Shown piece after piece: positions 1 to 64,000 of a stretch of DNA of 64,000 nt. Numbering within the stretch: position 1 is the first letter of the stretch; each line of letters opens with the position of its first letter. The notes beneath the pieces are model-generated. The model did no database searches and was not told where the DNA came from. It was given only the letters and a program-made list of their open reading frames with translations. The DNA lies in NCBI RefSeq assembly GCF_900090235.1, contig NZ_LT607750.1, forward strand, positions 5,013,001 to 5,077,000. Direction: 5' to 3'. The position numbers were made by a program, and so were the translations under genes. Source of the DNA: Micromonospora echinaurantiaca. GTDB lineage: Bacteria > Actinomycetota > Actinomycetes > Mycobacteriales > Micromonosporaceae.

Positions 1-502
1 TGCCGGCGCGGTTGTAGTCGACCAGCGACTCGGTCGCGCCGTGGATCCGGCCGGTGGCGCCGCCGACGTGCAGCGTCTTGCCGGTGTCCTCCTCCAGGTG
101 CACCCGCTCGATGCCGATCCGCACCAGCTCGCCGTTCACCTCGACGTCCAGGTAGCCGTCGACGCAGAGCGGCTCGTCGTACTGGCTGATCTGGAAGTTC
201 TTCGGCATGTCCGGGTAGAAGTAGTTCTTCCGGGCGAACCGGCACCACTCGGCGATGGAGCAGTTCAGCGCCAGGCCGATCCGGATGGTCGCCTCGATCG
301 CCGCCTTGTTGGCCACCGGCAGCGAGCCGGGCAGGCCCAGGCAGACCGGGCAGACCCGGGTGTTCGGCGCGCCGCCGAAGTCGGTCGGGCAGCCGCAGAA
401 CATCTTGGTGTTCGTGCCCAGCTCGACGTGGGTCTCCAGGCCGATCACCGGCTCATAACGCTCGACAACCTCGTCGTACGACGGCAGGACGATCGTGCTC
501 AT
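1..502 (-). CDS. gatB: Aspartyl/glutamyl-tRNA amidotransferase subunit B, 5' part
   Basis: This is the first ~167 residues of GatB; the rest lies left of the window. GatB binds misacylated Glu-tRNA(Gln) or Asp-tRNA(Asn) and, with GatC and GatA, converts it to the amidated form. The visible sequence opens [28 protein letters not shown] and carries the family's N-terminal features: GLETHVEL, a Cys cluster from CGCP through CPVCLGLPG, and the [18 protein letters not shown] stretch. The ATG at 502 fits the family start. Its partners gatA and gatC are about 3.9 kb upstream on the same strand, separated by an ABC transporter and a two-component system, so it probably has its own promoter in 503-677. 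Confidence 0.95.
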
Positions 503-677
503 CGGTACTCCAGCTCTCGACACCCGGACAGACCCGACCAAGCCTAGTGGCTGGTCCGGCCCGACCTCGCGCGGGATTGTCCGACGCCCGGAATATCGCG
601 TATCACCGGCTCGGGCACGAAGTGGGCTGGCGGTGCGGCGACGATCGCGCGGGGCGCGCCCGCCCACCCGGTGGCGC

Positions 678-1445
678 TCACGCGTCGCGTCGATTCAGCA
701 CCAGGTAGCCGCCGACGAGGGCGGCGGCGGCCCAGAGCGCGAGGATGCCCAGTCCGGCCCAGGGGCCGTACGCGCGGGCCCAGCGCGGATCGTCCGGCGG
801 CCCGGCCAGGTGCATGATCACCCAGCCGGCCTGGTCCGGCAGGAACTGCGTCACGGTCTTCAGCTTCGGGATGTTGCCGAGCCCCTGCCCACCGAGGAAG
901 AGCAGCGGGATCAGGATCCCGAGCGACAGCGCCGAACTGCGCAGCATCGTCGCCACCCCCATGGCGAACACACAGATCAGCGTCAGATAGAGCCACGCGC
1001 CGACGATCGCCTGCGGCACCCCGTCCGCGCCGAGGGTCGTACCGCGCGGGCCGAGCGCCGCCTGCGCCACGACGAAGGTGGCCAGCACGGTGACCAGCGA
1101 GACGCCCGCGACCAGCAGCGCGCCGGCGAGCACCTTGCCGCCGTAGAACACGCCCCGGCGGGGTACCGCCGCCAGCGACGTGCGGATCGTGCCGGAGCCG
1201 TACTCAGCGCCGACCACGAGCACCGCGAACGCCACCAGCGCGAGTTGGCCGAGGGTGAGGCTGTAGAACGTGGCGAAGAGCGGGTCGAAGTATGCCGATC
1301 CGGTGGGCGAAGGCTTGCGGAAGCTGAGCCCGAACAGGGCGGCGAGGCCGACGCAGAGGGTGAAGCCCAGCAGGAGAAGCCAGCCGGTCGACCGGACAGT
1401 CCGTATCTTGGTCCATTCGGAGGTGAGGACTGCCCCGGCGCTCAT
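678..1445 (-). CDS. ABC-2 type transporter permease
   Basis: A 255-residue polytopic membrane protein starting [28 protein letters not shown], the usual N-terminus of actinobacterial ABC-2 exporter permeases (SEWTKIRT followed by a first membrane helix). About six hydrophobic segments are visible. It overlaps the upstream ATPase gene by 4 bp, so the two are co-translated and should form one exporter. The substrate cannot be read from the sequence. Homologues with this layout, next to a DesK/NarL-type two-component system, often serve drug or antimicrobial peptide resistance; that role is inference. Confidence 0.88.
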
Positions 1446-2356
1446 CGCTGCCCTCCGACGGCCCGGTACTCGACGGTGTCCTCGGTGAGCCTCATGAACG
1501 CCTCCTCCAGCGTGGCCGACTGGGTGCTGACCTCGTGGACGGTCAGACCGTGCGCCGCCGCCAACTCGCCAATTTCCGGGGCTTGCGCCCCGTGTGTCTC
1601 CAACGCGCCGTCCGCCGCCTGCCGAACCCCGATGCCGGCCGCCGTCAGCGCGTCACGCATCCGCTCCGGCTCCGGCGTACGGATCCGGACGTACGAGTGG
1701 GCGTAGGCCTCGATGAAGCCACCAACGGTGGTGTCGGCGAGCAGCCGACCACGGCCGATCACGATCAGGCGTTCCGCGGTGAGCGCCATCTCGCTCATCA
1801 GGTGGCTGGAGACGAAGACCGTGCGTCCCTCGGCGGCCAGCCCTTTCATCAGGTTCCGGATCCACCGCACGCCCTCCGGGTCCAACCCGTTGACCGGCTC
1901 GTCGAACAGCAGCACCGGCGGGTCGCCGAGCAGCGCCGCGGCGATGCCGAGCCGCTGACCCATGCCGAGCGAGAAGCCCTTGACCCGTTTCCTCGCCACG
2001 TCGGCCAGACCGACCAGCTCCAGGACCTCCCGGACCCGGGCCGTCGGAATCCGGTTGCTCTGCGCCAGCCACAGCAGGTGGTGGTACGCGCTGCGGCCGG
2101 GGTGCACCGCCCCGGCTTCCAACAGGGCGCCGACCTGGCGTAGTGGTCCGGGCAGCAGCCGGTAGCGCGAGCCGTTGATCAGCACCTGACCGCCGGAGGG
2201 CCGTTCAAGATCGAGCATCATCCGCATCGTGGTCGACTTCCCGGCGCCGTTCGGTCCGAGGAAGCCCGTCACCTGCCCGGGCCGCACGGTGAAGGTGAGG
2301 CCGTCCACGGCGACCGTGCCCCCGTACCGCTTGCTGAGATTGCGCACTTCGATCAC
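1442..2356 (-). CDS. ABC transporter ATP-binding protein
   Basis: Nucleotide-binding subunit of the exporter with the permease at 678. Walker A is GFLGPNGAGKST, the signature region reads GFSLGMGQRLGIAAALL, Walker B is PPVLLFDEPVNGLDPEG, and the H-loop is SSHLMSEM. I chose the GTG at 2356 (VIEVRNLSKRYGG, the canonical start of the family, 304 aa). A -10-like TAGCCT lies 7 nt ahead of it on this strand with no Shine-Dalgarno, which suggests a leaderless message. The frame is open to a GTG at 2422, giving a 326-aa alternative. The gene is divergent from the histidine kinase at 2459. Confidence 0.87.
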   Translation of the reverse strand: MIEVRNLSKRYGGTVAVDGLTFTVRPGQVTGFLGPNGAGKSTTMRMMLDLERPSGGQVLINGSRYRLLPGPLRQVGALLEAGAVHPGRSAYHHLLWLAQSNRIPTARVREVLELVGLADVARKRVKGFSLGMGQRLGIAAALLGDPPVLLFDEPVNGLDPEGVRWIRNLMKGLAAEGRTVFVSSHLMSEMALTAERLIVIGRGRLLADTTVGGFIEAYAHSYVRIRTPEPERMRDALTAAGIGVRQAADGALETHGAQAPEIGELAAAHGLTVHEVSTQSATLEEAFMRLTEDTVEYRAVGGQR

Positions 2357-2363
2357 CGGAACC

Positions 2364-2369
2364 AGGCTA
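2364..2369 (-). promoter_or_regulatory. -10 element, leaderless start of the ABC ATPase
   Basis: Reads TAGCCT on the minus strand, 7 nt before GTG 2356, with no Shine-Dalgarno between. This is the TANNNT-then-start layout of actinobacterial leaderless genes. Confidence 0.45.
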
Positions 2370-2458
2370 GGGACCGGGCGGAACGGCGACAGTCCTCGAA
2401 GGTCCTCGGTCTCCGTCACCAAAGTTGACCCGGCGTCGCGCGCTATAGCCTGCTAGTC

Positions 2459-3679
2459 GTGGCCAAGTATCTTCTCGCCGCCATCGTGGCCGCGGTGGAC
2501 ACCCTGCTCCTGATGGCCGCCCACTCCGATGGCCTGCCCCCGGCGGCCATCGCGGGATACGCGCTGGCCGTCGTGCTGGTGATCGCCCTGCGGTACCGGA
2601 GCCCCGCGGCCTCGTTCGTGGCCGCGCTGGCCCTGGCCACGCTGACCGGTGGCACGTACGTCCTGCTGCTCTGGGCCGCCTACCAGGCCGGGCGGGCGGT
2701 CTTCTCCGCGACCGGCACCGCCGTGACCGTGGGCGCGGCGGTCGGCGGTCTCGGTGCCCAGGTCGTGGCCGCCCGGGACGCGCACGGAATCGCCCCCGTC
2801 GTCGCCACGTTCGTCGTGTTCGTCGCGCTGCCGCTGCTGGTCGGCAGGTACCTGGCGCAGCACGAGCGGCTGGTGTCGGCGCTCGACCGGAGCAACCGGC
2901 AGCTCCGCCGGGAACAGGAGATCCTCGCCGAGCGGGAACGGCTCGACGAACGGCTGCGGATCGCCCGGGACATGCACGATTCGCTCGGTCGCCGGCTCAG
3001 TCTCGTGTCGGTCCAGGCCGCCGCGCTGGAGGTGGCGGAGCTGCCACCGCGGCAGCAGCAGGAGGTCCGCCAGTTGGCGACCGCGACGCGCACGGCGATG
3101 GTCGAGTTGTACGAGCTGGTGGGGGCGCTCCGCGAACGGGACGAGGCACCCGCCGGGTCGACGGGGGTGCCGGCGATCGGCCGGCTGGTGGCCGAGTTCC
3201 AGGCGGCCGGGGTGCCGGTGACGCTGCACGAACACGGCGAGGCGCTGCCGCTGTCGACCACGGCCGAGCAGGCGGCGTACCGGGTCGTCGAGGAGGGGCT
3301 GACCAACGCCGTCAAGCACGCCCCGGGTCAGCCGGTCACTGTCGACGTCGGCTGGGAGGACGACGCGCTGCTGCTCACCGTCGTCAATCCGCTGGCCGAT
3401 CCGCCGACCCCACGCAAGGGCGTCGGGTCGGGCCACGGCCTGACCGGGTTGAGCGAGCGGCTTCTCCCGGCCGGCGGGTTCCTGGATCACCGCTTGGCCG
3501 AGGGGTCGTTCCGGCTCTGCGCGATGCTGCCCTGCCTACCGTCCGGCGTCGCGGAACAGCCCGCCGACGACGACCACCCGCTCACGGTCGGACGTTTCCG
3601 TATGGTCGCTGTCGGGTTCGCCGCCGCGGTGCTGATGTTCGTGTTCCTCCCCGCGAGCATCCTCACGGGGGTGGGCTGA
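2459..3679 (+). CDS. Sensor histidine kinase, NarX/DesK type (HisKA_3)
   Basis: A 406-residue kinase. Four or five membrane helices fill residues 1-130, followed by a charged coiled linker. The dimerisation/phosphoacceptor motif is IARDMHDSLGRRLS with the phosphorylated His near 173. A HATPase_c domain follows (VEEGLTNAVKHAPG about 280, GSGHGLTGLSERL about 325). Unusually, an extra hydrophobic helix (about 380-402) follows the ATPase domain at the C-terminus. The GTG start sits 7 nt after a TAGCCT -10-like element, with TTGACC further upstream. The response regulator gene begins on the next base after the stop, so the pair is one operon and probably controls the divergent ABC exporter. Confidence 0.9.
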   Translation: MAKYLLAAIVAAVDTLLLMAAHSDGLPPAAIAGYALAVVLVIALRYRSPAASFVAALALATLTGGTYVLLLWAAYQAGRAVFSATGTAVTVGAAVGGLGAQVVAARDAHGIAPVVATFVVFVALPLLVGRYLAQHERLVSALDRSNRQLRREQEILAERERLDERLRIARDMHDSLGRRLSLVSVQAAALEVAELPPRQQQEVRQLATATRTAMVELYELVGALRERDEAPAGSTGVPAIGRLVAEFQAAGVPVTLHEHGEALPLSTTAEQAAYRVVEEGLTNAVKHAPGQPVTVDVGWEDDALLLTVVNPLADPPTPRKGVGSGHGLTGLSERLLPAGGFLDHRLAEGSFRLCAMLPCLPSGVAEQPADDDHPLTVGRFRMVAVGFAAAVLMFVFLPASILTGVG

Positions 3680-4327
3680 GTGATCAGAGTGCTGGTCGCC
3701 GACGACGAACCGCTGATCCGGGCCGGCATCCGCACCGTGCTGGAGTCGGCGCCCGACATCACGGTCCTCGCCGAGGCGGAGAACGGCCGGACAGCCGTGG
3801 CGGAGGCCGTCCGGCACTGCGTGGACGTCGCGCTGATCGACCTCAAGATGCCGGTGCTGGACGGGCTGGGCGCGATCGAGGAACTCCGTCGGCAGGCGCC
3901 GGAGCTGCGGGTGGTGGTGCTGACGTCCTTCGGCGCGGAACCGAACGTGCTGCACGCCCTCCAGCACCGCGCGGCGGGATTCGTGCTCAAGAACTGCACC
4001 CCCGACGAGCTGGTCCGGGCGGTCCGGGCAGCGTACGTCGGCGACGCCTGGCTCTCCCCCGCCGTGACCCGCCTGGTGCTGGCCATGGTCACGCCGGTGA
4101 CCGCCCGACGCCGGCAGGATGCCGGCGAACGGCTGCGCGCGTTGACGTCCCGCGAGCGGGAGGTCGTCGGGCTGGTGGCCGAGGGCCTGCCCAACGCCGA
4201 GATCGGCCGGCGGCTGCACATGAGCGAGACGACCATCAAGACCTATGTCAGCCGGATCCTCACCAAGCTGGACTGTGCGAACCGCGTCCAGGCGGCCCTG
4301 CTGGTCCGCGACACCGAGGGCCGGTAG
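3680..4327 (+). CDS. Response regulator, NarL/FixJ family
   Basis: A 215-residue two-domain regulator. The receiver domain starts MIRVLVADDEPLIRAG; the phosphorylated Asp is residue 54 in ALIDLKMPVLDG, with the conserved Lys in FVLKN near 108. A LuxR-type helix-turn-helix closes the protein (LTSREREVVGLVAEGLPNAEIGRRLHMSETTIKTYVSRILTKL). The GTG start is directly after the kinase TGA, so translation is coupled. The likely cognate sensor is the kinase at 2459 and the likely target the divergent ABC operon; both are inferred from position. Confidence 0.93.
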   Translation: MIRVLVADDEPLIRAGIRTVLESAPDITVLAEAENGRTAVAEAVRHCVDVALIDLKMPVLDGLGAIEELRRQAPELRVVVLTSFGAEPNVLHALQHRAAGFVLKNCTPDELVRAVRAAYVGDAWLSPAVTRLVLAMVTPVTARRRQDAGERLRALTSREREVVGLVAEGLPNAEIGRRLHMSETTIKTYVSRILTKLDCANRVQAALLVRDTEGR

Positions 4328-4345
4328 GTGGCAGACCGGCCGCGC

Positions 4346-4384
4346 GGTGCCGGCCGGGACCCGGTCGGGATCCGGGCCGGCACC
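4346..4384. terminator. Hairpin between convergent genes
   Basis: Perfect 10-bp arms (GGTGCCGGCC and GGCCGGCACC) with a 19-nt loop that has its own short pairing. It sits between the response regulator stop (4327) and the gatA stop (4401) and can serve both strands. Confidence 0.55.
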
Positions 4385-4400
4385 ATGCGAACGACGCCGG

Positions 4401-5876
4401 CTACAGTGCCGGTGGGGTGAACGTGCCGACGGCGCTCTCCAGCGCGGCGGCGACCCGGTACATCCGGTCGTCGGCCATCGTCGGGGCCATGACCTGCAGG
4501 CCGACCGGCAGCCCGTCGGAAAGCCCGCACGGCACCGAGATGCCCGGGCCGCCGTACAGGTTGGTCGGGATGGTGAACAGGTCCGCCAGGTACATCTGGT
4601 ACGGGTCGGAGGTGCGCGCCCCGATCGGGAACGCCACGAACGGGGTGGTCGGCGAGATCAGCGCGTCCACCTGCTCGAACGCGGCGGTGAAGTCGCGGGT
4701 GATCAGGGTGCGGACCTTCTGCGCCTGCCCGTAGTAGGCGTCGTAGTAGCCCGACGAGAGCGCGTACGTGCCGATCATGATGCGGCGCTTGACCTCGGGG
4801 CCGAAGCCGGCCTCCCGGGTCAGCGACATGACTTCCTCCAGCGACCGGTTGCCGTCGTCGCCGACCCGCAGGCCGAACCGGACGCCGTCGAACCGGGCCA
4901 GGTTGGAGGAGCACTCGCTCGGCGCGATCAGGTAGTACGCCGGCAGGGCGTACTTGAAGTTCGGGCAGGACACCTCGACGATCTCGGCGCCCAGCTTGGT
5001 GAGCGTGTCGACCGACTCGCGGAACGCGGCCATCACGCCCGGCTCGGCGCCCTCGCCGACGAACTCGCTGACGATGCCGAGCTTCACCCCGGTCAGGTCA
5101 CCGGTCGCGCCGCGCTTCGCGGCGGCCACCACGTCCGGCACCGGCTGCGGGATGGAGGTGGAGTCGGCCGGGTCGTGCCCGCCGATCACCTCGTGCAGCA
5201 ACGCCGCGTCCAGCACCGTACGGGCGCACGGGCCGGGGGTGTCCAGCGAGGAGGAGAACGCCACCAGGCCGTAGCGGGAGGTGCCGCCGTAGGTCGGCTT
5301 CGCGCCGACGGTGCCGGTGACCGCGCCGGGCTGGCGGATCGAGCCACCGGTGTCCGAGCCGATCGCCAGCGGCGCCTCGTACGCGGCCAGCGCCGCGGCG
5401 CTGCCGCCGCCGGAGCCGCCCGGGATCCGGTTCAGGTCCCACGGGTTGTGGGTCGGGCCGTACGCGGAGTACTCCGTGGAGGAGCCCATCGCGAACTCGT
5501 CCATGTTGGTCTTGCCGAGCATCACCGTGCCGGCCGCACGCAGCCGCCGCACGATCGTCGAGTCGTACGGCGGGCGCCAGCCCTCCAGGATCTTCGAGCC
5601 GACGGTGGTCGGCACGCCCTTGGTGGTGAGCACGTCCTTGACCGCGACCGGCACCCCGGCCAGCGGGCCGAGCCGCTCACCGGCGGCCCGCCGCTCGTCC
5701 ACGTCGCGGGCCGCGGCCAGCGCGCCCTCGGCATCGACGTGCAGGAAGGCGTGCACCCGGTCGTCGACGGCCGCGATCCGGTCCAGGTGGGCCTGGGTGA
5801 CCTCGACGGCGGAGGTCTCGCCCGCGGCCACCAGCCCGGCGATCTCCGTCGCGGTCAGCTTGGTCAGGTCGGTCAT
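4401..5876 (-). CDS. gatA: Glutamyl-tRNA(Gln) amidotransferase subunit A
   Basis: A 491-residue amidase-signature protein, the glutaminase subunit of GatCAB, which releases ammonia for GatB. The catalytic Lys is in [11 protein letters not shown] (about residue 78), and the Ser-cisSer pair is in [13 protein letters not shown] and [12 protein letters not shown]. Length matches the family. It overlaps gatC by 4 bp (ATGA), so the two are translationally coupled. gatB is not next in line: about 3.9 kb of unrelated genes separates them. Confidence 0.96.
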
Positions 5877-6178
5877 GACGCCACATCCTCATCCAGGATC
5901 CGCGGTACGCGGAACCGCTGCTCCTCGGCGTCGGGCGCGCCCGACAGCGCCTCCTCGGGGGTCAGGCACGGCGTCACCACGTCCTCGCGCAGGACGTTGG
6001 TCAGCGGCACCGAGTGCGAGGTCGGCGGGATGTCCGCGGCGGCGACCTCGCCGACCTGGGCGACCGCCTGGAGGATCACGTCGAGCTGGCCGGCGAAGGT
6101 GTCCAGCTCCTCCTCCGTGACGGCGAGCCGCGACAGTCGCGCCAGGTGCGCGACCTCCTCGCGGGAGATGGCGGCCAT
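5873..6178 (-). CDS. gatC: Glutamyl-tRNA(Gln) amidotransferase subunit C
   Basis: The small GatC subunit that wraps and stabilises GatA and GatB. I start it at the ATG giving [28 protein letters not shown] (101 aa), which matches the family's usual 95-100 residues. An in-frame start at 6229 would add 17 residues without family support. The C-terminal part ([28 protein letters not shown]) is typical. It leads the gatCA operon. Confidence 0.95.
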
Positions 6179-6355
6179 CAGTGCCCCCTTCGTGACTGTG
6201 CTGCTTCCTCCGGGCGGTGTGCCGACCACGCGACGTACAGCGTGACGCGCGGTGACCGGAGCGAGTCTATTGTTCCGCCCCGGCGCCGCGCCCCCGACTC
6301 CCCCTCCCCGCGCCGCGCGCCGTCCGGCGACCGGCTTCCGCCCGGGCGGGCCGGG

Positions 6356-9163
6356 TCAGCGGGTCGGCCGGCGCGGCAGGTCGTTGTCCGGGCCGCCGAG
6401 CGGCCGGACCGGGCGGTACCGGGCCAACCAGCCGACCAGTTCCTCGGCCGGCATCGGGCGGGCGTAGAACCAGCCCTGGGCGGCGTCACAGCCGGCCGCG
6501 TGCAGCATCCGCCAGGTCCGCTCGTCCTCCACGCCCTCGGCGACCACCCGCAGCCCGAGCGCCCCGGCCAGCTCGATCATCGAGCGGACGATCGCCGCGT
6601 CGTCGGCGTCCTCGGCCATCCCGAGGACGAAGGACCGGTCGACCTTCACCTCGGACAACGGCAGCCGGCGCAAATGTTGCAGCGACGAGTAGCCGGTGCC
6701 GAAGTCGTCCAGCGCGATACCCACCCCGATCCGGTGCAGCCGGGCGATGGTGGCCAGCACCCGGCGCGGGTCGGCCATCAGCGCCCCCTCGGTGATCTCC
6801 AGTTGCAGCCGCTGCGGCGGTACGCCGTACCGGGCGAGCCGGTCGGCGATCTGGTCGGCGATCTCCCCGGTGTGCAGGTCCCGGACGCTGACGTTCACCG
6901 CCGCCCGCAGCCCGATGCCGGCCGCCGACCACTTCGCGAGCTGTTCCACCACGTCGTCGACCACCCGCCGGGTGAGCAGGCGCATCACCGCACTCTGCTC
7001 GGCGACCCGGATCAACTCCTCCGGGTCGACCATGCCCCGCCGTGGGTGCCGCCAACGCAGCAACGCCTCGACGCCGACCACCTCGCCGGTGGCGATGGCG
7101 ATCTGCGGCTGGTAGTACATGGTGATCTCGCCCGCTTCGGCGGCCGGCGCGGCGGGGTGGGCGGCCGGCAGGGCGTCGCCGTCCCGGCCGGGCAGGGACG
7201 CCACGCCGCCGGGCTGCACCCCACCGGCGGCGAAACCAGCCGGCTCGGCGTGGAGAACCTCGGCCGGCTCGCCCACCGGCGGCGGTCGCTCGGGCTCCGC
7301 CGCGCGCCGCCGGTCCACCGTGGGGGTGGCGGACGCCCGCCGCCGGATCGGGTCGGCGCCGGTGAGGATCCGGGCGATCAGCTCGTCGTCCTGGTGGGCC
7401 GGGTCGGGCCGCTGCCGCCGGCTCCGGGTCCACCACCGGCGATCGGGACGTCCCTCCGCTGACCGGCGCGAACGCCGCCCGCCCCCGGTCGCCCCCGCCC
7501 CGCTCGGCACCGCCGCTCCGCCCGGCCCGGTCGTCGCCGCGCCGTTCGGGACCGCCGCGCCGCCGGGCTGGGCGGTCGGGACATCGCGCCACACCGGCTC
7601 CCCGCCCGGCCCGGCCGGTTCCGCGCCACTCGGCGCCGCCTCCGCGCGCGACCGGGCATTCGCCGCACCGTTCGGCACCGGCTCCCCGCCGGGCACGGCG
7701 GTCGGGGCGCCGTTGCGCACCGCCTCCGCGGCGGGCAGCGGCGACGTGGGCAGGGTGGCGCCGTCGCCGCCGCGGGCGCCGCTCGGCCCGACGGGCCGCT
7801 CGACAGCCAGCGGCCCGGTGCCGGCCGAGCCGCCGCTCGACGGCCCGCCGATGGCCGGGCCGGACTCCAGCACCCGGCGCAGGTCGGCGAGGAGCCCGAG
7901 CCGCTCGGCGGAGTTGTGGTCGGACTCGGCGGCGTAGACCGCGACCGTGTCGTTGCGGTGCTTGGCGTCGTACATCGCCACGTCGGCGTGGCGCATCAGG
8001 GTGGCGAAGTCCTCGCCGTGCTCGGGGAAGAGGGCGATGCCGATCGACCCGCCGACGTCCAGCGGGAGCCCGTCCAGCGACACCGGCTCGGCCAGCACCC
8101 GTACCACCCGGTCGGCCAGCTCGCGCGCCTGCCCGACGTCGGTGAGCCCGGTCATCACGATGGCGAACTCGTCACCGCCGAGCCGTGCCACCATGTCCGG
8201 CTCGTCGACCACGGTGGTCAGCCGGGCGCTCACCTCGACCAGCAGCCGATCCCCCACCGCGTGACCGAGGGCGTCGTTGACGTTCTTGAACCGGTCCAGG
8301 TCGATCAGCAGCAGCGCCAGGTGCGCCTCCGGCTCGCCGCGCGCCGCCCGCTCGGCGTGCAGGTGCACCTGCTCGCCCACCTCGGCCAGCAGGGCCTTGC
8401 GGTTGGGCAGCCCGGTGAGCGGGTCGAGGGAGGCCACCTGCTGCTGCTCGACGGTGAGCCGGGCCATCCGGTACACGGCGAAGAGCGGCACCAGCACCAG
8501 CGGGATCAGCGCCGCGCTGGCCCGCGCCGCCGCCACCAGCACCGGCGCCAGCAGCAGCAACGAGCCGGTGGACAGCAACTCGAACGGCAGGCCCTGCCGG
8601 GCCGACGGCCACCAACGGTCGCCGAATCGCAGCCGTACGGCCGCGCTGACCAGGCCGTAGTTGACCGCGAACCAGGCCACCGTGGCACCGCCGACGGCCG
8701 CCACGTCGGCCCAACCCAGCCGGTGGCCGTCGAAGATGCCGTCCGGGCCGAGCCGGGTGATGCCGTACGCGGCGGCCAGCGCGCAGGCGTACTGGCCGGC
8801 GTTGAACGCGGTACGCCAGGCGGCGTGTCCCATCCGCCACCCGGAGACCACCACCGCCACGGCCTGCACCGCGACCGCCGGACCCAGCCCCCAACCGAGC
8901 AGGATGGCGAAGGTGAAGCAGGTCGACGGGAAGACCGCGGAGGACTGCCGTCGCCCCGGCGGGACGAACGGGCGGGCGTCGCAGCCGATCGCGAGCACCG
9001 CCATCGTCCAGAACGCCGCCGGCAGCCGGGCCAGCTGCTCGGGAAGCGCGGCCAACGACGGTGCCGAGACCAGTACGGCGACGGCGAGCACCGCGGCCAC
9101 GAAGGCGGAGAACGGTCCGGTGCGTCCAGGTGGGACGGAGTTGCGCGGATCGGCGGTCTCCAT
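6356..9163 (-). CDS. Membrane-bound GGDEF/EAL cyclic-di-GMP enzyme with split EAL domain
   Basis: A ~935-residue protein. Residues ~20-235 form a MASE-like block of about six membrane helices. The diguanylate cyclase domain (~240-415) keeps an intact GGDEF motif (RLGGDEFAIVM, ~330), but the product-inhibition I-site Arg is Asp (DEPD instead of RxxD). The EAL phosphodiesterase domain (~680-930) has EALLRWRHP, NVSVRDL, DDFGTGYSSL and KVDRSFV, so it looks active. Between the first EAL helix (LLADLRRVLESG, ~425-436) and its first strand (ITMYYQPQ, ~681) lies a ~245-residue Gly/Pro/Ala-rich insert with quasi-repeats of the type PGGAAVPNGA. The ATG at 9163 is preceded by GGGAGG; the GTG one codon earlier is too close to it. 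Confidence 0.9.
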   Translation of the reverse strand: METADPRNSVPPGRTGPFSAFVAAVLAVAVLVSAPSLAALPEQLARLPAAFWTMAVLAIGCDARPFVPPGRRQSSAVFPSTCFTFAILLGWGLGPAVAVQAVAVVVSGWRMGHAAWRTAFNAGQYACALAAAYGITRLGPDGIFDGHRLGWADVAAVGGATVAWFAVNYGLVSAAVRLRFGDRWWPSARQGLPFELLSTGSLLLLAPVLVAAARASAALIPLVLVPLFAVYRMARLTVEQQQVASLDPLTGLPNRKALLAEVGEQVHLHAERAARGEPEAHLALLLIDLDRFKNVNDALGHAVGDRLLVEVSARLTTVVDEPDMVARLGGDEFAIVMTGLTDVGQARELADRVVRVLAEPVSLDGLPLDVGGSIGIALFPEHGEDFATLMRHADVAMYDAKHRNDTVAVYAAESDHNSAERLGLLADLRRVLESGPAIGGPSSGGSAGTGPLAVERPVGPSGARGGDGATLPTSPLPAAEAVRNGAPTAVPGGEPVPNGAANARSRAEAAPSGAEPAGPGGEPVWRDVPTAQPGGAAVPNGAATTGPGGAAVPSGAGATGGGRRSRRSAEGRPDRRWWTRSRRQRPDPAHQDDELIARILTGADPIRRRASATPTVDRRRAAEPERPPPVGEPAEVLHAEPAGFAAGGVQPGGVASLPGRDGDALPAAHPAAPAAEAGEITMYYQPQIAIATGEVVGVEALLRWRHPRRGMVDPEELIRVAEQSAVMRLLTRRVVDDVVEQLAKWSAAGIGLRAAVNVSVRDLHTGEIADQIADRLARYGVPPQRLQLEITEGALMADPRRVLATIARLHRIGVGIALDDFGTGYSSLQHLRRLPLSEVKVDRSFVLGMAEDADDAAIVRSMIELAGALGLRVVAEGVEDERTWRMLHAAGCDAAQGWFYARPMPAEELVGWLARYRPVRPLGGPDNDLPRRPTR

Positions 9164-9346
9164 CACACCTCCCGGGACGCCGTGGCGCGTTCACGCGCCG
9201 TGCACCAATGAAACGCCCTCGGTGCCGGGTTCCCCGGTATGACAGTCACGAATCGGTCGTAGTCGTAATTAAGTTGGTATACGCGGCCAGGTGCCCGCAA
9301 GATCCCCATCCGACCCGTTCGAACCGGGTGGCGGATCGAGTGGCAG

Positions 9347-11548
<2,202 letters not shown>

Positions 11549-11705
11549 TCACGCTACCCCCGCACGGTATCCGGAAGGTGAGACAGTCCGCCGCCCACCC
11601 GCCGTGGCCCGGGCTTTCGGCGGGGCCGGCCGCGCCGTGCGAGGATCGCGCACGGCGGACCCTACGACCGCCGTGCGACGACACCGGCGAGTGACGGGGG
11701 TACGG

Positions 11706-12284
11706 ATGCCTGAGTGGCTGCTCTGGGCGGCGGCGATCGTGCTGGCAGTCGCGGCGGGCTGGGCCTGGAGCGAGCTACGCCGACGCCCGAGCCGCCGCCC
11801 CCCGGCCGGCCGCCCCGACAGCACCGGCCCCGGTGGGCGGCCCGGCGCCCGTGGTGAGCCGGGACGACCCGGTGCCCGGCCAGGTCGGGGTGCCCCGCCC
11901 CGGTCCCCGGGTCGGTCGACCGCCGCACCGCGACCGCGCGGCGCCGACCGGGCACCCGACGGCGCGCCCCGGCCGGGCGACATCTGGTGGGCCGACGTGC
12001 CCTACGCCGACGGCACCGGCTCGAAGGTGCGGCCCTGCCTGGTGCTCCGGATCGACGGACGATCCGCCGAGGTACTGAAGATCACCAGTCAGGACAAGAG
12101 CGGCCGGGACGACCACGTCCGGATCCCCACCCGGGACTGGGACCGGGGCGCCGAGCACGACAGCTACCTCGACATCGGCGACCCGATCCGGGTCCCCCTG
12201 CCGGCCTTCCAGGACCGGGCCGGCCCCTGCGACCCCACCCTCTGGCGCCACCTCCGCACCCTCCCCCACCTCCCCCTCCGCTAG
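11706..12284 (+). CDS. Membrane-anchored PemK/MazF-like protein
   Basis: A 192-residue protein. It starts with one membrane helix (MPEWLLWAAAIVLAVAAGWAW), then an Arg/Pro/Gly-rich linker to ~90, then a PemK/MazF fold: RPGDIWWADVPYADGTGSKVRPCLVLRIDG, with the family's PGDIWWADVP start, conserved R-P-C-L-V-L strand and a late KITSQDKSGRDDHVRI. Free MazF toxins are ~110 residues and soluble and have an antitoxin gene beside them. Here no antitoxin-like ORF is adjacent, and the domain is tethered to the membrane. GTG 11691 is an alternative start. The stop lies in a CTAG shared with the convergent gene at 12281. Confidence 0.8.
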   Translation: MPEWLLWAAAIVLAVAAGWAWSELRRRPSRRPPAGRPDSTGPGGRPGARGEPGRPGARPGRGAPPRSPGRSTAAPRPRGADRAPDGAPRPGDIWWADVPYADGTGSKVRPCLVLRIDGRSAEVLKITSQDKSGRDDHVRIPTRDWDRGAEHDSYLDIGDPIRVPLPAFQDRAGPCDPTLWRHLRTLPHLPLR

Positions 12285-13303
12285 TCCCCGCTGCGCTGCG
12301 GGCCCGCCAGGGCGGCGAGTTGGTCGGCGTACTCGATGCGGGTGGCCCAGTCGGCGGGCCAGGCGGGCATGCCGGCGGCCGCGCCGACGAAGGCGCCGGC
12401 CAGGGCGGCGATCGAGTCGGAGTCGCCGGCCGTGGTGGCGCCCCGGGCCAGCGCGCCGACCGGGTCGTCGGCGTGCCGGACGGCGCAGTACAACGCCGTG
12501 GCCAGCGCCTCCTCGGCCACCCAGCCGTCGCCGGTGTGGCGGCACGGGTCGCCGCTGTCGTCGGGTCGGGCCAGCGCGGCGGTCAGCCGGTCCAGCGCCG
12601 AGCGGCACTCGTCCCAGCCGCGGGCGATGAAGTCGGCCGGCGACTGGCCGCCCGGCCGCTGCCAGAGGTCACCGAGCCAGTCCGTCCGGTAGGTGCGGCG
12701 CTGCTCCCGGGCCCGGTCGGTGAGCAGCCCGGGCAGTTCGGCCAGCGCGGCCCCCTCGCGCAGCAGCCGCACCGCGTACGCGGTCAGTTCGCTGGCCGCG
12801 AGACCGGTCGGGTGACCGTGGGTCAGCCCGGCCTGGAGCTGGGCCAGCCCGGCGAGGGTGTCCAGGTCGACGTCGAGCAGCCCGACCGGGGTGACCCGCA
12901 TGTTCGCGCCGCACCCCTTGGAACCGGCCACCGTCGCCTCCTGCCAGCGCAGCCCCCGGCCCAGCTCGGCGCAGGCCCGCAGGCAGGTCATGCCCGGGGC
13001 CCGGTTGTTGTCGGGGCTGACCGCCCAGTCCAGGAAGCGCCGGCGCAGCAGCGGCTCGACCGCCTCCGGCGTCCACGCCGGGGCGTCGCGCAGCGCCCAG
13101 CCGACCGCGAGCGCCATCTGGGTGTCGTCGGTGACCAGCACCGGGTCGCCGGAGAGTTCCCGGGGGCCGGCCGGGCCGTATCGGTCGACGATCTCGGCGA
13201 CGGTCAGGAACTCGGTCGGCCGGCCCAGCGCGTCGCCGTAGGCGAGGCCGAAGAGCGAGCCGGCGGCCCGCTGGAGCGAGGAGTCGATCACGCCCGCGAT
13301 CAT
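12281..13303 (-). CDS. ADP-ribosylglycohydrolase family protein
   Basis: A DraG/ARH-type hydrolase of ~340 residues that removes ADP-ribose from protein or another acceptor. Conserved metal-site motifs are present: GLAYGDALGRPTEF at the N-terminus, VLVTDDTQMALAVGWAL, and near the C-terminus GDSDSIAALAGAFVGAAAGM. I use the ATG giving MIAGVIDSSLQRAAGSLFGLAYGDALG; another start 7 codons earlier is possible. Its TAG and the TAG of the convergent PemK-like gene lie in one CTAG, so the two genes share a 4-bp end. No ART toxin or DraT partner is visible nearby. Confidence 0.88.
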   Translation of the reverse strand: MIAGVIDSSLQRAAGSLFGLAYGDALGRPTEFLTVAEIVDRYGPAGPRELSGDPVLVTDDTQMALAVGWALRDAPAWTPEAVEPLLRRRFLDWAVSPDNNRAPGMTCLRACAELGRGLRWQEATVAGSKGCGANMRVTPVGLLDVDLDTLAGLAQLQAGLTHGHPTGLAASELTAYAVRLLREGAALAELPGLLTDRAREQRRTYRTDWLGDLWQRPGGQSPADFIARGWDECRSALDRLTAALARPDDSGDPCRHTGDGWVAEEALATALYCAVRHADDPVGALARGATTAGDSDSIAALAGAFVGAAAGMPAWPADWATRIEYADQLAALAGPQRSGD

Positions 13304-13359
13304 GCCCGCCCACCGCCACCCCACCCAGGGGCGGGTGGCCGCAGGGCGGTGCGCGCGGG

Positions 13360-13725
13360 TCAGTCCCAGCAGAGGCAGAACGGGTGGCCGGCGGGGTCGG
13401 CGTAGACGCGCCAGCCCTCACCCTCGCCGGGCAGCCGGCGGGCGCCCAGCGCCAGCACCGCCTTCTCGGCGGTCTCGATGTCGTCCACCGTGACGTCGAG
13501 GTGGAACTGCTGGGGCCGCTCCGGATCCGGCCAGGACGGCGGACGCAGGTTGGGCGCGTACTGGAACGCCAACCTCGGCTGGTGCCCGGCCCGGCCGCCG
13601 AGGACCACCCAGTCGTCCGCGCAGTCCTCCTCGATCAGCGGCAGGCCGAGCAGCTCGGAGTAGAACGCGGCCAGGGTCCGCGGGTCGGGGCAGTCGATCA
13701 CCGTGGAGCGCAGCTGTCCAATCAT
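13360..13725 (-). CDS. VOC superfamily (glyoxalase/bleomycin-resistance-like) protein
   Basis: A 121-residue single VOC module starting MIGQLRSTVIDCPDPRTLAAFYSELLGLPL, the standard first beta-alpha-beta unit, and ending with YADPAGHPFCLCWD, the usual last metal-ligand strand. QFHLDVTVDDIETAEKAVLALGA is the second module start. The substrate is unknown. An ATG three codons upstream (13734) is an alternative. It is 35 bp downstream of the MetE-like gene on the same strand and probably shares its message. Confidence 0.87.
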   Translation of the reverse strand: MIGQLRSTVIDCPDPRTLAAFYSELLGLPLIEEDCADDWVVLGGRAGHQPRLAFQYAPNLRPPSWPDPERPQQFHLDVTVDDIETAEKAVLALGARRLPGEGEGWRVYADPAGHPFCLCWD

Positions 13726-13760
13726 GCCCGTCATCCTGCCCAGTGGGTACGACGGAAACG

Positions 13761-14765
13761 TCAGTCCTCGGCGAGCCGCCGGCCCGCGTCCCGGCAGGCG
13801 GTCAGCACCGCGCGGGCGTACTGCGGCGGCGCACCGGCGAGCCCGCAGGCCGGGGTGACCACCACCTGCTCGGCGAGCCGGCGGCGCGGGAAGCCGAGGC
13901 GGTCCCAGAGCTGGCGTACCCGGTCGGCGACCTCGGCCGAGCTGGGCGCGCGAGCGGGCGACGGCGGCCGGGTGGGCGCGGCGCCCGCCAGCAGGCCGAG
14001 CCCGGCGTCGATGGCCTCGCCGAGCGGGTCGAGGTCGGTGACCAGGCTCAGGTCGAGCGCCACCCCGACCGCTCCGGCCGAGCGGATCAGCTCCAGCGGC
14101 ACGTCGGGAGCGCAGCAGTGCACCACGGTCGGCACGCCGGCCGCTTCGACCACCGTCCGCAGCAGGGCGCCGGCGGCGCCGGACTCCACCGCCCGGTGGG
14201 TGCCGAAGCCGCTCTCCGTGGGCACCCGCCCGGCCAGCACGGCCGGCAGCGACGGCTCGTCCAGCTGGAGCAGCACCGAGGCGCGCGGCAGCCGGCGGTT
14301 GACCGCCGCGACGTGCTCGCGGACCCCCTCGGCGAGGGATCCGGCGAGGTCGCGCACCGCGCCGGGGTCGCCCAGCAGCCGGCCGCCGATCGGCAGCTCC
14401 AGCGCGGCGGCCAGGGTGAACGGCCCGCCGACCTGCACCTTGACCGGCCCGGCGTACTCCTCGGCCTGCTCGGCGAGCTGGTCGAGGTCGCGTTCCATGA
14501 GGTCGCGGGCGCGGCGCAGGTCCCGGCCGGGCCGGGGCGCGATCCGCCAACGGGCGGCGTAGAGCTCCACCGGCAGCTCGACCAGCAGCCCGGCCGTCCG
14601 GCCGATCAGGTCGGCGCCGGGGCCGCGCGCCGGCAGTTCCGCGAGGTGCGGCAGGGCGGGCAGCTCACCGAGGACGATCCGCTGCGCCTCGGCGATGTCG
14701 GTGCCGGGCAGCGAGCCGATGCCGGTCGCCGCGCCGGACGGCCACGGCCATGCCTGGTCTGTCAC
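13761..14765 (-). CDS. MetE-like (cobalamin-independent methionine synthase fold) protein
   Basis: A 334-residue protein resembling only the C-terminal barrel of MetE. Zinc-ligand motifs are present: HCC in TVVHCCAPDVPLEL and Cys in VVVTPACGLAGAP; the acidic motif is LLQLDEPSLPAVL. It starts GATGIGSLPGTDIAEAQRIV, as do the short actinobacterial UROD/MetE-like proteins found beside mnmA and ligA (Rv3015c in M. tuberculosis, from memory). It lacks the N-terminal MetE half, so full methionine synthase activity cannot be assumed. The GTG is 6 nt after TAGTCT, implying a leaderless transcript. Confidence 0.85.
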   Translation of the reverse strand: MTDQAWPWPSGAATGIGSLPGTDIAEAQRIVLGELPALPHLAELPARGPGADLIGRTAGLLVELPVELYAARWRIAPRPGRDLRRARDLMERDLDQLAEQAEEYAGPVKVQVGGPFTLAAALELPIGGRLLGDPGAVRDLAGSLAEGVREHVAAVNRRLPRASVLLQLDEPSLPAVLAGRVPTESGFGTHRAVESGAAGALLRTVVEAAGVPTVVHCCAPDVPLELIRSAGAVGVALDLSLVTDLDPLGEAIDAGLGLLAGAAPTRPPSPARAPSSAEVADRVRQLWDRLGFPRRRLAEQVVVTPACGLAGAPPQYARAVLTACRDAGRRLAED

Positions 14766-14771
14766 GGCCGA

Positions 14772-14777
14772 AGACTA
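14772..14777 (-). promoter_or_regulatory. -10 element, leaderless start of the MetE-like gene
   Basis: Minus-strand TAGTCT, six bases (TCGGCC), then the GTG at 14765. No Shine-Dalgarno fits between them. Confidence 0.5.
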
Positions 14778-14835
14778 TCCGGTACGCGGACCCCGGCACG
14801 CCGCCGCCGGCCACTCCGCCAATCGGCCGGCGCGC

Positions 14836-14936
14836 CGATCGGCCGGCGCGCCGTCGGGCGGCCGTGACGGCGGCGGCCCGCCGCCGGGCGGCCGTCAGGG
14901 CGGCGGCGCGTCCGTCCAGAGGCCGTGAAGGCGGCG
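14836..14936. repeat. Short GC-rich repeats in the 211-bp gap upstream of the MetE-like gene
   Basis: Two tandem copies of a unit containing CGGCCGGCGCGCCG (~14823-14852) are followed by three near-copies of GGCCGTGACGGCGGCG at 14860, 14890 and 14921, 30-31 bp apart. No protein reading is convincing. The region lies downstream of the mnmA stop (14977). Confidence 0.5.
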
Positions 14937-14976
14937 TGAACGTCGGGAGCCGCCGAGGTCGCGGCGGACGGGGTGG

Positions 14977-16050
14977 TCAGCCGGCGATGGTGGCGGAGCC
15001 GAGCACGATGTCACCGGCCGGATCCGGCCGGTACGCCACCACGGCCTGCCCGGCGGCCACGCCCCGCACCGGCCGGCGCAGCTCGGCCTGGAACGTGTCG
15101 CCGTCCAGCGTGACGGTGGCGGGCACCACGTCGCCGTGCGCCCGCAGCTGCACCTCGCACTCCACCGGCGCCTCCGGACGCGGGCCGCCGGTCCACACCG
15201 GACGCTCGGCGCGCACCCGGGCGACCTCCAGCGCCTCGGCCGGGCCGACGGTCACCGTGTTGGTCTTCGGGGTGATGGAGAGCACGTAGCGTGGCCGGCC
15301 GTCCGGCGCGGGGCGGTCCAGGTGCAGCCCTCGCCGCTGGCCGACCGTGTACGCGTACGCGCCGGTGTGGCTGCCGACCACCGCGCCGGTGGTCGCGTCG
15401 ACCACGTCGCCCGGGGCCTGGCCGAGCCGCTGGGCGAGGAAGCCACGGGTGTCGCCGTCGGCGATGAAGCAGATGTCGTGCGAGTCGGGCTTGTCGGCCA
15501 CCGCCAGCCCGCGCCGGGCGGCCTCCTCGCGGACCTGCGCCTTGGTCGAGTCGCCGAGCGGGAACATCGACCGGTCCAGCTGCTCGCGGGTGAGCACCGC
15601 GAGCACGTACGACTGGTCCTTGGCCGCGTCGACGCTGCGCCGCAGCAGCCCATCGGCGCCGAGCCGGGCGTGGTGGCCGGTGACCACGGCGTCGAAGCCC
15701 AGGGCCACCGCGCGGTCCAGCACCGCGGCGAACTTGATCTTCTCGTTGCAGCGCAGGCAGGGGTTCGGCGTACGGCCGGCGGCGTACTCGGCGACGAAGT
15801 CGTCCACCACGTCGGAGTGGAACCGGTCGGCCATGTCCCAGACGTAGAACGGGATGCCGATCACGTCGGCGGCCCGCCGGGCGTCCCGGGAGTCCTCCTG
15901 GGTGCAGCAGCCGCGCGCACCGGTGCGGTAGGTCTGCGGGTTCCGGGCGAGCGCCAGGTGCACGCCGGTCACCTCGTGCCCGGCCGCCACGGCACGCGCC
16001 GCCGCGACCGCCGAGTCGACCCCGCCGGACATCGCCGCCAACACCCTCAC
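14977..16050 (-). CDS. mnmA: tRNA-specific 2-thiouridylase
   Basis: MnmA places the sulfur of s2U34 in tRNA for Lys, Glu and Gln. It is 357 residues long, with the PP-loop SGGVDSAV at the start and the two catalytic cysteines at C98 ([12 protein letters not shown]) and C194 ([10 protein letters not shown]). The substrate-binding C-terminal barrel is intact. The GTG start is preceded by AAGGGAGTGAG. The iscS gene is next upstream on the same strand, which fits sulfur supply from IscS to MnmA. The 232-bp gap between them holds the large hairpin and C/G-rich tracts described separately. Confidence 0.96.
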
Positions 16051-16282
16051 CGGCTCACTCCCTTCACCCCACCGAGCCTATCCCCGCACCCACCCCACCC
16101 CCTCCCCCGCCCACCACCGCTACCCCGCCGCCCCCACCACAGCCGCGATCTTGCACTTCACGCCCGGGCAAAAGTTACTAATGCCGCGAATGAAGGGCCG
16201 AAAGTGCAAGATCGCGGGGGTGGGGGTGGGGGCGGGGGCGGGGGCGGGGGCGGGGCGGGGTGGGGTGGGGGTGGGGTGGGGG
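16051..16282. repeat. Palindromic element flanked by C-rich and G-rich tracts
   Basis: The iscS-mnmA gap. Perfect 16-bp arms CCGCGATCTTGCACTT (16143-16158) and its complement (16202-16217) enclose a 43-nt loop. On the plus strand a C-rich stretch (~16081-16140) precedes and a nearly pure G tract with scattered T or C (16216-16282) follows. In the iscS transcript (minus strand) the order is stop, C tract, hairpin, G-rich tract. It probably ends or processes the iscS message. It looks like a dispersed genomic element, since the same design recurs at 58482-58632. Confidence 0.7.
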
Positions 16283-17461
16283 TTAGCGGGGGGTGCGGAG
16301 GGCGGCGGCGCGGCGGGCGCGGTCGACGGCCGCGGGGAGGGCGGCGATCAGGGCGTCGACGTCGGCCGGGGTGCTGGTGTGGCCGAGGGTGAAGCGCAGC
16401 GAGGAGCGGGCCCGGTCGTCGTCGGCGCCCATCGCGAGCAGCACGTGCGAGGGCTGGGCCACCCCGGCCGAGCAGGCCGACCCGGTCGAGCAGGCGATCC
16501 CCTGGGCGTCCAGCAGGAGCAGCAGGGCGTCGCCCTCGCAGCCCGGGAAGGAGAAGTGCGCGTTGCCGGGCAGCCGGCCGGCCGGGTCGCCGTTGAAGAC
16601 CACCTCGGGCACCGCCTGCCGGACCCGCTCGACCAGGTCGTCGCGGAGGGCGGCCACCCGGGCCGCGTACTCCTGCTGGCCCTTCACCGCCGCTTCCACG
16701 GCGACCGCGAAGGCCACGATGCCCGCGGTGTCCAGGGTGCCGGAGCGGACGTCGCGCTCCTGACCGCCGCCGTGCAGCAGCGGGGTGGCCGGCACGTCCC
16801 GGGCGAGCAGCAGGGCACCCACCCCGGTCGGCCCGCCGAGCTTGTGCCCGGTGACGGTCAGCGCGGCGACGCCGCTGGCGGCGAAGTCGACCGGCACCTG
16901 GCCGACCGCCTGGATGGCGTCGGTGTGGAACGGCACACCGTACTCTGCGGCGACGGCGGCCAGTTCGCTGACCGGCTGCACGGTGCCGACCTCGTTGTTC
17001 GCCCATATCGCGGTGACCACGGCCACCCGGTCGCCGTGCTCGGCCAACTCGGCGCGGAGCGCATCGGGGGTGAGCCGGCCCGCCTCGTCGACCGGCAGCC
17101 AACCCACGTCGGCGCCCTCGTGCCCGGCGAGCCAGTCGACCGCGTCGAGCACCGCGTGGTGCTCGACCGCGCTGGAGACCACCCGGTTCCGCCGCTCGTC
17201 GGCGCCCCGGCGAGCCCAGAAGATGCCCTTGACCGCCAGGTTGTCGCTCTCCGTGCCGCCACCCGTGAAGATCACCTCGGACGGCCGGGCACCGAGCGCG
17301 GCGGCCACCCGCTCCCTCGACTCCTCCACCCGGCGACGGGCACGACGACCCGCCGCGTGCAGGGAGGACGCGTTGCCCACCTCGCGGGCGGTGGTGACGT
17401 ACGCCTCCAGTGCCTCGTCGAGCATCGGCGTGGTCGCGGCGTGATCCAGGTAAGCCATCAC
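16283..17461 (-). CDS. iscS: Cysteine desulfurase, IscS/NifS family
   Basis: A PLP enzyme that mobilises sulfur from cysteine for Fe-S clusters and thiolated tRNA. The PLP Lys is in [17 protein letters not shown], and the persulfide Cys is in [17 protein letters not shown]. The protein is ~392 residues and opens [13 protein letters not shown], the family start. The GTG at 17461 is 5 nt after TAGGCT, and the ATG (17458) is 8 nt after it, so the message may be leaderless. It lies directly upstream of mnmA. Confidence 0.95.
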
Positions 17462-17466
17462 GACTC

Positions 17467-17472
17467 AGCCTA
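17467..17472 (-). promoter_or_regulatory. -10 element of iscS
   Basis: Minus-strand TAGGCT just ahead of the GTG/ATG start pair of iscS, with no Shine-Dalgarno between. Confidence 0.4.
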
Positions 17473-17582
17473 CGACCGTCGACGGACCGGCCGGACGCCG
17501 GAGGCCGGCCGGCACCGGGCCAGGGAGAGCGCACTCCCCGCCCCGGCGCCCCCGGCGATCACTCGGGCACGGCCGTGACGAC

Positions 17583-17885
17583 GATGTCGTCGCGGTACCG
17601 GCGGACGTCGCCGGCGAGGCCCGGGTGTTCGACGACGGGCGGCTGCACCTGCACGTGGCGAATCTCCCGAACGTCCCGGGGTACTACGAGGTCTGGCTCA
17701 TCAACCCACGGACCATGGAGATGTTCTCGGTCGGCGTACTCGGTGACGGGGCGGACGAGCTACTCCCGTTGCCACCGGCGGTCGACCTTCAGGCATACTC
17801 GGTTGTCGACGTTTCCGCCGAGCGGTTCGACAACAACACCGCCCACTCCGGCGAGAGCCTGTTGAGGGGCACCTTGACGGGCTGA
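17583..17885 (+). pseudogene. Anti-sigma factor (RskA-type) C-terminal domain fragment
   Basis: The reading DDVVAVPADVAGEARVFDD then GRLHLHVANLPNVPGYYEVWLINP ... MEMFSVGVLGDG ... VDLQAYSVVDVSAERFDNNTAHSGESLLRGTLTG matches the extracytoplasmic C-terminal domain of RskA-like anti-sigma-K factors (YEVWLI, SVGVL, YSVVDVS, HSGxSxLRGTL). The zinc anti-sigma domain and membrane helix are absent. The frame stays open back to ~17463 but has no start codon before a GTG at 17625, which would give an 86-aa protein beginning mid-domain. No sigma factor gene is adjacent. A decayed remnant is the likeliest reading; a short expressed protein from 17625 is the alternative. Confidence 0.65.
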
Positions 17886-17923
17886 TCGGCGGGCCGGCTC
17901 AGCTCCCCGGCCCGCCGATCAGC
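17881..17923. terminator. 17-bp perfect hairpin
   Basis: Arms GCTGATCGGCGGGCCGG (17881-17897) and its complement (17907-17923) with a 9-nt loop. The left arm includes the stop codon of the anti-sigma fragment. It lies between convergent features and can end the P-type ATPase transcript as well. Confidence 0.65.
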
Positions 17924-17946
17924 TCCCCACCGCCCGCCCGGCCTGC

Positions 17947-20655
17947 TCAGCCCAACCGCCGGCCGAACCAGCCCAACCGCTTGTCCAGCGCGACGACGAC
18001 GGAGACCAGCGCGGCGATGCCGAAGATCCGCAGCCACGTCGTCCCGCTGATCGGGGCGGTCCGGAACAGGTCGTTGAGCACCGGCAGGTAGGTCAGCGCC
18101 AGCTGGGCGAGGGCCTGTGCCAGCACCCCGACGATCAGCCAGCGGTTGCTGAACAGGCCCAGCCGCCATGGCGACCGGGTCAGCGAGCGGCAGCTGAACA
18201 GGTAGCCGGCCATCACGACGACGAACAGGTTCACCGCCGCGGTGCGCGCCTGCGCCAGCTCCGACCCGGCGTTCAGCTCCCACTCGAACAGCCCCCAGGC
18301 GCCGACCACCAGCAGCGCGGAGACCAGCAGGACGCGGACCACCAGCGCGGCGGTCAGCAGCGGCTGTTTCGGGTCGCGCGGCGGGCGGTCCATGATCCCG
18401 GGTTCCTTCGGCTCGAAGGCCAGCGTCAGGCCGAGCGCCACGGCGGTGGTCATGTTGATCCACAGGATCTGGCTGGGCAGGATCGGCAGCACCGTGCCGA
18501 GCACGATCGCCACCAGGATGACCATGCCCTCGGCGGCGTTGGTGGGCAGCGTCCAGGTGATGAACTTGGTCAGGTTGGCGAAGACACCGCGCCCCTCCTC
18601 GACCGCCGACTCGATGGTGGCGAAGTCGTCGTCGGTGAGCACGATGTCGGCGGCCTCCTTGGCCACCTCGGTGCCGCTGCGTCCCATGGCCACCCCGATG
18701 TTGGCCTGCCGCAACGCCGGGGCGTCGTTGACCCCGTCGCCGGTCATCGCCACCACCTGGCCGGCGGCCTGCAACGCCTCCACCAGCCGCAGCTTCTGCT
18801 CCGGCGAGACCCGGGCGAAGACCGACGCCTGGCGTACCGCGGCGGGCAGCTCGGCCGCCGGCAACGTCGCCAGGTCCGTCCCGGTGAGCACGTCACCCGG
18901 GCCGGGCGCGTCCCGGAGCAGGCCGAGCCGGCCGGCGATGGCGGTCGCGGTGGCGCGATGGTCCCCGGTGATCATCTTCACCGCCACGCCCGCCCGTTGA
19001 CACGACCGCACCGCGGCCGCGGCGGCGGCCCGCGGCGGGTCGAGCATCGCGTGCAGGCCGGTGAACACCAGCCTGCCGGGCAGTTCCTCCTCCACCAGCC
19101 CGTCGGCCGGGCCGACCGGGCGCATCGCGGTGGCCAGCACCCGCAGCCCGTCGGCGGCCAGCTCGTGCGCGGCGGCCAGCACGGCCTCGACGTCGAGCGG
19201 GCCGGTCGAGCCGTCCTCGCGCAGCGCCGCGGCGGACCACTCGACCACCCGCTCGACCGCCCCCTTGACCAGCACCACCCGGCCGTCCTCGCGCCGGTCG
19301 TGCAGGGTGGCCATGTACTGCCGCTCGGAGGTGAACGGGACGGCCGCCAGCCGGGGCAGTTCCTCGGCGACCCGGTGCCGGCTCAGCCCCACCTTGGCGC
19401 CCACCACCAGCATGGCCCCCTCGGTGGGGTCGCCCAGCACCGCCCAGCGGCCGTCCTGCTCGTCCAGCCGGGCGTCGTTGCACGCCACCCCGGCCAGCAG
19501 CGACCAGCGCAACGCCCCCACCCCGGTCGGGGCCGGGCCGCCGTCGGCGTCCCGGATCTCACCCGTCGGGGTGTAGCCGGCACCGGTGACCTCGTAGCGG
19601 CCCTGCGGCGTCCAGAGCAGCTGGACCGTCATCTGGTTCTCGGTCAGCGTGCCGGTCTTGTCGGTGCAGATCACCGTCGTGCTGCCGAGCGTCTCCACGG
19701 CCGGCAGGCGCCGGACCACGGCCCGCCGGCGGGCCATCCGGGACACCCCGATGGCCAGCGTGATGGTCACCGCGGCGGGCAGCCCCTCCGGGATCGCGCC
19801 CACGGCCAGCGCGACCGCGGCGGTGAAGGTCTGGCCGGCGTCCTGGCCGCGCAGCAGGCCGATGCCGAAGGTCACCGCGGCCAGCACCAGGATCGCCACG
19901 GTGAGCAGCCGGCTGAACCGGGCCAGCTGCACGGTCAGCGGGGTGTCCAGCACCCGCGCGCCGCCGACCAGCCGGTGGATCCGGCCCAGCTCGGTCTCCG
20001 CCCCGGTGGCCACCACGACGCCGGCCGCCGAGCCGCCGGTGAGCAGGGTGCCGGAGTAGAGCAGGTTGCGGCGGTCGGCCACCGGCGTCTCGGCCGGTAC
20101 GACCAGCTCGTCCTTGCGGACCGGCAGTGACTCGCCGGTCAGCGCCGACTCGTCCGCGCGCAGCTCGGCGGCGTGCACCAGCCGCAGGTCGGCGGGGACC
20201 TTCTCACCGGCCTCGACCAGCACCAGGTCACCGGGGACCACCTCGGTGGAGGGCACCCGCCGCTGGCGCCCGCCGCGCACCAGCCGCGCCTCGGTACGCA
20301 CCATCGCCCGCAACGCGTCGAGGGCCGCCTCGGCCCGGGACTCCTGCAGGAAGCCGACCACCGCGTTGACCACCACCACCCCGAAGATCACGGCGGAGTC
20401 GACGTACTCGGCGAGCAGCAGGGTGACCACGCCGGCGCCGATCAGCACGTAGATGAGCGGGTTGTGGAACTGCCGCAGCAGCCGCCGGAACACCCCGCCC
20501 TGGGTGGCCCGGGGCAGCAGGTTCGGCCCGAACCGGCGGAGCCGGTCGGCCGCGTCCGCCTCCGTCAGCCCGTGTTCGACGTCCGTCCCGAGCAGCAGCA
20601 CGACCTCGTGCGCGGCCAGGGCGTGGTGGTCACCCTCGGGCCTGGGGGCGGGCAT
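17947..20655 (-). CDS. Cation-transporting P-type ATPase (P2 type)
   Basis: A ~902-residue P2-type pump. An N-terminal cation-ATPase domain ([24 protein letters not shown]) is followed by membrane pair 1-2, the actuator TGES (173-176), PEGLP in M4 (289-293), the phosphorylated Asp D332 in [13 protein letters not shown], the hinge [22 protein letters not shown], and M5-M10. The M6 stretch [20 protein letters not shown] resembles mycobacterial CtpF-like and Ca/Na-type pumps rather than copper pumps, and no CPC motif is present. The ATG at 20655 has AAGGAGCG upstream; the longer open frame beyond it is antisense to etfA. Confidence 0.92.
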
Positions 20656-20740
20656 GTCGCGCTCCTTCGTCCATCGGCGGGCGGGGGTGCGCGGGGGTGC
20701 TCCCCCGATGGTCCCAGTTCCGGGTACGCCGCGGGTGGTT

Positions 20741-20840
20741 CCCGGGAACGCGGAAGGCCGGGACCGAACGCGAAAGGCCGGGACCGAACGCGAAAGGCCG
20801 GGACCGAACGCGAAAGGCCGGGACCGAACGCGGAAAGGCC
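20741..20840. repeat. 20-bp tandem repeat, four full units plus a degenerate one
   Basis: Unit GGACCGAACGCGAAAGGCCG starts at 20761, 20781, 20801 and (with one insertion) 20821; a degenerate copy precedes at ~20741. There are no spacers, so it is not a CRISPR. The unit is clearly related to the left arm of the adjoining etfA terminator hairpin (GGAAAGGCCGGAACCGCG). Confidence 0.85.
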
Positions 20841-20868
20841 GGAACCGCGGCGCGGTTCCGGCCTTTCC
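20832..20868 (-). terminator. etfA terminator hairpin
   Basis: Perfect 18-bp arms (20832-20849 and 20851-20868) around a central G, 16 bp downstream of the etfA stop. No U-tract follows, as is common in actinobacteria. Confidence 0.7.
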
Positions 20869-20884
20869 TCGGTCGAGCCTCAGC

Positions 20885-21844
20885 TCACTTGCGCTTGCGG
20901 ATCTCCTCCGCGGCCTGCGGGACCACCTTGAACAGGTCGCCCACCACGCCGAAGTCGGCCAGCTCGAAGATCGGCGCCTCGCCGTCCTTGTTGACCGCGA
21001 CGATGGTCTTCGAGGTCTGCATGCCGGCCCGGTGCTGGATCGCGCCGGAGATGCCCAGCGCGATGTAGAGCTGCGGGGAGACGGTCTTGCCGGTCTGGCC
21101 CACCTGGAACTGGTGCGGGTAGAAGCCGGAGTCCACCGCCGCCCGGGACGCGCCGACCGCGCCGCCGAGCAGGTCGGCCAGCTCCTCGACCAGCTTGAAG
21201 TTGTCGGCGTTGCCGACGCCGCGGCCACCGGAGACGACCACGGACGCCTCGGTCAGCTCGGGACGCGAGCCCTTCTGCTCGGCGACCCGGTCCACCACCT
21301 TGGCCAGCTTGTCGGTGTCGGCCACGGTGACGGTGAGCTGCTCGACCGCCGGGGTGGCGGCGGCCGGCACCGGGTTGACCGAGTTCGGCCGCAGGGTGAC
21401 CAGCGGCAGGCCGCGGGTGACCTTGGACTTCACGATGGTGGAGCCGGCGAAGGCCACCTGGGTGGCGGTGCCGTCGGCGTCCAGCGCGACCACGTCGGTC
21501 AGGATGCCGTTGTCCAGCTTGACCGCCAGCCGGGCGGCGATCTCCTTGCCCTCCTGGGAGGAGGCGAGCAGCACGGCCGCGGGCTCGACCCGCTTGACCA
21601 GCTCGGCCAGCACGGTGGCCTTGGGCGCCACCAGGTAGCCGTCGATCTCCTCGCTCTCCGCGGCGTAGATCTTCGCCGCGCCGTACTCGCCCAGCTTGGC
21701 GCTCAGCGCCTCGGCCGCGCTGGCGCCGCCGAGCACCACCGCGCTGGGCGTGCCCAGCTCGCGGGCGAGGGTGAGCATCTCCAGGGTGACCTTCTTGACG
21801 CCGAATTCCCGGGTGGCTTCGACGACGACGAGAACCTCAGACAT
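20885..21844 (-). CDS. etfA: Electron transfer flavoprotein alpha subunit
   Basis: The FAD-binding alpha subunit (FixB), ~319 residues, which with EtfB carries electrons from acyl-CoA and related dehydrogenases to the quinone pool. It starts [27 protein letters not shown]. The C-terminal FAD-binding region is complete: [62 protein letters not shown] and [26 protein letters not shown] use the ATG at 21844; 21859 would add five residues. It is 11 bp downstream of etfB. Confidence 0.96.
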
Positions 21845-21855
21845 GTCCGGACCCC

Positions 21856-22635
21856 TCACACGAACTTCTCGGTGGCGAGGAACTCGACCAGCTTGACGCC
21901 GCCCTCGCCCTCGTCGGTGATCTTGGCGCCGCCGGAGCGCGGCGGCCGCTTGCTGTGCTCCAGCACGGCGCTGGTCGCGCCGTCGAAGCCCACCTCGGCC
22001 GGGGCGACCCCGAGGTCACCGAGGGAGAGCGTCTGCACCGGCTTCTTCTTGGCGGCCATGATGCCCTTGAAGGACGGGTAGCGCGGCTCGTTGATGGTGT
22101 CCCAGACGGAGACCACGGCCGGGGTCGAGGCGGTGACCACCTCGTAGCCCTCCTCGGTCTGCCGCTCGACGGTGAGCGTGTCGCCGTCGACGGTGAGCTT
22201 GCGGGCGCCGGTCAGCGCCGCGACGCCCAGCCGCTCGGCGATCATGTGCGGCATCACCTGGACCCGGCCGTCGGTGGACTCGGCGCCGCAGATGACCAGG
22301 TCGGCGTTGAGGGTGCCCAGCGCGGCGGCGAGCACCTTCGAGGTCGCCACGGCGCAGGATCCGTGCAGCGCGTCGTCGACCACGTGCACGGCCTTGTCCG
22401 GCCCCATCGAGAGCGCCTTGCGGATCGACTCGGTCGCCCCGCCCGGACCCATGGTCAGGATGGTGACCTCGCCGCCGTGCGCCTCCTTGATCTTCAACGC
22501 CTCTTCGATGGCGTACTCGTCCATCTCGTTGATGACGTTGTTCGCCGAACCGCGGTCGACGGTGTTGTCGTCAGTACGCAGGTTGCGGTCCGCGCCCGAG
22601 TCGGGCACCTGCTTGACGAGTACGACGATGTTCAT
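21856..22635 (-). CDS. etfB: Electron transfer flavoprotein beta subunit
   Basis: The beta subunit (FixA), 259 residues, starting MNIVVLVKQVPDSGADRNLRTDDNTVDR. AMP-binding motif regions (GAESTDGRVQVMPHMIAERLG, VVSVWDTINEPRYPSFKGIMAAKKKPV) are conserved. AGGAGGG lies upstream. It leads the etfBA operon, which has the same orientation as iscS and mnmA. Confidence 0.96.
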   Translation of the reverse strand: MNIVVLVKQVPDSGADRNLRTDDNTVDRGSANNVINEMDEYAIEEALKIKEAHGGEVTILTMGPGGATESIRKALSMGPDKAVHVVDDALHGSCAVATSKVLAAALGTLNADLVICGAESTDGRVQVMPHMIAERLGVAALTGARKLTVDGDTLTVERQTEEGYEVVTASTPAVVSVWDTINEPRYPSFKGIMAAKKKPVQTLSLGDLGVAPAEVGFDGATSAVLEHSKRPPRSGGAKITDEGEGGVKLVEFLATEKFV

Positions 22636-22792
22636 CGCGCTTCGACGACCCTCCTGTTTGGTGTAGCGATCGCTCGCCCGGTCTGGGGCGCAGCCTCGCG
22701 CGTCGGGTGACGCCGGTCAACCGCGGGCTGCTGTGCGGTTGCCCACGACGCCATGTTACCTGTCAGTAGCATCGCTCCCCCGGGCACTCAGA

Positions 22793-22831
22793 GTGACACA
22801 GCTCACCGGTCGTCCCGGAGCCGGGTAAGCT
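22793..22831 (+). promoter_or_regulatory. CRP-like site and -10 element in the etfB upstream gap
   Basis: GTGA-CACAGC-TCAC (22793-22806) fits the GTGA-N6-TCAC CRP/FNR core. TAAGCT (22826-22831) follows, and GGGAGG stands before an ATG at 22855. The 382-bp gap 22636-23017 holds this and the small ORF below. No proper -35 is seen. Confidence 0.35.
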
Positions 22832-22854
22832 GGCAAATCGGGAGGTATCGGAAC

Positions 22855-23046
22855 ATGTCAGGACAGCGCGTGTCGGGGCGGACGGCTGCGACCAGGCTCG
22901 GCTGCCGGCGGGCGCTGCCCGAGTCGTACCGCTGCGGCTGCGGCCGGATCCGCGACCGCTGTGTGCGGGCGGCCGTCCGGGCGCTCTGGTCTTCGGCGCC
23001 GCCCTCCGCCGGCCCGCTCAGGCCGGCTCATCCAGCGCGTCCCTGA
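22855..23046 (+). CDS. Possible small Arg/Cys-rich protein
   Basis: A 63-codon frame starting MSGQRVSGRTAATRLGCRR with SYRCGCGRIRDRC in the middle. It has a good Shine-Dalgarno (GGGAGG, 8 nt spacing) behind a -10-like TAAGCT. It overlaps the 3' end of the opposite-strand gene at 23018 by 29 bp. I recognise no family. Composition is close to what random high-GC sequence gives, so the coding call rests on the upstream signals; the same transcript could instead be a non-coding RNA. Confidence 0.3.
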   Translation: MSGQRVSGRTAATRLGCRRALPESYRCGCGRIRDRCVRAAVRALWSSAPPSAGPLRPAHPARP

Positions 23047-23431
23047 TCCGGTCGATGACCGCCGCCTCGGCCGCCGCGACACCCCGGTGGGCCCGGGCCA
23101 CCCGGTCCGCGGCGGCCAGCACCACCGAGCGGTAGACCGGCACGTCCTGCGGGGCCTTCTCGCGCAGGATCCCCATCGCCCGGCCCAGCGCCGGCAGCAC
23201 CACCGACTCGACCTCCAAGGCCGAGTCCCGGGGTAGCTTCGGCAGCGGCCCGGTGGTCAGCGCCTCCTTCACCACGCCGCTGGCGCCCGACATCGCCCCG
23301 GAGGCGGCGAAGCTCTCCCGGAACAGCGCCAGCATGCCGGGATCGGCGTTCGAGACCAGGAAGACCGCGCCGAACGCGCCGGTCTTGAGGGTGAGAAGCT
23401 CCTCGGCCGTCAACCGCTGCTGCATGATCAC
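23018..23431 (-). CDS. Hypothetical actinobacterial protein
   Basis: A 137-residue soluble protein (MIMQQRLTAEELLTLKTGAFGAVFLVSNADPGMLALFRESFAASGAMSGASGVVKEALTTG...). The GTG start overlaps the upstream GNAT stop by 4 bp (GTGA), indicating coupling; an ATG two codons later is possible. It is mostly helical in appearance, with no catalytic motif, signal peptide or membrane helix. I do not recognise the family. It belongs to a two-gene operon with the acetyltransferase. Confidence 0.75.
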   Translation of the reverse strand: MIMQQRLTAEELLTLKTGAFGAVFLVSNADPGMLALFRESFAASGAMSGASGVVKEALTTGPLPKLPRDSALEVESVVLPALGRAMGILREKAPQDVPVYRSVVLAAADRVARAHRGVAAAEAAVIDRIRDALDEPA

Positions 23432-24225
23432 GGAGTGTAGACGTACGGCGTGGTGGTGGTGACCGGGACGAGGCCGAGCCGCTCCAGGATCGGCCGGCTG
23501 TCCGGCGAGGCGTCCACCTGCAGCAGGGTCCGGCCGCGCTGGGCGGCCAGCCGGGCCCGGTAGGTGACCAGCGCCCGGTAGATGCCCCGCCCCCGCCACC
23601 CCGGCAGCGTCGAGCCGCCCCACAGAGTGGCGAAACCGGTGTCCGGCACGTACCGCACCCAGCCCGCGCAGACCACCGTGTCCGCCGCCTCCGCCACCAC
23701 CACGGTGATCGACTGCGGGTCGGCGGCGATCTCCTTGGCCAGCCCGTCGGCCAGGTGGCCCCGGTCGGCCTGCCAGACCTCCTCCTCCATCGCCACGATC
23801 CGGTCCAGGTCCGCCCGGGCGGTCACCTCACGCAGACGTACGCCCTCGGGCAGCACCGGCAGCGCGGCGGCGAGCGGCGCGGCCGGGCCGATCACCACGG
23901 TCTCCAGCTCCTCCGGCACGAAGCCGGCCGCGCGCAGCCGGTCCGGGAGGTCCGCGGGCTCGTCGTGGCCGTGCAGCTTCCACTCCACCTGCTCGCCCCG
24001 GCGCCGGAAGAACTCCACCTGGCGGGCGATCAGCTCGTCCAGCGCCGCGCCGGTCAACCCGCCGAGGTCCCGGTAGGTGAGGAAACCGCCGTGGTCGAAG
24101 CCGAGGATCCGCACCAGAGGGCCGTCCCGCTCCACCGTCACCCCGGCCGGCAGCGGGTCCGGCACCGCGGCGCGCAGCTGGTTGTCGTACGCGTTCCGCA
24201 GGGTCGTCACATCAAGATCCGTCAC
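23428..24225 (-). CDS. GNAT family N-acetyltransferase
   Basis: A 265-residue protein. The first ~120 residues are an extra domain (RNAYDNQLRAAVPDPLPAGVTVERDGPLVRILGFDHGGFLTYRDL). The GNAT fold follows, with the acetyl-CoA loop in GGSTLPGWRGRGIYRALVTYRARLAAQRG, and the protein ends with ILERLGLVPVTTTTPYVYTP. The substrate is unknown. The GTG start is 6 nt after minus-strand TAGCCT, so it is probably leaderless. It is divergent from the DUF202 pair, and the two -10 elements are 16 bp apart. Confidence 0.87.
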   Translation of the reverse strand: MTDLDVTTLRNAYDNQLRAAVPDPLPAGVTVERDGPLVRILGFDHGGFLTYRDLGGLTGAALDELIARQVEFFRRRGEQVEWKLHGHDEPADLPDRLRAAGFVPEELETVVIGPAAPLAAALPVLPEGVRLREVTARADLDRIVAMEEEVWQADRGHLADGLAKEIAADPQSITVVVAEAADTVVCAGWVRYVPDTGFATLWGGSTLPGWRGRGIYRALVTYRARLAAQRGRTLLQVDASPDSRPILERLGLVPVTTTTPYVYTP

Positions 24226-24231
24226 CTTTCC

Positions 24232-24259
24232 AGGCTAGGCCGGGCCGCCAACGGATAAT
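24232..24259. promoter_or_regulatory. Back-to-back leaderless promoters
   Basis: Minus strand: TAGCCT (24232-24237) then six bases to GTG 24225. Plus strand: GATAAT (24254-24259) then six bases to GTG 24266. Each -10 lies in the other promoter's upstream region, so the two genes probably compete for polymerase. Confidence 0.5.
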
Positions 24260-24265
24260 CGGAGT

Positions 24266-24658
24266 GTGTGGCAGTCGATCAGGCGGTGGTTCGACCCGCG
24301 GGAGTTGCGGTCCGTCGGCAGCACCCCGGACTACCGGTTCTCGCTGGCCAACGAGCGGACCTTCCTGGCCTGGCTGCGCACCGGGCTGGCGCTGGTGGCC
24401 GGTGGGCTGGCCGCCGCGCAGTTCCTGCCGCCGCTGCCGGTGGCGCACCTGCGCGAGCTGATCGCCGTGGCGCTGTTGCTGCTCGGCGGCGCCGTCGCCA
24501 TCCACGCCGTCGACCACTGGGCGCGCACCGAGCGGGCCATCCGGCTCGGCGAGGAACTGCCCGCCTCCCGCTTCCCGGCGGTGCTCGCCCTGACCATCGG
24601 CCTCGGCGCGGTGCTGCTGGTGGCCGCGGTGCTCGCCCGGGCCTTCGGCGATTCGTGA
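24266..24658 (+). CDS. DUF202 (YidH-like) membrane protein
   Basis: A 130-residue protein with the family signature FSLANERTFLAWLRTGLALVAGGLAAAQF in the first amphipathic/membrane segment, then two more membrane helices. Function is unknown in the family. The GTG start (MWQSIRRWFDPREL) directly follows a leaderless-type -10. It overlaps the second DUF202 gene by 4 bp. Confidence 0.9.
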   Translation: MWQSIRRWFDPRELRSVGSTPDYRFSLANERTFLAWLRTGLALVAGGLAAAQFLPPLPVAHLRELIAVALLLLGGAVAIHAVDHWARTERAIRLGEELPASRFPAVLALTIGLGAVLLVAAVLARAFGDS

Positions 24659-25035
24659 GCGCCGACGACCGGGCGCCCGACCCATCGGAGCCGCCGACGC
24701 GGGCCGGCGCGGCGGGGCCGCCCGCCCGGCCGGTCGGAGCGCGTGACCCCGGGCTGCAACCCGAGCGGACCCGGCTGGCCTGGCGGCGGACCGCGCTGAC
24801 GCTGACCGTGGTCCTGCTGCTGACCCTGCGGCTCGCGTTCCCCGCCGGCCTCGTCGGCGCGCTGCTGGCCGGGGCGGCGCTGCTCGGTTGGGGCGCGGCG
24901 GTCACCGTCTGCTGGCCCCGGGCCGCCGCCGCCGGACCGACCCGCACCGGCGGCCGGACGCTACCGCTGGTCGCCCTGGCCACCGCCGGATTCGCGCTGG
25001 TCGGCACCGCGCTGGTGCTACGCGGGCTGTGGTGA
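24655..25035 (+). CDS. DUF202 membrane protein, second subunit
   Basis: A 126-residue relative of the preceding gene. The core DPGLQPERTRLAWRRTALTLTVVLLLTLRLAF carries the ERTRLAWRRT variant of the DUF202 signature, followed by two more membrane helices. The start GTG overlaps the previous stop (GTGA). Pairs of one long and one short DUF202 protein are common in actinobacteria and suggest a hetero-oligomer; that is inference. Confidence 0.88.
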   Translation: MSADDRAPDPSEPPTRAGAAGPPARPVGARDPGLQPERTRLAWRRTALTLTVVLLLTLRLAFPAGLVGALLAGAALLGWGAAVTVCWPRAAAAGPTRTGGRTLPLVALATAGFALVGTALVLRGLW

Positions 25036-25062
25036 CCGGCGCCCGTGCGCCATCATTGACGC

Positions 25063-25470
25063 ATGGCCCGGCTGTACGTCCTCCTCTTCCTGGCGCAGAT
25101 CGTCCTCGCCGTCTGCGCACTGATCAGCTGCCTGTCCGCCGAGGAGGGCGAGATCCGCGCCCTGCCCCGGATCGCCTGGGTGCTGATCATCCTGTTCTTC
25201 CCGCTGCTCGGCTCGATCGCCTGGTTCGTCGCCGGCCGGGACACCGCGGGCGCCCGCCCCCGGTCGGCCTGGCCGATGGGGAACGGCTTCGCCGAGCGGA
25301 AGCCGGCCCGGCCGGTCGCTCCCGACGACGATCCCGAGTTCCTGCGCTCGATCGAGGAACGCTCCCGGCGGCAGGATTCCGAGCTCTTCCGCCGCTGGGA
25401 GGAGGACCTGCGCCGGCGCGAGGAGGACCTGCGCCGCCGCGAGGGCGAGGAGGACCGCCCCCCGGCGTAG
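25063..25470 (+). CDS. PLDc_N-type small membrane protein
   Basis: A 135-residue protein. Two N-terminal membrane helices (YVLLFLAQIVLAVCALISCL and RIAWVLIILFFPLLGSIAWFVAG) contain the LPRIAWVLIILFFPLLGSIAWFVAGR motif of the phospholipase-D N-terminal domain family. The cytoplasmic tail is charged, with a repeated RREEDLRRREEDL helix (~110-130). No catalytic HKD motif is present, so it is not a phospholipase. Its partner is unknown. Confidence 0.85.
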   Translation: MARLYVLLFLAQIVLAVCALISCLSAEEGEIRALPRIAWVLIILFFPLLGSIAWFVAGRDTAGARPRSAWPMGNGFAERKPARPVAPDDDPEFLRSIEERSRRQDSELFRRWEEDLRRREEDLRRREGEEDRPPA

Positions 25471-25494
25471 CCGACCCGCGCGGTCCTTGGCTGG

Positions 25495-26304
25495 TCACAC
25501 CCGCCGCCGGAGCCCGCGTACCGCCAGCGGGGCGAAGATCGCGGCGAGGACGACCGCCCAGAGCAGCGACTGCACCACCGGCGCGGCCACCGGCCCGCCG
25601 ACCAGCAGGCCGCGCAGCCCGTCGGCGAGGATGGTCACCGGGTTGACCTCGACCCAGGACTGCAGCCAGCCCGGCATGGTCTCGGTCGGCACGAACGCGT
25701 TGCTGGTGAAGGTGAGCGGGAAGATCACCATGAAGCCGAAGATCTGCACCTTCTCCGGCTCGTTGACCAGCACCCCGACCAGCACCGAGATCCAGGACGC
25801 GGCCAGCGAGAATGCCAGCAGCAGCGCGAACGCCCCGAGCAGGCCGAGCAGGCCGTTCTCCAGCCGGAAGCCGAGGATCATGCCGACGCCGACCAGCAGC
25901 GACACCGACCAGGCCTGCTTGACGGTGTCGGCGAGGATCCGCCCGGCCAGCGGCGCCCAGCGGGCGATCGGCAGCGCCCGCAGCCGGTCGAACACGCCTT
26001 TGGTGAGGTCAGTGTTCAGTCCGAAGCCGGTGGTCATGGTGGCGAAGAAGGCGTTCTGCACGATGATGCCGGGCAGCGCGAAGGTGAGGTACTCCCCCGG
26101 CGAGCCGGAGATCGCCCCGCCGAACACGTACGTGAAGAGCAGCACGAACATGACCGGCTGGATGCTCAGGTCGAGCAGTTCCATCGGGTTGTGCTTGATC
26201 TGCACCAGGCTGCGCCAGGCCAGGGTGAGGGTGTGCCGCAGCCCGGCGGTCGGGCCGAGCCGGCGCGCCGGGGTGAGCGGGGCGGTCACGGTGGCGGCGG
26301 TCAT
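25495..26304 (-). CDS. ABC-2 permease, DrrB-like
   Basis: A 269-residue polytopic permease of the daunorubicin-resistance DrrB/NodJ type (LTLAWRSLVQIKHNPMELLDLSIQPVMFVLLFTYVFGGAI, then a central ALPGIIVQNAFFATMTTGFGLNTDLTKGVFDRLRALPIAR coupling region). It overlaps its ATPase gene by 4 bp. The substrate is unknown; a lipophilic antibiotic is typical for homologues. Confidence 0.9.
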   Translation of the reverse strand: MTAATVTAPLTPARRLGPTAGLRHTLTLAWRSLVQIKHNPMELLDLSIQPVMFVLLFTYVFGGAISGSPGEYLTFALPGIIVQNAFFATMTTGFGLNTDLTKGVFDRLRALPIARWAPLAGRILADTVKQAWSVSLLVGVGMILGFRLENGLLGLLGAFALLLAFSLAASWISVLVGVLVNEPEKVQIFGFMVIFPLTFTSNAFVPTETMPGWLQSWVEVNPVTILADGLRGLLVGGPVAAPVVQSLLWAVVLAAIFAPLAVRGLRRRV

Positions 26305-27275
26305 GCCACGCTCCCTTCCAGATCGGCCCCGGCGGGGGCGTCGGACTCGGCGCGGTGGCCGGTGAGCGAGAGGAAGACCTCGTCCAGGCTGGCGCCGCGC
26401 AACGACAGCTCGGCGACGGCGATCTCGGCCGCTTCGAGCCGGCTAACCACGGCGGGTAGCACACCCGGGTCGTTCACCGGCACGGTGACCGTGGTCTGGG
26501 CCACCTCGGGGGCCGCCCCGGCCACCTCGGCGGCGATGGCCACCACGGCGGGCAGGTCGTCGGAGTCGGCGGGGCGGACGGCCAGGGTCTGCCCGCCGGT
26601 CCTGGTCTTCAGCTCCTCCGGGGTGCCCTGGGCGATCACCCGGCCGTGGTCGACCACCGCGATCTCGCTGGCCAGTTGGTCGGCCTCCTCCAGGTACTGG
26701 GTGGTGAGCAGCACGGTCACCCCGTCGGAGACCAGGTTGCGGACGATGTCCCACAGCTCGTTGCGGCTGCGCGGGTCCAGCCCGGTGGTCGGCTCGTCGA
26801 GGAAGAGCACCAGCGGGCGGCCGACCAGGCTGGCGGCGAGGTCGAGCCGCCGGCGCATGCCCCCGGAGTAGGTCTTGGCCGCCCGGTCGGCGGCGTCGCT
26901 GAGCTGGAAGTCGGCCAGCAACTCGCGGGCGCGGGCCTTGGCGTCGGCCCGACCGAAGCCGAGCAGCCGGCCGATGAGCAGCAGGTTTTCGAAGCCGGTG
27001 AGCGTCTCGTCGACGGAGGCGTACTGCCCGGTCAGTCCGACCAGTTGGCGCACCCGGTGGGCGTCGCGCACCACGTCGAAGCCGCCCACCGTGGCGTGCC
27101 CCTCGTCGGCCCGCAGCAGGGTGCTGAGCACCCGCACCGCGGTGGTCTTGCCCGCCCCGTTCGGGCCGAGCAGGCCGAAGACCGTCCCGGTGGACACCGC
27201 CAGGTCGACTCCGGCGAGGGCGGTGGTGTCGCCGAAGCGGCGCACCAGACCCTCCGCGCGGATCGCGTGGTCCAT
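26301..27275 (-). CDS. ABC transporter ATP-binding protein, DrrA-like
   Basis: A 324-residue ATPase. Walker A is GLLGPNGAGKTT, signature TYSGGMRRRLDLAASL, Walker B LVLFLDEPTTGLDPRSR, followed by the DrrA-type QYLEEADQLASEIAVVDHGRVIAQG. The ~100-residue C-terminal extension has the REASLDEVFLSLTGH-like end (RGASLDEVFLSLTGHRAE). The ATG at 27275 (MDHAIRAEGLVRRFG) follows AGGAG; an in-frame start at 27305 is less likely. It is co-transcribed with the DrrB-like permease. Confidence 0.93.
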   Translation of the reverse strand: MDHAIRAEGLVRRFGDTTALAGVDLAVSTGTVFGLLGPNGAGKTTAVRVLSTLLRADEGHATVGGFDVVRDAHRVRQLVGLTGQYASVDETLTGFENLLLIGRLLGFGRADAKARARELLADFQLSDAADRAAKTYSGGMRRRLDLAASLVGRPLVLFLDEPTTGLDPRSRNELWDIVRNLVSDGVTVLLTTQYLEEADQLASEIAVVDHGRVIAQGTPEELKTRTGGQTLAVRPADSDDLPAVVAIAAEVAGAAPEVAQTTVTVPVNDPGVLPAVVSRLEAAEIAVAELSLRGASLDEVFLSLTGHRAESDAPAGADLEGSVA

Positions 27276-27411
27276 CGCAACTCCTGTCGTGTCCGCTGGT
27301 CGCACCCCCGTGACCGGCGCTGACCTCCCACGGCGCTGACGTTACGGCGACAGGCGCTGACGGTCCGCTGATTTCCCGCTGGCAGAGCCCGTTCAGCTGC
27401 TGGTGAAAACG

Positions 27412-27453
27412 CGCCCGCCGCCGTCGCCGCGGTGGCGGCGACGGCGGCGGGCG
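27412..27453 (-). terminator. 19-bp perfect hairpin after the IlvG-like gene
   Basis: Arms CGCCCGCCGCCGTCGCCGC (27412-27430) and its complement (27435-27453) with a GGTG loop, 5 bp downstream of the stop at 27459. It is one of the strongest hairpins in the window. Confidence 0.75.
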
Positions 27454-27458
27454 GTGGA

Positions 27459-29081
27459 TCAGGCCAGGTTCGACGAGCGGGGGTACGCGTCGGCCGGGTC
27501 GGTGAGCACGTTCACCAGGTACGGCACCCCGGCGTCGAAGGCCCGCTGCAGGGCCGGCCCGAGGTCGGCCGCCTTGGCCACCGTCTCGCCGGCGCCGCCG
27601 AGCGCCGCGACCACCTGGTCGTAGCGCAGCTCGGGCTGGAGGTCGGCGGCGACGTCGTAGCCGTACATGGCGCGCATCGGGTGCTTCTCCAGGCCCCAGA
27701 TGCCGTTGTTGCCGACCACGATCACCACCGGCAGCTTCTGCCGGGCGAGGGACTCCACGTCCATCAGCGAGAAGCCGGCCGCGCCGTCGCCCATCAGCAC
27801 GCAGATCTGCCGGTCCGGGTGGCTGACCCGGGCGCCCATCGCGTAGCCCATACCGGTGCCGAGGCAGCCGTACGGGCCGGGGTCGAGCCAGGTGCCGGGC
27901 TGCGCCGGCTCCAGGTAGCGGCCGGCGTACGAGACGAAGTCGCCACCGTCACCGATGGTGATGGCATCACGGGCGAGCACCTTGCGCAGCTCGCCGTAGA
28001 CCCGGGCCGGGCGGATCGGGTCGGTCTCGGCGGCCATCTCCTCGGCGTCGCGGGCCTTCGCGGCGTCCTCGGCGGTGCGCAGCTCGGCGATCCAGCCGGC
28101 GTGGTCGGCCCGGTCGCCGGGGTGCTCGGCCAGCGCGCTGAGGATCAGCCGCAGGTCACCGGCGGGCGCGGCGGCCGGCTGCACGTGCCCGGCCCGCTGG
28201 CTCGGCGCGTCGACGATGTGCACCACCGTGGCGTCGCCGAAGTCGCCGAAGCCCAGCCGGAAGTCCAGCGGGGTGCCGATCACCACGACCACGTCGGCGC
28301 CCTTGAGGGCCACCCGGCGGGCCTTGGCGAAGGCGAGCGGGTGCTCCGGCGGCAGCGCGCCCCGGCCCATCCCGTTGGTGAAGACCGGCACCTGCAACGC
28401 CTCGGCCGCGGCGCGCAGCGCGTCGACCGCGTCGCCGGCGTAGACGTCGGAACCGGCGATGATCACCGGGCGGCTCGCCGCCGCGATCAGCTCGGCCGCC
28501 GTGCGCACCTCGTCCGGGTCGGCCTCGACGGGCGCGATGCCGGGCAGCGCCGGCAGTTCCGCGTCGGCGACCGAGAAGACCGCCTCCAGCGGGAAGTCCA
28601 GGAAGACCGGGCCGCGGTGCGGGGTGAGCGCGGTGGTCAGCGCCGCGGTCACCGCGCGCGGGATGTCGTCCGGACTGAACACCGTTCCGGCGTGCTTGGT
28701 GACCGGGGCGACCAGCGGCAGGTGGTCCATCTCCTGCAGGCTGCCGGAACCCCAGCGGAACTGCGGGGCCCGACCGCCGAGCACCAGCACCGGTGAGGCG
28801 TTGAAGTACGCGCTGGTCAGGCCCGAGATGCCGTTGGTGACGCCGGGGCCGGCGGTGAGCACGGCCAGACCGGGGCGGCGCTGGAGCTTGGCCACCGCCT
28901 CGGCGGCGAAGACGGCGGACTGCTCGTGCCGGACGTCGTAGATCGGGAAGTCGGTCTTGTGCGCGGCGTCGTAGAGCGGGAAGACGTGCCCGCCGGAGAG
29001 GGTGAACATCTCGCGCACCCCGTACGCGCGCAGCGCCGCGAGCGCCAGCTCGCCGCCGTGACCTTCGATCCGCTCCGTCAT
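27459..29081 (-). CDS. Thiamine-diphosphate enzyme, acetolactate synthase (IlvG)-like
   Basis: A 540-residue three-domain ThDP enzyme. The activating Glu lies in DVRHEQSAVFAAEAVAKL, followed by RPGLAVLTAGPGVTNGISGL. The ThDP/Mg motif is MGDGAAGFSLMDVESLARQKLPVVIVVGNNGIWG. It resembles mycobacterial IlvG and 2-hydroxyacyl-CoA-lyase-like proteins more than the IlvB that pairs with IlvN, and no ilvN regulatory-subunit gene is adjacent. Its true substrate is therefore uncertain. The start is preceded by GAAGGGAAG. It lies upstream of the drrAB-like pair on the same strand but is separated from it by a strong terminator. Confidence 0.87.
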   Translation of the reverse strand: MTERIEGHGGELALAALRAYGVREMFTLSGGHVFPLYDAAHKTDFPIYDVRHEQSAVFAAEAVAKLQRRPGLAVLTAGPGVTNGISGLTSAYFNASPVLVLGGRAPQFRWGSGSLQEMDHLPLVAPVTKHAGTVFSPDDIPRAVTAALTTALTPHRGPVFLDFPLEAVFSVADAELPALPGIAPVEADPDEVRTAAELIAAASRPVIIAGSDVYAGDAVDALRAAAEALQVPVFTNGMGRGALPPEHPLAFAKARRVALKGADVVVVIGTPLDFRLGFGDFGDATVVHIVDAPSQRAGHVQPAAAPAGDLRLILSALAEHPGDRADHAGWIAELRTAEDAAKARDAEEMAAETDPIRPARVYGELRKVLARDAITIGDGGDFVSYAGRYLEPAQPGTWLDPGPYGCLGTGMGYAMGARVSHPDRQICVLMGDGAAGFSLMDVESLARQKLPVVIVVGNNGIWGLEKHPMRAMYGYDVAADLQPELRYDQVVAALGGAGETVAKAADLGPALQRAFDAGVPYLVNVLTDPADAYPRSSNLA

Positions 29082-29137
29082 GCCGCTTCCCTTCGTCGCC
29101 CGGCCGGAGTCACACGCTACTGGCCGGTAGGCCGAAT

Positions 29138-29167
29138 GTGAACCGCCGCCTGACGGCGGCGGTTCAC
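29138..29167 (-). terminator. Hairpin after the enoyl-CoA hydratase gene
   Basis: Perfect 13-bp arms (GTGAACCGCCGCC and its complement) with a TGAC loop, 11 bp downstream of the stop at 29179. Confidence 0.65.
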
Positions 29168-29178
29168 CGGCGCAGGGG

Positions 29179-29952
29179 TCACCGGCCGGTGAAGTCCGGC
29201 TTGCGCTTCGCCACGAACGCGGCCATGCCCTCGCGCCGGTCGTCGGTGGCGAACAGCGCCGCGAAGAGCTGACTCTCCCAGGCCAGGCCGGAGTTGAGGT
29301 CCATGTCCAGGCCGCCGTCGACCGCGAGCTTCGCGGCGCGCAGCGCCTGCACCGGGCCGGTGAGGTACGGGCGGACCAGCTCGACAGCGGTGTCGTAGAC
29401 CTCGGCGGCCGGGGCGACCCGGTCGGCCAGGCCGATCCGCAGCGCCTCCTGGGCGTCGACCATCCGGCCGGACATGATCAGATCCTTGGCCCGGGCCGGG
29501 CCGACCAGCCGGGCCAGCCGCTGGGTGCCGCCCGCGCCGGGGATGATGCCGAGCTTGATCTCCGGCTGGCCGAGCTTGGCGTCCTCGGCCACCACCCGCC
29601 AGTCGCAGGCCAGCGCCAGCTCGCAGCCGCCGCCGAGGGCGTAACCGGTAATCGCCGCGACGACCGGCTTGGGGATCCGGGCGATCGCGCCGAGCGCGCT
29701 GGACAGGTCGGCCGCCCGCGCCGCCATGTCCACGTAGGACATGTCGGCCATCTCCTTGATGTCCGCGCCGGCGGCGAAGACCTTCTCCCCGCCGTACACG
29801 ATGACCGCGCGGACACCCGGGTCGGCGGTGGCCGCCGTCGCGGCGGCGCGCAACTCCTCCTGCACCTGGGTGTTCAACGCGTTCATCGGTGGCCGCTCCA
29901 GGCGGATGGTGCCGATCCCGTCCTTGGTCTCCAGCCGCACGAACTCGCTCAC
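29179..29952 (-). CDS. Enoyl-CoA hydratase/isomerase family protein
   Basis: A 257-residue crotonase. It has the oxyanion-hole region VFAAGADIKEMADMS and both catalytic glutamates (GGGCELALACD and GQPEIKLGIIPGAGGTQRL), so hydratase activity is plausible. I chose GTG 29952 (VSEFVRLETKDGIGTIRLERP) over the upstream start at 29988, because it fits the family and GAGG lies upstream. The acyl chain preference is not readable. Confidence 0.92.
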   Translation of the reverse strand: MSEFVRLETKDGIGTIRLERPPMNALNTQVQEELRAAATAATADPGVRAVIVYGGEKVFAAGADIKEMADMSYVDMAARAADLSSALGAIARIPKPVVAAITGYALGGGCELALACDWRVVAEDAKLGQPEIKLGIIPGAGGTQRLARLVGPARAKDLIMSGRMVDAQEALRIGLADRVAPAAEVYDTAVELVRPYLTGPVQALRAAKLAVDGGLDMDLNSGLAWESQLFAALFATDDRREGMAAFVAKRKPDFTGR

Positions 29953-30050
29953 GCGCACCCTCACTTCCTCGTCGAAGTCGCGAGCCAACCTTACGGCGCG
30001 ACCCGTCGGGGTAAGTAGTCTGGTATCAGCCCCGCTCAGGGAGTCCAGCG

Positions 30051-30527
30051 ATGATCACGTACTACGACGACAGGTCGGTCCAGGTCACCTCCACCGCCGT
30101 ACGGGTGGACGGCCGGACGTTTCCGCTCACCGAGATCAGCCTGGTGTGGCACCAGCGGGGCAGCCGGTCCTGGCGGGTGCTGGCCGGTCGGGGGGCGATC
30201 GGCGCGGCGCTGGCCGGGCCGCTGGTCGCGGCCGCGCTCGGCATCGCGCTGGCGCTCTGGCTGGACCGCTCGCCCACCGTCACGATCGCGATCGTCGGCG
30301 CCTCGGTGCTGGTCGGGCTCGCCGTCGGGCCGGTCGCCGACTTCCTCTTCGAGCACCTGGACCGCTCGTACGCCCGGGGCAGCCGGCAGCTGGAGCTCTG
30401 GGCGCGCTGGCGCGGCCACCCGGTACGACTGCTGCGGACCGGCGACGCGCTGCGCTTCGGCCAGATCTACCGCGCGGTGCAGCGGGCGGTGGAACGCAGC
30501 CAGCCGGCGGCGGCCCGCCGCGGTTAG
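30051..30527 (+). CDS. DUF6232-like membrane protein, copy 1
   Basis: A 158-residue protein. The N-terminal cytosolic part (MITYYDDRSVQVTSTAVRVDGRTFPLTEISLVWHQRGSRSW) is followed by two membrane helices (~50-95) and a C-terminal LDRSYARGSRQLELWARWRGHPVRLLRTGDALRFGQIYRAVQRAVER. It is paralogous to the gene at 31169 over its whole length. The ATG follows AGGGAG. The family is widespread in actinobacteria and its function is unknown. Confidence 0.85.
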   Translation: MITYYDDRSVQVTSTAVRVDGRTFPLTEISLVWHQRGSRSWRVLAGRGAIGAALAGPLVAAALGIALALWLDRSPTVTIAIVGASVLVGLAVGPVADFLFEHLDRSYARGSRQLELWARWRGHPVRLLRTGDALRFGQIYRAVQRAVERSQPAAARRG

Positions 30528-30530
30528 CGC

Positions 30531-30878
30531 TCAGAACTCGATCGGACCGTCCGGCAGCACGCCCAGCCCGCGCAGCAGCCCGAACAGGTCCTGCTCGCCC
30601 CAGAACTGGACGATCACGCCACCGGCCAGCCGGTACATCTTGCAGGCGCTCTGCACCGCGGTCGCGCCGGTGGCGTCCCGCCGGTAGGTCTGCGCCAGCG
30701 AGACCACGACCCGGTCCCCGGCGGCGAAGAGTTCGACGATCTCCTGGTCGAGCACGGTCAGCCCGGGCGAGGCGACCGCCTGCTCGACGAAGCGCCGGCC
30801 CCGCACCGCGGTGCCGGAGCCGTAGATGGCCACGTCCTCGGCCACCACCGCGCGTACCTCGGCCAGATCCTTCGTCAC
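30531..30878 (-). CDS. NTF2-like (SnoaL-type) protein with disrupted 5' end
   Basis: A 115-codon frame for an NTF2 fold (VVAEDVAIYGSGTAVRGRRFVEQAVASPGLTVLDQEIVELFAAGDRVVVSLAQTYRRD ... VQFWGEQDLFGLLRGLGVLP). The GTG at 30878 is probably not the ancestral start: in frame upstream the reading is V-A-E-Q-E-R-N-I-G-T-E-stop-E-R-N-I-E-A-V-R-R-Y-L-R-T-F before VTKDLAEV. A 24-bp duplication and a TAG (30921-30923) separate an upstream GTG (30956) from the rest. The protein either starts late, lacking part of helix 1, or the gene is dying. Confidence 0.75.
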   Translation of the reverse strand: MTKDLAEVRAVVAEDVAIYGSGTAVRGRRFVEQAVASPGLTVLDQEIVELFAAGDRVVVSLAQTYRRDATGATAVQSACKMYRLAGGVIVQFWGEQDLFGLLRGLGVLPDGPIEF

Positions 30879-30905
30879 GAAGGTCCGCAGGTAGCGGCGG
30901 ACCGC

Positions 30906-30947
30906 CTCGATGTTGCGCTCCTACTCGGTCCCGATGTTGCGCTCCTG
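30906..30947 (-). repeat. 24-bp-period duplication creating an in-frame stop
   Basis: The minus-strand stretch AGGAGCGCAACATCG occurs twice, 24 bp apart. The first copy is preceded by C (CAG codon) and the second by T (TAG). The duplication keeps frame, but its second copy is a stop codon in the NTF2-like gene's 5' extension. Confidence 0.8.
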
Positions 30948-31157
30948 CTCGGCCACGAGCCGGACGCTATCCGACCGGCGGCCGCCGCACCGCCCCGGTC
31001 CGCCACCGTTGGGCGGGCCACTCCCGCGCGCACTGTGGGGCTGATGTCGTGGACGACTCAGCGCCACACCCGCGCCCTCGGGTCCCGGTGGTCGTTCGAC
31101 GGGCCGGTTGGTCGTTCGACGGCCCGTGGGCGACGCGCCGGGTTGCCGGGAAGTGCT

Positions 31158-31163
31158 TAAGCT
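31158..31163 (+). promoter_or_regulatory. -10 element before DUF6232-like copy 2
   Basis: TAAGCT, five bases, then ATG 31169, with no Shine-Dalgarno. This is a likely leaderless start. A direct repeat TGGTCGTTCGACGG at 31088 and 31108 lies upstream. Confidence 0.45.
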
Positions 31164-31168
31164 TAGTG

Positions 31169-31651
31169 ATGACCCTCTATTACCGGGACGACGCGGTGCA
31201 GGTGACCTCCGAGTCGATCCGGGCGGGCGGCCATACCGTGGCGATCGCCGACCTGACGTACGTCTGGCATGACCGCGGGCGGACCACGGCGGCGGTCCGG
31301 GGGCGGGTGCTCGGCCGGGGCGTGCTGGTCCTGCTGTTGTCGCTGCCGCCGCTGCTCGCGGTGGTCTGCGTGCTCTCGCTGGCCTGGTCGGCGCAGGACC
31401 GGGGCGAGTGGCGGCTGGCGCTGGTCATCCTGGCCGCGTGCACGGTCGGCGCGCTGGCCCTGACCCCGTTCCTGGAGGTACCGCTCGGCTGGCTGGACCG
31501 CTCCTACGAGCGCGGCAACCGGGTGCACGAGCTCTGGGTGCAGCACCACGGGCGGGAGGAGCTGCTGCTGCGTACGCCGGACGCGCTGCGGTTCGGCCAG
31601 ATCTACCGCGCCGTGCAGCGGGCCGTCGAGCAGCACGGGCCGGTCGGCTGA
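31169..31651 (+). CDS. DUF6232-like membrane protein, copy 2
   Basis: A 160-residue paralogue of the gene at 30051: MTLYYRDDAVQVTSESIRAGGHTVAIADLTYVWHDRGRTTAAVR, two membrane helices, and LDRSYERGNRVHELWVQHHGREELLLRTPDALRFGQIYRAVQRAVEQ. The ATG follows TAAGCT by 5 nt; GTG 31166 is an alternative. The two copies bracket the NTF2-like gene, pointing to a local duplication. Confidence 0.83.
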   Translation: MTLYYRDDAVQVTSESIRAGGHTVAIADLTYVWHDRGRTTAAVRGRVLGRGVLVLLLSLPPLLAVVCVLSLAWSAQDRGEWRLALVILAACTVGALALTPFLEVPLGWLDRSYERGNRVHELWVQHHGREELLLRTPDALRFGQIYRAVQRAVEQHGPVG

Positions 31652-31694
31652 CGCCGCCGGGCGGTTGTCGCGGCGACGCCGCACACTTGGTGCC

Positions 31695-32423
31695 ATGGCG
31701 ATTCCCCTCCCCCGGCCCGCCGCGGTCGTCGGTCTCACCCGCTCCGCCCTCGACCAGGCCCTCGGTTCGGCCGCGTCGTTCGCCGCCGTGCCGGTCCGCG
31801 CGTTCGCGGTGCTCGACGGGGTGGAGGCCCTGCTGGCGCGGATCAACGGCGTGGTGGACCGGATCGAGCAGACGCTGGACCGCACCGACCGGGTGCTCAC
31901 CGACGCCGAGGCCGCGGTCCGCGAGGTCGCCGTGATCAGTGCCGCCGCGACCGCCGCGATCGACAACGCGACCGAGGTGGCCGCCGCGGCCACGGTGGTG
32001 GTCAACGAGGCCGACAAGGTGGCCCGGACGGCCGCCACGGTGGTCGCCGAGGCCGACTCGGCGGCCGGCCGGGTGACGGCCACGGTGGGCACCGCGGCGG
32101 AGGCGGCGGCCACCGCCGCGGAGCTGCTGGCCGCGTACGAGCCGGCGCTGCGCCGGGCCGCGCCGATGGCGAACCGCTTCGTCGAGCAGCTCAGCCACGA
32201 GGAGGTGACCGCCGCGATCCGGCTCGTCGACGAGCTGCCGAAACTCAAGCAGCACCTGACCTCGGACATCCTGCCCATCCTGGCCACCCTGGACCGGGTC
32301 GGCCCGGACCTGCACGACCTGCTCGACGTGACCCGCGACCTGAAGCTCGCCGTGGCCGGCATCCCCGGGCTGAACATGCTCCGCCGGCGGGGCGAGAAGC
32401 TCACCGACGACGCCGAGGGGTGA
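31695..32423 (+). CDS. Hypothetical Ala-rich amphipathic-helix protein
   Basis: A 242-residue protein starting MAIPLPRPAAVVGLTRSALDQALGSAASFAAVPVRAF. Residues ~40-150 are a long heptad-like run (VEALLARINGVVDRIEQTLDRTDRVLTDAEAAVREVAVI, then TATVGTAAEAAATAAELLAAY) as in apolipoprotein- or phasin-like coils. The C-terminal part (LPKLKQHLTSDILPILATLDRVGPDLHDLLDVTRDLKLAVAGIPGLNML) suggests membrane or granule association. I do not recognise a named family. It is 43 bp after the DUF6232-like copy. Confidence 0.8.
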   Translation: MAIPLPRPAAVVGLTRSALDQALGSAASFAAVPVRAFAVLDGVEALLARINGVVDRIEQTLDRTDRVLTDAEAAVREVAVISAAATAAIDNATEVAAAATVVVNEADKVARTAATVVAEADSAAGRVTATVGTAAEAAATAAELLAAYEPALRRAAPMANRFVEQLSHEEVTAAIRLVDELPKLKQHLTSDILPILATLDRVGPDLHDLLDVTRDLKLAVAGIPGLNMLRRRGEKLTDDAEG

Positions 32424-32438
32424 CCGGCCCGGCGGCGG

Positions 32439-32897
32439 TCAGCAGTCGCAGGTGGTGGTGGCCCGGGGCGCGGTCAGGTCGTCGACCGGGCGGCGGGTCA
32501 GCCCCGTCCCGGTGACCACCGGCAACCCCTCGCGCACCCAGTACTCGTACCCGCCGATCAGTTCCTTGACGGCGAAGCCGAGCCGGGCGAACTCCAGCGC
32601 GGCCCGGGTGGCGCCGTTGCAGCCCGGGCCCCAGCAGTAGGTGACCACCCGGGACCCGGCCGGCACCAGGCCGGTGGCCCGCCCGGCGATCTCGGCGGTC
32701 GGCAGGTGCACCGCGCCGGGCAGGTGCCCCTGGGCCCAGGCGGCGGCGCCCCGGGAGTCGACCACCACCAGACCTGGCGTCCGGGCGGTCAGGTCGGCGT
32801 GCACGTCGCTGACGTCGGTTTCGAAGGTCAGCCGGGCGAGGAAGTGGGCGGCGGCGACCGTCGGCTCGGCGGCCGGTACGGCGAAGGTCTGTGTCAT
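32439..32897 (-). CDS. Rhodanese-like sulfurtransferase
   Basis: A 152-residue single-domain rhodanese. DLTARTPGLVVVDSRGAAAWAQGHLPGAVHLPTAEI is the typical first half. The active-site loop is TYCWGPGCNGATRAALEFARLGF, with Cys in the catalytic position; the loop is short and Gly/Pro-rich. The tail GGYEYWVREGLPVV matches the family end. The C-terminal TTTCDC adds two more cysteines. It is divergent from the GlxA-like regulator. Confidence 0.9.
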   Translation of the reverse strand: MTQTFAVPAAEPTVAAAHFLARLTFETDVSDVHADLTARTPGLVVVDSRGAAAWAQGHLPGAVHLPTAEIAGRATGLVPAGSRVVTYCWGPGCNGATRAALEFARLGFAVKELIGGYEYWVREGLPVVTGTGLTRRPVDDLTAPRATTTCDC

Positions 32898-32956
32898 GCC
32901 CACGATCCTCCGGTGGTCTGGCCGGCCGGGCGAGTGGCGGGAACGACGACGAGCGC

Positions 32957-32962
32957 TAACAT
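32957..32962 (+). promoter_or_regulatory. -10 element, leaderless start of the GlxA-like regulator
   Basis: TAACAT, six bases (CTCGCC), then ATG 32969; no Shine-Dalgarno. Confidence 0.55.
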
Positions 32963-32968
32963 CTCGCC

Positions 32969-34045
32969 ATGTCCCTGCGCGCCCCGGCCGACCGTAGCGT
33001 CGCCGTGCTGGCGTACCCGGGGATGTCGGTCTTCGAGACCGGCATCGTCACCGAGGTGTTCGGGCTGCCCCGGCCCGAGTTCGACGTGGACTGGTACCAG
33101 CTGACCGTCTGCGCCGAGCGCCCCGGCCCGGTGCCGGTCGTCGGCGGGGCCAGCCTGCACACCCCGTACGGGCTGGACGTGCTGGCCGGTGCCGCGACGG
33201 TGATCGTGCCCGGGGTGCCGGACGTCACCGTCGACCCGTCACCGGAACTGGTCGCCGCGCTGCGCCGGGCGCACCGGGCCGGCGCCCGGATCATGTCCAT
33301 CTGCTCCGGCGCGTTCGCGCTGGCCGGTGCCGGGCTGCTGGACGGCCGGCGGGCCACCACCCACTGGCGGTACGCGGACCTGCTGGCCCGCCGGTATCCA
33401 CGGGTCGAGGTGGACCCGGGCGTGCTCTACCTCGACGACGGTGACCTGCTCACCAGCGCCGGCAGCGCGGCCGGCCTGGACCTCTGCGTGCACCTGGTCC
33501 GCCGGGACCACGGTGCGGCCATCGCCAACGCGGTCGCCCGCCGGCTGGTGATCCCGCCGCACCGCGACGGCGGTCAGGCCCAGTTCATCGAGGCGCCGGT
33601 GACCGTCGACCCGGACGACGACCGGATCGCCGCAAGCATCGCCTGGGCGCTGGCGCACCTGGCGGAGCCGGTCACCGTCGACCGGCTGGCCCGGCAGGCG
33701 CACATGTCGCCGCGCACCTACCTGCGGCACTTCGCCCGGGCCACCGGCACCAGCCCGATCCGCTGGCTGGTCGACCAGCGGGTCCGGGCCAGCCTGCCGT
33801 TGCTGGAGGGCACCGACGCGCCGGTCGAGGAGATCGCCGCGGCCGTCGGGTTCGACAGCCCGGTCACCTACCGCCACCACTTCGGCCGGGCCATGCACAC
33901 GTCGCCGTCGGCGTACCGCCGCGCCTTCCGCAGCGGCACGGCCGGCCACGCGGCCGGCCCGGCGGACGGACGTCCGGCGACAGTGGACGGGCGGACCGAC
34001 CCGGCAGCCGACCGGACCGGCCTGGCCGGGCTGCGCACCGGGTAG
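32969..34045 (+). CDS. GlxA-type transcriptional regulator (DJ-1/PfpI + AraC)
   Basis: A 358-residue regulator. Residues ~8-180 form a DJ-1/PfpI-like domain (VAVLAYPGMSVFETGIVTEVFGLPR, IMSICSGAFALAGAGLLDGRRATTHW with the nucleophile-elbow Cys). Residues ~215-315 form an AraC domain with two HTHs (VDRLARQAHMSPRTYLRHFARATGTSPIRWLVDQRV and VEEIAAAVGFDSPVTYRHHFGRAMHTSPSAYRRAF). The tail is disordered and Pro/Asp-rich. The likely target is the divergent rhodanese gene or itself. Confidence 0.92.
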   Translation: MSLRAPADRSVAVLAYPGMSVFETGIVTEVFGLPRPEFDVDWYQLTVCAERPGPVPVVGGASLHTPYGLDVLAGAATVIVPGVPDVTVDPSPELVAALRRAHRAGARIMSICSGAFALAGAGLLDGRRATTHWRYADLLARRYPRVEVDPGVLYLDDGDLLTSAGSAAGLDLCVHLVRRDHGAAIANAVARRLVIPPHRDGGQAQFIEAPVTVDPDDDRIAASIAWALAHLAEPVTVDRLARQAHMSPRTYLRHFARATGTSPIRWLVDQRVRASLPLLEGTDAPVEEIAAAVGFDSPVTYRHHFGRAMHTSPSAYRRAFRSGTAGHAAGPADGRPATVDGRTDPAADRTGLAGLRTG

Positions 34046-34051
34046 CGCCGG

Positions 34052-34948
34052 TCAGCCCGGGACGTACAGCTCGTCGATCTCGGCCCGGCGGGGCAGCGCC
34101 ACCGAGGCGCCGAGCCGCCGGGCGCACGCCGCGCCGGCGGCGGCCGCCCAGCGCACCGCGTCGACCAGGTCCCGACCCTCGCCCCAGGCGACCGCGAGGG
34201 CGGCGGTGAACGCGTCGCCGGCGCCGGTGGAGTCGACCACGTCGACCTTCACCGCCGGCACGTGCACGTCGGTGCCGTCCCGGTCGCCGTACCAGGCACC
34301 CTCGGCGCCGAGGGTGAGCACCGCCCGGGGCACCAGGTCGAGCAGGGCGCGCGGCTCGTCCCGGCCCCGGCCGGTGAGCGCCCGCGCCTCGTTCTCGTTG
34401 ACCACCAGCAGGTCCACCGCGGCCAGCAGCTCGGCGGGCACCGGCCGGGCCGGCGCCGCGTTGAGCACCACCCGGGTGCCGGCCGCGCGGGCGGCCAGCG
34501 CCGCGGCGGTCACCGTCTCCACCGGCACCTCCAGCTGGGCGACCAGCACGTCCGCGTCCCGTACGGCGGCCAGTTCGGCCTCGGTGAGCCCGGTGAACGC
34601 GCCGTTCGCGCCGGGAGTGACCAGGATGGCGTTCTCCCCGTCGGCGTTCACCATCACCAGGGCGACACCGGAGGCCCCGTACACCACCCGCAGCTGCCCG
34701 GTGTCCACGCCGGCCGCGGTGATCCGGGCCCGCAGGGTGACCCCGAACGAGTCGGAGCCGATCGCGCCGAGGAAGGCGCAGGCGGCGCCGGCCCGGGCGG
34801 CGGCGACCGCCTGGTTGGCGCCCTTGCCGCCGGGCACCGTCACGAAGTCCGTGCCGAGCAGGGTCTCGCCCGGCCGGGGCAGGGCGGGAGCGGTGGCCAC
34901 CAGGTCCATGTTGGCGCTGCCGACCACGACCACCCGGGTCTGCCGCAC
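34052..34948 (-). CDS. rbsK: Ribokinase
   Basis: A PfkB-family sugar kinase of 298 residues that phosphorylates ribose at O5. It has the N-terminal GSANMDLVATAPALPRPGETLLG, the sugar-binding VPGGKGANQAVAAARAGA, and the ATP/anion-hole motif DSTGAGDAFTAALAVAWGEG. The GTG start at 34948 follows AAGGAGG at ideal spacing; the open frame continues upstream into the ABC ATPase gene without support. No rbs transporter is present. Other pentose or purine-ribose substrates remain possible. Confidence 0.9.
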   Translation of the reverse strand: MRQTRVVVVGSANMDLVATAPALPRPGETLLGTDFVTVPGGKGANQAVAAARAGAACAFLGAIGSDSFGVTLRARITAAGVDTGQLRVVYGASGVALVMVNADGENAILVTPGANGAFTGLTEAELAAVRDADVLVAQLEVPVETVTAAALAARAAGTRVVLNAAPARPVPAELLAAVDLLVVNENEARALTGRGRDEPRALLDLVPRAVLTLGAEGAWYGDRDGTDVHVPAVKVDVVDSTGAGDAFTAALAVAWGEGRDLVDAVRWAAAAGAACARRLGASVALPRRAEIDELYVPG

Positions 34949-34970
34949 GCTGGCCTCCTTACCGCGGCCC

Positions 34971-35813
34971 TCAGGCCGCGCGAGCCGTGTACCGGTCGCC
35001 GGAGCGCTGGACCACCAGCGGCAGGCCGAAGGCCTTGGAGAGGTTGTCCCCGGTGAGCGTCTCGCCGAGCAGCCCCTGCGCCACCACACCACCCTCACGC
35101 AGCAGCAGCGCGTGGGTGAAGCCGGGCGGGATCTCCTCCACGTGGTGGGTGACCAGCACCATCGCCGGGGCGTCCGGGTCCTGCGCCAGCTCGGCGAGCC
35201 GGGCCACCAGGTCCTCCCGGCCGCCCAGGTCGAGCCCGGCCGCGGGCTCGTCGAGCAGCAGCAGCTCCGGGTCGGTCATCAGGGCGCGGGCGATCTGCAC
35301 CCGCTTGCGCTCCCCCTCCGACAGGGTGCCGTAGCTGCGCTCCGCGAGGCCGCCGACGCCGAGCTGGCCGAGCAGCGCGCGGGCGCGGGCCTCGTCGGTG
35401 GGGTCGTAGCTCTCCCGCCAGCGGCCGACCACCGACCAGGCGGCGGTCACCACCACGTCGGTGACCCGCTCGTCGGCGGGCACCCGCTCGGCGAGCGCGG
35501 CGGTGGAGAGCCCGATCCGGGTACGCAGCTCGGTCAGGTCGGTACGGCCGATCCGCTCGCCGAGCACGTGTGCGACGCCGGTGGTCGGGTGCAGCCGGCC
35601 GGCCGCGATGTTGAGCAGGGTGGTCTTGCCGGCGCCGTTCGGGCCGAGCACGACCCAGCGCTCGTCCAGCTCGACCCGCCAGGTGAGGTCGTGCAGCAGG
35701 GCGGTGCCGGACCGGCGTACGCCGACGCCGTCGAGGCTGACCACCAGATCCGCGTCCACGGGCGGGGGTGCGGGTGCGGCGCCGCCGGCGCCGGGGATCA
35801 GGTCACCAGTCAC
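34971..35813 (-). CDS. Stand-alone ABC ATP-binding protein
   Basis: A ~280-residue soluble ATPase. Walker A is VVLGPNGAGKTTLLNIAAG, signature YGTLSEGERKRVQIARAL, Walker B LLLLDEPAAGLDLGG, H-loop LVTHHVEEIP. No membrane partner is adjacent; ribokinase is next downstream. It resembles the orphan PhnL/YlmA/ModF-like ATPases of actinobacteria, whose role is uncertain. GTG 35813 is chosen over TTG 35825. Confidence 0.85.
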   Translation of the reverse strand: MTGDLIPGAGGAAPAPPPVDADLVVSLDGVGVRRSGTALLHDLTWRVELDERWVVLGPNGAGKTTLLNIAAGRLHPTTGVAHVLGERIGRTDLTELRTRIGLSTAALAERVPADERVTDVVVTAAWSVVGRWRESYDPTDEARARALLGQLGVGGLAERSYGTLSEGERKRVQIARALMTDPELLLLDEPAAGLDLGGREDLVARLAELAQDPDAPAMVLVTHHVEEIPPGFTHALLLREGGVVAQGLLGETLTGDNLSKAFGLPLVVQRSGDRYTARAA

Positions 35814-35944
35814 CCGACCATCCAACCACGCAGCGCCGCGGTGCCCCCCATGGGCGGCGGGCCGGCCGTATGGTGGGGCGCCGTGTCGTTGGTCACCCCA
35901 CCCGGAGGACGGTTCATGCCCGGTCGGAGCAGGGAGCCGCGCGG

Positions 35945-36970
35945 ATGAGCGCGGTCATCGAGATCGAGGGTCTGCGCAAGACCTTCCACAGTCTGCGGCA
36001 CGGCCGCCGGGTCGCGGTCGACGGCTTCGACCTGCTCGTGGAACCCGGTCAGATCCACGGCTTCCTCGGCCCGAACGGCTCCGGCAAGACCACCACGTTG
36101 CGCGCCCTGCTCGGCCTGGTCCGCGCCGACGCGGGGCGGATGACGGTGCTCGGCGCGCGGTCGCCGGAGCAGCTGCCCCAGGTGTCCGGGCGGGTCGGGG
36201 CGATCGTGGAGAGCCCGCAGTTCTTCGGCAACTTCACCGCCCACCGCACGCTGCGGCTGCTCGCCCGGGCCGGCGGCGTTCCGGTCTCCCGGGTCGACGA
36301 GGTGTTGACCCAGGTCGGCCTGTACGACCGCGGCCACGAGCGGGTCAAGGGCTACTCGCTCGGCATGAAGCAGCGCCTCGCCGTCGCCTCCGCCCTGCTC
36401 AAGGACCCGGAGCTGCTGATCCTCGACGAGCCGGCGAACGGGCTGGACCCGGCCGGCATCCGGGAGATGCGGGACCTGATGCGGTCGCTGGCCGCGGCCG
36501 GGGTGACCGTGCTGGTGTCCAGCCACATCCTGGCCGAGATCCAGCTGATCTGCGACCACGTCACGATCATCTCCCGGGGCCGACGGGTGGCGGCCGGCCG
36601 GGTGGACGAGGTGCTGGCCGGCTTCGACCGGCACGAGTTCCTGGTCCGGGTGGCCGAGCCGGCGCGGGCGGTCGAGTTGCTCGGCGCCGCCGGGCTGGCC
36701 GCCACCGCGCACGACGACCACCTGACCGTGGCCGAGGTGACCGACCCGACCGTCGTCAGCCGCACCCTCGGTGAGCAGGGCATCTGGGTGAGCGAGCTGA
36801 CCCCGCTGCGGCCGGACCTGGAGAGCGTCTTCCTGGAGCTGACCGGCACGGCCGGGCATCCGGGGGTACCCCGGCAGGTCGACGACTCGGTGCTGCCCGA
36901 CCGCCCGACGCCGGACGCGACGATCGACCTCGACGCGGGGGTCGGCGAGACCAGAGGAGTGGACGCGTGA
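35945..36970 (+). CDS. ABC transporter ATP-binding protein
   Basis: A 341-residue CcmA-type ATPase. Walker A is GFLGPNGSGKTT, signature GYSLGMKQRLAVASALL, Walker B LLILDEPANGLDPAGI. A C-terminal ~100-residue domain follows, ending LRPDLESVFLELTG and an acidic tail. The ATG at 35945 follows GGGAG. It overlaps the permease gene by 4 bp (GTGA). Confidence 0.92.
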   Translation: MSAVIEIEGLRKTFHSLRHGRRVAVDGFDLLVEPGQIHGFLGPNGSGKTTTLRALLGLVRADAGRMTVLGARSPEQLPQVSGRVGAIVESPQFFGNFTAHRTLRLLARAGGVPVSRVDEVLTQVGLYDRGHERVKGYSLGMKQRLAVASALLKDPELLILDEPANGLDPAGIREMRDLMRSLAAAGVTVLVSSHILAEIQLICDHVTIISRGRRVAAGRVDEVLAGFDRHEFLVRVAEPARAVELLGAAGLAATAHDDHLTVAEVTDPTVVSRTLGEQGIWVSELTPLRPDLESVFLELTGTAGHPGVPRQVDDSVLPDRPTPDATIDLDAGVGETRGVDA

Positions 36971-37980
36971 ACCTGGTCCGTGCCGAACTGGAGCGGCTGA
37001 GCGCCCGGCGCTTCGTCCAGCTCATGGTCGTCCTGCTGGTGCTGGCCTTCGGGATCACCGCGGCGACCACCCTGGCCGGCTCGCACCGGCCCACCGCCAC
37101 CGAACTGGCCGAGGCGCAGCGGCAGGCGGCCGAGGAGCGGCGCAACCTGGAGGTCATCCACGAGCAGTGCCTCGCCCGCGAGCGCGGTGTGCTGCCGCCG
37201 GAGCAGGCCGACCAGTACTACCCGCCCAACTGCAGCGAGGTGGACCCGGCGCTGCGGGAGCGGCTGCCGGTGGCCGCCGACTACCTGGTCGGGGTGTTCA
37301 CCTTCGCCACGGAGGCCCGGCCGCTGCTCTACTTCCTGATCGCCTTCCTGGTCCTCTTCGGCTTCCTGGTCGGCGCCTCCTACATCGGCGCCGACCTGAA
37401 CTCCGGCGGCGTGGTCAACCTGCTGCTGTGGCGGCCACGCCGGATGACGGTGCTCAGCGCCAAGCTGGGCACGCTGCTGGGCGGGGTGCTGGCGCTGTCG
37501 CTGGTCGCCTCGGTGGTGTACCTGGGCGCCTTCTGGTTCATCGGGCAGGCAGCCGGGCAGCCGGGCCACCTCGACGAGGAGTTCTGGCGATCGCTGGGGA
37601 CGCTCTGGGGTCGCGGGCTGGTGCTGGTGCTGCTGGCCACGGCGCTCGGCTTCGCCATCGCCACGCTGGGCCGGCACACCTCGGCGGCGCTCGGCGCGGT
37701 CGCCGCGTACCTGGTGGTGTGGGAGCTCGGCGCCCGGCTGGTGTTCGAGATCCTGGAGGTGGCCCGGCCCGATCAGCTGATGCTCTCCAGCCACCTGGCC
37801 GCCTGGCTGACCGGGCGGGCGGAGTTCTGGGACAACCAGGCCTGCGCAGGTGTCTTCGACGGCAGCTGCGACGGCTTCTACGCGCTGACCTGGGCGCCGG
37901 CGCTGGTCGTACTGGTCACGCTGACCGCCGCGCTCACCGCGGCGGCCTTCGCCCTGTTCCGCCGGCGGGATCTGATCTGA
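36967..37980 (+). CDS. ABC-2 type permease
   Basis: A 337-residue membrane protein. The first helix (~15-38) is followed by an extracytoplasmic loop of ~75 residues containing a coiled stretch (ATELAEAQRQAAEERRNLEVIHEQC) and two cysteines, then five more helices. A late loop holds CAGVFDGSCDGF, another Cys pair. It forms an exporter with the preceding ATPase; the substrate is unknown. The operon ends in a strong hairpin. Confidence 0.88.
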   Translation: MNLVRAELERLSARRFVQLMVVLLVLAFGITAATTLAGSHRPTATELAEAQRQAAEERRNLEVIHEQCLARERGVLPPEQADQYYPPNCSEVDPALRERLPVAADYLVGVFTFATEARPLLYFLIAFLVLFGFLVGASYIGADLNSGGVVNLLLWRPRRMTVLSAKLGTLLGGVLALSLVASVVYLGAFWFIGQAAGQPGHLDEEFWRSLGTLWGRGLVLVLLATALGFAIATLGRHTSAALGAVAAYLVVWELGARLVFEILEVARPDQLMLSSHLAAWLTGRAEFWDNQACAGVFDGSCDGFYALTWAPALVVLVTLTAALTAAAFALFRRRDLI

Positions 37981-37994
37981 GCTGGCCGGGCACC

Positions 37995-38032
37995 CGGTCG
38001 GGGTGCGGCAAGACCTTGCAGCACCCCGACCG
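37995..38032. terminator. Long hairpin after the ABC exporter operon
   Basis: Arms CGGTCGGGGTGC and its complement (37995-38006, 38021-38032), with an inner GCAAG/CTTGC pairing in the loop. A second small inverted repeat GTGAAG-N5-CTTCAC (38036-38052) follows at once. Confidence 0.7.
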
Positions 38033-38157
38033 ATGGTGAAGAATTCCTTCACATGACGGACGGCGCGGGCGACCACGCACGCCCCGCCGAGGCGGGCGCG
38101 GCGTCCCGCGCCGCCGCGACGGCATCACCCGGAGCGGGGGCGGGCCGGCGCGCCGGG

Positions 38158-39333
38158 TCAACCGACGGTGGAACCGAAGACCTCGTCACGGACGGCGTCC
38201 AGCGCGGTCCGCAGCGCGCCGTTGAGGATCGGCTCCTCGGTCAGCCCGGTCGGCACCACCCGGGGCCGGACCAGGGTGATCGCCGCCACCTCGTGCTGCA
38301 CCCGCTCGGCCAGTGCCGCGCCGCCCGCCTGGCCGACCTCGCCGGCGAGCACCACCAGCGGCGGGTCCAGCACCACGCAGGTGCTGGCCACGCCGAGCGC
38401 CAGCCGCCGGGCCAGCTCGTCGAGCATCGGGCCGCCCGCCGTGCCGTCCGCGATCGCCGCGCGCACCGCCGCGGTGGCGCTGTCGCCGGGGTAGCCGTGC
38501 TCGCGGGCCAACGCGCGCACCGCGTCCCCACCGACCAACTGCTGGAAGGCCGGCTTGGCCCGGCGGGACACGTCACGCGGGATGGGCGCGCCGGGCACCG
38601 GCAGGTAGCCGATCTCGCCCGCGGCGCCGCTGCTGCCGTGGTGCAGCCGCCCGCCGAGCATGATCGCCAGACCGACGCCCGCGCCGACCCAGACCAGCAC
38701 GAAGTCGGTCACCCCGCGGGCGGCGCCGGACTGCGCCTCGGCCACCGCGGCCAGGTTGACGTCGTTCTCGAAGACCACCGGGGTGTGCAGGTCGTCTCGG
38801 AGCGCGCCGAGCAGGCCGCTGTGCCAGCGCGGCAGGTTGAAGGCGAAGGTGATGTCGCCGGTGGCCGGGTCGACCAGACCGGGGGTGCCGAGCACGATCC
38901 GCCGGACGCTCGACAGCTGGGCCTGCGCGCTGCTGGCCGCCTGGACCACCGCGTTGTGCACCACGCCGACCGGGTCATCGGTGTCCCGGGTGGACTGCTC
39001 GACCCGGCCGATCACCGCGCCGGTGATGTCCGCGCAGGCGGCGACCACCCGGTCCGGGCCGACGTCCACCCCGACCACGTGCGCGCTGCCCGGCCGCACC
39101 GCGTAGAGCTGGGCGTTCGGTCCCCGCCCGCCGGCCTGCTCGCCGACCCGGGTGACCAGCCCGCGCTCCTCCAGCCGCTCGACCAGCTGGGAGGCGGTGA
39201 CCTTGGACAACCCGGTCAGCTCGCCGAGCCGCGCCCGGGTCAGCGGCCCCTGCTCGAGCAGCAGTTCCAGCGCGGCGCGGTCGTTGAGCGCCCGCAGCAG
39301 GCGGGGGGTGCCGGGCAACCGGGTCGCACTCAT
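38158..39333 (-). CDS. ROK family transcriptional regulator
   Basis: A 391-residue NagC/XylR-type repressor. The N-terminal winged HTH (LLEQGPLTRARLGELTGLSKVTASQLVERLEERGLVTRVGEQ) is followed by a ROK sugar-kinase fold (VVGVDVGPDRVVAACADITG, VVFENDVNLAAVAEA, SGAAGEIGYLPVPG). The usual zinc Cys cluster (CGxxGCxE) is absent; the equivalent stretch reads GSSGAAGEIGYL. I chose the ATG at 39333. It is divergent from nagZ across 178 bp, so it is probably the GlcNAc- or muropeptide-responsive repressor of that gene. Confidence 0.9.
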   Translation of the reverse strand: MSATRLPGTPRLLRALNDRAALELLLEQGPLTRARLGELTGLSKVTASQLVERLEERGLVTRVGEQAGGRGPNAQLYAVRPGSAHVVGVDVGPDRVVAACADITGAVIGRVEQSTRDTDDPVGVVHNAVVQAASSAQAQLSSVRRIVLGTPGLVDPATGDITFAFNLPRWHSGLLGALRDDLHTPVVFENDVNLAAVAEAQSGAARGVTDFVLVWVGAGVGLAIMLGGRLHHGSSGAAGEIGYLPVPGAPIPRDVSRRAKPAFQQLVGGDAVRALAREHGYPGDSATAAVRAAIADGTAGGPMLDELARRLALGVASTCVVLDPPLVVLAGEVGQAGGAALAERVQHEVAAITLVRPRVVPTGLTEEPILNGALRTALDAVRDEVFGSTVG

Positions 39334-39353
39334 GCCACGTCCTTCTGCTTCTA

Positions 39354-39374
39354 TAAACTTTGCTAACTGTAAAC
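39354..39374. promoter_or_regulatory. AT-rich candidate operator between ROK regulator and nagZ
   Basis: Repeats TAAAC-N5-TAAC-N2-TAAAC (39354-39374) in an otherwise GC-rich gap. The location fits a ROK binding site at the regulator's own promoter. TATAGA on the minus strand (39350-39355) may be its -10. Confidence 0.35.
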
Positions 39375-39511
39375 CGACCGGTGAGCGGGTAGCCGTAGCG
39401 TATCGGCCACCGGGCACCGGAGAACTCGGACGACCCGGCACCGAATCACCGCCGGGACGGCCGCCTCCGTCACGACGTCCGTGCCGTCCGGGCACCGGAA
39501 GGGGAGATCAC

Positions 39512-40963
39512 GTGGGGCTCGATCCAGGACTGCGCCGGCTCGCGCTCGGCACGCTGCTGGCCGCGTACCCGGGCCCGGTGCCACCGGACTGGGCGGTGGA
39601 CCTGGTCGCCGAGGGGCTCGCCGGGCACACCCTGTTCGGCACGAACGTGCACAACCCGGCCCAGGTGGCGGCCAGCACCGCCGCGCTGCGGGCCGGCCGC
39701 GCCGACGTGCTGATCGCCATCGACGAGGAGGGCGGCGACGTCACCCGGCTCGCCCACGCCACCGGCAGCCCCTATCCCGGCAACGCGGCGCTCGGCGCGG
39801 TCGGCGACGTGGCGCTGACCCGACGCGTCTACGAGGCCATCGGGGCCGAGCTGGCCGCGCTCGGTATCACTGTCAACCTCGCGCCCACCGTCGACGTCAA
39901 CACCGCCGACGAGAACCCGGTGATCGGCACCCGCTCGTTCGGCGCCGATCCGATCCGGGTCGCCGCACACTCCGCCGCCGCGGTGGCCGGGCTCCAGGCC
40001 GCCGGCGTCGCCGCCTGCGCCAAGCACTTTCCCGGGCACGGCGCCACGATCGCCGACTCGCACCACGAACTGCCCACCGTGGACGTACCGGTCGAGGTGC
40101 TGCGGGAGCGCGACCTGCCCCCGTTCGCCGCGGTGGTCGCCGCCGGTACCCAGGCGGTGATGACCGCGCACATCCGGGTACCCGCGCTGACCGGCGACGG
40201 CCCGGCCACCTTCAGCCGGGCCGTCCTGGTGGACCTGCTGCGCGGGGAGTACGGCTTCACCGGCACCGTGATCACCGACGCGCTGGAGATGAAGGGCGCC
40301 GCGATCGCCGCGGGCGGGGTGGGGCCGGCCGCCGTCCGGGCCCTCGCCGCCGGCGCCGACCTGCTCTGTATCGGCGCCCAGGTCGACGCCGAGCTGGTCG
40401 AGCGGGTGGTCGCCGAGATCGTCGCGGCGCTGGCCGACGGCCGGCTGGACCGCTCCCGGGTGGAGGAGGCCGCCGGTCGGGCCGCCGCGCTGGCCGCCTG
40501 GACCGGGGCCGCCGGCGGGATCTCCGCCGCCGCCACCGACCTGGGGTACGCGGCCGCGCGCCGCGCCGTCCGGGTGGAGGGCACCCTCACCGACCTGGAC
40601 CGGCCGCTGGTGGTCCAGTTGCACGCCGCCGCCACCATCGCCGAGGGCCGGGTGCCCTGGGGACTCGGCCCGCACCTGGCCGAGGCCGAGGAGATCCGGG
40701 TGGTCGCCGCGGAGACCGAACCGGCCACCCTGCGCGGGCTCGCCGGGTCCCGGCCGATCGTGCTGGTCGGCCGGCACCTGCACCGGCTGCCCGGCGGTCC
40801 CGAGCTGGTCACCGCGCTGGCCGCCGAGCATCCGGTGACCGTGGTCGAGATGGGGTGGCCGGCGAGCTGGCGGCCGGCCGGCGTCCGGGCGTTCGTCACC
40901 ACCTACGGCGCCAGCCACGCCAACGGCCGGGCCGCCGCCGAGGCCCTCGGGCTGACCGCCTGA
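39512..40963 (+). CDS. nagZ: Beta-N-acetylhexosaminidase, GH3
   Basis: A 483-residue GH3 enzyme that removes GlcNAc from muropeptides during cell-wall recycling. The signature is AACAKHFPGHGATIADSHHELPTVD (the His in DSHHELP is the NagZ-type acid/base), and the nucleophile Asp is in GTVITDALEMKGAAIA. IAIDEEGGDVTRLAHATGSPYPGNAALGA is also typical. There is no signal peptide, so it is cytosolic. GTG 39512 has GGGGAG upstream; the longer open frame lacks family homology. The extra C-terminal domain (~340-483) is as in actinobacterial homologues. Probably regulated by the divergent ROK protein. Confidence 0.92.
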   Translation: MGLDPGLRRLALGTLLAAYPGPVPPDWAVDLVAEGLAGHTLFGTNVHNPAQVAASTAALRAGRADVLIAIDEEGGDVTRLAHATGSPYPGNAALGAVGDVALTRRVYEAIGAELAALGITVNLAPTVDVNTADENPVIGTRSFGADPIRVAAHSAAAVAGLQAAGVAACAKHFPGHGATIADSHHELPTVDVPVEVLRERDLPPFAAVVAAGTQAVMTAHIRVPALTGDGPATFSRAVLVDLLRGEYGFTGTVITDALEMKGAAIAAGGVGPAAVRALAAGADLLCIGAQVDAELVERVVAEIVAALADGRLDRSRVEEAAGRAAALAAWTGAAGGISAAATDLGYAAARRAVRVEGTLTDLDRPLVVQLHAAATIAEGRVPWGLGPHLAEAEEIRVVAAETEPATLRGLAGSRPIVLVGRHLHRLPGGPELVTALAAEHPVTVVEMGWPASWRPAGVRAFVTTYGASHANGRAAAEALGLTA

Positions 40964-41167
40964 CGCCGGGCCAGCGGACCGCACCGCCGGGCGGGTCAGG
41001 CGGATCGCCTCGCCGGGCGGACGGCCGGGCGGACCGCCCCCGCCCGCCCGCGGACCAGGCGAGCAGCCCCGCCGGGTGGGCGGACCAGGCGGGCAGGCCG
41101 GGCAGCCCTGGGACCGGGCGGAGCCAGGCCGGGCATTGACCGGGCCGGCGCGGGGTATGCGGATGGG

Positions 41168-42367
41168 ATGACCGCCTCCGACCCCTGGCGCCGGGCACTG
41201 GCCGACCTCGTGTCCCGGTCGCACCGGCTGCCGCCGGACGAGCTGGCGGTGGCGGTCGGCGTCGTACTGCGACCACTGGGCGCCACGGCCACCGTCTACC
41301 TGGTCGACGCCGAGCAGTGCGACCTGCGTCCGCTGCCCGAGCCGGGCCGGCCGGCGCCGGACGCGCTGCCGATCGACACCAGCCTGGCCGGCCGCGCCTT
41401 CACCCACGTCGAGCCGCTCATCGGGCACGGGCCGCCGCCCCGGCTCTGGGTGCCGATCGTGAACGGCACCGACCGGCTGGGACTGCTGGAGGTCTTCCCG
41501 GCGGCCGCCGTCGACCCGTCCGACTCGTCGCTCCAGGACGGCTGCCGGCTGATCGCCGGCCTGATCGGGCACCTGGTGACGAGCAAGATCGCGTACGGCG
41601 ACGTGCTGCACCGGGCCCGGCGCAGCCGGCCGATGGCGGTCTCCGCCGAACTGCTCTGGCAACTGCTGCCACCGCTGACCTTCGCCGCCCCGAACACCGC
41701 GATCAGCGCCCTGCTCGAACCCTGCTACGAGGTCGGCGGGGACGCGTTCGACTACGCCCTGGACGCCGGGGTCCTCTCCCTGGCGATCCTGGACGGGGTG
41801 GGTCGCGGCCTGCCGGCGGTGCTCACCACCTCGGTCGCGCTCTCCGCGCTGCGCGCGGCGCGGCGGGCCGGCAGCGATCTGCCCGGGCTGGCCCGCTCGG
41901 TGGACACCGCCATCACGAGCCAGTGGCGCGACGCCCGCTTCGTCACCGGGGTGCTGGCCGAGTTCGACACCCGCACCGGCGTGCTCCGGTACGTCGTCGC
42001 CGGGCACCCGCCGCCGCTGCTGCTGCGGGGCGGGCGGGCGGTGCGGGAGATGACCGGCGGCCGGCGCCTCCCGCTCGGCCTGGCCGACCAGGCCGTGCCG
42101 GCGCAGACCCGGCTGGAGCGGGGCGACCGGTTGCTGCTGCACACCGACGGGGTCACCGAGGCGCGCAGTACGAGCGGCGAACTGTTCGGCCTGCCCAGGC
42201 TGACCGATCTCGCCGAGCGCCAGATCAGCTCCGGCCTGCCGGCGGCCGAGATCCTGCGTCGGCTGAGCCACGCGGTCACCGAGCACCTGGGCGGGACGGA
42301 CCGCGACGACGCCACGCTGCTGCTGGTCGAGTGGTCGGCCGAGGCGTCCGCGAACGCCGAACCCTGA
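41168..42367 (+). CDS. GAF + SpoIIE-type protein phosphatase (PP2C)
   Basis: A 399-residue protein. Residues ~10-140 form a GAF-like sensor (VVLRPLGATATVYLVDAEQCDLRPLPEPG, LWVPIVNGTDRLGLLEVF). Residues ~180-390 form the SpoIIE/RsbU phosphatase (EVGGDAFDYALDAGVLSLAILDGVGRGLPAVLTTS, then LLLHTDGVTEARSTSGELFG and GGTDRDDATLLLVEW with the metal-binding Asp residues). It would dephosphorylate a STAS-domain antagonist; such a gene (42371) lies 3 bp beyond its stop, on the other strand. No kinase partner is visible here. Confidence 0.92.
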   Translation: MTASDPWRRALADLVSRSHRLPPDELAVAVGVVLRPLGATATVYLVDAEQCDLRPLPEPGRPAPDALPIDTSLAGRAFTHVEPLIGHGPPPRLWVPIVNGTDRLGLLEVFPAAAVDPSDSSLQDGCRLIAGLIGHLVTSKIAYGDVLHRARRSRPMAVSAELLWQLLPPLTFAAPNTAISALLEPCYEVGGDAFDYALDAGVLSLAILDGVGRGLPAVLTTSVALSALRAARRAGSDLPGLARSVDTAITSQWRDARFVTGVLAEFDTRTGVLRYVVAGHPPPLLLRGGRAVREMTGGRRLPLGLADQAVPAQTRLERGDRLLLHTDGVTEARSTSGELFGLPRLTDLAERQISSGLPAAEILRRLSHAVTEHLGGTDRDDATLLLVEWSAEASANAEP

Positions 42368-42370
42368 CCG

Positions 42371-42730
42371 TCAGTCCGGCGCGGGCAAGCCGTGGTCGGC
42401 GTGGTCCTCGGCGCCCCCGTCGGTCAACCCGAGCAGGGCATCGACCGAGGTGATCCGCAGCACCCGGGCCACCACCGGCTGCGGCCGGGCCGCCCGGAGC
42501 GTCACGGCGCGCTCCCGGGCCACCACCGCGCCGTGGACCAGCACCCGAACCCCGCTGGAGTCGAGGAACGCGACGCCGGCCAGATCGACGAGGACTTCGT
42601 CGACATCGGCGGAACGCACCGCGTCCAGCAGTTCCCTCTCGAGGGCGTCGGCGGTGGACATGTCGATCTCACCGGCCGGCCGCAGCACCACCTGCCGCCG
42701 CTCCGCGTCCTGCGCCCGCACGTCGTCCAC
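42371..42730 (-). CDS. STAS-domain anti-sigma factor antagonist
   Basis: A ~119-residue STAS protein: RRQVVLRPAGEIDMSTADALERELLDAVRSADVDEVLVDLAGVAFLDSSGVRVLVHGAVVARERAVTLRAARPQPVVARVLRITSVDALLGL. The phosphorylatable Ser is in FLDSSGVRVL. The start is uncertain: GTG 42730 or 42721 fits the domain, while a TTG at 42835 would give 154 residues but lies inside a TetR-type palindrome. It converges with the SpoIIE phosphatase gene, its probable partner. Confidence 0.85.
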   Translation of the reverse strand: MDDVRAQDAERRQVVLRPAGEIDMSTADALERELLDAVRSADVDEVLVDLAGVAFLDSSGVRVLVHGAVVARERAVTLRAARPQPVVARVLRITSVDALLGLTDGGAEDHADHGLPAPD

Positions 42731-42821
42731 CGCCTCACCAGGGAGCCCGGCGCCCGTGCCGGTGCCGGTGCCAGCCGACCATACCCAGCCCGGGGTCGCG
42801 TGGCCATTCGTCGACGCAGTC

Positions 42822-42877
42822 TTGAACGTGTTCAACTCATCGCCTACGCTGAGCCAAATCGATTTGAACGCGTTCAA
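42822..42877 (+). promoter_or_regulatory. Promoter with two TetR-type operators
   Basis: Two palindromes of the same half-sites: TTGAACGTGTTCAA (42822-42835) and TTGAACGCGTTCAA (42864-42877, perfect), 42 bp start to start. The first TTGAAC doubles as a -35; 17 bp later comes TACGCT (42845-42850) as -10. The second operator lies in the leader just before GAGAGG and ATG 42890. A 12-bp palindrome CAAATCGATTTG overlaps it. The TetR gene two cistrons downstream is the obvious candidate ligand. Confidence 0.8.
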
Positions 42878-42889
42878 GAGAGGTTCAGG

Positions 42890-43420
42890 ATGGACACGAA
42901 GGTCTGGATGTACCTGGTCTACCTGGCGATCAGCATCGGGCTCACCATCTGGGTGGCCCGGGCGCTCTCCCGCAACGGGCTGGTCTTCCTCGAGGAGGTG
43001 TTCGCCGACGAACGCCTCGCCAAGGCGGTGAACAGCCTGTTGGTGGTCGGTTTCTACCTGCTCAACCTCGGCTACGTCACGGTCGCCATGCGGCACCCCG
43101 ACCCGGTGCGTACGACCAGTGGGGCGATGGAGGAGCTGTCGCTCAAGGTCGGCCTGGTGCTGCTGGTGCTCGGCGCGCTGCACTTCTTCAACGTCTTCGC
43201 GCTCAACCGCTACCGCCGGGGCCGGCTGCGCCAGTTCGCCACCCACCCGCCGCTCGCCCCGGTCGGCCAGCTGCCGATGACGCCCGCACCGCACGCCGGC
43301 CACCCGGTCGGCCCGCAGCCGCACGCCAGCCCGTACGCCGGCGGCCCCCGCCCCCAGCCCGGTCCGGCGGGCGGCGGCCAGCCCGGCGCCGGCCCGACCG
43401 CTGCCCCGCCGGCCCGATGA
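42890..43420 (+). CDS. Three-helix membrane protein with Pro/Gly-rich tail
   Basis: A 176-residue protein: a first helix (MDTKVWMYLVYLAISIGLTIWVARAL), a second (AVNSLLVVGFYLLNLGYVTVAM) and a third (LSLKVGLVLLVLGALHFFNVFAL), then a disordered tail from ~118 rich in Pro, Gly and His. Its function is unknown to me; the gene heads a three-gene operon with a DCC protein and TetR regulator. The ATG has GAGAGG at 6 nt spacing and ends in a 4-bp overlap with the next gene. Confidence 0.85.
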   Translation: MDTKVWMYLVYLAISIGLTIWVARALSRNGLVFLEEVFADERLAKAVNSLLVVGFYLLNLGYVTVAMRHPDPVRTTSGAMEELSLKVGLVLLVLGALHFFNVFALNRYRRGRLRQFATHPPLAPVGQLPMTPAPHAGHPVGPQPHASPYAGGPRPQPGPAGGGQPGAGPTAAPPAR

Positions 43421-43908
43421 CCGTCCCGCCCGCCGGCGCGGCGGGTCTCCCGGATGCCACCACGCACTCCGGTGGTGGCATCCAGGGGTTCACCGTCCTG
43501 TTCGACGCGCACTGCCCGCTGTGCCGGGCCGCACGCGGCTGGCTGGCGTCCCGGCCGCAGCTCGTACCGCTGGACTTCGTGCCGGCCGGCTCGGCGGAGG
43601 CCCGGCGGCGGTTCCCCGGCCTGGACCACGCCGCGACGCTGCGCGACCTCACCGTCATCGCGGACACCGGCGCGGTGTACGCGGGCGACGGCGCATGGTT
43701 CGCCTGCCTGTGGGCGCTGGCCGAGCACCGGTCGACGGCCGAACGGCTGGCCCGCCCGCACCTGCTCCCGCTGGCCCGGCGGGTGGTGGCGGTCGCCTCG
43801 GCGGTACGCGAGCGGGTCCGCGAGCCGTGGCCGGAGCCGACGCCCGACCCGCCGGGTTACGGTGGCCCCGATGACCGAGCAGACTGCGCCGACGACCGCT
43901 GCGGGTGA
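43417..43908 (+). CDS. DCC family (DUF393) thiol-disulfide oxidoreductase-like protein
   Basis: A 163-residue protein. FTVLFDAHCPLCRAARGWLASRPQLVPLDFVPAGS has the family's D-x-x-C-P-x-C active-site type motif at ~28-33, with DAHCPLC where most members have DGxCxxC. DLTVIADTGAVYAGDGAWFACLWAL follows. The C-terminus ends CADDRCG. The start overlaps the previous gene (ATGA), and the 3' end overlaps the TetR gene by 38 bp. A 12-bp perfect hairpin lies in codons 12-22. Confidence 0.87.
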   Translation: MTVPPAGAAGLPDATTHSGGGIQGFTVLFDAHCPLCRAARGWLASRPQLVPLDFVPAGSAEARRRFPGLDHAATLRDLTVIADTGAVYAGDGAWFACLWALAEHRSTAERLARPHLLPLARRVVAVASAVRERVREPWPEPTPDPPGYGGPDDRADCADDRCG

Positions 43909-44569
43909 GCCGGCGACCGCCCGCGGCGAGCAGACGCGGCAGCTCATCCTGGACACCGCGATGCGGCTGTTCCGCGAGCGCGGGTACGCCCAGACCACCA
44001 TGCGCGCGATCGCCCAGGAGGCCGGGGTGGCGGTGGGCAACGCCTACTACTACTTCGGCTCCAAGGACCACCTGATCCAGGAGTTCTACGCCCGCGCGCA
44101 GGTCGAGCACCGGGCGGCGGCCCAGCCGGTGCTCGACCGCGAGTCCGACTTCGCCGCCCGGCTCGCCGGGGTGCTGCACGCCGGCATCGACGTGCTCACC
44201 CCCTCGCACGACTTCGCCGCCAGCTTCTTCAAGACGGCCGCGGAACCGACCTCCCCGCTGAGCCCGTTCTCGGCGGAGTCCTCGGCGCCGCGCCAGGCGG
44301 CGGTCGCGCTCTTCGCCGAGGTGCTGGACGGCTCCACCGCCAAGGTGGACGCCGACCTGCGCCCCCAACTGCCGGAGCTGCTCTGGCTGGCGTACATGGG
44401 GGTGATCCTCTACTGGGTCTACGACCGGTCACCGGGGCAGGCCCGGACCCGGCAGCTCATCGACGGGGCCGTGCCGCTCATCGACCGGCTGGTGGCGCTG
44501 TCCCGGCTGCGGGTGCTCCGCCCGGTCACCCGCCAGGTCCTCGACCTGATTCGTACGCTGCGTCACTGA
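43871..44569 (+). CDS. TetR family transcriptional regulator
   Basis: A 232-residue regulator. A ~15-residue lead precedes the HTH (RGEQTRQLILDTAMRLFRERGYAQTTMRAIAQEAGVAVGNAYYYFGSKDHLIQEFYARAQ). The ligand domain has mixed character (DFAASFFKTAAEPTSPLSPFSAESSAPRQAAVALFAEVL, LPELLWLAYMGVILYWVYDRS). It is last in the operon, overlapping the DCC gene, and probably controls it through the TTGAAC-N2-GTTCAA sites. The inducer is unknown. Confidence 0.93.
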   Translation: MTEQTAPTTAAGEPATARGEQTRQLILDTAMRLFRERGYAQTTMRAIAQEAGVAVGNAYYYFGSKDHLIQEFYARAQVEHRAAAQPVLDRESDFAARLAGVLHAGIDVLTPSHDFAASFFKTAAEPTSPLSPFSAESSAPRQAAVALFAEVLDGSTAKVDADLRPQLPELLWLAYMGVILYWVYDRSPGQARTRQLIDGAVPLIDRLVALSRLRVLRPVTRQVLDLIRTLRH

Positions 44570-44644
44570 GCGGCCGGACCGGCCCCGTCGACTCCGCTCC
44601 AGGTCAAGTCCGCTATTCGACACTCCGAGTCGAGCACTGGCGTC

Positions 44645-44673
44645 TTGCCGTCGCGCATGTCGATACGTAGCGT
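44645..44673 (+). promoter_or_regulatory. Candidate orphan promoter
   Basis: TTGCCG (44645-44650), a 17-bp spacer, and TAGCGT (44668-44673). No credible plus-strand ORF follows; a strong hairpin starts 40 bp further on. Confidence 0.35.
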
Positions 44674-44713
44674 AATCAGCGTCGCCCGACCCACGGGGAC
44701 CTGGGGGGAGGCT

Positions 44714-44749
44714 GCGGACCGTGGATCCGGCCCGGGATCCACGGTCCGC
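44714..44749. terminator. 15-bp perfect hairpin
   Basis: Arms GCGGACCGTGGATCC and its complement with a GGCCCG loop, in the 239-bp gap between the TetR gene and the convergent acetyltransferase. It can end either transcript or a short RNA from the promoter at 44645. Confidence 0.65.
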
Positions 44750-44808
44750 GTCCTGCGCCGGCCGCCGGTCGGGACCGCTCCGCCCTCGGTCGTGGCCCGC
44801 TTCGCGGG

Positions 44809-45468
44809 TCAGCTCGGGTAGACCCCGAACGACCGCCATCCCCGGTCCGGGAAGCCGGCGGCCTCCGCCACCCGGGCCGAGGCGGCGTTGCGGAGATCGT
44901 GCAGATAGGTCGGTACGGCGCCCTCGTCGAGCACCCGGCGGGCCGCCTGGGCGACCAGGCGCCGGGCCAGGCCGCGGCTCCGGGCGGCGGGCACCGTCCC
45001 CACCGCCAACTCGTGGCCGTACGCGTCGTGCCGCTTGATCCCCACCCCGGCGAGGTAGTGGCCACGGTCGTCGCGGACCACCAGCACCGCCCGGTCGAAC
45101 AGCCGCAGCCAGGCCGGCAGCCCCGGATCCTCCGGGGAGATCCACTCCCCCACGTCGGGCAGCGGGGCCGGCGCCGAACTCCACCGGAAGACGTCGTCGT
45201 GCAGCGCCCAGCCCCGGTGGCCGACCGCCGCGGGCAACTCCGGCAGCAGGCGCTTCGGCCGCCGGGCCAGCTCCCGGACCGCCGCGACCCGGTCCGGTGG
45301 CACCGACAGCACGGTGCTCGCGCCGGCCCGGACCGCGATCGCCGGGCGGAGTCGGCCGTCCCAGGCGGGGCGGGCCCGGCGGTGCGAACCGACCACGTGC
45401 AGACCCGGGCCGGCGGGCCACTGCCCGAGCCAGCTGGCCAGATGCAGGTGGAGTCGCCGGTCGAGCAC
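44809..45468 (-). CDS. GNAT (FR47-like) acetyltransferase
   Basis: A 219-residue protein. The N-terminal half (~1-120) is an accessory domain (LHLHLASWLGQWPAGPGLHVVGSHRRARPAW). The C-terminal GNAT motif A region reads [68 protein letters not shown], typical of FR47-like members. GTG 45468 follows GGGAGG. The substrate is unknown. Confidence 0.87.
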   Translation of the reverse strand: MLDRRLHLHLASWLGQWPAGPGLHVVGSHRRARPAWDGRLRPAIAVRAGASTVLSVPPDRVAAVRELARRPKRLLPELPAAVGHRGWALHDDVFRWSSAPAPLPDVGEWISPEDPGLPAWLRLFDRAVLVVRDDRGHYLAGVGIKRHDAYGHELAVGTVPAARSRGLARRLVAQAARRVLDEGAVPTYLHDLRNAASARVAEAAGFPDRGWRSFGVYPS

Positions 45469-45552
45469 CGATCCACCTCCCTGCGCCGTCGTCCACCGGA
45501 CCGGAATCCGATCACGGTACGCCGGGCGGCTCCGCCCGGCGTACCGAACCGG

Positions 45553-46185
45553 TCAGCGCCGACCGCGCCCCGCGTCGTGCCCGGCGTGGTCGGCATGCCC
45601 CGTGTCGCGCCCGGCGTGGTCGGCGTGCCCGGCCTCCGCGCCATGCCCCGCGTGACCGGCGTGCTCGCCGTGGTCGGCATGCCCGGCGGCCGCGCGCCCT
45701 TCGTGCTGCCCTGCGTCGTGTCCGGCGTGCTGGCCGTGGCCGGCGTGGTACTGGTGGGTGACCGCGTGGCCGCGACCACGGGCGATCAGCGCGCGGTTGA
45801 CCGGCACGGTGACCACGAAGGCCACCGCCAGGGCGCCGGCCAGGCTGGCCCAGAACACCCAGCTGGTCAGGCCCGCTTCCATGGCGCCGGGGATGGCCAG
45901 CATGACGCCGTTGTCGACCACCTCCATCACGCCGATGCTCACCGTGTCGGCGATCAGCGCCACCTTGACCGCCGTGCGCAGCGGCACGCCCGAGCGGAGC
46001 ACCGGGCGGATGGTGAACGAGTAGCCGAAGAGGAAGGCCAGGCCGACCGCCAGCGCGATGGTGCCGAGGTCGGACCAGCCGAGGGCGGTGCCGATGACCA
46101 TGCCGAGCACCTCGCCGATGGCGCAGCCGGTGAGGCAGTGCAGCGTCGCGGTGATCGCCAGTCGGGTCAGGTTCGCGTTGCTCAT
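45553..46185 (-). CDS. DUF4396 membrane protein with His-rich tail
   Basis: A 210-residue protein. Residues 1-145 form the DUF4396 core with four membrane helices, including ITATLHCLTGCAIGEVLGMVIG (a conserved His/Cys pair), SFTIRPVLRSG and IADTVSIGVMEVVDNGVMLAIPGAMEAGLTSWVFW. From ~150 a tail carries some 15 His residues in HAGH/HADH repeats, a likely metal buffer. A TACCC-N5-GGGTA box lies 12 bp upstream of the ATG, so copper-responsive control is probable. Direct metal transport is inference. Confidence 0.85.
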   Translation of the reverse strand: MSNANLTRLAITATLHCLTGCAIGEVLGMVIGTALGWSDLGTIALAVGLAFLFGYSFTIRPVLRSGVPLRTAVKVALIADTVSIGVMEVVDNGVMLAIPGAMEAGLTSWVFWASLAGALAVAFVVTVPVNRALIARGRGHAVTHQYHAGHGQHAGHDAGQHEGRAAAGHADHGEHAGHAGHGAEAGHADHAGRDTGHADHAGHDAGRGRR

Positions 46186-46197
46186 GCCACCGACCAT

Positions 46198-46214
46198 ATA
46201 CCCCCCAGGGGTAT
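46198..46214. promoter_or_regulatory. CsoR/RicR-type copper operator
   Basis: ATACCCCCCAGGGGTAT: perfect 7-bp arms containing TACCC-N5-GGGTA, the operator form known for CsoR/RicR regulators. It lies 12 bp before the ATG of the DUF4396 gene and 106 bp before the divergent response regulator. No csoR gene is in the window. Confidence 0.75.
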
Positions 46215-46320
46215 TAGAGGAAGTGGTGCCCGTCACTGCGCTGGTCGAGCCGTAAGGAGATGGCAAGACCTGCGGCGGCGTACCTCTAGCTACGCTGGGC
46301 CGGCGCGAGGGAGGTGCCCG

Positions 46321-47016
46321 GTGACCCAGCGGGTGCTGGTCGTCGACGACGACCGGACGGTCAGCGACGTCGTCTGCCGCTACCTGGAGCACGCCGGATA
46401 CCAGGTCGACCACGTCGGCGACGGCGCCGCCGCGCTGGCCGCGGTCGCCGCGGAGCCGCCCGACCTGGTGGTGCTCGACCTGATGCTGCCGGTGCTGGAC
46501 GGCCTGGAGGTCTGCCGGCGGCTGCGCTCCCGGCCGGACGGCGTACCCATCGTGATGCTCACCGCGCGCGGTGACGAGGCCGACCGGATTCTCGGCCTGC
46601 AACTCGGCGCGGACGACTACCTGGGCAAACCGTTCTCTCCCCGGGAGCTGGTGCTGCGGGTCCGCTCGGTGCTGCGCCGGGCCGGCGGCGAGCCGGCCGG
46701 GACGGTGCCGCAGGTGCTCACCGACGGCGGGCTGGAGGTGCTCACCGGGCCCCGGGTGGCCCGGCTGCACGGGCGCGAGCTGGCCCTGACGCTGCGCGAG
46801 TTCGACCTGCTGGCGCACCTGATGCGACACCCGGCACGGGCGTTCCGCCGGACGGAGCTGCTGGAGCGGGTGTGGGGCTGGAGCTTCGGCGACGAGTCGA
46901 CGGTGACCGTGCACGTACGGCGGCTGCGCGAGAAGGTGGAGGCCGATCCCGCGGACCCACGGCGGATCGTGACGGTCTGGGGCGTGGGCTACCGGTACCA
47001 GCCGACCGATGCGTGA
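46321..47016 (+). CDS. OmpR/PhoB-type response regulator
   Basis: A 231-residue regulator. The receiver has DDD near residue 9, the phosphorylated Asp in [16 protein letters not shown] and Lys in [11 protein letters not shown]. The winged-helix output domain reads [74 protein letters not shown] 46321 follows GAGGGAGG; TACGCT (46291-46296) may be its -10. The longer upstream frame is antisense to other genes. It overlaps the kinase gene by 8 bp. Confidence 0.94.
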
Positions 47017-48037
47017 CCTGGCCCTGATCTTCGCGGCGGCGCTCGCCGCGGCGCTCTGCGTGGGCGCCGCCGGCGCGCTCGCCCTGCGGCTGCTGCGCGG
47101 CCGGTCGATCACCGTCCACATCGTGGTGCTGCTGACGGTCACCGTGACCGCGGTGGTGGCCGGCGTGGCAGTGGTCGCCGAGGCGATGTTCCTCTCCGCC
47201 CACGACCTCGAGGTGGTGCTGATCACCGTCGCGGCGGCGGCGACGGTCAGCCTGGCCGTCGGCTGGCTCTTCGCCCGCCGGCTCGCCGCCGCCGCGGTCT
47301 GGGCCGACCAGGCCCGCGAGCGGGAACGGCGGATCGAGCAGGGGCGGCGCGACCTGGTCGCCTGGGTGTCGCACGACCTGCGCACCCCGCTGGCCGGGCT
47401 GCGGGCGATGGCGGAGGCGCTGGAGGACCGGGTGGTGCTCGACCCGGAGACGGTCGCCGAGTACCACCGCCGGATCCGGGTCGAGACCGACCGGATGACC
47501 CGGCTGGTCGACGACCTGTTCGAGCTGTCCCGGATCAACGCCGGCGCGCTGCGGCTGTCACTGTCGGCGGTGCCGCTCGGCGACGTGGTCTCCGACGCGC
47601 TGGCCGGCGCCGCGCCACTGGCCGCCGCCCGGCGGATCCGGCTGGTCGCCGCCGAGACCGGCTGGCCGACCGTGCAGGCCAGCGAGCCGGAACTGGCCCG
47701 GGTGGTGAGCAACCTGCTGCTCAACGCGGTCCGCTACACCCCCGAGGACGGCACGGTACGGATCGACGGCGGGCGCGACGCCGACGCCGCCTGGCTGGCG
47801 GTGGCCGACACCTGCGGCGGGATCCCGGAGGACGATCTGCCCCGGGTCTTCGACGTGGCGTTCCGGGGCGAGCCGGCGCGTACGCCGCGACCGGGCAACG
47901 GGCACCGCGCCGGGTCGGGCGGGCTGGGCCTGGCGATCGTGCGCGGGCTGATTGAGGCGCACGGCGGCCGGGTAGACGTACAGAACCTCACCGACGGGTG
48001 CCGGTTCGTGGTCCGCCTGCCCGCCACGGGAACCTGA
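47009..48037 (+). CDS. Sensor histidine kinase (HisKA/HATPase_c)
   Basis: A 342-residue kinase with two or three N-terminal membrane helices (~1-30, 38-62, 70-92) and almost no extracytoplasmic loop, so the signal is probably sensed in the membrane. His[25 protein letters not shown]. HATPase: [65 protein letters not shown]. It is the cognate sensor of the regulator at 46321. Nearness to the copper-boxed gene hints at envelope or metal stress. Confidence 0.93.
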
Positions 48038-48095
48038 TCCATCGATCCCGCGTCATATTCATTTCCATACATGTACAACTTTCTTTGGGACGGTA

Positions 48096-48299
48096 ATGGT
48101 CATGCCGAATCAGCCGAATGACCGGTACCAGCAGGACACCGAGCGCCTCTGGCGGGTCCCCGGGACCGCCGGACGGTTCCCGGGCCAGCCGCCGTACCGG
48201 GGCAACCGGGCCCCCGCCGGCACCGATGCGCTGCCCTGGAGCGAGCTGAACAAGCTGCCGGCCGGCGCCTCCGCACGGCGCGGCCTCAACACCCGCTGA
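48096..48299 (+). CDS. Small hypothetical protein
   Basis: A 67-residue (or 65 from ATG 48102) basic protein rich in Pro and Gly: MPNQPNDRYQQDTERLWRVPGTAGRFPGQPPYRGNRAPAGTDALPWSELNKLPAGASARRGLNTR. There is no signal or membrane helix. The upstream 50 bp are unusually AT-rich for this chromosome (TCATATTCATTTCCATACATGTACAAC region), consistent with a promoter; GGGACGG is the best ribosome site. The same frame continues after the TGA for 42 more sense codons (see 48324). Confidence 0.6.
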   Translation: MVMPNQPNDRYQQDTERLWRVPGTAGRFPGQPPYRGNRAPAGTDALPWSELNKLPAGASARRGLNTR

Positions 48300-48323
48300 C
48301 GCACCAGACCGCGCCGCAAGCTG

Positions 48324-48428
48324 GTGCCTCACGGCGCGACGGTGCTCCACTACGACGCCGACCAGGACCGGATCGCCGCGCTCACCGGCCAGCCCACGGA
48401 GTGGGTGGCGCCGAAGGGCAGCCTCTGA
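48324..48428 (+). other. Short ORF or remnant in frame after the small gene
   Basis: After the TGA at 48297-48299 the same frame reads RTRPRRKLVPHGATVLHYDADQDRIAALTGQPTEWVAPKGSL, then TGA. The second half (VLHYDADQDRIAALTGQPTEWVAPKGSL) has protein-like composition. A GTG at 48324 could start a 34-aa peptide; stop readthrough or a split ancestral gene are alternatives. Confidence 0.35.
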
Positions 48429-48529
48429 CCCGGGCGACACTCCCGGGCGGTCCAACGGGGGCTTTCGCACACCTGTCGGGTAATTTCTTGGGGTCCGGAA
48501 CCCGGCCCACGACAGGAGAAGCTCAGCGC

Positions 48530-49048
48530 ATGGGCAAGAAGACGATCCACGTCTCCGACTTCAGCGGCACGGTGCTGCGCCCCGACGACGAGGTGGTCCG
48601 CGTCGTCGTGCTGGAGCACCCTGACCTGGTGGCCGGGCCCGTGCAACTGGACGCCACCCCGGTCGAGGTGGAGAGCATCGACGACGCGGCGCTGGACGTC
48701 GCGGTGGTCGAGATCCACGACCGGCACGGCGGCGGCGAACCGCGCCGGGTGGTACTGACCGCCAGCGAGTTCGACGCGATGGCCACCGACGTGCCGATGG
48801 CACAGCTGCTCAGGACCGCGGAGCGGGTCCGCCCGCCCAAGTCCCGCCGCAGCGCCGAGCGGCTCGACTACGGCACCGTCGAGCACGCCGGCAAGCCGCA
48901 CCGGGGCCGGGTCACCGAGGAGGAGGCCCGGCTGGTGCGCGAACGGCTCGACGAGGTGAACAAGCGCCTCGCCGACGCCGGGATCCGCCAGATCGACCCG
49001 GCCGACCCGGAGCACGCCGCCCGGTACGGCTTCCCCGCCACCTCCTGA
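48530..49048 (+). CDS. Hypothetical protein
   Basis: A 172-residue acidic, soluble protein. MGKKTIHVSDFSGTVLRPDDEVVRVVVLEHPDLVAGPVQLDATPVEVESIDDAALDVAVVEIHDRHGGGEPRRVVLTASEFDAMATDV looks like a beta-rich domain. Then a linker (RVRPPKSRRSAERLDYGTVEHAGKPHRGR) and a helical end (VTEEEARLVRERLDEVNKRLADAGIRQIDPADPEHAARYGF). The N-terminus faintly recalls Lsr2-type small DNA-binding proteins, but the AT-hook-like motif is missing, so I do not name it. The start has AGGAG at 12 nt. Confidence 0.78.
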   Translation: MGKKTIHVSDFSGTVLRPDDEVVRVVVLEHPDLVAGPVQLDATPVEVESIDDAALDVAVVEIHDRHGGGEPRRVVLTASEFDAMATDVPMAQLLRTAERVRPPKSRRSAERLDYGTVEHAGKPHRGRVTEEEARLVRERLDEVNKRLADAGIRQIDPADPEHAARYGFPATS

Positions 49049-49055
49049 CGACGCG

Positions 49056-49787
49056 TCAGGAGGCCTTCTTCGTCAGGGCTTCCAGCGCGGCGACGAGCCA
49101 GGTCTCGGCGGCGGTCTTGTCGACGCCGAGGCCGGCCAGCACGCCGCTGCCGTGCTCCAACTCCAGCAGGGCGAGCAGGATGTGCTCGGTGCCGATGTAG
49201 TTGTGCCCGAGCCGGAGCGCCTCGCGGAAGGTCAGCTCCATCGCCTTCCTGCTCTGCGCGTCGTACGGGATGAGGTCGGGGACCTCGGCGGCCGACGCCG
49301 CCGGCAGCGCGGCGAGCGCGGCCTCGCGGACCCGCTCCAGCGGGACGCCCTGCGCGACGATCGCCTTCGCGGCCAGCGCCTCCGGCTCGCTGAGCAGCCC
49401 GAGCGTGATGTGCTCCGGGCGGATCTCGGCGTGCCCGGTGGCCCGCGCCTCGTTCTGGGAGGCCATCGCCACGTTGCGGGCCCGCTGGGTGAACCGGCTG
49501 AAGCCCTGCTGCGGGTCGAGCGGCGCGTCGGCGGACTTCGGCACGAACCGCTTCTGCGCGGCCTGCTTGGTCACGCCCATGCTGCGGCCGATCTCGGTCC
49601 ACGAGGCGCCGGAGCGCCGGGCCTGGTCCACGAAGTGGCCGATCAGATGGTCGGCCACCTCACCGAGGTGGTCGGCGACGATGACCGCGCCGGCCAGCTG
49701 GTCGAGCGCGTCGGAGTGCGCCTTCTTGATGGCCTCGATCAGGTCGTCGAGCCGGACCGGGTTGTTCATGGGAAGTGGATTGGTCAT
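49056..49787 (-). CDS. Clp N-terminal-domain protein with HTH, probable regulator
   Basis: A 243-residue protein. Residues ~50-80 hold a helix-turn-helix-like segment (RRSGASWTEIGRSMGVTKQAAQKRFVPK). Residues ~95-235 hold two Clp_N repeats (FSRFTQRARNVAMASQNEARATGHAEIRPEHITLGLLSEPEALAAKAI and AMELTFREALRLGHNYIGTEHILLALLELEHGSGVLAGLG). There is no AAA ATPase domain, so it is not a ClpC but a DNA-binding relative. The ATG at 49787 lies 6 nt after a -10 (TAGGGT) without Shine-Dalgarno. ATG 49769 is an alternative. Two operators cover its promoter. Confidence 0.85.
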   Translation of the reverse strand: MTNPLPMNNPVRLDDLIEAIKKAHSDALDQLAGAVIVADHLGEVADHLIGHFVDQARRSGASWTEIGRSMGVTKQAAQKRFVPKSADAPLDPQQGFSRFTQRARNVAMASQNEARATGHAEIRPEHITLGLLSEPEALAAKAIVAQGVPLERVREAALAALPAASAAEVPDLIPYDAQSRKAMELTFREALRLGHNYIGTEHILLALLELEHGSGVLAGLGVDKTAAETWLVAALEALTKKAS

Positions 49788-49836
49788 GCGTCAACCCTAA
49801 GTTGACGCTACTGGCTTCGTCAACCATCGGTTGACG
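49788..49836 (-). promoter_or_regulatory. Leaderless promoter covered by two GTCAAC-N5-GTTGAC operators
   Basis: Minus strand: -35 TTGACG (49823-49818), 18-bp spacer, -10 TAGGGT (49799-49794), six bases, ATG 49787. Operator 1 is GCGTCAAC-CCTAA-GTTGACGC (49788-49808); operator 2 is CGTCAACC-ATC-GGTTGACG (49818-49836). Both contain GTCAAC-N5-GTTGAC, centres 29 bp apart, and they cover the -10 and -35 respectively. Confidence 0.75.
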
Positions 49837-49930
49837 ATTGGTTGCCCCCGGTCGTCCGTGCGCGCGGGTCGGTCTCCGGGACGCCGGGGTCGCCGCGACG
49901 CACGGCATCGACGTGGCCGGACTCCCGGCC

Positions 49931-50683
49931 TCAGTCCCGACTCGCGGCGGCGACGAAGAGCGGGACGGCGACGAGGGCGCGGTCCCGCTCCGCCCGGCGC
50001 CGCTGGTCGGCGAGCCAAGCCTCCGCCTCCGCCCGGTTGACCACTCCTGCCGCGACCGCGGGGCCGGCGAGCCCGGCCAGCATCGGCAGGACCTCCTCGC
50101 CGGTGCGCACCCAGGTGTGCACCTCCACCTCCGGCGCCGCGAAGCCGGCGTCCAGCAGCAGGCCGCGGTAGCCGCGGGCGGCCCGCGGGCTGACGATGCC
50201 GTCGGCCCGGGCCTGCACGATGGCGCGGGTCAGCGCGGGTTCGCCGGAGTCGACCACGATGGCGTCCCAGTCCTGGCCGACCAGCACGATCCGGCCGCCG
50301 GGAGCGAGCACCCGCCGCGCCTCCGCCAGCGCCCGGTCCGGTCGGGCGAGGTCGTGCAGGACCTTGTCCGCCCGGTACCCGAGGACCGCGCCGTCCGGCA
50401 GCGGCAGCGCGGCGGCGTCCGCCACCCGCAGGTCCGCACCGGGCTGCCGGTCCCGGGCCACCGCGATCATCCGCGGGTCCCGGTCCACGCCGACCGGCCG
50501 CGCCCCGAGCGCTGCCAGCTCCGCCACCGCCCGGCCGGTCCCGCAGCCGACGTCGACCACCGGCGCGCCGTCGGTCAGGCCCAGCAGGGCGTACGAACGG
50601 GCGCGGAGCGCCGTCGCGTCCAGACTGTCGTCGCTGGCGTCGAGCAGCCGGATCAGCCGGTGGACCTCGTCGTACGTTGACAT
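49931..50683 (-). CDS. SAM-dependent methyltransferase
   Basis: A ~250-residue class I methyltransferase. Motif I is VVDVGCGTGRAVAELAALG, followed by PVGVDRDPRMIAVARDR, DLRVADAAALPLPDGAV and the post-motif ARRVLAPGGRIVLVGQDWD. It most resembles UbiE/Coq5-like small-molecule enzymes; the substrate is unknown. ATG 50683 (MSTYDEVHRLIRLLD) is used; ATG 50692 adds three residues. It is divergent from the MerR gene, with a perfect 22-bp palindrome between them. Confidence 0.9.
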   Translation of the reverse strand: MSTYDEVHRLIRLLDASDDSLDATALRARSYALLGLTDGAPVVDVGCGTGRAVAELAALGARPVGVDRDPRMIAVARDRQPGADLRVADAAALPLPDGAVLGYRADKVLHDLARPDRALAEARRVLAPGGRIVLVGQDWDAIVVDSGEPALTRAIVQARADGIVSPRAARGYRGLLLDAGFAAPEVEVHTWVRTGEEVLPMLAGLAGPAVAAGVVNRAEAEAWLADQRRRAERDRALVAVPLFVAAASRD

Positions 50684-50697
50684 GCCGGCCATGGTGC

Positions 50698-50719
50698 GAC
50701 TTCATGTCGACATGAAGTC
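50698..50719. promoter_or_regulatory. 22-bp perfect palindrome between methyltransferase and MerR genes
   Basis: Two exact half-sites GACTTCATGTC / GACATGAAGTC with no spacer. It overlaps the MerR start codon (50712) and lies 15 bp before the methyltransferase start. Its size and symmetry fit a MerR-family dimer. Confidence 0.8.
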
Positions 50720-51122
50720 AACCAGCGACCAGCCGGACCTGAGCATCGGCGAGATCGCCGCCCGGTTCGGGCTGCCCACCCACGTGCTGCGGCACTGGGA
50801 GTCCGTCGGGCTGCTCTTCCCCGCCCGGGCGGTGGCCGGCCGGCGGCGCTACGGCACCGCCGACCTGTACCGGATCGCGACGATCCTGCGGGCCAAGGAG
50901 GCGGGCTTCAGCCTGGACGACGTCCGCGCCGTGCTCGACGAGCCGGACCCGGCCGAGCGTCGGCGGATCCTGGCCCGGCAACGGTCCGCCCTGACCGAGC
51001 GGATCGCCCGCGCCCAGGCGTCGTTGGAGATCATCGACGTCGCGCTCCGGTGCGAGCACGAGGACATCGCCGAGTGCCCGCACTACCGGGCGAGCCTCGC
51101 GGCGCGAATCGGCGGGCGCTAG
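50712..51122 (+). CDS. MerR family transcriptional regulator
   Basis: A 136-residue protein. Winged HTH: LSIGEIAARFGLPTHVLRHWESVGLLFPARAVAGRRRYGTADLYRIATILRAKEAGFSLDDVRAVL. A dimer coiled coil (EPDPAERRRILARQRSALTERIARAQASLEIIDVAL) is followed by a short Cys-containing tail (RCEHEDIAECPHYRAS). The two cysteines and nearby His residues are a possible effector or metal site. The start lies inside the palindrome, so the message is probably leaderless or autorepressed; ATG 50691 would add seven residues. Confidence 0.9.
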   Translation: MKSTSDQPDLSIGEIAARFGLPTHVLRHWESVGLLFPARAVAGRRRYGTADLYRIATILRAKEAGFSLDDVRAVLDEPDPAERRRILARQRSALTERIARAQASLEIIDVALRCEHEDIAECPHYRASLAARIGGR

Positions 51123-51218
51123 GCCGACGCCGGGCCCCTCCCCCGCCGGTGCCCGCGACCGGCCGGGCCGGTCCACCGTCGTCTTGCCGGTGTCACCGGC
51201 CCGGTCGGTGCGCCCCGG

Positions 51219-53051
51219 TCAGGCCCGCCCTTCGAGCAGCCGGTCGAGGTGGGTCGCGGTGCTGATCAGCGACAGGTGGCTGAACGCCTGGGGGAAGTTG
51301 CCGATCTGCTCGCCGCTGGGGGCGATCTCCTCCGAGTACAGCCCGAGCTGGTTGCTGTAGGTCAGCATCTTCTCGAAGGTCAGCCGCGCGTCGTCGAGCC
51401 GACCGGACTGGGCGAGCGCCTCGACGTACCAGAACGTGCACATGCTGAAGGTGCCCTCGTTGCCCGCGAGGCCGTCGGGTGAGGCGCCCGGGTCGTACCG
51501 GTAGACGAGGCTGTCGGAGACCAGCTCGGCGTCCATGGCGCGCAGGGTCGACCGCCACATCGGGTCGGTCGGCGCGATGAACCCCAGCGACGGCATGGCG
51601 AGCAGCGACGCGTCCAGCACGTCGCTCGCGTAGTGCTGCACGAAAGCGCCGCGCCCGGGGTGGAAGCCGCGCGTCATGATCTGCTCGTACGCGGCGTTGC
51701 GCGCGTTCCGCCACCGGGTGACGTCGCCCGGCCGCCCGAGCCGCTCGGCGAGCCGGATGGCGCGGTCGAACGCCACCCACGACATCAGCCGGCCGTAGGT
51801 GAAGTCCTGCCGGCCGGCGCGGGTCTCCCAGATCCCGTCCTCGGGCTGGTCCCAGTTGGCGCAGAGCCAGTCCACCAGGTGCACGATGTGCTGCCACTCC
51901 TGGTGGGAGCTGTGCAGGCCGCGGTCACCGGCGAGGTGCACCGCGTTGAGCGCCTCGCCGTAGATGTCGAGTTGCAGCTGGCGCGCGGCGCCGTTGCCGA
52001 TCCGTACCGGCGCCGAGCCCCGGTAGCCCTCCAGATGGTCGAGGACCTCCTCGGTGAGGTCGGGCGAGCCGTCGACCCGGTACATGACCTGCAGCGGTGA
52101 CTCGTCCTGCCGCGCCTGCCGGATCCGGTCGTTGAGCCAACCCAGGTAACCGTTGGCCTCGTCGGTGAAGCCCAGGCTGAGCAGGGCGTGCACCGAGAAG
52201 GACGCGTCCCGAACCCAGGTGTAGCGGTAGTCCCAGTTGCGTTCGCCGCCGAGTTGCTCGGGCAGCCCGGCGGTGGGCGCGGCGATGAGCGCGCCGGTCG
52301 GGGCGTACGTCATGAGCTTCAGCGTCATCGCGGACCGCTCGACCATCTCCCGCCACCGGCCCGAGTACTGGGAGCGGGCGAGCCAGCGCCGCCAGAAGTC
52401 ACGCGTCTCCTCCAGCAGCTCCCGCACCTCCATCGGGGCGTACGGGCGTGGCGGCGTGGGCGCTGCGGTCTCCAGCACCACGCCCCCGGCCTCGCCCTCC
52501 TGGAAGGTGGCGGTCATGCAGATGCCGTCCTGCTCCCGGTGGATCTCCTCGTCGCGCAGGCGAGGCCGGTCGCCGTAGCGGACCGGGTTGAGGGTGAGCG
52601 AGAGGGTCGGGCTACGGAAGACGGTGCCGTCCGGATGGACCTCGAGCTGGTGCGGGTCACGTCCGTAGTTGAACCGCGGCCGGCAGTCGATCCGGAACCG
52701 CATGCTGCCGCGGACGACCCGCAGCATCCGGACCAGCCGGTGGTGCTCGGTCGCCCGCTCGCCGGCGACCGGCATGAAGTCGATCAGCTCCCCGACGCCG
52801 TCCGCGCTGAGGAACCGGGTGATCAGGATCGGCGTGCCGGGCAGGTAGAGCTGCTTGCTCACGTAGTCGATCCCGCACGGCGAGGCCTGGAAGTGGCCCC
52901 CCTTCCGCCGGTCCAGCAGCCCGCCGAACACGCTCGGCGAGTCGAACCGGGGCGCGCAGAACCAGTCGATGGTCCCGTCCCTGGTGATCAGCGCCGAGGT
53001 CTGCAGGTCACCGATCAGGCCGTGCGCCTCCACGGGGGGATACCTCTCCAC
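51219..53051 (-). CDS. GH15 family glucoamylase/trehalase-like hydrolase
   Basis: A 610-residue GH15 protein. The N-terminal beta domain (VEAHGLIGDLQTSALITRDGTIDWFCAPRFDSPSVFGGLLD) is followed by an (alpha/alpha)6 barrel with GGERNWDYRYTWVRDASFSVHALLSLGFTDEA, and the general-acid/base Glu in FSMCTFWYVEALAQSGRLDDARLTFEKML. Actinobacterial members of this architecture include trehalases (mycobacterial type), so trehalose or a maltooligosaccharide is the likely substrate. No signal peptide, so cytosolic. The GTG follows GGGAGG. Confidence 0.92.
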   Translation of the reverse strand: MERYPPVEAHGLIGDLQTSALITRDGTIDWFCAPRFDSPSVFGGLLDRRKGGHFQASPCGIDYVSKQLYLPGTPILITRFLSADGVGELIDFMPVAGERATEHHRLVRMLRVVRGSMRFRIDCRPRFNYGRDPHQLEVHPDGTVFRSPTLSLTLNPVRYGDRPRLRDEEIHREQDGICMTATFQEGEAGGVVLETAAPTPPRPYAPMEVRELLEETRDFWRRWLARSQYSGRWREMVERSAMTLKLMTYAPTGALIAAPTAGLPEQLGGERNWDYRYTWVRDASFSVHALLSLGFTDEANGYLGWLNDRIRQARQDESPLQVMYRVDGSPDLTEEVLDHLEGYRGSAPVRIGNGAARQLQLDIYGEALNAVHLAGDRGLHSSHQEWQHIVHLVDWLCANWDQPEDGIWETRAGRQDFTYGRLMSWVAFDRAIRLAERLGRPGDVTRWRNARNAAYEQIMTRGFHPGRGAFVQHYASDVLDASLLAMPSLGFIAPTDPMWRSTLRAMDAELVSDSLVYRYDPGASPDGLAGNEGTFSMCTFWYVEALAQSGRLDDARLTFEKMLTYSNQLGLYSEEIAPSGEQIGNFPQAFSHLSLISTATHLDRLLEGRA

Positions 53052-53179
53052 CAGACCTCCCGGCTCTCGGCTGACGGAGTGAGGCGACTACCCGCCGGCC
53101 GGCCCGGCACACCTGCGGCCACGCTCCCGCGACAGCCCCGCTGACCTGGGCTTTCCGCCACTGCCGGGCACCCGGCCGG

Positions 53180-54265
53180 TCACGGCCCAACCACCGCGGC
53201 GGGTGGCGCGACATCGACGCCGGAGAGGCCGAGCCAGGACCCCAACGCGTCCAGTTCGGCGCGCACGGCCGCGGCCACGGGCGGGGTGAAGCGGACGTCC
53301 TGATGGACGGCGTCCACCCGCAGGACCGATGCCGGGCGGTCGGCCGTGGCGTCCACCTTGCCGATCAGCTGGTCGTGGTGCAGCACGGGCAGCGCGAAGT
53401 AGCCCCAGCGCCGCTTCGCCTTCGGCACGTACATCTCCAGGCGGTAGTCGAAGTCGAACAGCTCCAGCGCCCGGCGGCGGTCGTGGATGAGCCGGTCGAA
53501 CGGGGACAGCAGCGCGGTGCGCCCGGCGAACGGCTCGCCGAGCTCCGCCGGGTCGACCCGCCACGTGCCCGACGTACCCTCGACCTCCACCGGTTCGCCG
53601 GCCTCGCCGACCAGCGACGGGCGGGCGATGCCCAGCGACCGCAGCAGCCGCTCGGCCCGGATCCGGCGGGCCTCCGGCGCCGGGACGACCGGCGTACCGG
53701 CCGGGTAGACCCGCTCCGCCAGGTCCCACCGTCGCTGCCGCCCGACCCGGTCGGCGACGGCGATCTCGCCCCGGGCGGCGAGGAACTCCAGCATCTGGGT
53801 GACGTTGCGGTTGTTCGTCCAGCCGGTCGACGGCCACGGCACGACGCTGCGGTCCGGCACGTCCCGCGACAGCAGCGGCCCGGAGTCGCGCAACAGGTCG
53901 AGCACGTACCGGCGGAACGCGTCGTTGGCCCGCAGCCACTCGCGCCGCCGCGCCTCCTGCGGCCACGCGGCCATCTCGGCGAGGTGGAGCCGGAGGTCGG
54001 ACATCGGCCACACCATGGCCCGGTGCTCGAACAGGGCCCGATCGCGCTCCAGCGCCCGGCGCAGGTCGGCCGGCTGGTATCCGGCGCCGAGGCGGCCCCA
54101 CGCGACGAGGTCGGCGCTGGGCGCCACCGCGGCTGTCGGGTCCAGCTGCAGGAACGTCAGCTGGCGGACGACCGCGAGCAGGTCGGCCCGACGGCGCGCG
54201 TCGAGCAGCTGGGCGCGCACGGCGATGCGCCGCGCCTGTGCGCGGGTGAGCCGGGTGAGCGACAT
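53180..54265 (-). CDS. AlkZ/YcaQ-like winged-helix DNA glycosylase family protein
   Basis: A 361-residue member of the HTH_42 (YcaQ/AlkZ) family, whose studied members unhook interstrand crosslinks or excise alkylated bases. It has the catalytic-type QLD motif in LAVVRQLTFLQLDPTAAVAPSADLVAWGRLG (~40-42), the RALFEHRAMVWPM segment, STGWTNNRNVTQMLEFLAARGEIAV, and the end VLRVDAVHQDVRFTPPVAAAVRAELDALGSWLGL. The ATG is 6 nt after TAGCCT with no Shine-Dalgarno: leaderless. A frameshifted second copy fragment is at 56793. Confidence 0.9.
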   Translation of the reverse strand: MSLTRLTRAQARRIAVRAQLLDARRRADLLAVVRQLTFLQLDPTAAVAPSADLVAWGRLGAGYQPADLRRALERDRALFEHRAMVWPMSDLRLHLAEMAAWPQEARRREWLRANDAFRRYVLDLLRDSGPLLSRDVPDRSVVPWPSTGWTNNRNVTQMLEFLAARGEIAVADRVGRQRRWDLAERVYPAGTPVVPAPEARRIRAERLLRSLGIARPSLVGEAGEPVEVEGTSGTWRVDPAELGEPFAGRTALLSPFDRLIHDRRRALELFDFDYRLEMYVPKAKRRWGYFALPVLHHDQLIGKVDATADRPASVLRVDAVHQDVRFTPPVAAAVRAELDALGSWLGLSGVDVAPPAAVVGP

Positions 54266-54271
54266 GCCTGG

Positions 54272-54277
54272 AGGCTA
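54272..54277 (-). promoter_or_regulatory. -10 element, leaderless start of the YcaQ-like gene
   Basis: Minus-strand TAGCCT, six bases (CCAGGC), then ATG 54265. Confidence 0.5.
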
Positions 54278-54313
54278 GTGGGGACGGCCGACACCGAACC
54301 GGGGTGATCCGCA

Positions 54314-54372
54314 CGACATCCGCGATGTCGCGGTATCGACGACGCCCCGACACCCCGTTGTCCGGGATACCG
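54314..54372. promoter_or_regulatory. Two inverted repeats in the YcaQ/small-gene gap
   Basis: CGACATC-CGC-GATGTCG (54314-54330) and CGGTATC ... GATACCG (54331-54337 and 54366-54372), adjacent to each other between divergent genes. They are possible operators; no matching regulator gene is adjacent. Confidence 0.35.
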
Positions 54373-54419
54373 AGCGGATCAGCGCGCGGGAGAATGGGGC
54401 CCGGCGAGGGAGGCAGGCG

Positions 54420-54599
54420 ATGAGCGAGGACCGAAAGCACCCCGACCGGTCGACGGACGACGAGTTCGAAGCCAAGCGGCACGTCCGGTTCGGCAAGCTG
54501 CCGGCGCGGGTCGCGCCGGAGGACCAGGTCGAGACGACCGACACGGATCCGCCGCCCGAGGGGCCGGGCGAGCCCCAGGTACGCCGCGAGTGGGGCTGA
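54420..54599 (+). CDS. Small acidic hypothetical protein
   Basis: A 59-residue protein: MSEDRKHPDRSTDDEFEAKRHVRFGKLPARVAPEDQVETTDTDPPPEGPGEPQVRREWG. The ATG stands behind GAGGGAGG with good spacing, which is the main support. It is hydrophilic, disordered-looking and without motifs. It lies between the YcaQ-like and DoxX genes, and similar short polar proteins with the F-G-K-L-P-A-R-V pattern are common in actinobacteria (from memory). Confidence 0.7.
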   Translation: MSEDRKHPDRSTDDEFEAKRHVRFGKLPARVAPEDQVETTDTDPPPEGPGEPQVRREWG

Positions 54600-54667
54600 G
54601 CGCGGGCTCTGCCGGGCTGGAACGTCGGGGCGTACCCGGGCCGGATGGCCTGTGTCACGGCGGCTAA

Positions 54668-54727
54668 CTAGTCATTGACAAGATTGCGGATGGGCGATAG
54701 CTTCGATCGTATCTTTACAGTGACTAG
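54668..54727 (+). promoter_or_regulatory. Near-consensus promoter of the DoxX gene within an inverted repeat
   Basis: TTGACA (54675-54680), 17-bp spacer, TAGCTT (54698-54703): the best sigma-A promoter in the window. CTAGTCA (54668-54674) directly before the -35 and TGACTAG (54721-54727) directly before the ATG form an inverted repeat around it. Confidence 0.7.
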
Positions 54728-55258
54728 ATGGGATCCGTCATGACCCTTCCCGTTCTCCTCATCGCGCTCCTGGGGCTACGCGGGCTCGGCGCGCTCGGCG
54801 TCCGTCGGTTCGCCACCTGGCCCGCCGCCGCGGCCCACGCCCTGGCGATCATGCTCGTCATGACCGCGAGCGCGCACTTCGTCCCGGCAGGCGTCACCGT
54901 CATGCCGACCCACGACGACCTTGTCCGGATGGTGCCGCCCGCGGTGCCGTTCCCCTCGGCGGCGGTCTATCTCACCGGCGTACTGGAACTCCTCGGCGCT
55001 CTGGGCCTGGTCATCCCGCAAACCCGCCGCGCCGCCGGCTACTGCCTGGCGCTGTTGTTCGTGGTGATGCTGCCGGCGAACATCTACGCCGCCACCGCCG
55101 ACGTGCCGCTCGCCGACGAACCGGCGTCCCCGCTGTGGCAGCGCATCCCGGAGCAGATCCTGTACATCGCGGTCGCGCTCTGGGCCACTCGCGGGGCGAG
55201 CGCCCGCACCCTTCGCCGGGCACCCCACCGCAGCCTCGCCGCCCCGTCCCGAAGCTGA
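54728..55258 (+). CDS. DoxX family membrane protein
   Basis: A 176-residue four-helix membrane protein. MTASAHFVPAGVTVMPTHDDLVRMVPPAVPFPSAAVYLTGVLELLGALGLVIPQTRRAAGYCLALLFVVMLPANIYAA carries the DoxX/DoxX-like features (HF near the end of helix 2, TGVLELLGALGL, a late MLPANIY). ATG 54728 immediately abuts the TGACTAG repeat; ATG 54740 (MTLPVLLIALLGL) is an alternative. Homologues act with redox proteins or thiol stress; a substrate is unknown. Confidence 0.88.
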   Translation: MGSVMTLPVLLIALLGLRGLGALGVRRFATWPAAAAHALAIMLVMTASAHFVPAGVTVMPTHDDLVRMVPPAVPFPSAAVYLTGVLELLGALGLVIPQTRRAAGYCLALLFVVMLPANIYAATADVPLADEPASPLWQRIPEQILYIAVALWATRGASARTLRRAPHRSLAAPSRS

Positions 55259-55347
55259 CTCCCCCGACGCGCCCCGGCGGCTGGGCCGGCCGGTGACGAA
55301 CCGCTGGTGCGCCGCGGGCCGCCGCTGCGCCTTTCGGATCAGGTGTT

Positions 55348-56619
55348 CTACGAGTGGACGCCGGCTGGTGCTGCGTCCTCTGGTGGTCGGCCCCATGCCT
55401 GTCGGGCGTCGGCCAGGGCCATGCCGAGCAGGATTGCGAGGGCGCCGATGGCCACGATCAATGGTGTGGTGAAGATCAATGGCAGTGCCGCAGCGGCCAG
55501 GGTGGCGATGCCGACGAGTCTGCGTCGGGCGAGCCTGTTGAAGACCACGCGTTCCAACACGATCCGGCCGACGACGAAGATGATGGGACCGCCGAGGATC
55601 GCGACCAGCCAGGCCGGCCGCACATGGCCACCCGGGTGGGCCAGGACGATTTCGTAGCCAACGGCCACGAGCACGATGCCTAGGACCATCAGCATGTGGG
55701 CGCGTCCGGTGTTCCGGCCGGCTCTGACCTGGTCGCCGGCCGAGTCGACAGCTTCGGGGAGCACCTGCCCGGCCCGGTAGTAGTAGATCCGCCACAGCAG
55801 CACCGTGGTGGCGAAGCCGACCACGAGTGCCAGCGTCGTGGCCAGTGACACCGGTGTGTCGGTGTAGCTGATCCCGAGGGACAGCACGCTCTCGCCGAGT
55901 GCGATCAGCAGGAGTTGCTCGTACCGGTCGGCGAGGTGATGGGTCTTGGTGGGTTCCCAGGCGCTGTCCAGTGTTCGGCTCATACCGGGCACCGGCCAGG
56001 CGGAGCGGGCCGCCAGGAGGTCGATCGTGATAGCCAGCGCCCACAGGCCCACCCGGTTCCAGTCCCCAACCAGGACGCCGGCCAGCCACGGCACGGCCGA
56101 TACGGTGAACCAGAGCGCCGACCGTGTGTTGAGGCTTCGTTGTGCGCGATCGCGCACGAGCGTGTTGAGGACCAAGGGTCGTCCGACCTGAAGGACGACG
56201 TACGGTACGGCGAACGCGTAGCCGCGCTCGAAGAACGCGTACGGCAAGGCCGAGGCCATGAACACCACGCCCAACGCCGTGAGCAGCACCATTGCTTGGA
56301 CGACCGGCCGGCGCGGATCGAAGCGGCTGGTGATGTGGGCGGTGGTTGTCCACAGCCACATGATCGGCAGGACCAGCACCAGGATGTACAGCAGGCCCGC
56401 CCACCGCTTGGCGACGCTGTCGGCGGACAGGTCCGGCGCCACCCGCGAGACGACTCCCGCCAACGCGAATACCAGCACCAGATCGAAGAACAACTCCAGG
56501 AAGTTCGCCCGGCGCCCGTCTCGCACGGCGCTTTCAGCCCTCCCCACGTCGTGCCTGGGCGGATCCGGATTCCGCCCTCCCCCTCCTTCCCGCCGACCAC
56601 CGGCCCCACCCTCGGTCAT
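55348..56619 (-). CDS. Low temperature requirement protein A (LtrA) family
   Basis: A ~423-residue membrane protein with about 10-12 helices. Typical LtrA features: RANFLELFFDLVLVFALAGVVSRVAPDLS near the start, WLWTTTAHITSRFDPRRP, HHLADRYEQLLLIALGESVLSLG, and AHMLMVLGIVLVAVGYEIVLAHP. The N-terminus before the first helix is Gly/Arg-rich. I chose the ATG at 56619 (MTEGGAGGRREGG); 56691 would add 24 residues. Base composition is slightly less GC-biased than its neighbours. The family function is poorly defined. Confidence 0.88.
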   Translation of the reverse strand: MTEGGAGGRREGGGGRNPDPPRHDVGRAESAVRDGRRANFLELFFDLVLVFALAGVVSRVAPDLSADSVAKRWAGLLYILVLVLPIMWLWTTTAHITSRFDPRRPVVQAMVLLTALGVVFMASALPYAFFERGYAFAVPYVVLQVGRPLVLNTLVRDRAQRSLNTRSALWFTVSAVPWLAGVLVGDWNRVGLWALAITIDLLAARSAWPVPGMSRTLDSAWEPTKTHHLADRYEQLLLIALGESVLSLGISYTDTPVSLATTLALVVGFATTVLLWRIYYYRAGQVLPEAVDSAGDQVRAGRNTGRAHMLMVLGIVLVAVGYEIVLAHPGGHVRPAWLVAILGGPIIFVVGRIVLERVVFNRLARRRLVGIATLAAAALPLIFTTPLIVAIGALAILLGMALADARQAWGRPPEDAAPAGVHS

Positions 56620-56792
56620 CGATCCAGTTTTCCCTCGAACAGAGCTAATTACGGCGAGATCCATGGAAGAACGGGCTGGCAACTGCGACATCAGCGTTCG
56701 AGCCGAGATGGGCCCTCTGCGTTGGGAAGACCACTAGGCCGGGCGGTCCAACTCGTTCCCGCCCGGCGGATGGTTCAACGGCTCATGCCTGC

Positions 56793-56905
56793 CGGCGGCG
56801 AGGGGCCGGCGTGCTCCGGGTCGACGCGATCCACGAGGACGAGGCCCTCGACCGGGCCACACGCCACGCTGCACGCCGAGATCAGCGACTTGGCCGGCTC
56901 GAGGG
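56793..56905 (+). pseudogene. Frameshifted C-terminal remnant of a YcaQ-like gene
   Basis: One frame reads GAGVLRVDAIHEDEALDRATR (to ~56864); after a +1 shift the next reads TLHAEISDLAGS (56866-56901). Together these match the C-terminus of the YcaQ/HTH_42 family, e.g. VLRVDAVHQDVRFTPPVAAAVRAELDALGSWLG of the intact gene at 53180. No longer homologous stretch is visible upstream, where the LtrA gene begins. It is the only recognisable content of the 343-bp gap 56620-56962 besides the tRNA terminator. Confidence 0.6.
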
Positions 56906-56918
56906 GCCGCCCAACAGA

Positions 56919-56947
56919 TCAGGGCCGGTCTAACCGACCGGCCCTGA
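56919..56947 (-). terminator. Terminator of tRNA-Lys
   Basis: Perfect 12-bp arms TCAGGGCCGGTC and its complement with a 5-nt loop, 12 bp beyond the encoded CCA end of the tRNA. Confidence 0.7.
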
Positions 56948-56962
56948 GGGTGTTCCTGCTGG

Positions 56963-57035
56963 TGCGCCGCCAGGGACTCGAACCCCGAACCCGCGGATTA
57001 AGAGTCCGCTGCTCTGCCAGTTGAGCTAGCGGCGC
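56963..57035 (-). tRNA. tRNA-Lys (anticodon CUU)
   Basis: A cloverleaf on the minus strand. Acceptor GCGCCGC (57035-57029) pairs with GCGGCGC (56970-56964) and discriminator A; D-arm AGCTCAACTGGCAGAGCA; anticodon loop CTCTTAA (anticodon CTT); T-arm GGGGTTCGAGTCCC. CCA is encoded (56962-56960). It is followed by its own hairpin terminator. Confidence 0.96.
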
Positions 57036-57221
57036 TCGCTGGCAACGGGGAGAACATTAGCACGGTCGCGGAGCCGGGTTCCAATCCGATCCCGGGCTCC
57101 CCCCTTCGGTCGAGCTTAAGCCGCGAAAGCGACAAACACCCCGGTCCTACGGCCAGGGGGACCAGGGGAGCGCCGCGGATGCGGCACGATGTCCGCCAGG
57201 TACGCGAGAACAGAGGTGGGG

Positions 57222-58481
57222 ATGGGCAGGTTCGCGCGGGCCGGGGCGATGGTGGGAGCCCTCGGCCTGGTGGCATCGCTGGCTCTGACGGGCTGCGGCG
57301 CCGGTCCGAAGAAGGCCGAATTCGTGGACGGGGCGGCGCCGAGCGCCAGCGCCGGCGCCTCGGCCGATCCGTCGACTCCGGCCGCCCCGACCGGCCCGGC
57401 GCTGTCGGTCAGCCCGGTCGACGGGGCGAAGAACCGGCCGGTCAGCTCGGAGATCGGCGCCAAGCTGCCGGACGGCGGGAAGGTGTCCAGCGTCACGCTG
57501 ACCACCGCGGACGGCAAGCAGGTCGACGGCAAGCTGCGCACCGACGGCTCCTCGTGGGTGCCCTCGGCGCCGCTGAAGTGGGGCACCCGCTACACCGCCA
57601 CCGTCACCGCGACCGGGGCCGACGGCCAGACCAGCCAGGGCACCAGCACGTTCACCACGATGGCCAAGCCCAAGTCGATGATCAGCTCCGGGCTCTACCT
57701 CTTCGACGACAAGACCTACGGCGTGGCGATGCCGGTGGTCGCCGAGTTCCACCCGGGCATCCCGAAGAAGGACCGGGCCGCGGTGCAGAAGCGGATGTTC
57801 GTCAGCACCGACCCGCCGCAGCCGGGCGCGTGGCACTGGGTCGACAACGGCACCCAGGCCTACTACCGGGCGCCGGAGTACTGGAAGCCGGGCACCACGC
57901 TCACCGTGCGGATCGCGCTGGCCGGGATCCCGCTGAGCAACGGCCGGTACGGCAACGTCGACCGGAAGGCCACGGCCAAGATCGGCCGGGCGTTCGAGAT
58001 GAAGGTCGACAACGCCGACAAGCAGATGCGGGTGTACGAGGACGGCCAACTGGTCCGCACCCTGCCGGTCAGCCTGGGCAAGCGGAAGACCCCCTCCTCC
58101 AGCGGCACGATGGTGGTGATGGAGAAGAAGGAGTCCACCGTCTTCGACACCCGCGACGACCCCGATCCGGAGAACCGCTACGTCACCGAGATCGACTTCG
58201 CGCAGCGGCTCACCTGGGGTGGCGAGTACATCCACGCCGCCCCCTGGTCGGAGCACGTGCAGGGCCGGCAGAACGTCTCGCACGGCTGCGTGAACGTCTC
58301 GATGGCCAACGCCCGGTGGCTGTTCGGCAAGACGAAGATCGGCGACCCGATCACCATCAAGGGCACCGAGCGACGGCTGGCCCCCGGCAACGGCTGGACA
58401 GCCTGGAGCGTGAGCTGGTCGGAGTTCATCAAGGGCAGCGCCCTCCCGGTCCCCGACGGCGGCGCCGGCCCCACCCTCTAA
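57222..58481 (+). CDS. Lipoprotein L,D-transpeptidase, copy 1
   Basis: A ~419-residue cell-wall cross-linking enzyme that forms 3-3 meso-DAP links. The lipoprotein signal is MGRFARAGAMVGALGLVASLALTGCG, with lipobox LTGC; ATG 57222 behind GAGGTGGG is preferred over 57189. Two Ig-like domains (~50-170 and ~170-260) precede the YkuD catalytic domain, ending in SHGCVNVSMANARWLFGKTKIGDPITIKGTERRL with the catalytic Cys in HGCVN. It is paralogous to the gene at 58765 over its length. It resembles mycobacterial LdtMt2-type enzymes. Confidence 0.93.
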   Translation: MGRFARAGAMVGALGLVASLALTGCGAGPKKAEFVDGAAPSASAGASADPSTPAAPTGPALSVSPVDGAKNRPVSSEIGAKLPDGGKVSSVTLTTADGKQVDGKLRTDGSSWVPSAPLKWGTRYTATVTATGADGQTSQGTSTFTTMAKPKSMISSGLYLFDDKTYGVAMPVVAEFHPGIPKKDRAAVQKRMFVSTDPPQPGAWHWVDNGTQAYYRAPEYWKPGTTLTVRIALAGIPLSNGRYGNVDRKATAKIGRAFEMKVDNADKQMRVYEDGQLVRTLPVSLGKRKTPSSSGTMVVMEKKESTVFDTRDDPDPENRYVTEIDFAQRLTWGGEYIHAAPWSEHVQGRQNVSHGCVNVSMANARWLFGKTKIGDPITIKGTERRLAPGNGWTAWSVSWSEFIKGSALPVPDGGAGPTL

Positions 58482-58632
58482 CCCCCCACCCCACCCCCCG
58501 GCCCCCCGCCCCACCCCACCCCCCGTTGATCATGAGGTTGGCGGTGCCGATTCCGACATTCCGCCCCGCCAACCTCATGATCAACCGTTTGGAGGCGGGC
58601 GGAAGGTGGGCGGGAGAGCCGGGGTGGGTGGA
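58482..58632. repeat. Second C-tract/hairpin/G-tract element
   Basis: After the stop of the first L,D-transpeptidase: a C-rich stretch with scattered A or G (58482-58524), perfect 20-bp arms GTTGATCATGAGGTTGGCGG (58525-58544) and complement (58566-58585) around a 21-nt loop, then a G-rich stretch (58586-58632). Same layout and orientation relative to the upstream stop as the element after iscS. The 283-bp gap otherwise holds the promoter side of the next gene. Confidence 0.75.
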
Positions 58633-58764
58633 GTTGGTGTCGGGTATATCCAATTACCGACATGATGGTCGGGGTGTTTCAGGGCACCCCTGGCAACGGG
58701 TATCCCTCCCCGTGCGTCAGTTGAGAGACGATGGGCAACCGGGGACCACGACTGTGAGGGAATC

Positions 58765-60054
58765 ATGCGAGCTGTCCAGGACCAGCTGAAGCGCCACGGT
58801 GGGCGGCGCCGCGGGCTCGCGGCGGCAGTGCTCGCCGCGGCACTCGCGCTGACCACGGCCTGCACCGACGGCGGCGGCGACAAGCCGTCGGGGTGGCAGG
58901 CCGGCAGCCAGAGCGCCGCGCCGAAGGCCGCGGCCACCATCACCGAGCCGCAGGCCGACGCCAAGGACGTGCCCGCCTCCACCGGCATCACCTTCACCAC
59001 GAAGGACGCCCAGGAGACCAGCGTCGAACTCAAGGACTCGGCCGGCGAGGCCGTCGAGGGCGAGCTCGCCGCGGACGGCAAGAGCTGGCTCCCGGCCGGC
59101 GCGCTGGAGTACGGCGAGACCTACACCGCCACCGTCACGGCGACCGGTGACGACGGCCGGCCCGCCACCGCGACCAGCACCTTCACCACCATGAAGAAGC
59201 CGTCCAAGCAGGTCCGGGTGAGCAGCTTCCTCGGCGACGGCCAGGTGGTCGGCGTGGGCATGCCGCTGATCGTCAAGTTCAGCCGCGCCGTGCCGGAGGA
59301 CCACCGCGACGACGTCCAGCGCCGGATGACGGTGACCTCGACGCCGGCCCAGGAGGGCATCTGGCACTGGGTCAGCCCCACCGAGATCCGCTACCGGCCG
59401 AAGGAGTTCTGGAAGGCCAACAGCACCGTCTCCTACCGGGTCCAGGCCGGCGGCCTGCCGATGGGCGACGGCTGGTACGGCCGCGCCGACCTCACCGTCG
59501 ACATCAAGATCGGCCCGTCGTTGATCATGACGGTGGAGAACAAGACCAAGCGGATGACCGTCCGCAAGGACGGCGCCGTGGTCAAGACCATCCCGGTCAG
59601 CCTGGGCAAGAAGAGCACGCCGTCGTCCAGCGGCACGATGGTGGTGATCGAGAAGCTGCGCAAGACGGTCTTCGACACCTTCGAGGAGCTCGGCCCCGAG
59701 GAGGGCTACCGGACGAAGATCGACTACGCCCAGCGGCTCACCTGGGGTGGCGAGTTCATCCACGCCGCGCCCTGGTCGGAGGGGCAGCAGGGCCGGGTGA
59801 ACGTCTCGCACGGCTGCGTGAACGTCTCGATGGCCAACGGTGCGTGGCTGTTCGCCAACACCCGCATCGGCGACCCGATCGTGGTCAAGGGCACCGAGCG
59901 GAAGCTGCAGAACGGCAACGGCTGGACGGACTGGAACATGAGCTGGGAGCAGTACGTCAAGGGCAGCGCCCTGCCGTACGAGCCGCCGGCCGCGCCGGGC
60001 GCCGACGCGACGGCCGACCCGGACGTCGCGCCGAGCACGAGCCCGACCGCCTGA
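58765..60054 (+). CDS. Lipoprotein L,D-transpeptidase, copy 2
   Basis: A 429-residue tandem paralogue. Signal peptide [36 protein letters not shown] has lipobox LTTAC. Ig-like domains (PQADAKDVPASTGITFTTKDAQETSVELKDSAGEAVEGELAADGKSWLPAGALEYG and a second) are followed by YkuD with SHGCVNVSMANGAWLFANTRIGDPIVVKGTERKL; the catalytic Cys is intact. The Ala/Asp/Pro tail after ~410 is unique to this copy. The 58482-58632 element separates the two, so they are probably transcribed separately. Confidence 0.93.
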   Translation: MRAVQDQLKRHGGRRRGLAAAVLAAALALTTACTDGGGDKPSGWQAGSQSAAPKAAATITEPQADAKDVPASTGITFTTKDAQETSVELKDSAGEAVEGELAADGKSWLPAGALEYGETYTATVTATGDDGRPATATSTFTTMKKPSKQVRVSSFLGDGQVVGVGMPLIVKFSRAVPEDHRDDVQRRMTVTSTPAQEGIWHWVSPTEIRYRPKEFWKANSTVSYRVQAGGLPMGDGWYGRADLTVDIKIGPSLIMTVENKTKRMTVRKDGAVVKTIPVSLGKKSTPSSSGTMVVIEKLRKTVFDTFEELGPEEGYRTKIDYAQRLTWGGEFIHAAPWSEGQQGRVNVSHGCVNVSMANGAWLFANTRIGDPIVVKGTERKLQNGNGWTDWNMSWEQYVKGSALPYEPPAAPGADATADPDVAPSTSPTA

Positions 60055-60082
60055 GGGCGGCGCCCCGGCCGCCCCGGAAACG

Positions 60083-60114
60083 ACGGAAGCCCCCTCCGCG
60101 GAGGGGGCTTCCGT
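60083..60114. terminator. 32-bp perfect palindromic terminator
   Basis: Half-site ACGGAAGCCCCCTCCG and its exact complement with no spacer, between the L,D-transpeptidase stop and the 3' end of the convergent tRNA-His. The plus strand ends with TT, weakly U-rich; it serves both directions. Confidence 0.8.
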
Positions 60115-60120
60115 TCGTGG

Positions 60121-60193
60121 GGTGACTGATGGGAATTGAACCCACGACAACCGGGACCACAACCCGGTGCTCTGCCAACTGAGCTACAGCCAC
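60121..60193 (-). tRNA. tRNA-His (anticodon GUG)
   Basis: Minus-strand cloverleaf. Acceptor GTGGCTG (60193-60187) pairs with CAGTCAC; D-arm AGCTCAGTTGGCAGAGCA; anticodon loop TTGTGGT (GTG); T-arm GTGGGTTCAATTCCCAT. The discriminator is C73, CCA is encoded (60120-60118), and the base before the acceptor (60194) is G, so the His-specific G-1:C73 pair is encoded. Confidence 0.96.
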
Positions 60194-60298
60194 CATGCCG
60201 TCCACCCGGTCGATCGCCCCGGGCGGGTGCGGACCAATCATAGCCGCACTCCGGCCCGCCGCGTCCAGCGGGTTACCCGCCGCCGGCGGGCGGCCGGT

Positions 60299-60889
60299 TC
60301 AGAGCTGGGCGGCGATCGCCTTGGCGCTCTCCACGTCCGGCCCGGGCAGCGGGACGAAGATCGTGCGCCGGTAGTACTCCAGCTCCCGGATGCTCTCCCG
60401 GATGTCGGCCAGCGCCCGGTGCGCGAGACCCTTCTGCGGCTGACCGAAGTACACCCGCGGGTACCAGCGGCGGCAGAGCTCCTTGATCGAGGAGACGTCG
60501 ATCATCCGGTAGTGAAGGTGGGCGTCGAGGCGCGGCATGTCCCGGGTGATGAAGCCCCGGTCGGTGGCGATGGAGTTGCCGCAGAGCGGGGCGGTACGCG
60601 GATCCTTCACGTAGCGGGTGACGTAGTCGAGGACCATGTCCTCGGCCTCCGCCAGGGTCACCGTCGACCGGCGGACCTCCTCGGTCAACCCCGACTTGCC
60701 ATGCATCGTCGCCACGATCTCCGGCATCGCCTCCAGCGCCGCCTCGTCGGCGTGGATCACCACGTCGACGCCGTCCCCGAGCACGTTGAGGTCGGGGTCG
60801 GTGACGAGCGCGGCCACCTCGATCAGCTTGTCCCTGCCGAGGTCCAACCCGGTCATCTCACAGTCGATCCAGACGAGGAGATCAGCCAC
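60299..60889 (-). CDS. orn: Oligoribonuclease
   Basis: A DEDDh 3'-5' exonuclease (196 aa) that degrades di- to pentanucleotides, including pGpG from cyclic-di-GMP breakdown. Exo motifs: [40 protein letters not shown], and [17 protein letters not shown] 60889 ([14 protein letters not shown]) is preferred, since it is 6 nt after minus-strand TAGGCT; GTG 60895 is within that spacing. It would act downstream of the EAL protein at 6356. Confidence 0.96.
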
Positions 60890-60895
60890 CGGCAC

Positions 60896-60955
60896 AGCCT
60901 ACGCGCAGCCCACGATGCGCGGCTGCGCGCTCCCGGCCGAGCGGACCGTTAGGGT
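60896..60955. promoter_or_regulatory. Divergent leaderless promoters of orn and the GT87 gene
   Basis: Minus strand TAGGCT (60901-60896), six bases, GTG 60889. Plus strand TAGGGT (60950-60955), six bases, GTG 60962. The two -10 elements are only 48 bp apart. Confidence 0.55.
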
Positions 60956-60961
60956 TTGCCC

Positions 60962-62260
60962 GTGCCAGCAAAACCCGCCGCACCGCCCGCCGTCACCACC
61001 GAGGACGCCGGCGGCGGCCGTCGGGTGCGTCGGATCCTCGCCGTGCTGGCGCTCGCCGCCGTGCTGCCGGCGCTCTACCTGCCGGGCCTGGTGCACGACT
61101 TCTTCGACCTGAAGATCTACATGCGGGCGATGGACTGGTGGGCCGCCGGCAATCCGCTCTACGACTACGTCCAGCCGGACCGGGTGCAGGGCGAGCTGTA
61201 CTTCACCTACCCGCCGTTCAGCGCGCTGCTGCTGCTGCCGTTCGGGGCGCTGCCGCTGGGCGCCACCGTGGCAATCTTCACGGCGCTGACCGCGCTCGCC
61301 GTGGTGGTCACCACCCGGTGGCTGGTCCTGCCGGTGATCGACCGGCACCACCTGCCCCGGCTGTTCACCCTCGTGGTGGCGGTGCTGCTGGTGCTCGCCG
61401 TGGAGAGCACCCGCGAGACGATCACCTTTGGTCAGATCAACATGCTGCTGGTCGTGCTGATCCTGGCCGACCTGCTGTTCGCCGTACCGCAGGGGCGGAA
61501 GTGGGCGGGGGTGGGGGTCGGGCTGGCGACGGCGCTCAAGCTCTTCCCCGGCATCTTCATCGTCTACCTGCTGGCCACCCGGCGGTGGCGGGCCGCCATC
61601 GTGGCGAGCGCCACCGCCGCCGCGGCGACCCTGCTCGCCGCGGCCCTGGCACCACGGGACTCGTGGCGGTTCTGGACCCACGAGCTGTGGGCCACCGACC
61701 GCGTCGGCCGCACCGACTACACCGGCAACCAGTCGCTGTTCGGGCTGCTCAGCCGGATCACCGCACCGGAGCAGCCGTCCCGGCTGGGCTGGCTGCTGCT
61801 GGTCGCGGTCGTCGCCGGGTACGGGCTGTGGCGGGCGGCGCGGGCGGCCCGCGCCGGGGACGCGCTCGCCGGGCTGGCCCTGACCGGCCTGGTCGGGGCG
61901 CTGGTCAGCCCGATCACCTGGACGCACCACATCTACTGGTTCATCCCCGCGGTGGTGGTGCTGGCGGACGCCGCGTGGCGCGCCGATCCGTCCACCGTGG
62001 CCGGCGCCCGACGCCGCCGCCGGCTGGCCGCGCTGGCGGTGGGCACCACCGCCCTCATCGTGTACGGGGTGGTCACCTTCTACGACTGGGGGGTCGCCCC
62101 CGCGCGTACCGACTCGCCCGTGGAGTTCCTGGTCCGCAACACGTACGTGCTGCTCAGCCTGCTGCTGCTGGTCACGCTGCCGGTGCGACCCGGGGCACCC
62201 GCGCGGGAGTCGGCGCCGGGCCGGGAGAAGTCGCATCAAATGGACGGACTTCCCGAGTAG
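60962..62260 (+). CDS. GT87-type (DUF2029) membrane glycosyltransferase
   Basis: A 432-residue polytopic enzyme with about 10 membrane helices, resembling the polyprenyl-phosphate-mannose-dependent alpha-(1,2)-mannosyltransferases of actinobacteria. Conserved features: first-loop acidic motif HDFFDLKIYMRAMDWWAAGNPLYDYVQPD, then FTYPPFSALLLLPFGALPL, QINMLLVVLILADL, GVGLATALKLFPGIFIVYLLATRRWR, GNQSLFGLL and VSPITWTHHIYWFIPA. The likely role is lipomannan or related cell-envelope glycan assembly. GTG 60962 is chosen from the leaderless arrangement; TTG 60956 is an alternative. Confidence 0.88.
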   Translation: MPAKPAAPPAVTTEDAGGGRRVRRILAVLALAAVLPALYLPGLVHDFFDLKIYMRAMDWWAAGNPLYDYVQPDRVQGELYFTYPPFSALLLLPFGALPLGATVAIFTALTALAVVVTTRWLVLPVIDRHHLPRLFTLVVAVLLVLAVESTRETITFGQINMLLVVLILADLLFAVPQGRKWAGVGVGLATALKLFPGIFIVYLLATRRWRAAIVASATAAAATLLAAALAPRDSWRFWTHELWATDRVGRTDYTGNQSLFGLLSRITAPEQPSRLGWLLLVAVVAGYGLWRAARAARAGDALAGLALTGLVGALVSPITWTHHIYWFIPAVVVLADAAWRADPSTVAGARRRRRLAALAVGTTALIVYGVVTFYDWGVAPARTDSPVEFLVRNTYVLLSLLLLVTLPVRPGAPARESAPGREKSHQMDGLPE

Positions 62261-62330
62261 CACCGTTCACCGCTAATCTGGTCACAACTACCTCAGACGA
62301 CTCTCGGGTAGCACCGATCCCCCGGTGAGG

Positions 62331-62363
62331 GCGGCCCTCCGCGTCGGCAGCGCGGAGGGCCGC
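62331..62363. terminator. Hairpin between convergent genes
   Basis: Perfect 13-bp arms GCGGCCCTCCGCG and its complement with a 7-nt loop, between the GT87 gene and the convergent membrane protein gene. Confidence 0.7.
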
Positions 62364-62409
62364 TCGCCGTCGTCACCCGGGCTGACGGACGCCGGCGGCG
62401 CGCCGGCGC

Positions 62410-63504
62410 TCAGTCCGCGGTGTCGGGCCGGTCCGCCGGAGCGGCGGGGCCGGTCCGGTAGGCCACCTCGACCGGGCGGACCGTCTCCACCGGCCCGGTC
62501 GGCGGCCAGGCCAGCGTCAGGGTCACCCCGCGCGGGCGCGGGGCCTCCGCCGTGCCGGGCCCGGCCAGGTCGGCCAGGGTGGACGGCCGGCGGGCGGGCA
62601 CCGACCCGATTGCCGGCCGGGTGGCCCCGGCAGCGCCGACCGCCGCCAGTTGCCGCCCGCCGACCAGAGACCGGTCGGTGTCCCGGGTCGGCTGCGCGCC
62701 CAGGCCGCTCAACGAACTCACCCCGAGCCGCCCGGCCAGCACCGGCACCTGGTCCGGCTCGACCACGAAGACCACCTCCCGGGGCCGGACCGGCCGCAGC
62801 AGGAGCAGCAGCGCCAGCGTCACCAGCAGCACCCCGCCGGCCAGCAGGCCCGCCGTGGCCGGAGCGGTCCAGCCGGACCGCAGTTCGGCCCGCAGCCGCA
62901 GCGTCAGGTCGGCCCGCCCGTCAGGATGCATCACCACCAGGCTCAACCGCCGGTCGGCCAACTCCTGCGGACTCCACTCCAGGGCGCCGATCCCCTCGCG
63001 TACCCAGAAGGAACGGCCGACCGGCGCCACGTCCGCGGCCGGCGCGACACCGGCGGCGGGCGCGACACCGGCCGCAGGCGCGGAGCCGGCGGGTGCGGGG
63101 TCGGCGGGCGCGGGGTCGGTGGCCGGGCCGGCGCGGTCCAGCCGGACCGGCAGCGGGCCCCGGGACAGCGCCACCCGGCGGACCGTGGCGTGCGGCACCG
63201 GGTCGAGCCAGCGCCGCACCTCGTCGGTGGGAGCCAGGCCGACGAAGGCCGGCCCGTCGGCGGTACGCGCCTCCAGCCGGAGCGTCGACCCGACCCGCGC
63301 GAACGGCGCCTCCGCGCGGAGCAGCGCGTCCACGTCCTGGACCACCACCGCGTGCCCGGCGGTCTGCACCGGCTCGAACCGGGCGGTGAACGCGCCGCCG
63401 GGGTCGGCGTGCCGAGCCAGCATCCAGAGCGCGCCACCGGCCAACAGCGCCGGAATCCCGAGGATCAACAGCACCGTTCCGAGCAGCGCCCGCACGACCC
63501 GCAT
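62410..63504 (-). CDS. Two-helix membrane protein with large extracytoplasmic domain
   Basis: A 364-residue protein. An N-terminal membrane helix (MRVVRALLGTVLLILGIPALLAGGALWML) is followed by an extracytoplasmic domain (~30-215) containing an Ala/Pro repeat insert (~140-165, GVAPAAGVAPAADVAPVG), a second helix (~218-240, GLLAGGVLLVTLALLLLLRPV), and a disordered cytoplasmic tail of ~120 residues. FWVREGIGALEWSPQELADRRLSLVVMHPDGRADLTLRL is the best-conserved-looking stretch. I do not recognise a named family. The ATG follows GGAGGGGGACGGAGCGG. Confidence 0.82.
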   Translation of the reverse strand: MRVVRALLGTVLLILGIPALLAGGALWMLARHADPGGAFTARFEPVQTAGHAVVVQDVDALLRAEAPFARVGSTLRLEARTADGPAFVGLAPTDEVRRWLDPVPHATVRRVALSRGPLPVRLDRAGPATDPAPADPAPAGSAPAAGVAPAAGVAPAADVAPVGRSFWVREGIGALEWSPQELADRRLSLVVMHPDGRADLTLRLRAELRSGWTAPATAGLLAGGVLLVTLALLLLLRPVRPREVVFVVEPDQVPVLAGRLGVSSLSGLGAQPTRDTDRSLVGGRQLAAVGAAGATRPAIGSVPARRPSTLADLAGPGTAEAPRPRGVTLTLAWPPTGPVETVRPVEVAYRTGPAAPADRPDTAD

Positions 63505-63601
63505 CCGCTCCGTCCCCCTCCGTAGCCGAGTACCCGGCCGACCTTACCGACGTCGGCCTCTTGATCAGCGGATATCCACGGTCGAGGATCCGGAAAAGAC
63601 G

Positions 63602-63629
63602 TCGGCCCGCCGGATCACCGGCGGGCCGA
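63602..63629 (-). terminator. Hairpin after the YcnI-like gene
   Basis: Perfect 12-bp arms TCGGCCCGCCGG and its complement with an ATCA loop, 16 bp downstream of the stop at 63646. The rest of the 141-bp gap shows nothing else. Confidence 0.65.
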
Positions 63630-63645
63630 GGCGTCGATTCGTGAC

Positions 63646-64000
63646 TCAAGCCGTCGGGTCCCGGCGGGTACGCGCGAACGCCAACCCGCCGAGCAGCAGG
63701 CCCGCCACGCCGGCGACCAGTCCGGCGATGCCGAGGCCGGTCGCCAGGCCCACGCCCTCGGCCTCGACCTCGTCGGCATCGTCGTCGTCCGCCGGGGCTC
63801 CGGCGGTGGGGCTGGCCGACGCGCCGGCCGCGGTGAGGGTGAGCACCGGCGCCGGGCTCTCCGGCTCCTCGGCACCGGGCGTCGGCTCCTCGATCCAGCG
63901 CTGCACGTTGCCGTCGGAGTAGGTCTGCAGCGTCTTGAAGACCATCCGGTCCACCTGCGGCAGCGGGCCCAGCGAGACCGGGAACTCCTGGAACTCGCCG
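63646..64000 (-). CDS. YcnI-like (DUF1775) protein, C-terminal part
   Basis: About 118 residues from the window edge: GEFQEFPVSLGPLPQVDRMVFKTLQTYSDGNVQRWIEEPTPG matches the last strands of the YcnI domain (F-P-V-S-x-G-P-L-P, then F-K-x-x-Q-T-Y-x-D-G-x-V-x-R-W-I-E). An Asp/Glu-rich linker, a membrane helix (GLATGLGIAGLVAGVAGLLLGGLAFA) and a short basic tail follow. YcnI proteins are extracytoplasmic copper-binding proteins linked to copper uptake or homeostasis. The signal peptide and N-terminal His ligand lie outside the window. Confidence 0.85.
   Translation of the reverse strand, partial: GEFQEFPVSLGPLPQVDRMVFKTLQTYSDGNVQRWIEEPTPGAEEPESPAPVLTLTAAGASASPTAGAPADDDDADEVEAEGVGLATGLGIAGLVAGVAGLLLGGLAFARTRRDPTA

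What the first reader, a model, noticed from the sequence alone, without database searches (positions are those of the whole stretch)
49056..49836. HTH/Clp-N protein autoregulating through paired GTCAAC-N5-GTTGAC sites on a leaderless promoter
Two operators with identical cores cover the -35 and -10/start of a leaderless gene whose product combines an HTH-like segment with two Clp_N repeats but no ATPase. Clp_N binds degron adaptors and peptides, so this may be a transcription factor that senses proteolysis substrates or client proteins, a design I do not know as described.
Basis: partly seen in the sequence, partly recalled or inferred. Interest (0 to 1): 0.7.

Follow-up and report, generated by a model that had tools for sequence, protein, structure and literature searches.

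The report
ClpC2 self-repressor and its paired operators
This is an actinomycete's copy of a known protein, ClpC2, that shuts off its own gene through two matching DNA sites until its drug- and peptide-binding half is occupied; comparing a few hundred relatives suggests that the DNA is read by a short helix missing from both published crystal structures, and that the two halves are often made as separate proteins.

Summary
In detail: two exact GTCAAC-N5-GTTGAC sites (49790-49806, 49819-49835) cover the promoter of a gene (49056-49787, minus) for an HTH + two-Clp_N protein without ATPase. It is not new. The protein is ClpC2; Taylor et al. 2023 (PMC10030653) published this operator, its repeat over -35/-10, the leaderless layout, autorepression and release by cyclomarin.

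What may be new is which part reads DNA. The paper proposes a Clp_N helix (174-189). Its crystals cover residues 4-72 and 94-252, so both lack the HTH recognition helix (73-81). Of 149 loci, 77 of 82 with a ClpC2-type HTH have such a site, always N5. A second HTH type, about 75 residues and usually followed by a separate Clp_N gene, has sites in 51 of 67, always N4; a named set gave 80 of 80. The window's genome holds both. Arm bases 5 and 6 track recognition-helix residues 76 and 79 more closely than any Clp_N residue.

Best reading: an ordinary ClpC2 orthologue whose N-terminal HTH reads the operator and whose Clp_N half senses ligand.

The parts
49056..49787 (-). clpC2 orthologue, 243 aa, ATG start 2 nt downstream of the proximal operator
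   Evidence: best PDB relatives are ClpC2 chains 9p2p (1.9e-52), 8ad9 (2.4e-39), and 8ada (Rv2667 N-terminal part, 1.5e-29)
49545..49607 (-). helix-turn-helix, residues 61-81 (ASWTEIGRSMGVTKQAAQKRF)
   Evidence: translation; the model of the homologous two-gene HTH protein shows the two helices (pLDDT 90.5)
49545..49571 (-). proposed operator-reading helix, residues 73-81 (TKQAAQKRF); absent from crystal chain 8ada, which ends at residue 72
   Evidence: fragments 4-72 and 94-252; covariation
49068..49508 (-). Clp_N half (residues 94-240, two repeats), ligand-binding in orthologues, no AAA domain
49790..49806 (.). proximal operator GTCAACTTAGGGTTGAC (read on the minus strand); the -10 starts in its spacer
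49819..49835 (.). distal operator GTCAACCGATGGTTGAC (minus strand); its right arm holds the -35
49818..49823 (-). -35 element TTGACG
   Evidence: sequence and conserved position in relatives
49794..49799 (-). -10 element TAGGGT (TAnnnT)
   Evidence: sequence; TA in the proximal spacer carries 1.5-2.0 bits in ClpC2-type relatives, positions 2-4 of the distal spacer 0.04-0.17

Best explanation
The gene is clpC2. A dimer of its product binds the two operators through the N-terminal helix-turn-helix. The recognition helix, residues 73-81, reads the GTCAAC arms, and because the arms hold the -35 and frame the -10, binding excludes RNA polymerase. When the C-terminal Clp_N domain is occupied by a cyclic-peptide antibiotic or an exposed peptide, the dimer leaves the DNA, the leaderless mRNA is made, and the abundant ClpC2 soaks up the ligand and protects the ClpC unfoldase. 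Shown in print for mycobacterial orthologues: operator binding, autorepression, release by cyclomarin, protection. Shown here: membership, operators, their rarity in the genome, and a pattern across relatives that ties the operator to the HTH. Inferred: that this copy does the same, its ligand, and how ligand binding in the Clp_N half frees the HTH.
For: Orthology. Operators and their rarity. Published mechanism. For the HTH as reader: (1) spacer length follows the HTH type: 77 of 82 ClpC2-type loci have a site with at most 1 mismatch and all 77 are N5; 51 of 67 loci of the two-gene HTH type have one and all 51 are N4; control segments 1 of 1075 and 1 of 717. In one search (213 distinct loci) the start-proximal palindrome is N5 in 76 of 82 and N4 in 117 of 131. 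(2) Of 24 genomes in which both types were read, 22 show N5 and N4 as expected; in 2 one type lacked an operator; none contradicted. (3) Some HTH genes with no Clp_N found by BLAST beside them still have sites, e.g. L161, L162, L164. (4) Residue 79 K to Q goes with loss of C at arm base 6: ClpC2 type K 260 of 260 arms C, Q 17 of 44; two-gene type K/R 326 of 360, Q 12 of 38, A/T/N/Y 5 of 50. (5) Residue 76 A to S/T goes with base 5 A to G: 24 of 24 loci against 1 of 92. (6) In a scan of all columns the recognition helix is top for bases 5 and 6 in the two-gene set and for bases 2 and 6 in the ClpC2 set, and for bases 5 and 6 it beats every column of the separate Clp_N partner. (7) The crystals lack that helix.
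Confidence: 0.85

Rival explanations
1. As published: ClpC2 dimerises by its N-terminal domain but reads DNA with a Clp_N helix (Mtb 174-189, R185/R189).
For: R185A/R189A weakens the shift and the Msm equivalent derepresses twofold; window R188/R192 are present; R192 covaries with base 6 in the ClpC2 set.
Against: The same arms occur before HTH genes whose Clp_N is a separate protein or was not found. In the partner ORFs the second arginine is R in 13 of 59 aligned rows, at least two of which are not Clp_N proteins. Partner columns covary with bases 5 and 6 less than the HTH helix. R57A in the N-terminal half derepresses more, 4.6-fold.
Confidence: 0.1
2. Both halves touch DNA: the HTH reads bases and the Clp_N arginines add contacts or hold the dimer in the right shape, so ligand on Clp_N is felt directly. 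This is a sub-case of the best explanation, not exclusive of it.
For: Reconciles the published arginine mutants with the covariation found here.
Against: I saw no solved Clp_N-DNA contact; ClpC1 itself binds this DNA only at micromolar level with little specificity.
Confidence: 0.35
3. Another regulator owns the sites and ClpC2 is only its target.
For: No direct evidence; no binding was measured for this copy.
Against: Only 3 exact sites in the genome, two of them here; published EMSA for orthologues; covariation with the adjacent gene's own helix.
Confidence: 0.02

Closest known systems
ClpC2 of mycobacteria (Rv2667 and the M. smegmatis orthologue; Taylor et al. 2023, PMC10030653)
   Same: Domain order, N-terminal numbering (ungapped, D46, R57, V72 coincide), CGTCAAC-N5-GTTGACG sites 1-2 nt before the ORF and repeated over -35/-10, leaderless layout, no ATPase.
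   Different: Host and detail (F172 is Y here). My reading of which domain contacts DNA differs from the paper's.
RelI antitoxin (Rv2664, PDB 9sdc; PMC13284704, passages read)
   Same: Shares the N-terminal HTH region (1.1e-6); that paper already describes similarity to ClpC2 within an HTH domain region.
   Different: No Clp_N; binds the RelS toxin; its authors report no inverted repeats upstream and no evidence of DNA binding.
Two-gene form seen here (small HTH ORF + Clp_N ORF)
   Same: Same arms, tandem sites over the promoter, operator 2-4 nt before the start (80 of 80 named loci), 17 or 18 nt between -35 and -10.
   Different: Spacer N4 instead of N5, HTH and Clp_N on separate proteins, H instead of Q at the position of residue 78 (128 of 128 against Q in 79 of 80). 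No description turned up in the paper listings. The small 'ClpC3' of mycobacteria (named in PMC10864484, passages) might be such a Clp_N partner; untested.
ClpC1 / ClpC N-terminal domain
   Same: Clp_N fold and ligand site.
   Different: Part of an AAA unfoldase; binds the operator weakly with little sequence specificity.

Membership tests
ClpC2 | Two Clp_N repeats without an AAA module | tested here: met
   Pfam Clp_N 3.4e-21, two stretches, no AAA listed
ClpC2 | N-terminal dimerisation/HTH domain homologous to Rv2667 4-72, with D46 and R57 | tested here: met
   8ada 4.7e-30; residues read off the ungapped alignment
ClpC2 | CGTCAAC-N5-GTTGACG directly upstream of the ORF | tested here: met
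   two copies, outer C and G included, proximal one 2 nt before ATG
ClpC2 | Operators overlap -35 and -10; leaderless transcript | tested here: inconclusive
   positions fit; no transcript start data
ClpC2 | Cyclomarin-site residues Q94, F96, F172, E181 (Mtb numbering) | tested here: inconclusive
   by eye on the alignment: Q, F, Y, E; Y also stands there in 20 of 75 ClpC2-type relatives; binding not tested
ClpC2 | Binds its operator and is released by ligand | not testable with these tools
   published for mycobacterial orthologues only
RelI antitoxin | Short HTH-only protein | tested here: not met
   window protein is 243 aa and carries Clp_N
RelI antitoxin | Encoded beside a RelS toxin gene | not tested
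   neighbouring ORFs were only looked at by eye

The most novel reading that the evidence does not exclude
Actinobacteria carry a family of dedicated repressor-sensors built from one small HTH and a Clp_N peptide receptor, fused (ClpC2) or split in two genes, sometimes with the receptor fused to an AHSA1/SRPBCC-like domain. The HTH recognition helix, missing from the published crystals, reads the arms through a simple code (residue 76 for base 5, residue 79 for base 6), and a one-base change of spacer (N5 or N4) keeps paralogues in one cell apart while the promoter geometry stays fixed. The published Clp_N recognition helix would then be wrong, and many uncharacterised Clp_N proteins would be sensors of peptide antibiotics or misfolded proteins.
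Probability: 0.6. Interest if true: 0.65.

Novelty: new member of a known kind. Interest (0 to 1): 0.5.

Why it matters
ClpC2 blunts the action of cyclomarin on mycobacteria, so knowing which part binds DNA decides how ligand binding switches it on. The comparison gives a cheap, decisive test of the published model, names residues to change in a soil-type actinomycete's protein, and points to a widespread two-gene form, seen among others in Micromonospora, Streptomyces, Amycolatopsis, Nocardia and Rhodococcus records.

Tried and rejected
Trans targets: exact N5 sites in the genome gave one extra, inside a reading frame; exact N4 sites gave two, both at the two-gene locus. The 40 one-mismatch N5 places were not followed up.

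GTCAAG-type palindromes near weak HTH matches (L066, L069, L070) lie by eye at the start of reading frames coding a similar VKxxLT or VExxLT peptide, so I set them aside. Nine weakly matching loci (L061-L066, L068-L070; fetched, seen) were dropped before the counts; they had 2-mismatch sites or none.

How loci were chosen: best matches, plus matches I picked down the lists; not all listed matches were fetched. Queries and the picks were meant to enrich variant helices, and the named set was selected by conserved helix peptides and capped at 80 of 566. So frequencies are not those of nature. The two-gene-type class also holds stand-alone HTH genes: of 117 with a counted operator, 104 had a Clp_N partner ORF detected.

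The idea that residues 73-74 (TR) read base 2 is not secure: in the two-gene set the top column was R42.

The prediction that helices with S at 76 have GTCAG arms held for L156, but L163 has no palindrome and L222 none found; L158 has GTCAGC sites 17 nt before its start, outside the counted position.

The single-sequence model of the full window protein was useless (pLDDT 37.5). Foldseek and VIA gave only weak matches for the two-gene HTH model, many of them HTH proteins; 8ada was not among the rows shown.

Whether mycobacterial ClpC3 is a two-gene partner could not be tested.

Full report
OBSERVATION. The window's genome has 3 exact GTCAAC-N5-GTTGAC sites in 7.2 Mb, two of them here; the third is inside a reading frame.

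IDENTITY. The protein is a ClpC2: the best solved relatives are ClpC2 chains, and its N-terminal domain aligns without gaps to Rv2667 (8ada). The closest named matches to the genome's two-gene HTH are Micromonospora, so the window is probably from that group (inference).

ALREADY IN PRINT. PMC12913811 (passages) adds that ilamycin and ecumicin bind but do not induce ClpC2.

WHAT THE PAPER LEAVES OPEN. It places DNA reading in a Clp_N helix, residues 174-189. Its main text holds no 'HTH', 'helix-turn-helix' or 'linker'. Its two crystals are residues 4-72, left by proteolysis, and 94-252. The 8ada chain stops at ...KSMGV72; the recognition helix would be 73-81, TKQAAQKRF in the window. So neither crystal contains it. 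A 2026 paper (PMC13284704, passages) does speak of an HTH region in ClpC2, by similarity to RelI; the passages I saw assign no operator binding to it.

RELATIVES. With 84 N-terminal residues as query, 55 of 61 family genomes (E up to 1e-3) and 63 of 197 class genomes (E up to 1e-6) have a match, weak HTH relatives included. A second type of match was an HTH protein of about 75 residues followed within a few nt by a separate Clp_N gene without ATPase (30 of the 30 best loci). With that as query 97 of 197 class genomes match at 1e-6. The window's genome has one at C1:4504222, its ORFs overlapping by 4 nt, with the genome's only two exact GTCAAC-N4-GTTGAC sites.

SPACER. Of 149 loci (9 weak ones dropped beforehand), 77 of 82 with the ClpC2-type HTH have a site with at most 1 mismatch, always N5; 51 of 67 of the two-gene type, some of them stand-alone HTH genes, always N4; control segments 1 of 1075 and 1 of 717. 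With a palindrome search that tolerates other arms, 213 distinct loci from 249 give N5 in 76 of 82 (5 none, 1 odd N6) and N4 in 117 of 131 (14 none). In 80 named loci, 80 have an N4 site, 78 a pair, 79 a Clp_N gene downstream. Of 24 genomes with both types read, 22 show N5 and N4 as expected and 2 lack one operator. The spacer changes once on the tree, so this is one old difference, not many events.

PROMOTER GEOMETRY. In both types TTGAC of the -35 is in the right arm of the distal site and TA of the -10 in the proximal spacer. The main site offsets are 28/29 for N5 and 27/28 for N4, which keeps 17 or 18 nt between -35 and -10.

RESIDUE-BASE LINKS. Residue 79 (K/R to other) with loss of C at base 6: ClpC2 type 10 of 11 loci against 0 of 66; two-gene type 24 of 24 against 8 of 93. 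Residue 76 (A to S/T) with base 5 G in at least half of the arms: 24 of 24 against 1 of 92; 3 further S/T loci had no operator at the counted position, and 14 A loci have a single G-arm. Same-genome paralogues differ accordingly (e.g. G210, G115, G381). Scans over all columns put residue 79 first for base 6 in both sets and residue 76 first for base 5 in the two-gene set; the best Clp_N partner columns reach 0.47 and 0.33 against 0.88 and 0.65 for the helix (104 loci). Fisher values ignore relatedness; on well-supported branches only 1 and 2 independent pairs remain, in the expected direction in 1.0 of 1 and 1.9 of 2 on average. Loci were partly picked to enrich variants, so only the association counts, not the frequencies.

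AGAINST. The published arginine mutant matters; R192 of the window ranks in the top four for base 6 in the ClpC2 set; some loci lack sites (listed). A mixed model, HTH reading bases and Clp_N arginines assisting, is quite possible.

STRUCTURE. The two-gene HTH model (28 sequences, pLDDT 90.5) has a long helix and a C-terminal HTH with recognition helix 59-66, which corresponds to 74-81 of ClpC2. Pfam HTH families match just below cut-off (HTH_11 6.4e-5, HTH_23 6.9e-5). Fold matches are weak, many of them DNA-binding HTH proteins.

VERDICT. The window holds an ordinary ClpC2 with its known operators. The value lies in a testable correction of where it reads DNA and in the two-gene form, of which the paper listings showed me no description; most subscription papers are not in that library.

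Noticed in passing
L073 (G000:C1:4504222, outside the window): The window's genome also holds a two-gene HTH + Clp_N locus with its own N4 operators and overlapping ORFs.
   Followed up: yes
L161 (G207:C1:2228146): A stand-alone HTH relative with three exact N4 sites, overlapping by 4 nt an ORF with ABC-exporter membrane and ATPase domains (Pfam ABC_membrane 1.2e-34); its next ORF is not Clp_N. Suggests the HTH was reused to control export.
   Followed up: partly
L140, L143, L146, L148: ORFs after two-gene-type HTH genes are about 330 aa, Clp_N-like with a further C-terminal part; only L140 was scanned: Pfam AHSA1 9e-9, Polyketide_cyc2 2.2e-7, Clp_N 8.1e-8. L140, L146 and L148 have AGCAAC or CGCAAC arms.
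   Followed up: partly
L049 (G060:C1:526053): ClpC2-type HTH protein in a 115-codon frame without Clp_N, with one N5 site (1 mismatch) near its start.
   Followed up: no
window 48401-49048 and 49056: An ORF of unknown function ends 7 nt from the end of clpC2, convergent with it.
   Followed up: no
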